This document shows, piece after piece, positions 1 to 35,868 of a stretch of DNA of 35,868 nt. The position numbers were made by a program, and so were the translations under genes. Within the stretch, counting starts at the first letter, position 1; every line of letters starts with the position of its first letter. The stretch spans positions 1 through 35,868 of the forward strand of contig JAHLWH010000032.1 of the NCBI GenBank assembly GCA_019058015.1. Direction: 5' to 3'. The notes under the pieces are model-generated. The model was not told where the DNA came from. It worked only from the letters and a program-made list of their open reading frames with translations, and made no database searches. The stretch comes from Promethearchaeota archaeon (GTDB lineage: Archaea; Asgardarchaeota; Lokiarchaeia; Sigyniarchaeales; SOKP01).

Positions 1-338
1 GCTCGAAAGACTGAAATTTTTCTTTAACTTTAAATTCTTAGTTGCTCTTGTCAAAAAATTAATAAAAATTGAAATTTTATTGGAAAATATCTTGATTTTT
101 AAATGATTTTTTATAAAAAGCTTATTTTGAAAATTAAAGGAAGGTTTACACCATAAAAATTAGAGAAATACATAAAGAATTAAATACTTTTAAATACAAA
201 TATATTCTAAAATAATATAGGGTAGCAACAAAATTAGCTTCATAAAGAAGATTGAAACCCGATTATATTAAACACTAGCCTTGCCGGATGATCAGTAGCA
301 ACAAAATTAGCTTCATAAAGAAGATTGAAACTGGTAGA

Positions 339-1015
339 AATGAACAACACAATTAATGAAGTTCTTGAAAAACTGCATCAAAGAAGAGGACTTCCTCGTC
401 TTGAAATAGAAGGATGTAATTATCCGATAAATAAAGATTTTATTGAAAGGTATAAAAAGTCTAAGGCATCAATGCCTGAGCATCATGAAGGATTTTCTGT
501 CGTACATTTTGATGCGGAGAGAGGCTCGAATTGGAAAGAGTGGCTTAAACATGATGGATTCGGCGGACAGGTAGGTAGTGTAAATATACCTTCCGAATAT
601 TTAGAATATTTAGATGCACCTAAAGGAGATAGATGTGTCTATGCTATGAAAGATAAATTCGATAGACGAGATTATTATTATACTGAGATTTATCGTGAAT
701 ATATCTTGTTCAAAAAATCAGACTTGGTAAGGGTAATCAAAATTGCTTTAAAAACTAATAATAAGGTAGCAGAAGAGATTATCATAGGAAAAGAAATCGT
801 AGATAATGTGATTTGGGATGATTCAATTCCAAAGGGACCTGGCCTTAAGGTAATGGATGCTACTATTTGTTTGCGGATAGACCTGAACGAAGAACCAAGT
901 TATAAAATCTCTTTGGTGAAACCGTGATGGAATTTCATAGGTTACAGCCCCATTTCTCGTTTCGCACCCATGTCCCTGTGGGATTCGTTAAATAATGAAC
1001 AACACAATTAATGAA
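339..1015. mobile_element. 655-bp insertion inside CRISPR spacer 2 bounded by 22-bp direct repeats (possible target-site duplication or att-type core)
   Basis: AATGAACAACACAATTAATGAA is perfect at 339-360 and 994-1015. Without one copy plus the insert, 332-338 + 22 bp + 1016-1023 gives a 37-nt spacer. No obvious terminal inverted repeats. Confidence 0.55.
340..927 (+). CDS. Hypothetical protein, cargo of the insert in CRISPR spacer 2
   Basis: Open frame from ATG at 340 (the ORF-track TTG start at 325 lies inside the CRISPR repeat). The start codon lies within the 22-bp duplicated sequence. No family recognised. Confidence 0.6.
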   Translation: MNNTINEVLEKLHQRRGLPRLEIEGCNYPINKDFIERYKKSKASMPEHHEGFSVVHFDAERGSNWKEWLKHDGFGGQVGSVNIPSEYLEYLDAPKGDRCVYAMKDKFDRRDYYYTEIYREYILFKKSDLVRVIKIALKTNNKVAEEIIIGKEIVDNVIWDDSIPKGPGLKVMDATICLRIDLNEEPSYKISLVKP

Positions 1016-1060
1016 TCTTAATAGTAGCAACAAAATTAGCTTCATAAAGAAGATTGAAAC

Positions 1061-1554
1061 ACCAATCAGAAATTTTATTGAAAACTTCACTGATCGATTT
1101 TTTGAGATCGCCCTCATCTACAGGTCCCGTGGAAAGAATTTCAAAAATATTGTTAATTACGACAATTTCCACGTTTGCATTTCCTCGCGATCCCATGAAC
1201 GTCTCGTCAGCAAACAACACGCCTCTTGGAAGGGTTTTTAATTCTTGTTCAATTACTTGTGAATTTTATTGAAATACCTGCGAAACAAAGCTCTTTTTAA
1301 AGCGACTTAACTTATCTTGAGGAACTCCCCATCTTAATGATGTGCCTGTAAGCGGATATTTTAAAACAAACAGCTCGTAAAGGATCTTTTTAATTTTTTG
1401 CTGATACAACAGCAAATTCCACGCGTCAACTTCTTTTCCAAAGCGCTTGTTGCATTTAGAGCACTTGACCCTGTGAATCCTTTTATTTGTAGGTACATTA
1501 TACCCGTCATATACGAGAAAACTTATGTAAGCACACGGATTTTGGGACTCTGAT
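1061..1554 (-). pseudogene. DDE-type transposase remnant (zinc ribbon + 'FADETFMGS')
   Basis: Minus-strand reading gives ...RIHRVKCSKCNKRFGKEVDAWNLLLYQQ...SFVSQVFQ*NSQVIEQELKTLPRGVLFADETFMGSRGNANVEIVVINN...NKISDW. In-frame TAA at 1266-1268. Truncated at CRISPR repeat 3. Confidence 0.65.
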
Positions 1555-1785
1555 TTAGAATTCTTTTCTTGTCGAATTTAAAGCGTTTTGAGAACAAAAA
1601 AGAAGAAGGATATCACATTTCTCGATATAGTCATTCATATATTTAATAAAATCTTCTCGAGCATCTTCTTCACAGAATAACACATCATCAATTTCAGGAC
1701 GATTAGTCAAATCTTCAGCGATTTTTGAGATTTGAAATTTCTCTGAATCTTTCATAGAATAACATATGAACATATAAGCTCCCAT
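1555..1785 (-). pseudogene. Truncated TIR-domain protein (N-terminal ~76 aa)
   Basis: MGAYMFICYSMKDSEKFQISKIAEDL...FCEEDAREDFIKYMNDYIEKCDILLLFCSQNALNS resembles the start of a TIR fold (FICYS box; CDILLLFCSQN). Stops where the transposase remnant begins. Confidence 0.6.
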
Positions 1786-1926
1786 TAATTGAATTCCCTT
1801 GTAAAAAATTTAGCTTAAATTTAAATATTAATTTTTTAAATCATAAGTACATATTTGAAAGTTTTCTATAATTATTAGATTTCATTAAGAATGCAATCAA
1901 TTTATAATTTAAATTAAGTTATTAAA

Positions 1927-3378
1927 ATGACAATTGTTGATATTGGAGAGAATTTACACGATAAAATAGCTAAATTCTTGGAAATTCATAATAACCCAGT
2001 TAAAAGGCTTTTAAAAAAGGTTTTAGATTACTTTAGGGAATGGTGTGGAACTTTAGATAATGCAGAAAAAATTAAAGATTTACTCTGGGGTATAAATCGA
2101 ACTATTGAACCATTTAGTCATAAAATTGAGGGAAAATTCCCCGATTTTACTGCTGGAAAAGATCTCAACCAAAAAGGATATGGCATAGATGGTCTTTTGG
2201 AAATTAAGCATAAAGCTAGGAGAATAAAAAAAGAAGATCTTATAGAATATATTGCTCGAAACGACTATTTAAAATATATTGAATATTGTATGAAGAAGTT
2301 AAATAATTCGGATAAAGTAACAGAGACATTAAGATATTTAAAAAGACTAAACAAATTGATCGAAGTAGACGTATTAAAGAAGGAAATTGTAAATAAAAAT
2401 AGTAAAGAAATCAATCGTGAATGTATTAAATTATGTAAACTTTATTCTGATGAAATATTCGACAAGATTTTAACATTTTTAGTAGATATTTCACTTGAAT
2501 GGCTAAATAAATTGTTATCAATATCAAGAATGCCAGTTACAGATTCAGAAAATCCTGAAAAATTTCAAATAGACTTACATCTTCATTCACATTATTCTGA
2601 TTGTGGAGCCCAATCTGTAGGTGAAGTATTATGTAAAGCCAAGGAAATAGGGTTAAAGACAATTTCTATTACTGATCATAATAATTTTGATGGGGTGTGT
2701 AAGGCAATTAAGATAGGTTTGATATTTAATATTGATGTGATCCCGGGAATAGAGGTGGCTACAGGAGTAAATAAAAATAATAAGTGGATTGAAGATAGAA
2801 GGGATATATTGGTATATTTTCCAAACTTAGATGAATTCCAAAAATGGGTTTTAAATGGATTTGACTCATATACTAATAAATTACTCGAAAAAGCATCAGA
2901 TAGAATTCATAATAAAAAATTATGGGGAAATGTTCCAGTCAATACAGTACTAGAATGGGCTATTGATCATGGAGGTGTGAGTATTTTAGCTCATCCAGGT
3001 TATTATAATTATGAAACCTATGAAAATATAATTAGATTATTAAATAAGGGTCTTAAAGGAATTGAACTATTCAATTTAAAATACACTAATTATAGCCATT
3101 ATGCTAAAAACTCCTTAAAAGAGGTTATTGAACTTTTTTTTAACATGATAAAAAAGTTTACAAAATATAGTGCTTCGGAAAGAAAACCAATTTTTACAAT
3201 TGGAAGTGATTCACACTCATTAGATACTGTAGGAATTATCATTTTAAGCTCTGAACTTGTTTTTAAGATAATTTCTTTTTATGATTATTCTAAACCAGCT
3301 ATTAACATTATAACAAGCCAATATAGATGGTTTGAGCAGTTAATTTTTAAATTCTTAAAAAATTCGATCTTAAGTTAA
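1927..3378 (+). CDS. PHP-domain metal-dependent phosphoesterase with ~210-aa uncharacterised N-terminal region
   Basis: DLHLHSHYSDCG, ISITDHNNFDG, IPGIEV, ILAHPGYY and GSDSHSLD motifs. Confidence 0.85.
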   Translation: MTIVDIGENLHDKIAKFLEIHNNPVKRLLKKVLDYFREWCGTLDNAEKIKDLLWGINRTIEPFSHKIEGKFPDFTAGKDLNQKGYGIDGLLEIKHKARRIKKEDLIEYIARNDYLKYIEYCMKKLNNSDKVTETLRYLKRLNKLIEVDVLKKEIVNKNSKEINRECIKLCKLYSDEIFDKILTFLVDISLEWLNKLLSISRMPVTDSENPEKFQIDLHLHSHYSDCGAQSVGEVLCKAKEIGLKTISITDHNNFDGVCKAIKIGLIFNIDVIPGIEVATGVNKNNKWIEDRRDILVYFPNLDEFQKWVLNGFDSYTNKLLEKASDRIHNKKLWGNVPVNTVLEWAIDHGGVSILAHPGYYNYETYENIIRLLNKGLKGIELFNLKYTNYSHYAKNSLKEVIELFFNMIKKFTKYSASERKPIFTIGSDSHSLDTVGIIILSSELVFKIISFYDYSKPAINIITSQYRWFEQLIFKFLKNSILS

Positions 3379-3515
3379 GCAATTTTATAATATCTAAATC
3401 CACAGTTATTATATCCACCCTATAAGAATAAATAGGGCATACTATAATAGATTCTAAACTTATTGATGAAATTATTAAAAAATCAGCTTTTTATGAGGAA
3501 AAGAAGTTTAAATAC

Positions 3516-4160
3516 ATAAAAAGGAAAAAAATGCGCATTTAAAATTTTTAATTTCAGAAATATTATTTCCACCTAAGTTTAATTCTCTCAAAGTTGTAAG
3601 ATGTATTAATTCTGACACATAAGAGATATTATTTTCATATAAATTTAATTCTTCTAAATTCTTTAATTTCTCAACCCCCTTTTATCTCTGTAATATAGTT
3701 TTCTTCTGAATTTAAAACTTCTAAATTAATAACTGAAACTAATCCTTTTATTTGTGAAATTTTATTGATACTAAGATCTAATTCCCATAATTTTGTTAAA
3801 GAGTCAAGGACTTTTATTTCAGAAAAATTATTTTCTGATAAATTAAGAACCTTTAAATTGTTAAATGTAGTAAGTCCTTTAATCTCAGTAATGTAATTTC
3901 CTTTTAAATTTAGTTCTTCCAGATTTATCAATGCTTCTAAGCCTATTATTTCTGAGATTTGGTTATTACTGAGATCTAATAATACATTTTTATTATTTAT
4001 TTACCAATTTTAGAATTTCTTCTCCAAAAACTTCTTTGAAAATTTTACTCATTTCTGGAGTTAATGAATATGAACGAAATATATTAGCAAATTGAATTAA
4101 AATATTTCCCAATTCTATTTCCACTCTTTTAATATATGTTGAAATTTTTTCTTTAACCAT
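3516..4160 (-). pseudogene. SDS22-like leucine-rich-repeat protein, two apparent frameshifts
   Basis: LRR units (LEELNLKGNYITEIKGL, LKVLNLSENNFSEIKVL, LEELNLYENNISYV, LRELNLGGNNISEIK) continue in different frames across breaks near 3680 (run of Gs) and near 3995. Start ATG overlaps the end of the upstream gene. Confidence 0.7.
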
Positions 4161-5034
4161 TCTGATGTTTTTTTTTAAGGAAAATCATAACTTTTAACTG
4201 ATCTTCAATGATAAAATCTCCTATTATATAACGTTCTTCAAAGTCTACAGAGATAGTTCTACCAGCTTTGATTTCTTCTCCCCAAAGATCAACTGCTTTA
4301 AGAAAACTACTTATGAGATCAACACTTATAACTTTTTGAATGAATTCAATACTAAAGACAACAGTACCACTTGCAACATTTTGAATTAGTATTAATTGTA
4401 TATTCTCTATATCTGGATCTTTAATAAATGGCATAGTAATAAAATTATAAATGTCGTTTCCAGTATTATTTACTTCTTTATATAAATAATAAGGCTTTTT
4501 AACATATTTTTCATCAAAAATCTTCTTCCTTCGAATATCATTTATTAAATCTAAAACTGCACCTTGTACATTTTCCATTATACCTAATGGTACTCCAAAG
4601 GCAATTGTCATACGATATTCTAATGCGGCTATTTCACCTCCATTAATACCAATCATTTTTATACCATTAGGATTTGAGTAAGAATTCAAAATATCAAACC
4701 AATACTGGAAAATTATATCAAGATTTAAATCAAAATCAATCTTTGGTAATTTATATACAATTTTTCCTGCAATCTGGCTGAAATTTATTCTATTAGGAGT
4801 ATAAATATAGGCATTATATTTTGAAGGCATTGTATAAAAATTCAAAATCAGTTCATTAATTTCATCAGCGTAGCAACCAGAAATTAGCTCTCCTTTATGA
4901 TCTTTAAAAGCTTGTCTAAAAATCTTAAAATATTCGTTTAATTGAGTTTTATCGAAATTTTTAATTCCTCCTGCTAAAATAACAATTGTATTATTTAAAA
5001 TTGGCTGTTCTAATTTAAACCCATAATTATTCAA
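4153..5034 (-). CDS. SLOG-superfamily-like (putative nucleotide-sensing Rossmann) protein
   Basis: NTIVILAGGIKNFDKTQLNEYFKIFRQAFKDHKGELISGCYADEINELI...IAALEYRMTIAFGVPLGIMENVQGAVLDLI resembles the SLOG pattern (LAGG/SGG loop, conserved A.E.R, GVPLGI). TTG start; possible in-frame extension upstream. Confidence 0.5.
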   Translation of the reverse strand: MNNYGFKLEQPILNNTIVILAGGIKNFDKTQLNEYFKIFRQAFKDHKGELISGCYADEINELILNFYTMPSKYNAYIYTPNRINFSQIAGKIVYKLPKIDFDLNLDIIFQYWFDILNSYSNPNGIKMIGINGGEIAALEYRMTIAFGVPLGIMENVQGAVLDLINDIRRKKIFDEKYVKKPYYLYKEVNNTGNDIYNFITMPFIKDPDIENIQLILIQNVASGTVVFSIEFIQKVISVDLISSFLKAVDLWGEEIKAGRTISVDFEERYIIGDFIIEDQLKVMIFLKKKHQNG

Positions 5035-5367
5035 TTCATTTATTACTTCTTCCCATTCAGCAGTATCAGTTTTTCCAAGCTTTTTTAATAAAAAACCAAT
5101 ACCTAATAATAATAAAATCCTAGTTGTTAGAAGAAGATGTTCCTAATGCTATCAGAGTGAATTTACTAGTTAAGTTAGTATATGGTGAAATAGGACAGAA
5201 ATTTGGAGTAAAATATGGTGAAATTTTTAATAGAATTGGTGCTGGATTTTTGAAAGATATAGCTTAGGATAAAATAATTAATTTTCTATTACTTTTTCTA
5301 AAAATTTAAGTTTAGATGAGCTTAAATAAGATTAAAATGGAACTTATTAATCAAATCAAATATCCAT

Positions 5368-6410
5368 CTAAATTGCTTTTAAGAATTTAATGATTTCATC
5401 AATCTTTTTATTATTTAGGATCAATTTTGAGGAATTATATATTGAATAGGGTAATTTTTCGGAAATAACATACTTTTTAATTTTTTTTAAAGCTTTTGTA
5501 ATATTATTATAAGAAATATGCTGCTTTTAAGGAGTAATATTTATTTTAATATTTTCAAAAAATTGTTTTATTTCATCAATTGAAAATTCCGCATATTCTT
5601 CGTGTAGAAAGAGACTAATTAGTATATTCATGCCAATTAAATTACCGTGAATATAATGTTCTTGAGAAAATGATTCTAGGCAATATGCCAGAAAATATTC
5701 GCTTCCTTCTTCAGGCCTTGCATTCCCCCATTCTTCACAAAGTACAACTTCATTATAAAATCCATCAACTAAAGCTTTAATTCCTTTTTCAGTCACATCC
5801 TTAATTTCAGATCTTGCTTCTATTAAATTAACAGCAATATTTCTTGCTCGATTAAATAAATTTTGGTTAAGATTTTCGTTTGTTTCATCTTTGGCGAGTT
5901 TCCAATCTCCTAACGCTGTAGTAATTGAAATTGTATCCGAAACTCTTGCTCTGTTTAAAAATGGAGGAGCGATTTGAATTAAATCATAATCGATAAAAAT
6001 ATCTTTTGGGTGGCTCTCTCCAATATATTTTACTTTATTATGGATTCTTACGGCAATGAAGAACATAAGAAAGCATCCACAGAAATAATCGATGGTATCA
6101 ATATTAAGTCTAAATTTAAATCAAATTTATCTCTTAAATACCAAGCTAAAAATTTTGCAGTATCACAAGTTGTTCCTCCACCAATCCCTATTAAACTACA
6201 ATTTTCTAAAAGATGATATTCAAAATTCAAAGCTAATGTTTTTAAATGGTCGATTGCCATATTATTATTAAATTTAAGGAAAATTGGTTTATGTGTGATT
6301 TTTGGTTCTATAATTTTCCATGGTTCTTCCATTGCGACTAAAATATATTTATCGAGAGAGTTAATTTTTTCAATTGAGAGCCAATTTCCAAAAATAGGTT
6401 TTTCAGTCAT
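5368..6410 (-). pseudogene. Glycerol-1-phosphate dehydrogenase / AraM-like (iron-containing alcohol dehydrogenase family), disrupted
   Basis: N-part LIGIGGGTTCDTAKFLAWYLRDKFDLNLDLILIPSIISVDAFLCSS continues after a frameshift at ~6050-6066 as IAVRIHNKVKYIGESHPKDIFIDYDLIQIAPP...HGNLIGMNI. In-frame TAA at 5527-5529 is followed by an open continuation to 5368. Confidence 0.7.
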
Positions 6411-6686
6411 AATAAAAATAGTAATTATATAAAATTAAAAATATTAATAAATAAATTGAAAAAATAAAAAGAACTAATTATCATACGATTTTTTGCGTTT
6501 TTCCTAATTTTAATAATTTTATTCTTGAAACCGAATATTATTGCAGCAATTCTTAAGATATAAAGAAAAAATTATTGTAAAGATTTTCTAAATACCCAGC
6601 TCATTTTAAACGATTATCATAACTTCTTTGAGCAGATATATTTAAAAATATAAGTCTTATTTTATATTAGAAACTGGAGTTTAAAA

Positions 6687-7346
6687 TTGATCGATAAAAA
6701 CGAGTTGTTAAAGCTTTTACCAAAGTTAATAAGGGAAGACGACGAGATAAAGGGTGCAATAATAACTGCTCTCTCCAGAGTGGTTGCTACAAAAGAAGAT
6801 ATTATAAGAATTATTGAACATTCCGACAGACGATTTGAAGCCCTTCAAGAGCAAATGAATAAGCGATTTGAAGCCGTAGATAAGCGATTTGAAGCATTAA
6901 TTAAAGAAATGAATAAGGGTTTTGAAATAGCCAGACAAGAAAGAGCCCAGTTACAAACTTCTATAAACTCGTTAGGACGTCGAGGCGATATAGGGTTGGA
7001 AAATGCTATTTTATGCCTCTTAAATGATAATTTAATTCAAGAAAGTATAAATACAAGTGAAATTAAAAAAGAAAAACTCAATGATAAAGAAGGTAAAGTA
7101 TTTGGGGAAAATTATTCAACTGATATCGATATATTGGTTCAGAACGCTAAAACGATTTTAATTGAAATAAAATTCCATGCAGACAATAGCGACGCTTATC
7201 AACTTATTAAAAAGGCAGAATTATATAAGTATCAATTTAATAGGAACTACGACGAGCTAATGATTATTTGTTTGGAAATTACACAAAATAATTTTGAGCA
7301 AATTGTAAAGCAGGGCATTAAAGTAATTGCGGGAAAAATTGTTTGA
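6687..7346 (+). CDS. DUF3782-like coiled-coil protein with C-terminal PD-(D/E)XK-nuclease-like domain
   Basis: Repeated RRFEALQEQMNKRFEAVDKRFEALIKEMNKGFE coiled coil; C-terminal STDIDILVQNAKTILIEIKFHAD; TTG start. Confidence 0.65.
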   Translation: MIDKNELLKLLPKLIREDDEIKGAIITALSRVVATKEDIIRIIEHSDRRFEALQEQMNKRFEAVDKRFEALIKEMNKGFEIARQERAQLQTSINSLGRRGDIGLENAILCLLNDNLIQESINTSEIKKEKLNDKEGKVFGENYSTDIDILVQNAKTILIEIKFHADNSDAYQLIKKAELYKYQFNRNYDELMIICLEITQNNFEQIVKQGIKVIAGKIV

Positions 7347-7451
7347 AAAAAAATGATTTTTCCTTTAATAAACAATACTTGAATTTTTTTTACAATAATT
7401 TTTTATTTTAAATTTTTTATATCTAATTTAGATTTTGCAACAAATAATTAT

Positions 7452-10400
7452 TTGATTGAGCACAATAACATGGCAAAGGTAAAAGATAATTTGGCCTATC
7501 CGTATGTAACGGTATTCAAAAAGAAGCCGTTTAGATCATTTACTTTTGCCATAGATGACGATATAGGAAGTTTTTTTATACCTGAATATGATAAGATTGT
7601 GAAAATTTTTCGGTTTTTTGAAAAAAATTTATTAAATTTTAAAAATCTGAATTTAGAGAATATATATTGGTTTCTTTTATTGGGGAAATATTTAAGGGAA
7701 GATATATCTATAAATCTCAAAAAGATCATTAATTTCATAACAGGATGTGAGATTTTTGAAGAAAATTCCCTAGGATTTAAGTTCTCTCCTGAATCTAAAC
7801 AGAGAAAACCGGATAATTGGTCAACTTTTTTTGCTTTAGCCAGTTTAAATTTATTAGGAGAATTAGATGTTTATTTATCTACACATCCAAGAGAAAATAT
7901 AAAAGAAAAGATTATTAATTTTATTTTTAAGACCAGAGATAAAGGGCGTTTTGTTCATTGTTTAAACAAAAATTGTACAATTTGCCAAAAAACAACGCCT
8001 ATTAGAACAAGTTTTTTTGTAATAGAAGCATTAATTCTTCTAGATTTTGATATCAAATTACAACAAAATGTGTTTTTAAAATATTTTAATGATTTAAAAA
8101 AGAAATATTCTATAGTATTTCAATTACTGATTCTTAAATATTTTGATTTAATTTCTGATATCGAGACTAAACACTTAAAATATTTACACCAATTTCAACA
8201 AAATGATGGTGGTTTTAGTTTTAAGGAAAATATTGGAAAAATTAATGAAACATTTTGGATTATTTATGTTTTGGAAAACTATTCCTGGTTGCTTGATTAC
8301 AATCGTGGAAGGATTTATTCTTTTCTCTCAACGAAAATCAAAGGCTTAAATCATGATTATAGTTCATTTAATACCTTGAAATTGATGGATATTTCGAAAA
8401 TTATTTTAATGTGCTCATTTATTTGGTCTAAATTTATTGAAGAAGTTGAGAGAACTGTTTTTAGACATTTTGATATAAATACTTCTTTAGACTTAAATAT
8501 TTTGAAAAAAGAGTTAGGAATAAATGAGGGAATACCAGAAATTCTTAGATATATTAATCAGAAATATTACTTTAATTTAGAGATTTTAGATAATGAAATT
8601 GAATTTAATAATTATTTAAGAAATTTAACCCGAGAAAATGCATATTTAGCTAAATCAGTATATGCGTCGATAAAAAATTCTAGCGTCATCTATTTAAATA
8701 AACTTCTGAATGACTATAAATACAATTACCCAAATAAGCCAAAAAAAATTAGGGATTTGATCCTCCTAATAGAAGATTTAATTTCGCACAACTTTTTCCT
8801 AGGTCGAATTCTTCGGAAAAACATGATTTTTTTTAGTAAATATTATTTATATAAAGACAAATTTATTTATGAAGTAATTAGAATTGATTCTGATATAAAT
8901 AGCGAAGAAATAATTAATGAAAAATTTAAATTGGAGGAAATCAAAACAGATATTTATAATATTATAATTAAATTAAAAGATACACCAAAAAAGATTAAAG
9001 AAGAGATTAAAAGCTTAATACTTGTAAATGAATTCGATTTAGCAAAAGAAAGGTTAAAATACAATGTTAAAAATGCTTTAATGGAAGCCGATTTTTTAAA
9101 TGAAAATATTGAAAATTCCTTTTCTACAGATTTTAAATACATAAATCCAAATTATCAGTTATCCAATGAGATAGTGGAATGGAACAAGAATTATTCGGAA
9201 ATTCGAAGCAAATATTTTAATTTACAAAATTATTTTAATGAAATTTTCAAGGAAAAAGAAAATTTAAAAAATTTCAAATTAATTTTGAATAAATTGGAAG
9301 ACATAATTGACAAAAATGAACAAAAAATTTATTCTTTAATTGATCACTTTAAAAATTTGTTTAGAGAATCCCTAGAGAAATCATATTCTAATGAAATTGT
9401 CCAACAATTATTAAAAGTATGCGAACATCTTAATTTAGAAATCACGAAATTAGATACGCAAATCTATGAAATATCACATAAAATTACTTCTAAAGAAAAA
9501 TCCATTAAAAAAGCTCAAAAGAAGGTTATCTCAAAATGGATATTAATTAAAGAAGATGCAGATACATTTATTGATTATTTCCTAGAAGGATTTAAGATTT
9601 ATGAAAATGATAAAAATGAAATGAAGGAAATAGAACAAAGTACTTCTTTGATGATTAATGAACTCAAAAACACAATTGATTTAATCTTAAAGGAAAAAGA
9701 ATATCAATTAGCACTGGAAATTATTGAAGAGAGAACTGAGAAGCATTTAAATGAAAAATTAGAATTAATCAAAAATTCTCAATCTCAGTTAAAGGAACAT
9801 ATGAAGAGTAAGAGAAAACTTACTCTTCTTCTAAAGAAAATTCAAGAAGATTGGAATAAATTAGAGCAAAAAATAATTGAGAAACTTGACAATTATCGAA
9901 ATTCTATTGAAGATAAAGTTATTCAAGAACGCGAACTTGAGAAATTAAAAGAATTTGACAATTTTATAAAGAGCAATATTTCAATTTTAAAAGAACAATT
10001 AAGAAAGAAAGAAAATGAATGTGCGAAAGATTTAAATTATCAAAAACTTAAAATCGCCAATTTAAACTCTCGAATTGCTGAACTTTCTAAAAAGTATTCA
10101 GATCTCAACGAAAAAGTTAAAGATAAAGTAAAAGAACTTGCTAAAATTGTAGTGGATTTTCAAGAGAAATCAAAGTTATGTATGTTATCATGGAATAAAT
10201 TCATAGATCTATTTAAAAATAATTTGAATGATTTAAAAAATAAATATACAAATGAGATTATAAAACAAGAGATACTATCAACTAGCTCACAATCTAAAAC
10301 AAATCTCATAAAACTAGATGATTTAAAGAAAAAATTAAATCTAAAATGTAATGTGTTGATCGAACGGATCAATGAGATGATAGAAATTACAAAATTAGAT

Positions 10401-11882
10401 GGAGAATTGGATGAAAATGACAAAGAGCTTCTTGTTCACACTGATGATTATTATAAGAATAAACAATTGCGAAATTTTATTGAAAAACAAATAGAGAAAT
10501 TAGGAAATGATTTCGGAAAATTAGTATCTCTATATGAATCTGCAATAAAAAATAAATCTCTTAAACTTAATATTTTAGAAATTCAAAATAGAATAGAAGA
10601 TTTTAATACCCAGCAATTAAATTTAGAAAGAAGTTACCAAAATGAAATTTTAAAAATTGGTATAAATATAAATAGAGATGATTTCTTAGCGAATAGAAAT
10701 TTTTTCAATACTGAACTTAATAGATATAGGGATATTATTGATGAAATTAACAAAAATACAATACTTTTTAATCAACTTGTAAATTTCATCGGTGGAGAAT
10801 TCAACCCTTTAAGAATCCAATTACGGGAATTAAATAAATCCTTTCAAGATGAATCTGAAAAAACAAATGATTACGATAAACTATTAAATAATTTTAGCGG
10901 TAAAATCTTAGAATTATCTGAAACTACAAATATTTCTTTCAATGAGATTGAGCAAGGAATTAGTACCACGATGATTAAGAATGAAAGTTTAAAAATATCA
11001 AATTCTGAAATTCGAGAAGTACTCGTTTTTATGAAAAACCAATTTAATAAAGAATTTGAAGAATTTAAGGAAAATGTATCAAAAAAATTTGATTTGATTA
11101 AAAACGACGCTTTAAAAAAGAATTTGATGCAATTTATAAATAGAAATCAGATTTTACTTAATCAAATGCTTGGATCCTTAGAACGAAAAGTTGAAGATAA
11201 ACTAGAAATTAAAGATTTTAAATCTACAAGTATTATGGTTCAAAGAAGAGTAAAAAAAATACGAGAAAAATTAAAATATATTGAAAATGAAACCTCTAGA
11301 CTTAAAAAAGAATTTAAAAAATCATCTCCTACATTCAATACAAAAAATAAATTTCTTTTTGACGATTTTAAACATTTTCTGCATGAGTATAATGAGATAA
11401 TTAATGAGAAAATTAAAAAATTAGAGCAATTAATACTTAAAAGTTATATTACAATTGTTATTAAGGCGGTTAAAGACGAATATATAACAATATCTTTTTT
11501 GGCACACGAACTTAAAATTAAAAAAGATAAAATCCAAACATATATTATCACTTTGATTGGTGATAATGATTTACCAGGAAAATATGACCCTGAAATTCAG
11601 TTATATTATGAGAATCTTGAAATTATTAATAATTTAAATCCTGCTAAGTTAAAAGTTATTAAAACCACCAACTTCAGATTTTATGAGATTCTTAATAGAT
11701 TAAGATTCATTGCCAGCCAATATGGATCAGTTATATCTTTAATAGCTGCTTTATTTACAATTTCTATAGCCCTTAATAATTTAACAGGAGGAAACCCTTT
11801 AATAGTGTTTTTTCCGTTAATAATTACAGCTGTTATTATTTTATATCTCTTATTAAGAAAGCAAAAAGAAGAGAAAATATGA
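7452..11882 (+). CDS. Giant (1476 aa) coiled-coil protein: N-terminal helical-toroid (prenyltransferase/terpene-cyclase-like) repeats, long coiled coil, wHTH-like segment, C-terminal transmembrane anchor
   Basis: N-term contains NWSTFFALASLNLLGEL, PIRTSFFVIEALILLDF and DGGFSFKENIGKINETFWIIYVLENY. Centre is K/E/L-rich heptads. C-term TISFLAHELKIKKDKIQTYIITLIGDNDLPGKYDPE then hydrophobic YGSVISLIAALFTISIAL and LIVFFPLIITAVIILYLLL. Confidence 0.75.
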   Translation: MIEHNNMAKVKDNLAYPYVTVFKKKPFRSFTFAIDDDIGSFFIPEYDKIVKIFRFFEKNLLNFKNLNLENIYWFLLLGKYLREDISINLKKIINFITGCEIFEENSLGFKFSPESKQRKPDNWSTFFALASLNLLGELDVYLSTHPRENIKEKIINFIFKTRDKGRFVHCLNKNCTICQKTTPIRTSFFVIEALILLDFDIKLQQNVFLKYFNDLKKKYSIVFQLLILKYFDLISDIETKHLKYLHQFQQNDGGFSFKENIGKINETFWIIYVLENYSWLLDYNRGRIYSFLSTKIKGLNHDYSSFNTLKLMDISKIILMCSFIWSKFIEEVERTVFRHFDINTSLDLNILKKELGINEGIPEILRYINQKYYFNLEILDNEIEFNNYLRNLTRENAYLAKSVYASIKNSSVIYLNKLLNDYKYNYPNKPKKIRDLILLIEDLISHNFFLGRILRKNMIFFSKYYLYKDKFIYEVIRIDSDINSEEIINEKFKLEEIKTDIYNIIIKLKDTPKKIKEEIKSLILVNEFDLAKERLKYNVKNALMEADFLNENIENSFSTDFKYINPNYQLSNEIVEWNKNYSEIRSKYFNLQNYFNEIFKEKENLKNFKLILNKLEDIIDKNEQKIYSLIDHFKNLFRESLEKSYSNEIVQQLLKVCEHLNLEITKLDTQIYEISHKITSKEKSIKKAQKKVISKWILIKEDADTFIDYFLEGFKIYENDKNEMKEIEQSTSLMINELKNTIDLILKEKEYQLALEIIEERTEKHLNEKLELIKNSQSQLKEHMKSKRKLTLLLKKIQEDWNKLEQKIIEKLDNYRNSIEDKVIQERELEKLKEFDNFIKSNISILKEQLRKKENECAKDLNYQKLKIANLNSRIAELSKKYSDLNEKVKDKVKELAKIVVDFQEKSKLCMLSWNKFIDLFKNNLNDLKNKYTNEIIKQEILSTSSQSKTNLIKLDDLKKKLNLKCNVLIERINEMIEITKLDGELDENDKELLVHTDDYYKNKQLRNFIEKQIEKLGNDFGKLVSLYESAIKNKSLKLNILEIQNRIEDFNTQQLNLERSYQNEILKIGININRDDFLANRNFFNTELNRYRDIIDEINKNTILFNQLVNFIGGEFNPLRIQLRELNKSFQDESEKTNDYDKLLNNFSGKILELSETTNISFNEIEQGISTTMIKNESLKISNSEIREVLVFMKNQFNKEFEEFKENVSKKFDLIKNDALKKNLMQFINRNQILLNQMLGSLERKVEDKLEIKDFKSTSIMVQRRVKKIREKLKYIENETSRLKKEFKKSSPTFNTKNKFLFDDFKHFLHEYNEIINEKIKKLEQLILKSYITIVIKAVKDEYITISFLAHELKIKKDKIQTYIITLIGDNDLPGKYDPEIQLYYENLEIINNLNPAKLKVIKTTNFRFYEILNRLRFIASQYGSVISLIAALFTISIALNNLTGGNPLIVFFPLIITAVIILYLLLRKQKEEKI

Positions 11883-11972
11883 ATGATTAAGTAATATTTT
11901 TAAACAAGTTATGAGGATTTTTTATTAATAAATAATAATAATATTTAACAAAAATTTTGGAAAGAAGCACGA

Positions 11973-12374
11973 ATGAAAGAAGCGAGAATTCTCAATATTG
12001 ATACAAGAGGAAGAATAGTAATTCCAAATATCTTCCGAAAATCGTTAGGGATCGAGGATGCAACCCAAATAATGATAATAGCAGATAGTGAGAAGAAAGA
12101 AATCCGAATCTATCCCGTAGGTTGGAGTGGAGAAAAAGATACCGTTAAATTCAAAATTTATATGAATGATGTTGCGGGTTCATTAGCACTAATTGCAAAA
12201 ACCATAGGTGAATTAAATATCTCTCTTATTTACGGTGAAGCAATCGTTATTGAGAAAGGAAAATTAGCGATATGGAACGTAATTGCACCCATTCCTGAGG
12301 GTTTAAATATTGATAATATAATTGAAACATTAATTCAAAGAGGAAATGCTCAGAAAATTGAGATAATTGAATAA
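11973..12374 (+). CDS. AbrB/SpoVT-like DNA-binding + ACT-like domain regulator
   Basis: ILNIDTRGRIVIPNIFRKSLGIEDATQIMI (AbrB fold) followed by KFKIYMNDVAGSLALIAKTIGELNISL (ACT-like). Confidence 0.75.
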   Translation: MKEARILNIDTRGRIVIPNIFRKSLGIEDATQIMIIADSEKKEIRIYPVGWSGEKDTVKFKIYMNDVAGSLALIAKTIGELNISLIYGEAIVIEKGKLAIWNVIAPIPEGLNIDNIIETLIQRGNAQKIEIIE

Positions 12375-12462
12375 TAAACAAGCGTTAAAATAAAAAATAC
12401 AAAATATGATTATATCAATAGAGTATTTTTTTTAAAGAATTATAACAAAATTATGAATTATT

Positions 12463-13146
12463 ATGGCTAAGAAGAAGATTAAAAAAGAAAAATTAGAAAA
12501 GGATGAAGATTTAAGTGAGCCAGAAGCTAAACAAGATGGACTTAGTTTTTTAGAGACTGCTTTGAAAAAAAGTAAAGATAGCAAAAAAGCTTTAGAAGAA
12601 TTTATGCTAGGAAAAGCAGAGTCAAAAACTGAAGAAACTGCAAATAAGGAATATGATAATATCGAGATAACCCCACAATTGACATCTGAAACCAGTCAGG
12701 ATGATAAAACGACTTCTGAGGAGTCGGGTATAAAGATCGAGGTTTTGGAGGATTTTAAAGAAATTGAAGATTTATCAACAACACCTCATAGAGAAGAATT
12801 GGATTTATATGAGAAAATGAGTGGTTTTTTTAATGAATTATTTAATAGTTTTAGTGATAGATACACAAGATGGGAGAATTCTACTGGAAAGATTTTATCT
12901 ATTTTACGAAAAATGAGAAAAATAACAAAAAAAAACACAGAACAGCTGATAAATTCAATAGAAAATTTACTTGCAAAAACACAAAAAGGATTAATTGATT
13001 TTAAAATAAAGCGCAACGAAATCGAAAAAATTTCAAACACTAATTTTGGGCTAATTTCGAAAGATTTTAAAAAAATATTAGGCCTTTTAGAATTACAGAT
13101 TCAAGAATATCAATTAAAAAAAGAAGTTTCAGATCTTTTTCCTTAG
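12463..13146 (+). CDS. Hypothetical, charged/disordered N-terminus with helical C-terminus
   Basis: Intact ORF; K/E/S/T-rich first ~120 aa, then predicted helical region. Confidence 0.6.
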   Translation: MAKKKIKKEKLEKDEDLSEPEAKQDGLSFLETALKKSKDSKKALEEFMLGKAESKTEETANKEYDNIEITPQLTSETSQDDKTTSEESGIKIEVLEDFKEIEDLSTTPHREELDLYEKMSGFFNELFNSFSDRYTRWENSTGKILSILRKMRKITKKNTEQLINSIENLLAKTQKGLIDFKIKRNEIEKISNTNFGLISKDFKKILGLLELQIQEYQLKKEVSDLFP

Positions 13147-13168
13147 ACCACCATAATAGAGCAGATTC

Positions 13169-13786
13169 TTGAATTTTATCCAATATTTCAGTAAATCTTC
13201 TTTCGTTGACCATATGGAATATTACATACAAGAAAATTTAACACGAGAAAATGTTTTAAATAATATAATCTCAGGCACTAATAACATCATTCATATCATT
13301 GGAAATTTATTTTATTCAACCGAGAATCCAAAAAATAGTTATTTTATTACTAATGATTATCAATCAGTTTCTATTTCAGATATTAATTATGCTATAAAAA
13401 AGACTACTACTACAAAAAAACCATTCATTTTCTTTAATGTACGTATTTTCAATCTTTTGGAAGATCAATTACCATCAATTTTAAAGATTATTTCTAAGAT
13501 AATTCAAAATTTCGATCAAAACGAGATAACTGGAATTATTGTAAGAATTTTATACGATTTTAACGATAATACAAGGCAATTAATTTCAAATATATATAAT
13601 AATCTGATTGATGGGTTTAGTCAAGGAATTTCTGTATTGAAAGCACGACAAAAAATTCTTCTAAATAATATTGTGCCAAATGCTGACCAAAAAGATATAG
13701 ATATGCATCAAGACATGAATGTAGAATCAATCATCGCCCTTAATTCATTTCTTCTTTTTGGAAAACCCTGGAGAATGCTCGAATAA
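13169..13786 (+). CDS. Hypothetical protein (possibly a degenerate RecA/KaiC-like or DUF835-like fold)
   Basis: Intact ORF with TTG start in the coiled-coil cluster; alternating hydrophobic strands (IIHIIGNLFY, KPFIFFNVRIF, EITGIIVRILYDF). Confidence 0.5.
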   Translation: MNFIQYFSKSSFVDHMEYYIQENLTRENVLNNIISGTNNIIHIIGNLFYSTENPKNSYFITNDYQSVSISDINYAIKKTTTTKKPFIFFNVRIFNLLEDQLPSILKIISKIIQNFDQNEITGIIVRILYDFNDNTRQLISNIYNNLIDGFSQGISVLKARQKILLNNIVPNADQKDIDMHQDMNVESIIALNSFLLFGKPWRMLE

Positions 13787-13869
13787 ATTATTAACCATAG
13801 AAAGAAAAATAATTTAAATATCCAAAATTATTAAAACATAATAAATAAAATAAAAGCAAGGAAATTCGT

Positions 13870-14400
13870 ATGGATAGAATATCACAATTAAGACTAGAAA
13901 ATACTAAACTAAGAGATAAGGTAAATGAACTCGAACAAAAAATTATCTCCATTGTCGGTCTAATTCAACTTTTTCCTTCCGGAATTGAAGGTAAAAAAGA
14001 AGCACTAAATGAGAAAATTTTATCAGTTATAAATTCAACTGTATCTAGTTTAAAAATAATAACCCCTAAAATTGGACCTTTCTATTCTGAAAAAATTTTA
14101 AGTGTAGCTAAAAAGGGAATCCCTGTGCTTATGATAATTAATGACAGAAGATTTATACCACAAGAATTTCAACAATACTACGATGATTTAAAAACAAAAT
14201 CCAATGTAAGTATTGTGAATAACCCTGTTGTAAAATATCTCTTAGTCATGAATGAAAAAGAAGTTTTATTCAGTGCAGCATCCTTAGTCAAAAAAGAATT
14301 ATCTAATTCTATTTTAATAGGAACTCTTGTAAAAGAAAAAAATAAATTATTGAGAATTGAACAGATCGTCTCGAATATGCTTCCATCCTTTATGAGATAA
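13870..14400 (+). CDS. Coiled coil + PLD-like/TrmB-sensor-like domain protein
   Basis: N-term LRLENTKLRDKVNELEQKI; then SLKIITPKIGPFYSEKILSVAKKGIPVLMIINDRR...SIVNNPVVKYLLVMNEKEVLFSAA. Confidence 0.55.
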   Translation: MDRISQLRLENTKLRDKVNELEQKIISIVGLIQLFPSGIEGKKEALNEKILSVINSTVSSLKIITPKIGPFYSEKILSVAKKGIPVLMIINDRRFIPQEFQQYYDDLKTKSNVSIVNNPVVKYLLVMNEKEVLFSAASLVKKELSNSILIGTLVKEKNKLLRIEQIVSNMLPSFMR

Positions 14401-14525
14401 TGCCAGTAATAAAAGATTTTCAAAACACATCATTTAATTCCTAAATTAAAATTAATAATTTTATCTGTTTTTATTAGGAACAAGATTTATTTATATATTA
14501 AAGCAAACTTTAATTCAATTCTACT

Positions 14526-16724
14526 ATGAACTCAATTATAGATTCAAGAAAACTCTCAACATTGTTTGGAATTAAATCTGCTTTTTTTCAAAATTCAATT
14601 AAATACTTAAATCAATCAAAAAGAAAATCAAGAAAAGCTTATGATTTTTATTTTAACAAATGGAAGAAATCTTTTGGAAAATTATATAAATCACAAAATC
14701 TTACACACCAACTATTCCTAAACCATACATATCTATATTATTTAGTAAAGACCATTATTTTACATTTCATAGAGAGACAATTACAAAATATTCAAGAAAA
14801 AAATAAAACAAAAGACGTATTTAATAAAAAATTAAAGCATTTAAAAATAAATGAGATATTCAATTGGCTTTCCAATGCTGATTCATTTACTAACTTAATC
14901 GTAGATCAAATAAGGAATTATAAAATTTCAAATGAAGATTTATTTTTTCATATTTATCAAGAAATTATTGATCCATCTGCTCGACATGAAAGAGGAGAGT
15001 ATTACACTCCAAAAAACCTAGCTAGATTGATGATTGAAGATGCTTATTCATTAGGCATGAAAGTTCTTGATTGTTCATGTGGATCAGGTATGTTTTTAAT
15101 GGAATTAATAAAAATAATATTAAATTCTACTAAAAGTAATAAAGAGAAAATAAAAGATTTAAATAATATTTACGGATTAGACATAAACCCAATAGCAATT
15201 TTAGTAACTACTGCAAATTTCCTTTTAAATATTCAAGATATATATAAAAAATTAGAGGCCTTTTTACCTGCCATTAACGTTTATCGATTTGATCCATTAA
15301 ATCCAACAGATGATTTTCTATTTCCTTATCAAGATTTTAAAAATAAATTTGATTTAATAATTGGAAACCCTCCTTGGTTAACATATAAAGATGTAAATGA
15401 TAAAAAATATCAAATTATTCTTAGAAATTTAGCAGATAGTTTAGGAATAAAACCTCAGAGTCAATATATTACTCATATCGAGCTAGCTTCATTATTTTTT
15501 TACCAGACTCCCAAATTATTTCTAAAAAATAATGGGACAATTTTTTTAATCTTAACTAAAAGCGTCTTAACCGGTGGTCACTGCTTTAAATTTCGAGCTT
15601 TCAAGTTTTTCTATGATTTAGAAATCTGGGATTTTGAACAATATACTTTTTTTAATATGGATTTCATAATACTCAAATCAAAATTTGATTATTCCCAAAA
15701 TAAGATTAATGGTATATCTAAAACTTTAATTGAAAGTAAATATCCAATTCCTACAAAAATATTTGACCAAAATTTGAATTTAATTAAAGAAACCAATTAT
15801 TTCTCAGTTGAGATAAGCAAACAAGGTGCAAAATCTATTATTCCAAGTGAGCAATACGATAATTTAATTAAGATATCAACAAGTTGTTATAAAAAAAGGT
15901 TCTTTCAAGGAGCTACATTAGTCCCTCGAGCTTTAACTTATTTTACCATAGCTGGTGTTCAAGAAACTGATAATATTTTAATGATCTCTCCTGACATAAA
16001 CTCCATAAAACAAGCCAAACCACCTTGGAATAAAATTTTTTTTAAAGAAGAATTAATTGAAAATCATTTTCGTTTTAAAACATTTTTAAATAAAGATCTC
16101 GTTCCATTTGGCATAAAAAAAAGAAGAAATATCTTTCTTCCCGTTAACGAGAAATTAAATTTTTCTAAGAAATACCTTGAAAAACTTCCTTACGGAGAAA
16201 AGTTTTATAAAAAAATTAATAATTCCTACAAGAAATTCAAGAAAGGAACAAGCAATATTAACACCCTTTTTGATAATCTAAACTATTGGAATAAATTAAG
16301 CAAACAAAATTTAAATAAAAAATATTTAGTAGTTTACAATGCAAGCGGTTCCAAAATAAAATCTGCAGTAATTAATAACGAGAAAGAAAAAATCATTATT
16401 TGTTCTGAAAATTATTATTTCTCAACTAATAACAAGGAAGAAGCCTATTATTTAACAAGTATTTTAAATGCACCTATCCTCAGTGAAAACATCAAGATTG
16501 TAAAAAGCAGTCGGCATATTCACAAACGACCATTTGATTTTCCTATTCCTAAATTTGATTCCAACAATTCCAATCATCAAAAACTATCGAAGATTGGAAT
16601 GAAAGCAGAAAAAAAAGTAAATGTTATTGTCCAAAAAGATGAAAAAATTAGTGTAATAAAAGTGAAAGAAAAGATTAGCAATATTCTAGATGAAATAAAT
16701 AAAATTGTTCAAAAAATAATCTAA
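14526..16724 (+). CDS. N6-adenine DNA methyltransferase (Eco57I/type IIG-like)
   Basis: GEYYTPKNLARLMI, VLDCSCGSGMFLMELI, FDLIIGNPPWLTYKDV motifs; ~370-aa C-terminal region likely for target recognition. Confidence 0.88.
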   Translation: MNSIIDSRKLSTLFGIKSAFFQNSIKYLNQSKRKSRKAYDFYFNKWKKSFGKLYKSQNLTHQLFLNHTYLYYLVKTIILHFIERQLQNIQEKNKTKDVFNKKLKHLKINEIFNWLSNADSFTNLIVDQIRNYKISNEDLFFHIYQEIIDPSARHERGEYYTPKNLARLMIEDAYSLGMKVLDCSCGSGMFLMELIKIILNSTKSNKEKIKDLNNIYGLDINPIAILVTTANFLLNIQDIYKKLEAFLPAINVYRFDPLNPTDDFLFPYQDFKNKFDLIIGNPPWLTYKDVNDKKYQIILRNLADSLGIKPQSQYITHIELASLFFYQTPKLFLKNNGTIFLILTKSVLTGGHCFKFRAFKFFYDLEIWDFEQYTFFNMDFIILKSKFDYSQNKINGISKTLIESKYPIPTKIFDQNLNLIKETNYFSVEISKQGAKSIIPSEQYDNLIKISTSCYKKRFFQGATLVPRALTYFTIAGVQETDNILMISPDINSIKQAKPPWNKIFFKEELIENHFRFKTFLNKDLVPFGIKKRRNIFLPVNEKLNFSKKYLEKLPYGEKFYKKINNSYKKFKKGTSNINTLFDNLNYWNKLSKQNLNKKYLVVYNASGSKIKSAVINNEKEKIIICSENYYFSTNNKEEAYYLTSILNAPILSENIKIVKSSRHIHKRPFDFPIPKFDSNNSNHQKLSKIGMKAEKKVNVIVQKDEKISVIKVKEKISNILDEINKIVQKII

Positions 16725-16749
16725 CTAATTTAAATAGAAAATTGAAAGA

Positions 16750-17370
16750 CTAGGCAGTTTCTTGCTCAGGCATTTCACCCTGAAGCTTCTTATAATGATT
16801 TAATACCCCTTGGCGTGCAGCATAAACAAATCCTCGCTTCACATTAACTCCCGTTATAGCTATCGTCTCATAGATTAGCGTTTGATTTAACTTTGCTTTA
16901 TCAAGTACCTCACGAATTTTATTTATCTCTATAATATCTTCTAAATCCCGTTTATTTGCACAAACAACAAGTGGAACTTCCGCTGGGTCTGAAAAACTTT
17001 TAGAAATTAATCTATCTCCATAAAATTGTAATAATTCTTTTAAACTCCATATATTTTCTTCCCACTGGTCGATTAAACTGTCCCAAAAGAAGAGGATACA
17101 ATCAGTTCCTTTGAGGACCGTTCGTCTCTGGAATTTGTGGCGTCTTTGACCGGCGACGGTATAAACTTGGAACACCACATTGCTTACTCGGGCTACCACT
17201 CTATCAAAGAACAATGTACGACCAGTTGGATCAGCTATCTGTTGCATATCACCTGAAGCAAGTCCCTCTTTCTTGTATACCCACTCTAAGGCAGTTGTTT
17301 TTCCTCCTAAAGATGGACCCCAGAATACAACTTTGAAAACCAGTGTTCCATCCCCGCGACGACTTGGAAT
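16750..17370 (-). CDS. Small Ras-superfamily (Arf/MglA-like) GTPase
   Basis: Minus-strand frame extends upstream of the tracked ORF to IPSRRGDGTLVFKVVFWGPSLGGKTTALEWVYKKEGLASGD (P-loop GPSLGGKTT), then VYTVAGQRRH (G3) and CANKRDL (G4). Start inferred at ATT 17368-17370, after AGGAGAGG at 17378-17385. Confidence 0.85.
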   Translation of the reverse strand: MPSRRGDGTLVFKVVFWGPSLGGKTTALEWVYKKEGLASGDMQQIADPTGRTLFFDRVVARVSNVVFQVYTVAGQRRHKFQRRTVLKGTDCILFFWDSLIDQWEENIWSLKELLQFYGDRLISKSFSDPAEVPLVVCANKRDLEDIIEINKIREVLDKAKLNQTLIYETIAITGVNVKRGFVYAARQGVLNHYKKLQGEMPEQETA

Positions 17371-17559
17371 ATTTAATCCTCTCCTATTAAAAATTTTTTA
17401 TTTATTAATTTTGATAAGTAAGATTGTTATAAAATTTATAAGAATTCTCTTAAATTAATGTTATCTAAATTATATTAATTTAATATTGTTTAAAGTATTT
17501 AAATAATATCTACTAATAAGATATCTCAAAATTTGAGTCTGACGGTTAGGTATCTTCTC

Positions 17560-18087
17560 ATGATTGATGATAGCAAAGATGAAATTTTAATTGGTTTGAT
17601 AGCAGATACACACATCCCTTCCCGATGTGTAGAAATTCCTAAAATAATTATTGATGATTTTTTAGATAAGAGTGTGGATTATGTGTTTCATTTGGGCGAC
17701 TTTACTGAGTATCGTGTGTATGAAGAGTTACAAGATATATTTGGAAAGCACAAGGTCATAGGAATTAGAGGAAATATGGATGATTCGAAAATTAATGCAG
17801 AATTACCTGATCGCTTAGAATTAACTGCGTATGGATATAATATTTTGTTATTACATGGCTGGGGTGGTCCTAATATGGTGATACGACGTTTAAAGAAACA
17901 TGTTGATTTGGAAAAATATCATATTATATTATTTGGACATATACACAAGCCATTAACTGAAAAGGTTGAGAATCAATATTTCATTAATCCAGGGACCCCA
18001 ACTGATAAAAAATTCACGGACATTAACTCATATGGATTTTTAACTTTATCAAAGGAGAAAATTAAACCTGAAATTCGTTATTTATAA
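17560..18087 (+). CDS. YfcE/MJ0936-like metallophosphoesterase
   Basis: GLIADTHIPSR, HLGDF, IGIRGNMD, LLLHGWG, LFGHIHKP, NPGTPTD motifs; ATG at 17560 preferred over TTG at 17533. Confidence 0.88.
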   Translation: MIDDSKDEILIGLIADTHIPSRCVEIPKIIIDDFLDKSVDYVFHLGDFTEYRVYEELQDIFGKHKVIGIRGNMDDSKINAELPDRLELTAYGYNILLLHGWGGPNMVIRRLKKHVDLEKYHIILFGHIHKPLTEKVENQYFINPGTPTDKKFTDINSYGFLTLSKEKIKPEIRYL

Positions 18088-18113
18088 TCTTTTTTTCATT
18101 AATCTGTTATTTA

Positions 18114-20561
18114 TTACTTAGATCTGTCGTTTGCTACTTCTATGCATTTTCCTATAGTAACGACCTCATCATCCTCATGAAGATCCATTGCTTTAACTCC
18201 TTGTGTGACTCTGTGGCTAACTCTAATTGAATCACAATGGATTCTTATAACTTGTCCTTTTTTTGTGCCTAATAATAAATCTTTCCCTGCAGCCCGTTGT
18301 ATTGCGATTACTTCATCATCCTTCGATTTACAATGAATATTTATTACTCCTTTTGCGTTTCTTGAGGTTTTTCTGTATTCTTTAACCGAACTACATTTTC
18401 CTAATCCTTTTTTAGTTAAAGTGAGAATTTTAGTTTTCTCATCCGTTAATAAAGCACCGATTACCTCATCATTTTCACGTAATTTTATACCCCTCACGCC
18501 CATTGCTGTCCTTCCTAGATTTTTAAGTTGTTTAACGTCAAATCTAGCGGCATAACCATTTTTTGTTCCAATAAAAATATCTTTATTCTCATCTTCGAGT
18601 TTTAATACTGTTATCAACTCATCATTTGGTCTGATTTTGATTGCAATTATTCCACTTTTAGAAATTTTTGAGAAATATTTTAATAAAGTTTTCTTGACTA
18701 ACCCATTTTTAGATACAAAAATAAGTTTATCATCTTCTGAGAATTTACTGATCGGAATCATATGGGCGATTTTTTCATTTTCTTTTAATTTTAGTAATCT
18801 AATGATTGAACGACCTTTAGATGTTCGTGATTGTTTTGGAAGGTTATAACATCTTAAGGAATAAACTCGTCCCTTACTAGTAAAAAATAGGATAAAATCA
18901 TGAGTAACACATGAGAAAATATCTTGTATGAAATCTTCCTCGTCCATTTTTATAATTTTTTTTCCTTTACCGCCCCGATGTTGTAGTTGATAAACTTCTG
19001 TTGGGATTCGTTTAATATATTGATTGCTAGTAAGTATAACAATAGTTGATTTAACTTTGATTAAATCTTGCCGTTTAATCTCTTTTTGATGAGATAAATC
19101 TAGGATCTGTGTTCTACGTTTATCACCGAACTTTTTGGATAATTCTATTAACTCATTTTTTATAATTTTATATCTTATTTTTTCATCTGCAATAATTTCT
19201 TCAAGTTCTTTTATCTTAATGATTAAATCTTTTTTATCATCTACCAGTTTTTGTCTTTCTAAGCTTGTTAATCTTGAAAGTCTCATAGCTAAAATTGCCT
19301 CAGATTGAATTTTGGTTAGACTATATTTTGTTATCAATTTTTTATTTGCTTCTGCTGCGTCTTTAGAACTTTTTATTATTTGAATGATGTTATCAATATC
19401 ATCGAGAGCAATTAATAAACCTTCAATTTTATGTAATTTCTTTTTAGCCTCATCTCGGTCAAATACAGAACGTTTATATACAACTCTTTCTCTATGATTT
19501 AAATATTCTTTAATTAATTCAAGTAAATTTAGGATCTTAGGTTGTAATCCCTTATTTATTAGTGTTAAATTAATTATATTAAATGAATCTTGGAGTTTTG
19601 TTTTTTTATAGAGAATATTTTCAACAAGTTTAGGTTCTCCATCCTTGGAGAGTTCAATAACTATTCTCATACCCTTTTGATCTGACTCATCCCTTAAGGC
19701 TTTAATATCTGGCATCTCTTTATTGCGAATGAGTTTTGCAATTGAATGCATAAGAGAAGTTTTATTTACTAAATAAGGGATTTCTGTTATTACAACTGCT
19801 GTTTTATCTTTTTTAATGTTTTCTACAGAAATTTTTCCTCTTATTATTAATTTTCCACGACCTGTTTCATATGATTGTAATATGCTTTTGGGATTTATAA
19901 TAATCCCTCCAGTTGGGAAGTCGGGACCTTTTATAATTTTTGAGAGTTCTTTAATTGAAATTTCTGGTTTTTCAATTTTCGCAATAATACCATTGCAAAT
20001 TTCAGTTAAATTGTGCGGTGCCATATTAGTCGACATTCCAACTGCAATCCCACTCGTTCCATTCACTAATAAAGTTGGAAATTTTGAAGGTAAAACTTTT
20101 GGTTCTTTATTTGATCCATCGAAATTATCCATAAACTCTACTGTCTCTTTTTTAATATCTTCAAAAATTTCATTTGAAATTTGTGCTAGCCTTGCTTCTG
20201 TATATCGCATTGCTGCTGGTGGATCTCCATCAACAGAACCAAAATTGCCATGGCCTTGAATCAGAGGATATCTTATCGAAAAATCTTGAGCTAATCGAGC
20301 TAATGAATTATAAATGGCTTGGTCTCCATGAGGATGATAATCACCAAGCACATACCCAACTATTTTAGCACTTTTAACAAATGGTCTAGTATAAAGGAAA
20401 TTGTCTCTATACATTAGATAGAGTATTCTTCTATGGACCGGCTTTAATCCATCTCTAACATCAGGAATAGCTCGCCCAACAATCACGGACATTGCATAAT
20501 CAATATACCTTTCCTCTAACTCAATTCCAATTTTTTTTTCTAAAATCTTTTCTGAACTCAT
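18114..20561 (-). CDS. gyrA: DNA gyrase subunit A
   Basis: YAMSVIVGRAIPDVRDGLKPVHRRILY; YHPHGDQAIY; AMRYTEARL; GyrA-box-like HRGGKGK; six-bladed C-terminal repeats. Confidence 0.95.
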   Translation of the reverse strand: MSSEKILEKKIGIELEERYIDYAMSVIVGRAIPDVRDGLKPVHRRILYLMYRDNFLYTRPFVKSAKIVGYVLGDYHPHGDQAIYNSLARLAQDFSIRYPLIQGHGNFGSVDGDPPAAMRYTEARLAQISNEIFEDIKKETVEFMDNFDGSNKEPKVLPSKFPTLLVNGTSGIAVGMSTNMAPHNLTEICNGIIAKIEKPEISIKELSKIIKGPDFPTGGIIINPKSILQSYETGRGKLIIRGKISVENIKKDKTAVVITEIPYLVNKTSLMHSIAKLIRNKEMPDIKALRDESDQKGMRIVIELSKDGEPKLVENILYKKTKLQDSFNIINLTLINKGLQPKILNLLELIKEYLNHRERVVYKRSVFDRDEAKKKLHKIEGLLIALDDIDNIIQIIKSSKDAAEANKKLITKYSLTKIQSEAILAMRLSRLTSLERQKLVDDKKDLIIKIKELEEIIADEKIRYKIIKNELIELSKKFGDKRRTQILDLSHQKEIKRQDLIKVKSTIVILTSNQYIKRIPTEVYQLQHRGGKGKKIIKMDEEDFIQDIFSCVTHDFILFFTSKGRVYSLRCYNLPKQSRTSKGRSIIRLLKLKENEKIAHMIPISKFSEDDKLIFVSKNGLVKKTLLKYFSKISKSGIIAIKIRPNDELITVLKLEDENKDIFIGTKNGYAARFDVKQLKNLGRTAMGVRGIKLRENDEVIGALLTDEKTKILTLTKKGLGKCSSVKEYRKTSRNAKGVINIHCKSKDDEVIAIQRAAGKDLLLGTKKGQVIRIHCDSIRVSHRVTQGVKAMDLHEDDEVVTIGKCIEVANDRSK

Positions 20562-20598
20562 AATTTCACTCTAATTTTTAGTGATAAAATAAATAAAA

Positions 20599-22611
20599 TT
20601 AAATATCCAAGACTTTTACATCCTTATATTTATCTGTAATAAATTTTTTTCTGGGTTGGACGTCATCTCCCATTAATTGAGAAAATATTTGATCAGTTTC
20701 AATCAAATCTTCAATTTTAACTCGTAAAAGTGATCGATTATCTTTATTCATCGTTGTTTCATATAACTCTTGAGGATTCATTTCTCCCAAACCTTTATAC
20801 CGCTGTATTTTTATAGATCCCTTGTTTTCCATTTTTATTTTGTATTTTTCCATTAAATCCTTAACTGTATTATCCCTTTCTTTGTCATTAAATGCATATC
20901 TTGTAAAATTTCTATAATGAATTTTGTATAAAGGGGGTAAAGCAATGTAAAGATGTCCCTTTTCAATTAATGGGCGCATATATCTAAAGAAAAAAGTTAA
21001 TAAAAGTGTTTCAATATGAGATCCATCGATGTCTGCATCACACATAATAATAATTTTGTGATAACGAAGTTTAGCTAAATCGAAAGGTTCATCATCTATA
21101 CCCTCAATTCCTGCGTCAATGGTTTTAATCATTGCTTGTATCTCGTTATTATTAAGAATTTTATGAATTCGGGATTTTTCAACATTTAGAATTTTCCCTC
21201 GTAAAGGTAAAATTGCTTGAAATTCTCTATCACGCCCTTGTTTGGCCGAACCACCAGCCGAAGATCCCTCTACAATAAAAAGTTCGCATTTTTCTGATTC
21301 ACTTGAAGAGCAATCTGCAAGTTTACCGGGTAATCGAATTGAATCTAAAACAGATTTCCTACGAATTAACGATTTCGCTTTTTGAGCAGCATCTCTTGCT
21401 TTTTTTGCTTCTAATGCTTTATAAATTATTGATTTTGCAATCTCCGGATTTTCTTCCAAATATTTTTCTAATTCATTAGATACAATCCTACTAACTATTT
21501 GTCTTATTTCAGGATTTCCTAGTTTTATCTTTGTTTGGCTTTCAAATTGTGGATCAGGCAACATTATTGAGAGAATTGCTGTTAATCCTTCTCTAACATC
21601 TTCACCTGATAATATCACGTCTTTAAATTTCTTAAATTTTTCATTTTCAAGATATGAATTCATAACCCTTGTTAATGCACCTTTAAATCCGGTTAAGTGA
21701 GTACCCCCTTCTATAGTATTAATTGTATTTACAAAAGTTAAAATGTTTGTCCCATAACTTTGATTATATTGCATAGCTACTTCAACTAAAATTTCTTCCG
21801 TACCAGATTCTTTTTTTTTAACAAAAGCTTTTTTAAGATAAATTGGAGTTGGAATCAATAATTTCTTATTTTTATTAAGAAAAGATACAAAATCTATCAA
21901 GCCCCCCTTAAAATAATATTCAATGGGTTCTTCAATATTTTCATTTAGGATTGAAAATTTTGTGTTGGGAGCAAGAAAAGCTAATTCTCTCACGCGATTA
22001 GATATTTTACTAATATTCCATATATCATCTTCGGGATTAAAATCAAATATTTCATTATCTGGATAGAATGAGATTTTGGTTTCAGTTATATTTACTTCAT
22101 TTTCTGGTAAATTTATTATTTCAGGTTCGGAAACACTTACGCCTTTAGAAAATATTTGTTTATAAAGTTTTCCCTCTCTTTTTATTTCAACAATCAATTT
22201 TTCAGTTAGTGCACTCACAACAGAAAGCCCCACTCCATGCAAACCACCTGATATCCTATATGCTTTACTATCAAATTTACCTCCTGCATGTAAATGCTCA
22301 AGAATAACTTCTGGAGTGTATTTACCATATTCTGGATGTTTTCCGATTGGAATTCCACGTCCATTGTCGATAATCTCAACAGAATTATCAGAATTTATAA
22401 TAATATCAATTTTATCGCAAAATCCTGCCAAACTTTCATCTATTGAATTATCAATGACTTCAAAAATAAGGTGGTGCAGTCCATTTTCCCCAGTATCGCC
22501 AATATACATAGCAGGTCTTTTTCTAACTCCTTCTAATCCCTTTAAAACTTTAATACTTTCTGCATCATAAACGGAATTGTTTTGATTTTGGGGGTGTTTA
22601 TTTGAATCCAA
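20599..22611 (-). CDS. gyrB: DNA gyrase subunit B
   Basis: LEGVRKRPAMYIGDTG, VIDNSIDE, GGLHGVGLSVVSAL, EGSSAGGSAKQGRDR, MCDADIDGSHI, QRYKGLGEMNPQEL. Confidence 0.95.
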   Translation of the reverse strand: MDSNKHPQNQNNSVYDAESIKVLKGLEGVRKRPAMYIGDTGENGLHHLIFEVIDNSIDESLAGFCDKIDIIINSDNSVEIIDNGRGIPIGKHPEYGKYTPEVILEHLHAGGKFDSKAYRISGGLHGVGLSVVSALTEKLIVEIKREGKLYKQIFSKGVSVSEPEIINLPENEVNITETKISFYPDNEIFDFNPEDDIWNISKISNRVRELAFLAPNTKFSILNENIEEPIEYYFKGGLIDFVSFLNKNKKLLIPTPIYLKKAFVKKKESGTEEILVEVAMQYNQSYGTNILTFVNTINTIEGGTHLTGFKGALTRVMNSYLENEKFKKFKDVILSGEDVREGLTAILSIMLPDPQFESQTKIKLGNPEIRQIVSRIVSNELEKYLEENPEIAKSIIYKALEAKKARDAAQKAKSLIRRKSVLDSIRLPGKLADCSSSESEKCELFIVEGSSAGGSAKQGRDREFQAILPLRGKILNVEKSRIHKILNNNEIQAMIKTIDAGIEGIDDEPFDLAKLRYHKIIIMCDADIDGSHIETLLLTFFFRYMRPLIEKGHLYIALPPLYKIHYRNFTRYAFNDKERDNTVKDLMEKYKIKMENKGSIKIQRYKGLGEMNPQELYETTMNKDNRSLLRVKIEDLIETDQIFSQLMGDDVQPRKKFITDKYKDVKVLDI

Positions 22612-22872
22612 AAATTAATCCTTCCTACCTATTTTTTTCTAATTATATTTGATTTAATATAGGTGAAAACGTATTCTTTATTTGTAGGCTTCTATATAAA
22701 TATAAGACAATTAACGATATAAACCTATAGGAGTTTTTTTTATCAATTTTGGAAAATAAATTATCAAAATCTATAATGAAAATTAGAAGTTATTATTGTT
22801 TTCCGAAATATGTTGCAAAATTTTATACAATTATTATTTAGAAAATTCTCTGTTCTAGAAAGATGATATCAT

Positions 22873-23760
22873 TTAAATCCAATTTTTCCTATGATCTCTT
22901 ATTATTTTAGCCATTCTTATAAAATTATAGAAATCCTTATCTACATCGTGAGTTCTAACAATATGTGCACCATTATAAACGGCAATAGCCGTAGATGATA
23001 ATGATCCAAAATATCTATCTTTAGCATCGGGAATATCCAACGCATTTCCAATAAAAGATTTTCTGGATATCGCAACAAGTATTGGTTTCTTTAGAGATCT
23101 TAACTTATAAAGTTCGTTAATTATACCGATATCATATTGGAAGGTTTTTTCCTTAATCCATGCTCCAATTCCGGGATCTATTATGATTTTATCACTTGCA
23201 AAACCCTCATCCTCTAAAGATTTAATTGATTCATGTAATATATCCGAAATTTTTTCAATTAATAGGAGATCTCCGGGAATATTTTTTGATGCCATTAATA
23301 TTATGGGAATTTCCTTTTTGACTATAAAATCCTTTAGAGTCACATCTGTTTTAAGATTAGACACATCATTAATAATCATGTATTTATTGTGTTTACTTAT
23401 TGTTTCATAACACATTTCTGCAATCTTTTTGTATTGGGTATCAACGGAGATTATTATCTCTTGTGGGATTAATTTGCATACCCTTTTTATTACAGGAATT
23501 ATCCGATTCAATTCTTCATCGATAGAAATTTTTGCAGACCATGGAGCAGTCGAACGCGCACCAATATCTATAATTTTAGCACCATTTTGAATCATATTTT
23601 CAATAATGGAAGATAAATCATTTAAATCCATTAAAACAGAACCTTTATAGAATGATTCTGGACTTAGATTTATTACTCCTATAATTGTAATTGGGAAAGA
23701 ATCACCTATCTCTAAGCAATCAAACAATTTAATGTTAATTAAACTCATATGATCCTGCAC
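22873..23760 (-). CDS. folP: Dihydropteroate synthase family protein
   Basis: GVINLSPESFYKGS, IDIGARSTAPW, ISVDTQY, IIDPGIGAW, AISRKSFIG, VRTHDV motifs. Confidence 0.8.
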   Translation of the reverse strand: MQDHMSLINIKLFDCLEIGDSFPITIIGVINLSPESFYKGSVLMDLNDLSSIIENMIQNGAKIIDIGARSTAPWSAKISIDEELNRIIPVIKRVCKLIPQEIIISVDTQYKKIAEMCYETISKHNKYMIINDVSNLKTDVTLKDFIVKKEIPIILMASKNIPGDLLLIEKISDILHESIKSLEDEGFASDKIIIDPGIGAWIKEKTFQYDIGIINELYKLRSLKKPILVAISRKSFIGNALDIPDAKDRYFGSLSSTAIAVYNGAHIVRTHDVDKDFYNFIRMAKIIRDHRKNWI

Positions 23761-23865
23761 GTCTCTAAGAAGTTCTTTATTATAAAATAATAAACATTAT
23801 GAAATAATAATTATTTCATTTTATTATAATAAGAAAATTGTCTTGAGTCCGTAATAGATGATTAT

Positions 23866-24651
23866 ATGATTGTTAATAGCGTAAAATTGCCAATTATTAA
23901 ATCCAATGATGATTTACTTCAAATTATTTTAGATACATTCGAGGAAAAAGATATTATTCTTGGAGATAAAGATATTGTGGTTATTTCTGAGAAAATTATT
24001 GCTACTGCACAAGGAAGAGTTGTAGATCTTACCAGTATTGGAAACGTTTCAGATCAAGCAAAAGAGTTAGCATTAAAATATAAAATGGATGAACGTATAG
24101 TAGAATTGATATTAAACGAAGCGGATATGGTATTAGGTGGAATAGATACTGTAGTATTAGCAGAAATCAATGGATTGTTAATTGCCAATGCAGGAATTGA
24201 TCATTCGAATTCGGGTGGTGAAAATTTTGTTGTGTTATTGCCAAAAAACCCTCAAAAAACCGTTAATGAATATCGAGCATTCTTTATGAAGGAATTTGAT
24301 CTTAAAAATTTAGGAGTAATTTTAGCGGATTCAAGGGTCCAGCCTTTAAAAAAAGGAACCATTGGTGTAGCTATTGCTGTTTCGGGTTTTGAACCAATTG
24401 AAGATTGTCGAGGTCGTGCCGATTTATTTGGAAGACTACTTCAAATTACCCAACGAGCTGTAGCAGATGACTTAGTGAGTGCAGCTCAAATTTTACTAGG
24501 TGAAGCTGATGAGCAAACACCCATTGTTATAATTAAAGGGGCACCAATTACTTTTATTGATAAGCCACCAAGTTCTATGCAAATGGATCCTGAAGAATGT
24601 TTATATATGAATATATTTGCACAATATCTACTGAAAAAAAAAAAACGATAA
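23866..24651 (+). CDS. cofE: Coenzyme F420-0:L-glutamate ligase
   Basis: IVVISEKIIATAQGRVVDL, NAGIDHSNSGGENFVVLLPKNP, ILADSRVQPLKKGTIGVAIAVSGFEP, DLFGRLLQITQRAVADDLVSAAQ. Confidence 0.9.
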   Translation: MIVNSVKLPIIKSNDDLLQIILDTFEEKDIILGDKDIVVISEKIIATAQGRVVDLTSIGNVSDQAKELALKYKMDERIVELILNEADMVLGGIDTVVLAEINGLLIANAGIDHSNSGGENFVVLLPKNPQKTVNEYRAFFMKEFDLKNLGVILADSRVQPLKKGTIGVAIAVSGFEPIEDCRGRADLFGRLLQITQRAVADDLVSAAQILLGEADEQTPIVIIKGAPITFIDKPPSSMQMDPEECLYMNIFAQYLLKKKKR

Positions 24652-24711
24652 AAAGAAAGAATAGATTTAATTTTTATCCCAAATAAATTAACAAAATGTT
24701 AGCTATTACGT

Positions 24712-24733
24712 TTGGGATCCCATTTGATCCCAA
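24712..24733. repeat. Perfect 8-bp inverted repeat TTGGGATC-ccattt-GATCCCAA
   Basis: Arms at 24712-24719 and 24726-24733, 6-nt loop, downstream of cofE. Confidence 0.6.
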
Positions 24734-24933
24734 CGTTAACCACGATGAAAAACGCAAGGTTTTTAAAATGGGAGGAAAATGGTTGAGACTAAAAATATAA
24801 CAGAATATGCAACAGTTAGAAATAGAGATGAATGGGCTTCCGCATTAGTAGCAGCAGAATTTCTTACTTAATAAAATCCTTCGAAATTTTTTACATTTGG
24901 AATACAGATTGAATTTCTTAAAAGATACTTCTT

Positions 24934-25389
24934 TTATTTATCTTTCTTATTATTTTTAATATAATTTTCACAGAATTCCTTAGCTGTGAGGATATCCGTA
25001 AGGCTTTTAGCTTTTTCGAATTCTAGATCGTTTGTAATTAAACAAGATGCTCGTTCTAGTGTAGAACTAGCAACTATGATACAATCAGGTAATTTTAAAT
25101 TAGTTTTATACTTAATTTCTCCAGATTTATCTGCTAATTTTAGATCAAGATTAATGATTTTATAATTTTTATTGGAATATAGCCCTGCAAAAAATTCATC
25201 TTTATCTTTTAATTCATTAGTTTTATTATAACCTATACTTAATTCAGCGATAGTTACGATAGAAACAATGGCTTTTATATTACCTTCATCAATTTCATTT
25301 AATATAGTTTTAGAAAATTCATAAAATGGCTCTTCTTTATTTTTTACATTTAAGAAGATATTTGTATCTAATGTAATCTTCATTCCCAT
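24934..25389 (-). CDS. vapC: PIN-domain toxin (VapC-like)
   Basis: ITLDTNIFLN, IAELSIGY, LKLPDCIIVASS, ASCLITNDLEF motifs; overlaps the upstream AbrB-type gene. Confidence 0.82.
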   Translation of the reverse strand: MGMKITLDTNIFLNVKNKEEPFYEFSKTILNEIDEGNIKAIVSIVTIAELSIGYNKTNELKDKDEFFAGLYSNKNYKIINLDLKLADKSGEIKYKTNLKLPDCIIVASSTLERASCLITNDLEFEKAKSLTDILTAKEFCENYIKNNKKDK

Positions 25390-25613
25390 TCTTCCCGCAA
25401 ATTTCTTTGAAACTTTACACTACTAATTTTCCAGGGTTTTTGCTTTTCTAATATTTCGGAGATTTTATTGGTTCCAGACTTTCTAATAATTATTTCATTC
25501 TCTTCTAAATTAAAGATTAATCGGTCTCCTTGGACAATGCCCAATCTATCCCTAATTTCCTTAGGGATTGTTATTTGTCCCTTTTCGCTAATTACAGAGG
25601 TACCAATTATCAT
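25380..25613 (-). CDS. vapB: AbrB-type antitoxin (VapB-like)
   Basis: VISEKGQITIPKEIRDRLGIVQGDRLIFNLEENEIIIRK; directly upstream of and overlapping vapC. Confidence 0.82.
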   Translation of the reverse strand: MIIGTSVISEKGQITIPKEIRDRLGIVQGDRLIFNLEENEIIIRKSGTNKISEILEKQKPWKISSVKFQRNLREEWE

Positions 25614-25761
25614 AAATAATTACTTTATAATTCCTACAAAAAAATAAATCTTTTCATACTAATAAGTTTTACTCACAATTTCAAATTGTATTATATTTTA
25701 TTTTAAATGAACATATTTTTAAAAAAAGATTTAAACTGTCTTTTATTTACTTAATTCGAAA

Positions 25762-27063
25762 ATGAAGGAATCAAAATATATGACAATTGAGGAAGCTCTG
25801 AAAAAGGATTCTATTAATGTAAATTTGAGAGGTTGGGTATATAGAGAAAGAAAATCTAACAAATTTGTATTCATTGTTTTAAGGGACGAATCTGACATAA
25901 TACAATGTGTTATATCTAAAAATAAAAATCCAGAACTCTTTGAAAAAGCTGAAAAACTAACAATTGAGTCTTCAATAAAGGTGTCTGGTGAATTAAAGAA
26001 GGATGAGAGGGCTCCCACCGGCTATGAAATTTCTGTAACTGATTTGGAAATTATCCAAATTGCCGAACCGTTTCCAATTACCGAACATCAATCACCTGAA
26101 CTTTTATATGATAATAGACATCTTTGGTTAAGATCAAGGAAATTAAACGCAGTTTTAAAAATTCGACACACAGTTGTTGGAGCTATTCATGGGTTTTTTA
26201 GAAATCATGGTTATTATGAATTTGACGCACCAATTTTCCAACCTACCCAATCTGAAGGTGGTGCTACATTATTTGAAGTTAAATATTTTGAAGATAAGAT
26301 ATATCTAAGCCAAACATGGCAATTATATGCTGAGGCAGCGATCTTTTCCTTAGGAAAAATTTACAATATGGGACCAACTTTTAGAGCAGAAAGATCAAAA
26401 ACTTCCAGACATTTAGCAGAATTTTGGATGGCTGAAATGGAAGCTGCATGGATGAAGTTTGATGAGGTCACCGAAGTTGCAAAAGATGAAATCAGATTTA
26501 TTATACAAGAAGTTTTAAAACATAATAAAAAAGAACTTGAAATTTTAAAGAGAGATATTAAGCTGCTGGAACATTACATGAAAACAGAATATCCTACAAT
26601 TAAGTATGCAGAAGTTTTAGATATTCTTAATAATAAATACCAAATGAATGTCCCTTGGGGTAAGGATTTAAGAACCATTGAAGAAGCAAAAATAGCCGAA
26701 CATTTTAAAGTTCCTGTGGTTGTCACACATTATCCCATAGAAATTATGGGTTTTTATAAACCACCCAGTGAAGAAAATCCTAAAGAAGCATTATGTTTTG
26801 ATATGCTAGCTCCAGAAGGATATTGTGAAATTATAGGTGGGTCAGAAAGAAATACATCCGTGAGTGATATGATTCAGAGATTAGAAGCAGATGGCGAAGA
26901 TCCTAAAAATTATGACTGGTATTTTGATTTGAGACGATATGGTAGTGTTCCTCATTCAGGTTATGGTTTAGGTGTGGAAAGAGTAATCAGCTGGGTCTGC
27001 GGATTAGATAACATCAAAGATGCCATTCCTTTCCCTAGAACTATGTTAAGAAAAGCACCTTAA
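25762..27063 (+). CDS. asnS: Asparaginyl-tRNA synthetase (archaeal class II)
   Basis: OB-fold VNLRGWVYRERKSNKFVFIVLRD; FQPTQSEGGATLFEV; MGPTFRAERSKTSRHLAEFWMAEMEAAW; GLGVERVISWVCGLDNIKDAIPFPRT. Confidence 0.85.
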   Translation: MKESKYMTIEEALKKDSINVNLRGWVYRERKSNKFVFIVLRDESDIIQCVISKNKNPELFEKAEKLTIESSIKVSGELKKDERAPTGYEISVTDLEIIQIAEPFPITEHQSPELLYDNRHLWLRSRKLNAVLKIRHTVVGAIHGFFRNHGYYEFDAPIFQPTQSEGGATLFEVKYFEDKIYLSQTWQLYAEAAIFSLGKIYNMGPTFRAERSKTSRHLAEFWMAEMEAAWMKFDEVTEVAKDEIRFIIQEVLKHNKKELEILKRDIKLLEHYMKTEYPTIKYAEVLDILNNKYQMNVPWGKDLRTIEEAKIAEHFKVPVVVTHYPIEIMGFYKPPSEENPKEALCFDMLAPEGYCEIIGGSERNTSVSDMIQRLEADGEDPKNYDWYFDLRRYGSVPHSGYGLGVERVISWVCGLDNIKDAIPFPRTMLRKAP

Positions 27064-27179
27064 TAAAGAAATCTGATTGTGGTACTTCAGTCAAATTTTT
27101 TAGAAATATACAATTATTAACAATGAGTTATTTAAGAGAAGTTTATTCTAAATTATTTAGAAGTTTGGTTTGTTATTAA

Positions 27180-28651
27180 TGGAACTCTACAATTACATGG
27201 GATATGAATTAATCGAAAAGATAATAAATAAAGAAATTATAGTTAAAGATTTAATTCAATCAGCATTTGACAGAATTGAGACAACTGATAATCTTATTTA
27301 TTCCTTTATTAATTTATCAAAAGATAAAGCACTCAAAAAAGCAAAAGAATATGATATAAAAATACAAAAAGGTAAAAAAGTTGGAAATCTTTATGGATTA
27401 CCTTTAGCAAATAAAGATTTAATCTGCATAAAAGGTTTTCCTACTACTTGTTGTTCAAAAATATTGGAGGGATATCATCCTCCATACAATGCTTTCGTCA
27501 CTGAACGTCTAATAGAACAAGAGGGAGCAATTCATATTGGAAATACAAATATGGATGAATTTGCTATGGGAAGTTCTACAGAAAACAGCTGTTATGGACC
27601 TACATACAATCCATGGGATATTTCAAGAGTTCCTGGAGGATCAAGCGGTGGTTCTGCGGCTAGTATCGCATCAGGACAAGCAATATTAGCTCTAGGAAGT
27701 GATACAGGTGGAAGTATTCGATGTCCTGCTTCATTTTGTGGAGTTGTAGGATTAAAACCGACGTATGGAAGAGTCTCTAGGTATGGTTTAGTGGCATTTG
27801 CCAACTCATTAGACCAAATTGGAACAATAACTAAATGTGTATATGATACAGCATTATTACTTGAGATTATAGCTGGTAAAGATCCCCTAGATTCCACTTC
27901 AGTAAATATAAAAGTAGATAAATATACCGAAGAATTAAAAAAACCACTCGATAAAAAGATTTTAGGAGTACCCGAAGAATTTTTTGGAGAAGGGGTCAAT
28001 AATGAAGTAAAAAGCTCAGTAAAAAAATCAATTGAAAAATTGAAAAGTTTAGGAGCAACTACAGTAGAAGTGACAATTCCACATCTTGAATATACTGTTG
28101 CTACGTATTATTTACTATGTATGAGTGAAGCAAGCTCGAATTTAGCGAGATATGATGGATTAAGGTATGGAAAAATGAGTCAAAATTTAAAAGGTGATGT
28201 TTATGATGTTTTTAGCAGAACCAGAAATGAAGGTTTGGGAGCTGAAGTAAGAAGAAGAATCTTTTTAGGCACTTATGCTTTATCTGCTGGATACTATGAC
28301 ATGTATTATATTAAAGCTCTGAAAGTGAGAACTTTAATCAAAAATGATTTCCAAGAAGCCTATAAAAAATGTGATTTTATTGTTTGTCCAACAATGCCCT
28401 CAACAGCGTTTAAAATTGGAGAGAAAGTAGATGATCCATTACAAATGTACATGGATGATGTGCTAACATGTCCCGTTAACCTTGCTGGTTTACCTGCAAT
28501 AACAATACCTTGTGGGTTTGACAGTAATGATTTACCTATAGGTTTTCAAATTATTGGCAATTATTTTGACGAAAAGGGTATTCTTAACATCGGATATCAA
28601 TTAGAGCAAGAACTGAATATTTATCGAAAAACTGTGCCTGCAATAAAATGA
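27180..28651 (+). CDS. gatA: Glutamyl/aspartyl-tRNA amidotransferase subunit A
   Basis: GLPLANKDLICIKG, GNTNMDEFAMGSSTENSCYGPTYNPWD, VPGGSSGGSAASIASG, GSDTGGSIRCPA (amidase signature). Confidence 0.95.
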
Positions 28652-28661
28652 GGTAAAAACC

Positions 28662-30137
28662 ATGCGTATCCAAAATAATGAAATAATAATTGGATTAGAA
28701 ATTCATATTCAATTAACAAACCTTAAAACTAAACTTTTTTGTAGCTGCAGTAATGATTATCGAGGTACAGAACCTAACACTCATGTTTGTCCTATTTGTA
28801 TTGGCTTACCAGGTTCACTTCCTGTTGTTAATAAAAAAGTAATCGAATTTGCTATTAGATTAGCATTAGCCTTAGATTGTAAAATCAATAATCAATTTTG
28901 GTTCTTTCGAAAGAATTATTTTTATCCGGATCTCCCTAAAGGATTCCAGATTAGCCAGTATAATAAAGCAGGGGGCAAAGCTTTTGCAGATGGGGGAAAA
29001 ATAACTATTAGATTAAATAATCATAAAAAAGATATAATCTTGAATAGAATTCATCTTGAAGAGGATCCTGCACGGTTAGTACATAAGGGAAGCATATCAA
29101 CTTCACCATTCACTTTAGTAGATTATAATCGTTCTGGTGTTTGTTTGATTGAAATTGTTTCTGAACCCGTCATTAGTTCTCCAGAAGAAGCTAGAGAATT
29201 TCTCAAACAATTAAAATCAATCGTTCAATATACAGGAATTTCAAATCTCGAGCTTGAAGGTTCAGTTAGAGTTGATGCAAATATTTCGATAAAGGGCTAT
29301 GATCGCAGTGAAGTTAAAAATATCAACAGTTTTAAAGAAGTTGAAAGAGCTTTAAGACACGAAATTATTAGGCAAAAAAACATACTTAAGAGAGGAAAAA
29401 AATTAATTCAGGAAACAAGGCATTGGGATGATAAAAGAAGGATCACAATTCCATTACGAACTAAGGAATTGGAGGAGGATTATCGCTATTTTCCTGAACA
29501 AGATTTAGTTCCAATAGAAATTAATAACGATTTTATTCAAAAAGTTAAAAGTGAATTACCAGAAATGCCAAATGAGAGATCAGTAAGGTTTCGAAAAGAA
29601 TATAGATTGACTGAATTTGACTCATATAATTTAGTTTTGGATAAAAATTTCGCTGATTTTTACGAAGAAGGAGTAAAATCTTACCCATCTTTTGGGTTTG
29701 AAGAATATAAATTATATTGTAATTGGTTAATGAATGACATTTCGAGATGGTTAAATAATAATAATAAGACAATAAAAGAAACCAAGATAACACCAAAGCA
29801 TCTTGTAGATTTAATAAATGCTATTAAAAATGGTAAAATAACTGGAAAAATAGCCAAATCTTTCATTCCAGATCTTATGGTGGGAGTTAATGTTAAAGCT
29901 TTAATTGAAAAAACAGGTAAGAAAAGAATTTCTGATAAAGAATATATTCTTAAAATTGCAAGAGAAGTAATTACAAATAATCCAGATATAATAAAAGATT
30001 TTAAAAAGAATCCACGAGCTTTAGAAGCCTTAATTGGAAAATGTATGAAAAAAACAAAGGGTCGATTAGACCCAGAATTAACTCGGGAAATCTTATTAGA
30101 CTTACTTTCTAATAAAATAAAAAAAATAGAAATATAA
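28662..30137 (+). CDS. gatB: Aspartyl/glutamyl-tRNA amidotransferase subunit B
   Basis: IIGLEIHIQLTNLKTKLFC, THVCPICIGLPGSLPV, YFYPDLPKGFQISQY, DYNRSGVCLIEIVSEP, RYFPEQDLVP. Confidence 0.95.
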   Translation: MRIQNNEIIIGLEIHIQLTNLKTKLFCSCSNDYRGTEPNTHVCPICIGLPGSLPVVNKKVIEFAIRLALALDCKINNQFWFFRKNYFYPDLPKGFQISQYNKAGGKAFADGGKITIRLNNHKKDIILNRIHLEEDPARLVHKGSISTSPFTLVDYNRSGVCLIEIVSEPVISSPEEAREFLKQLKSIVQYTGISNLELEGSVRVDANISIKGYDRSEVKNINSFKEVERALRHEIIRQKNILKRGKKLIQETRHWDDKRRITIPLRTKELEEDYRYFPEQDLVPIEINNDFIQKVKSELPEMPNERSVRFRKEYRLTEFDSYNLVLDKNFADFYEEGVKSYPSFGFEEYKLYCNWLMNDISRWLNNNNKTIKETKITPKHLVDLINAIKNGKITGKIAKSFIPDLMVGVNVKALIEKTGKKRISDKEYILKIAREVITNNPDIIKDFKKNPRALEALIGKCMKKTKGRLDPELTREILLDLLSNKIKKIEI

Positions 30138-30142
30138 TTTGA

Positions 30143-30502
30143 TCAACCAGCTAAAGCTTTCTTTGCGGCATCTAATTTTAATTTAATTATTCCAAGCTTA
30201 GCTTCAGTAGTTGCAATTACACAGATAATGTTCCCAGCTACTTCAGAAAATAAAAGTTTACCGTTTGTATTTTCTAATGTAGCACTAATAAATGAACCTT
30301 GCTCTAATTCTTTTGTAGCTCTTTGACCCACTTTAAGAATCAAATTAACCATGGCAGAGATTGCATCACTATCAATCCAGCCGGGAAGAGCTTCACCTAA
30401 AATTCCTGCAAATTTCTCAATTAAAACTGCTCCATGAACGCCTTTAATTTCTTTTAAGGATTCTAATATTCCTTGAATATTTTTCTCTCCCATAAAAATC
30501 AC
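30143..30502 (-). CDS. Roadblock/LC7-domain protein
   Basis: ILESLKEIKGVHGAVLIEKFAGILGEALPG...FISATLENTNGKLLFSEVAGNIICVIATTEAKLGIIKLKLDAAKKAL fits the roadblock fold. Confidence 0.82.
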   Translation of the reverse strand: MIFMGEKNIQGILESLKEIKGVHGAVLIEKFAGILGEALPGWIDSDAISAMVNLILKVGQRATKELEQGSFISATLENTNGKLLFSEVAGNIICVIATTEAKLGIIKLKLDAAKKALAG

Positions 30503-30841
30503 ATTATATTCTAAGTAAAATAGGATTTTTAAATTATATTTATAAATATGTTAATAAAATTTAATTAAATTTAAAACTATTTTAATTTAACGAAAATATC
30601 CGTATTTTTTACATGTTAATATTTTGAAATAAAATTTTTCCTAATCATTTTAAAAATTCTTAATTTAATTTCATAATTGGAAATAAGCAACTGGATTATG
30701 AAAAGGGAGAGAAAAATTTATAGATTTGCAAAAATCTTTTTTATATAGTTTCAATTTTTATTTATAGTAAAATTTTAAAATGAAAAATCAAATTCCTATT
30801 AAATTATAGTTTATTTATAAATCAAACTGATTAAATAGACC

Positions 30842-31987
30842 ATGGTTAATATAACATATCGTCATTATAATGAGGGAGACGAGAAGCAACTTGCACAGTT
30901 ATTTGTTGATGCGTTTCAAATGACAGGTCTTTTACGAATTGAAACAGAGAGAAACTGGCATTGGCGTTATCCTTCTGACCCAGATTTTGAACCTGAGATG
31001 ATTCAAATTGCTGAAGATGTAGAAAATGATAGACTCGTAGGCATGGTTATTGTTAATCGAGTTGAAAGGGTGCTTTTTAATAGTAATGAGTATTTAGTAG
31101 GTGATGTTAATGATGTTAGCACAGATCCTCGTTATACGCGCCGGGGGATTGCAAAAAAATTAATGGAGATGGCATTTGATTATATGCAATCAAGGGATTG
31201 TGATTACTCTCTCCTTACAGCAGATCCTAAAGGTTTTCCACGAGAAAAAATTTACTTAAAGATGGGATATGAAGATGTTGAACATGGGTACACGACCATC
31301 GGATTTCCATATTTTCTTAAGTTTATTAAAGATAGTCCACTTTTTTCCCCAGCACTTCCTCTGTTTGCTACATTAAATTATGGTTGGAGATTTTTAAATC
31401 GATTAAGAATTAAATTTGACTCATCCTTTAAAAATCTCTCATATGAAATCGTGCATAATAATAGACATTGGGAAGTTATGGATGTCATAAATCGAATACT
31501 TTCCAAAAATTATACCGGTTTTTATCCATATAATCGAAGGATATATCGATGGATGCGAATCAACGTACCCAATAAAGATTATGAACCAACTTATATTCTC
31601 ATCAAAAAAAATAGTGATATAATTGGAGGAGCAACTCTCACAAGTTCTCGATTGGTCTCAAAAAAACTAAAATTCAAGTTTGGATTCTCCCTTCTTCATG
31701 AAATTTATCTTGACAAAACATATTTCATGAATAAAAGGGATTTGCATTTTGGGTATTTATATTTAATTGATAAAATTCTTAAAGCAACTGTTCGACGGAA
31801 AGAAGGAGCTTTTTTATATCTAAGTGCAAAATCTGATGATGACTTAAGAAAAGCACTTACTAATATAGGACTCTTTCAACAGTGCATGGATGTTACTATG
31901 TTAAAGCCCATGAAAAATGGTTTATCAATCCCGAAATTTGAAAAACCTCTTTATTGTCCAACCTATTTATCAATGGGATTACCATAA
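30842..31987 (+). CDS. GNAT-family N-acetyltransferase (Eis-like two-part architecture)
   Basis: VGDVNDVSTDPRYTRRGIAKKLMEMAFDYMQSRDCDYSLLTADPKGFPREKIYLKMGYED. Confidence 0.82.
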   Translation: MVNITYRHYNEGDEKQLAQLFVDAFQMTGLLRIETERNWHWRYPSDPDFEPEMIQIAEDVENDRLVGMVIVNRVERVLFNSNEYLVGDVNDVSTDPRYTRRGIAKKLMEMAFDYMQSRDCDYSLLTADPKGFPREKIYLKMGYEDVEHGYTTIGFPYFLKFIKDSPLFSPALPLFATLNYGWRFLNRLRIKFDSSFKNLSYEIVHNNRHWEVMDVINRILSKNYTGFYPYNRRIYRWMRINVPNKDYEPTYILIKKNSDIIGGATLTSSRLVSKKLKFKFGFSLLHEIYLDKTYFMNKRDLHFGYLYLIDKILKATVRRKEGAFLYLSAKSDDDLRKALTNIGLFQQCMDVTMLKPMKNGLSIPKFEKPLYCPTYLSMGLP

Positions 31988-32035
31988 CTTTTTTTATATT
32001 TAATCTCAAATTATAAATAAAATTCCTTTATAGAA

Positions 32036-32203
32036 ATGAATTCTGAACTTTTTGGAGGTATTGCTAATGGAAATATTGCCCCAATAAAGGTTTTTATGGA
32101 AGGACATCTCAAAACAAAGGGAAATATGGCTGATTTACAGAAATTAGAAATATTTATTTTTCTGCTTAAAATAATGTTCAAATCTTTATTATGTTGTTAT
32201 TAA
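32036..32203 (+). pseudogene. SCP2 sterol-carrier-like C-terminal fragment
   Basis: Short ORF NGNIAPIKVFMEGHLKTKGNMADLQKLEIFIFLLK resembles the SCP2 C-terminal segment; no N-terminal part present. Confidence 0.4.
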
Positions 32204-32549
32204 TTTTTTATGGAGATAATAGTGATATATGAGGATTTGCAAGAATCTGACTTTTTTCTTTTTTTCCTTATCCCAAATTCGTGAAGTAGATAATTTCATA
32301 AAGTTGACCCGCAATTTTTAAAAGAACCACCTGAAGGAAGATATAATGATAATCGAAAAAATTTGAAATATTTAGAATATTTTTAAAAAAAGAAATAACT
32401 AATTTAATAAATCATTCATTGGATTTCATTCTTAAATTTCTTCTAAGATCCATGAAAGTATAATTTCAAGAAGTTTTTTTTTTTTTAAGTTTGTTCTTTT
32501 CATGTTTGGTCATTTTTGAAATAATTAAAAAATTGAAGGAAAAAAAGAA

Positions 32550-32711
32550 ATGATCATATGCAAAACATTTTTTGGATATTTTAACAAAATAGAAGAGGAT
32601 GCTAACGAATTTCTTCAATCAGTAGAATTAAGTATTGAAGATGTGAAATTCACACGGTCAGAAGATAAAGACGGCGCGATTCATCTAACTCTGTTTTATC
32701 AGGTTAAATAA
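32550..32711 (+). CDS. Small 53-aa protein, Cse60/DUF2758-like by eye
   Basis: MIICKTFFGYFNKIEEDANEFLQSVELSIEDVKFTRSEDKDGAIHLTLFYQVK; upstream GAAGGAAAAAA; followed by a small hairpin and T-run. Confidence 0.4.
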   Translation: MIICKTFFGYFNKIEEDANEFLQSVELSIEDVKFTRSEDKDGAIHLTLFYQVK

Positions 32712-32721
32712 AAAAAAAAAA

Positions 32722-32752
32722 TTAATCTCTTCGAGACTATTATTTTTTTTTA
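32722..32752 (+). terminator. Possible terminator: TCTC-TTC-GAGA hairpin followed by T-tract
   Basis: attaatctcttcgagactattattttttttt after the small ORF. Confidence 0.35.
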
Positions 32753-33152
32753 TAATTAATAGCATAAATTCAGAATATTACAAAATATTTCTTGAGAAAT
32801 CACCCATCCCTAACTAAGTTAAAATTTTATTAAAAATTATTTTATAATTTTTTGTAATAATTATATTTAATTTAAACTAAACTTTTATGGACACAGTAAA
32901 TTTAGTTGAGATATTCAAGAATAATGTTAGGTTTTTTCGATATTTCTATTCAGAAAATAAATAGTAATAGTCAATTTAATACACATTTAATTTAGTCTTT
33001 AAGACATTTGTTTTTGTAATATCGATTTTTTCTTGTAATAACCTGAAATTTGAATATTGAAATTTCAACATCCTATTGAGAAAAAAAAAAAAACCAATAT
33101 CGATATTTTTGTCGATATATTTATATAAAATTTAGACCAATTAGTATATGTT

Positions 33153-35576
33153 ATGTCTACTAAAAAATTAACAGCATCAATTATATTATTAGTAATTGGT
33201 GGTCTTTTAATACCAAGTGGATTTGTAATAAACGATTACCTTCGTAGTGAAGTCTCTAAAGGCGTTCCTACTGCTCTTTTGGGAATTCGGGAGGAAGTAA
33301 TTCCAGAAATTGAAGATAATATCAAGACTCAAGCAATTCCTGATGTTCTTTTGGGTATTCAAGATGCAGCAGTTCCAGAAATTGAAGACATGGTAAAAGT
33401 TCAAGCAATTCCTACTGTCCTTTTAGGAATTAAAGGGGAGGCCGTTCCAGAAATTGAAGACATGGTAAAGGTTCAAGCAATTCCTGAAGTTCTTTTAGGA
33501 GTTAAAGGGGAAGTAGTTTATCAATTTTATGCATCAGTTAATGCTTCGACTGCAGCTCAGATCATGAATTCAACCATAGATTTTCTATGGGCCTATAATT
33601 TTTTATTTGATTATACTAAAGCTAAAGAACATTACTTCAATAATTATACTATCCAAAAAAATACAACATGTCCCGTTATGGGTATTTCAGAATATGCTCA
33701 TTATATGGTAAGCCCATTACTAACTAACCTTAGCTATACACCCGCCGCTCAAGATTATTTATTATACGGCAACGCACTTTATGGTTTGCCAGGTTTAATA
33801 ACGGATCTTGAACAGGGTATGGGGATTTTACAATTTTTAGGGTATTATCAATTAGCAGCGGATGGAAATATGACAATAAATGCTGCAATGCAAGCGGGTT
33901 ATAATGCTACTTGGTCCCAACTCCAAATAATGGCAGGATATATAACTGGATATTTATGGGAGAATGTGGTTCCTGGAGTTGTTTATTCAATGACTAATTA
34001 TTTGCCTAATGAACTTGCAGAAGTTATGTTCTATGAGCAGTGGGCTAATTGTACGGTTGTTCCAGGTGGAATCGACTTAGGTGGTGGACTTAAGGGCTTA
34101 GAATTAAATTGTACAGAACCATCCAATCTCTCACTTACGACATCTGAAGCTCTCTGGAATTCGACAAATCCATCGTCCTTTGTCAATGATACTGGGATTC
34201 TGATATGGGCTGAAGCAGCATCTCCAAATGTTACCATTCAGATTCAATTAATGACAACTTTCAGTCTGGATCCAGCCAATTTTACCATAATTCTCACATG
34301 GTTATTTACCACAATTAAAGACAACGTTGTTCCACCTCTCTTTGAGGCTGATCGAGGAATCTCAGCAACAACTTTTGCAGAATATCTATTCTATGAACAA
34401 TGGGCAAATTGCACGATGAATGGTATGCCTGTCTATCCGACTGGGCTTGACTTAGGTGGAGGGCTCACAGGGTTAGAAGTGGGATGCCCAAGCCCATCTA
34501 ATATTTCGCTCACAATAACTATAGCTCTCTGGAATTCAACAGATTCTTCGGCATTCGTTAATGATTCTGGAATTGAGAAATGGCTTGATGCAGCTACAGA
34601 TACAACAATTCAGGCAGAGTTAATCTCAACTTTTGGATTGAATGCAACTGAATTAGGATTAGTTCTCAACTGGTTATGGGTTAAATCATTTAAAGATAAT
34701 GTCGTTCCACCTCTCTTTGAAGCTGGTCAAGGAATGTCAACAAATGCTTATGCTGGAATTCTCTTCTTTGAACAATGGGCTAATGGTACGGTTCTTCCAG
34801 ATGGATTACCTTTAGATAGTGGACTCACGGGTTTTGAAGTGGGTCTTCCAAGTCCATCCAATATTTCGCTTATGATAACTACAGCTCTCTTTGATGATGC
34901 AAATTCTTCTGCTTTTGTCAACGCAATTGGACTTGATAAGTGGGTTAAAGCGGAAGGAAATTATAGTTCTGATGAATATAGTGAATTAAAAACAACTTTT
35001 TCTTTAAGTGAGAGCCAATTGAATTTAACTCTTACCTGGTTATTTACCACATTTAAAGAAAATGTTGTCCCAGTTCTTGCTGCCGAAAATTTAGGAATGT
35101 CAATAGAAGATTATGCAGTAATCTTGTTCCTTTGACAGTTGTCTAATTGTTCACTTATCCCAGATGGAATTGAAATTCCGATAGGAAACGTTACACTAAC
35201 AGGTTTAGAAGTGGGTATTCCAACTCCAAGTAATATTTTGCTTTCGACAGCTCAGGATCTCTGGGATTCAACAAATACCTTAGCGTTAGTTAATGAGAAT
35301 GGACTTCAGAAATGGTATGCAGCGGCAGATCCGACCTCTGATGCTTACAGTGAATTAAAGGCAACTTTTGACTTGACTGATACCCAAATGGGAATGATCA
35401 CTAATTGGTTAGCGAATTTTAGAGATGAAATTGTCCCAACTCTCGCGAAAGAACAAATGGGATTACCAGCAGATCCATATACACTAGGTAGTGGGTTATT
35501 CCTTGGAATGGCTATAGGAGGAGGTTGCTTGGCAGCTCTCGGTGTAGTTGTATTAATATTATCTAGAAGAACATAA
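33153..35576 (+). CDS. Large extracytoplasmic repeat protein with N- and C-terminal TM segments, interrupted by in-frame TGA at 35133-35135 (ORFs 33153-35135 and 35139-35576)
   Basis: N-term LTASIILLVIGGLLIPSGFVI; many NxS/T sequons; four ~120-aa modules ('FYEQWANCT...GLEVG.PSPSNISL...W'); C-term GLFLGMAIGGGCLAALGVVVLILSRR. The second ORF continues the fourth module in the same frame. Confidence 0.8.
33261..33521 (+). repeat. 72-bp (24-aa) tandem repeat, ~3.6 copies, in surface protein
   Basis: Units at 33261, 33333, 33405 and partial 33477: AIPxVLLGIKGEAVPEIEDMVKVQ. Confidence 0.9.
34006..35470 (+). repeat. Four ~360-bp (about 120-aa) modules in surface protein
   Basis: Each begins with (F/Y)(F/Y)EQWAN-like, then GLxxGxPxPSNISL, then TWLF...NVVPPLFEA-like segments. 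Confidence 0.8.
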
Positions 35577-35868
35577 AGGAATCAGGGCTAATAATAATAT
35601 ATAATATAAAAATTAACTTTCTTTTTTTTTTTTATTTTTTTCATTGACAGATTTAATTATTTTTTGGATTTTCAACTTTTTTTCAAAAAGAAATATAAAG
35701 AATAATGTAAAATTATTAATTTTTAATTATCATCGATATTCGGGATTTTTAGAAATGTTCTTTCAGTAATTTTTAAAATTAGAAATAATCTTCTCAAATC
35801 AAATAAAGTATTTAATCATTCGAAAAATTTTCCGTATTTTCCTTTACCTTGTACAAATTCCTTTGAAC

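Follow-up and report, generated by a model that had tools for sequence, protein, structure and literature searches.

Insertion of IS elements into cas genes and into CRISPR loci has been described (PMC10359306), and when Sulfolobus solfataricus that carried a matching protospacer was put under selection, ISC1359 was found inserted in spacer 28 (PMC3025118). The locus described here is like the latter case in that foreign DNA lies within a single spacer. ISC1359, however, is a known transposable element at a known target site, whereas the present insert has neither transposase nor inverted repeats and is bordered by a 22-bp direct repeat. Direct target duplications of unusual length, 16-28 bp, are a feature of the IS1202 group (PMC10132070), but its members have inverted repeats and a large transposase (PMC10132070), and our insert has neither. 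With casposons (PMC10359463) the locus shares a putative target duplication and a tie to CRISPR-type integration; the casposon of M. mazei, with its 14-bp duplication, possesses inverted repeats and a cas1-solo gene (PMC10359463), none of which was found here. Like integron cassettes, archaeal ones included (PMC9668308), the insert is a small single-ORF unit that has a GTTRRRY motif and whose ORF begins close to one edge, but it differs from them by the absence of an attC structure, of an R'' box and of an integron integrase scoring above cut-off, and by a 22-bp repeat in place of a short core. Finally, elements moved by tyrosine recombinases come with an integrase and a dyad-symmetric core, and often lie in a tRNA gene: here the insert has no integrase, the 22-mer is not dyad-symmetric, and the target is a spacer. 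Insertions into spacers are already known; this one bears a gene, lacks inverted repeats, has a 22-bp repeat and is present in two species.

The DNA analysed (the window) makes up the entire contig C20, 35,868 bp, of the Lokiarchaeal (Asgard) MAG G000, an assembly of 283 contigs that totals 3.84 Mb and is 94% complete. The array and its split spacer are laid out as follows.

1-221, + strand: leader of the array, AT-rich (18.6% GC); the contig begins here
222-258, + strand: CRISPR repeat 1, 37 bp (sequence match)
259-294, + strand: spacer 1, 36 nt, missing from the G002 array (spacer comparison)
295-331, + strand: CRISPR repeat 2, 37 bp
332-338, + strand: first 7 nt of the split spacer
339-360, + strand: 22-bp direct repeat, left copy; holds the ATG of the ORF at 340-342
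340-927, + strand: ORF of 195 aa, coding-like, in the direction of the array
361-993, + strand: inserted DNA, 633 bp (655 bp with one repeat copy)
928-993, + strand: tail after the stop codon, 45.5% G+C, ending in GTTAAAT
994-1015, + strand: 22-bp direct repeat, right copy
1016-1023, + strand: last 8 nt of the split spacer
1024-1060, + strand: CRISPR repeat 3, last and leader-distal, 37 bp

As the original prediction had it, repeats 2 and 3 are intact and 692 bp apart. The three 37-bp repeats (222-258, 295-331 and 1024-1060) are identical in sequence. Positions 1-331 show 81% identity to the leader and repeats of a sister array on another contig of the same genome, C158. On the + strand the repeats terminate in ATTGAAAC and are preceded by the leader, which makes the interrupted spacer the last of the array and presumably the oldest.

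Right after the last repeat, on the - strand (1061-1600), is a broken, frameshifted frame that resembles a transposase remnant: it has zinc-finger-like CSKCNKRFG and ADETFMGS stretches and gave no significant Pfam match. A short ORF on the same strand (1555-1785) matches TIR_2 (E 6e-7) and is apparently a truncated TIR protein beside the array. Further away, at 14526-16724 on the + strand, a gene encodes a protein that resembles type IIG restriction-methyltransferases (PADLOC, E 1e-33).

Two further contigs of G000, C258 and C158, are bordered by the same or a near-identical repeat. On C258 the same repeat is followed by genes for Cas10, which has an HD domain, Csx10/Cas5 III-D, Csm2 and Csm3 proteins, and the contig also encodes CARF proteins. 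On C158, CARF and Csx16 genes sit between two arrays. Since the matching repeat adjoins III-D effector genes on C258, the array of the window is assigned, on its repeat, to a type III-D system. The III-D effector operon of C258 looks complete, with CARF proteins on both sides (locus L053). Between the two C158 arrays, whose repeats are nearly the same, the genes at 969-4559 (locus L011) are of CARF-PIN-like, CARF and Csx16 types, the CARF and PIN parts being two adjacent ORFs that match one fused model.

The central feature of the locus is the 22-mer AATGAACAACACAATTAATGAA. Its copies at 339-360 and 994-1015, which lie 7 nt past repeat 2 and 8 nt ahead of repeat 3, are exact, and no further copy exists in the whole window with up to 3 mismatches allowed (chance expectation 0). 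The interval of 692 bp was also shuffled 500 times at the mononucleotide level, and no exact repeat in these shuffles was longer than 15 nt, against the 22 observed. When 655 bp are cut out (the DNA between the two copies plus one of them), a spacer of 37 nt (7+22+8) is left, and the other spacers of the two genomes are 36-40 nt long; for a repeat placed at random, the chance of leaving a spacer of normal length is about 0.7%. The two exact copies of the 22-mer and the normal spacer left by the excision are as originally predicted, and the claim of a precise insertion within a normal spacer is supported. In the genomes G001 and G004, candidate matches to the 22-mer with 3 mismatches were discarded: they fall within an apparent gene which, by eye from its sequence, we take to be of the valyl-tRNA synthetase type.

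The same figures bear on the view that all 692 bp form a single spacer of abnormal length, put in place by Cas1-Cas2. It would account for the neat bounds and the two intact repeats, but it leaves unexplained a 22-bp repeat so placed that a 37-nt spacer remains, and Cas1 was not found in the G000 assembly (94% complete); we regard it as very improbable.

The insert is also present in G002, a second MAG from this genus (JAHLWE010000209.1, contig k141_45196), where it has identical junctions and sits in the same last spacer. An alignment of the two contigs extends over 11.7 kb, at 96.9% identity. Over the 692 bp the two genomes show only 2 differences (at 644 and 646), both amino-acid changing (A to V and M to L), which corresponds to a divergence of 0.3% for the insert versus 0.3-2% for the adjoining 9 kb. 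The leader-side spacers are wholly different. Because G002 has identical junctions, SNPs of its own and different leader-side spacers, the insertion is real and inherited: either it is older than the separation of these lineages, or it travelled together with the locus. In at least one lineage, the array was altered at its leader end after the insertion.

The original prediction had left room for an assembly artefact, 22 bp being near the small k-mer sizes of assemblers. The second MAG effectively does away with that option, since a chimera joined through the 22-mer would have to be reconciled with the same junctions in G002, with independent SNPs and with different upstream spacers. The name of the G002 contig (k141), which is in MEGAHIT style, indicates assembly by MEGAHIT at k=141. 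Such a chimera is scarcely credible.

Among the other genomes of the family that were compared, none carries the array repeat beyond G000 and G002, and in the other genomes of the genus compared there is no orthologous flank. No empty site with the uninterrupted 37-nt spacer was found, because only G000 and G002 carry the locus among the genomes compared. Of what the relatives were expected to reveal, the insert was thus recovered in G002 at the same site, but neither an uninterrupted spacer nor a copy elsewhere. In another part of the window (9100-11900), comparison with the G002 locus L034 on contig C224 shows divergence rising from about 1-2% to 6-15% inside a long coiled-coil gene; this step suggests a recombination boundary, the conserved side being the CRISPR side.

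The insert was originally described as devoid of transposase, which is correct, but it is not featureless: a gene starting within the repeat had been overlooked. This single ORF (340-927, 195 codons) runs in the same direction as the array and has its ATG inside the left 22-mer. Its GC content at codon positions 1, 2 and 3 (0.48, 0.31 and 0.26) is that of a real coding gene. The codon score, -0.98, is lower than that of any of the 585-bp segments taken from ten host genes (lowest -0.967), and this suggests a foreign origin. The GC content of the insert is 0.36 versus a window-wide median of 0.28, and that of the ORF, at 0.345-0.36, comes close to the window's 95th percentile. The protein gave no significant match in Pfam, NCBIfam, PHROGs or PADLOC and no PDB chain, and searches of Asgard genomes, plasmids, phages and IMG/VR returned no homologue beyond G002. 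A single-sequence structure model was unusable (pLDDT 31). The N-terminus is, in our judgement, natural-looking.

When the entire host genome was searched with the insert at the DNA level, no second copy was found (a weak match at C18:27801 lies within an unrelated gene and was set aside), the insert protein is absent from 228 Asgard genomes besides G002, the tail DNA has no other copy in 58 relatives and the tail pattern no other source in 226 Asgard genomes. IMG/VR, searched by protein and by patterns, holds no source of the insert, and phages and plasmids gave only short matches at chance level. A structured RNA or intron was rejected, since positions 1-2000 gave no match to Rfam at E<=1, and the literature on unusually long spacers or on ORFs within arrays yielded nothing useful.

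The absence of transposase and of terminal inverted repeats, both already claimed from the sequence, was confirmed: the one ORF of the insert has no family match, and the best 20-mer match between the ends is 11/20, the mean of the shuffles being 11.0. The insert also holds no integrase or recombinase gene. These results matter for a cassette, captured site-specifically by a tyrosine recombinase or an integron-like system at a core borne by the spacer. The organization of the insert, with one ORF starting near one edge and some 65 nt past its stop codon, is suggestive of it. The 66-nt tail (45.5% G+C) ends in GTTAAAT, which fits the GTTRRRY motif of integron R' sites, and integrons are reported to be enriched in Asgard archaea (PMC9668308). 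However, no R'' box or other partner box of an attC site is present in the insert; no tail hairpin stands above those of shuffled sequences, the fold of the bottom strand being weaker than most shuffles; and the 22-mer, compared with its own reverse complement, matches at 2/22 positions and thus has no dyad symmetry. As to the enzyme, the only tyrosine recombinase of G000 is probably XerA-like and is conserved throughout the genus, and no integron integrase scored above cut-off in this 94% complete assembly (best TIGR02249 score 54 bits for a cut-off of 265). The integron-cassette option raised at the outset fails on the attC features and on the integrase, and site-specific capture of a cassette is, all in all, unlikely.

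What can be stated of the event is that DNA was inserted in a normal-length spacer, that this spacer bears a perfect 22-bp duplication with unrelated flanks, and that two species share the structure by descent or with the locus as a whole. The two copies match over exactly 22 bp, and beyond them the flanks are near-random (1/7 and 2/8 identities in register). A perfect direct repeat with random flanks is the pattern of a target-site duplication; a shared recombination core would give the same pattern. Our preferred reading, held tentatively, is that one ancestral insertion split the oldest spacer. The target spacer would have been cut with a 22-bp stagger, some 633 bp of foreign, gene-bearing DNA (361-993) joined at the cut, and the gaps filled in, so that 22 bp of spacer were duplicated. 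The agent could have been a transposase acting in trans, or a fragment could have been captured at a staggered break. Target duplication is consistent with the presence of the same structure in an independent MAG, with a divergence of the insert in line with that of its flanks, and with a codon usage and GC content atypical of the host. Against it stands the lack of inverted repeats, of a transposase and of any other copy in the host or its relatives. It also makes the start of the ORF a coincidence, because the start codon lies inside the duplicated target.

The start codon finds a ready explanation if a 655-bp circle, or a 655-bp tandem unit, integrated by one crossover via 22 bp shared with the spacer, which would have been acquired earlier from a relative of the element: gene and start codon would then be native to the circle, as the intact ORF, the ATG within the shared 22-mer and the natural-looking N-terminus would have it. 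When a gap of 2 nt is allowed, the right flank of the spacer also aligns with the circle at 6/8 positions; for both flanks combined this is weakly better than chance (p ~0.04). But a spacer derived from a protospacer should match its donor over all 37 nt, and the limit of identity at exactly 22 bp favours target duplication. A replicon of only 655 bp would be very small, and searches of IMG/VR, phages, plasmids and Asgard genomes turned up no donor. Integration of such a circle is the main alternative, of lower probability. Target duplication is favoured, short of an even chance, over the circle models, which taken together weigh nearly as much. A more specific proposal, which we consider quite improbable, is that Asgard archaea have an unrecognised small element of cassette type, in which a single gene makes up a 655-bp unit able to integrate via a 22-bp core, the spacer having captured this core from a related element. 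If it were true, an immune memory would have become an integration site; and should the 22-bp repeat be a recombination core, the insert would suggest an undescribed class of small mobile cassettes.

To conclude, the locus shows clearly that a CRISPR spacer of Asgard archaea houses a foreign gene, which has been inherited there although the array continued to change at its leader end. Transcription of the ORF may start from the leader or promoter of the array. Because the 7 nt and the first copy of the 22-mer are unchanged after repeat 2, 29 of the 37 spacer nt are retained there; the crRNA of the split spacer, if made, would begin with ATTGAAACTGGTAGAAATGAAC, and a 3'-trimmed type III crRNA keeping these 29 nt might still guide. 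Whether an interrupted type III spacer does so is the question that the locus raises.
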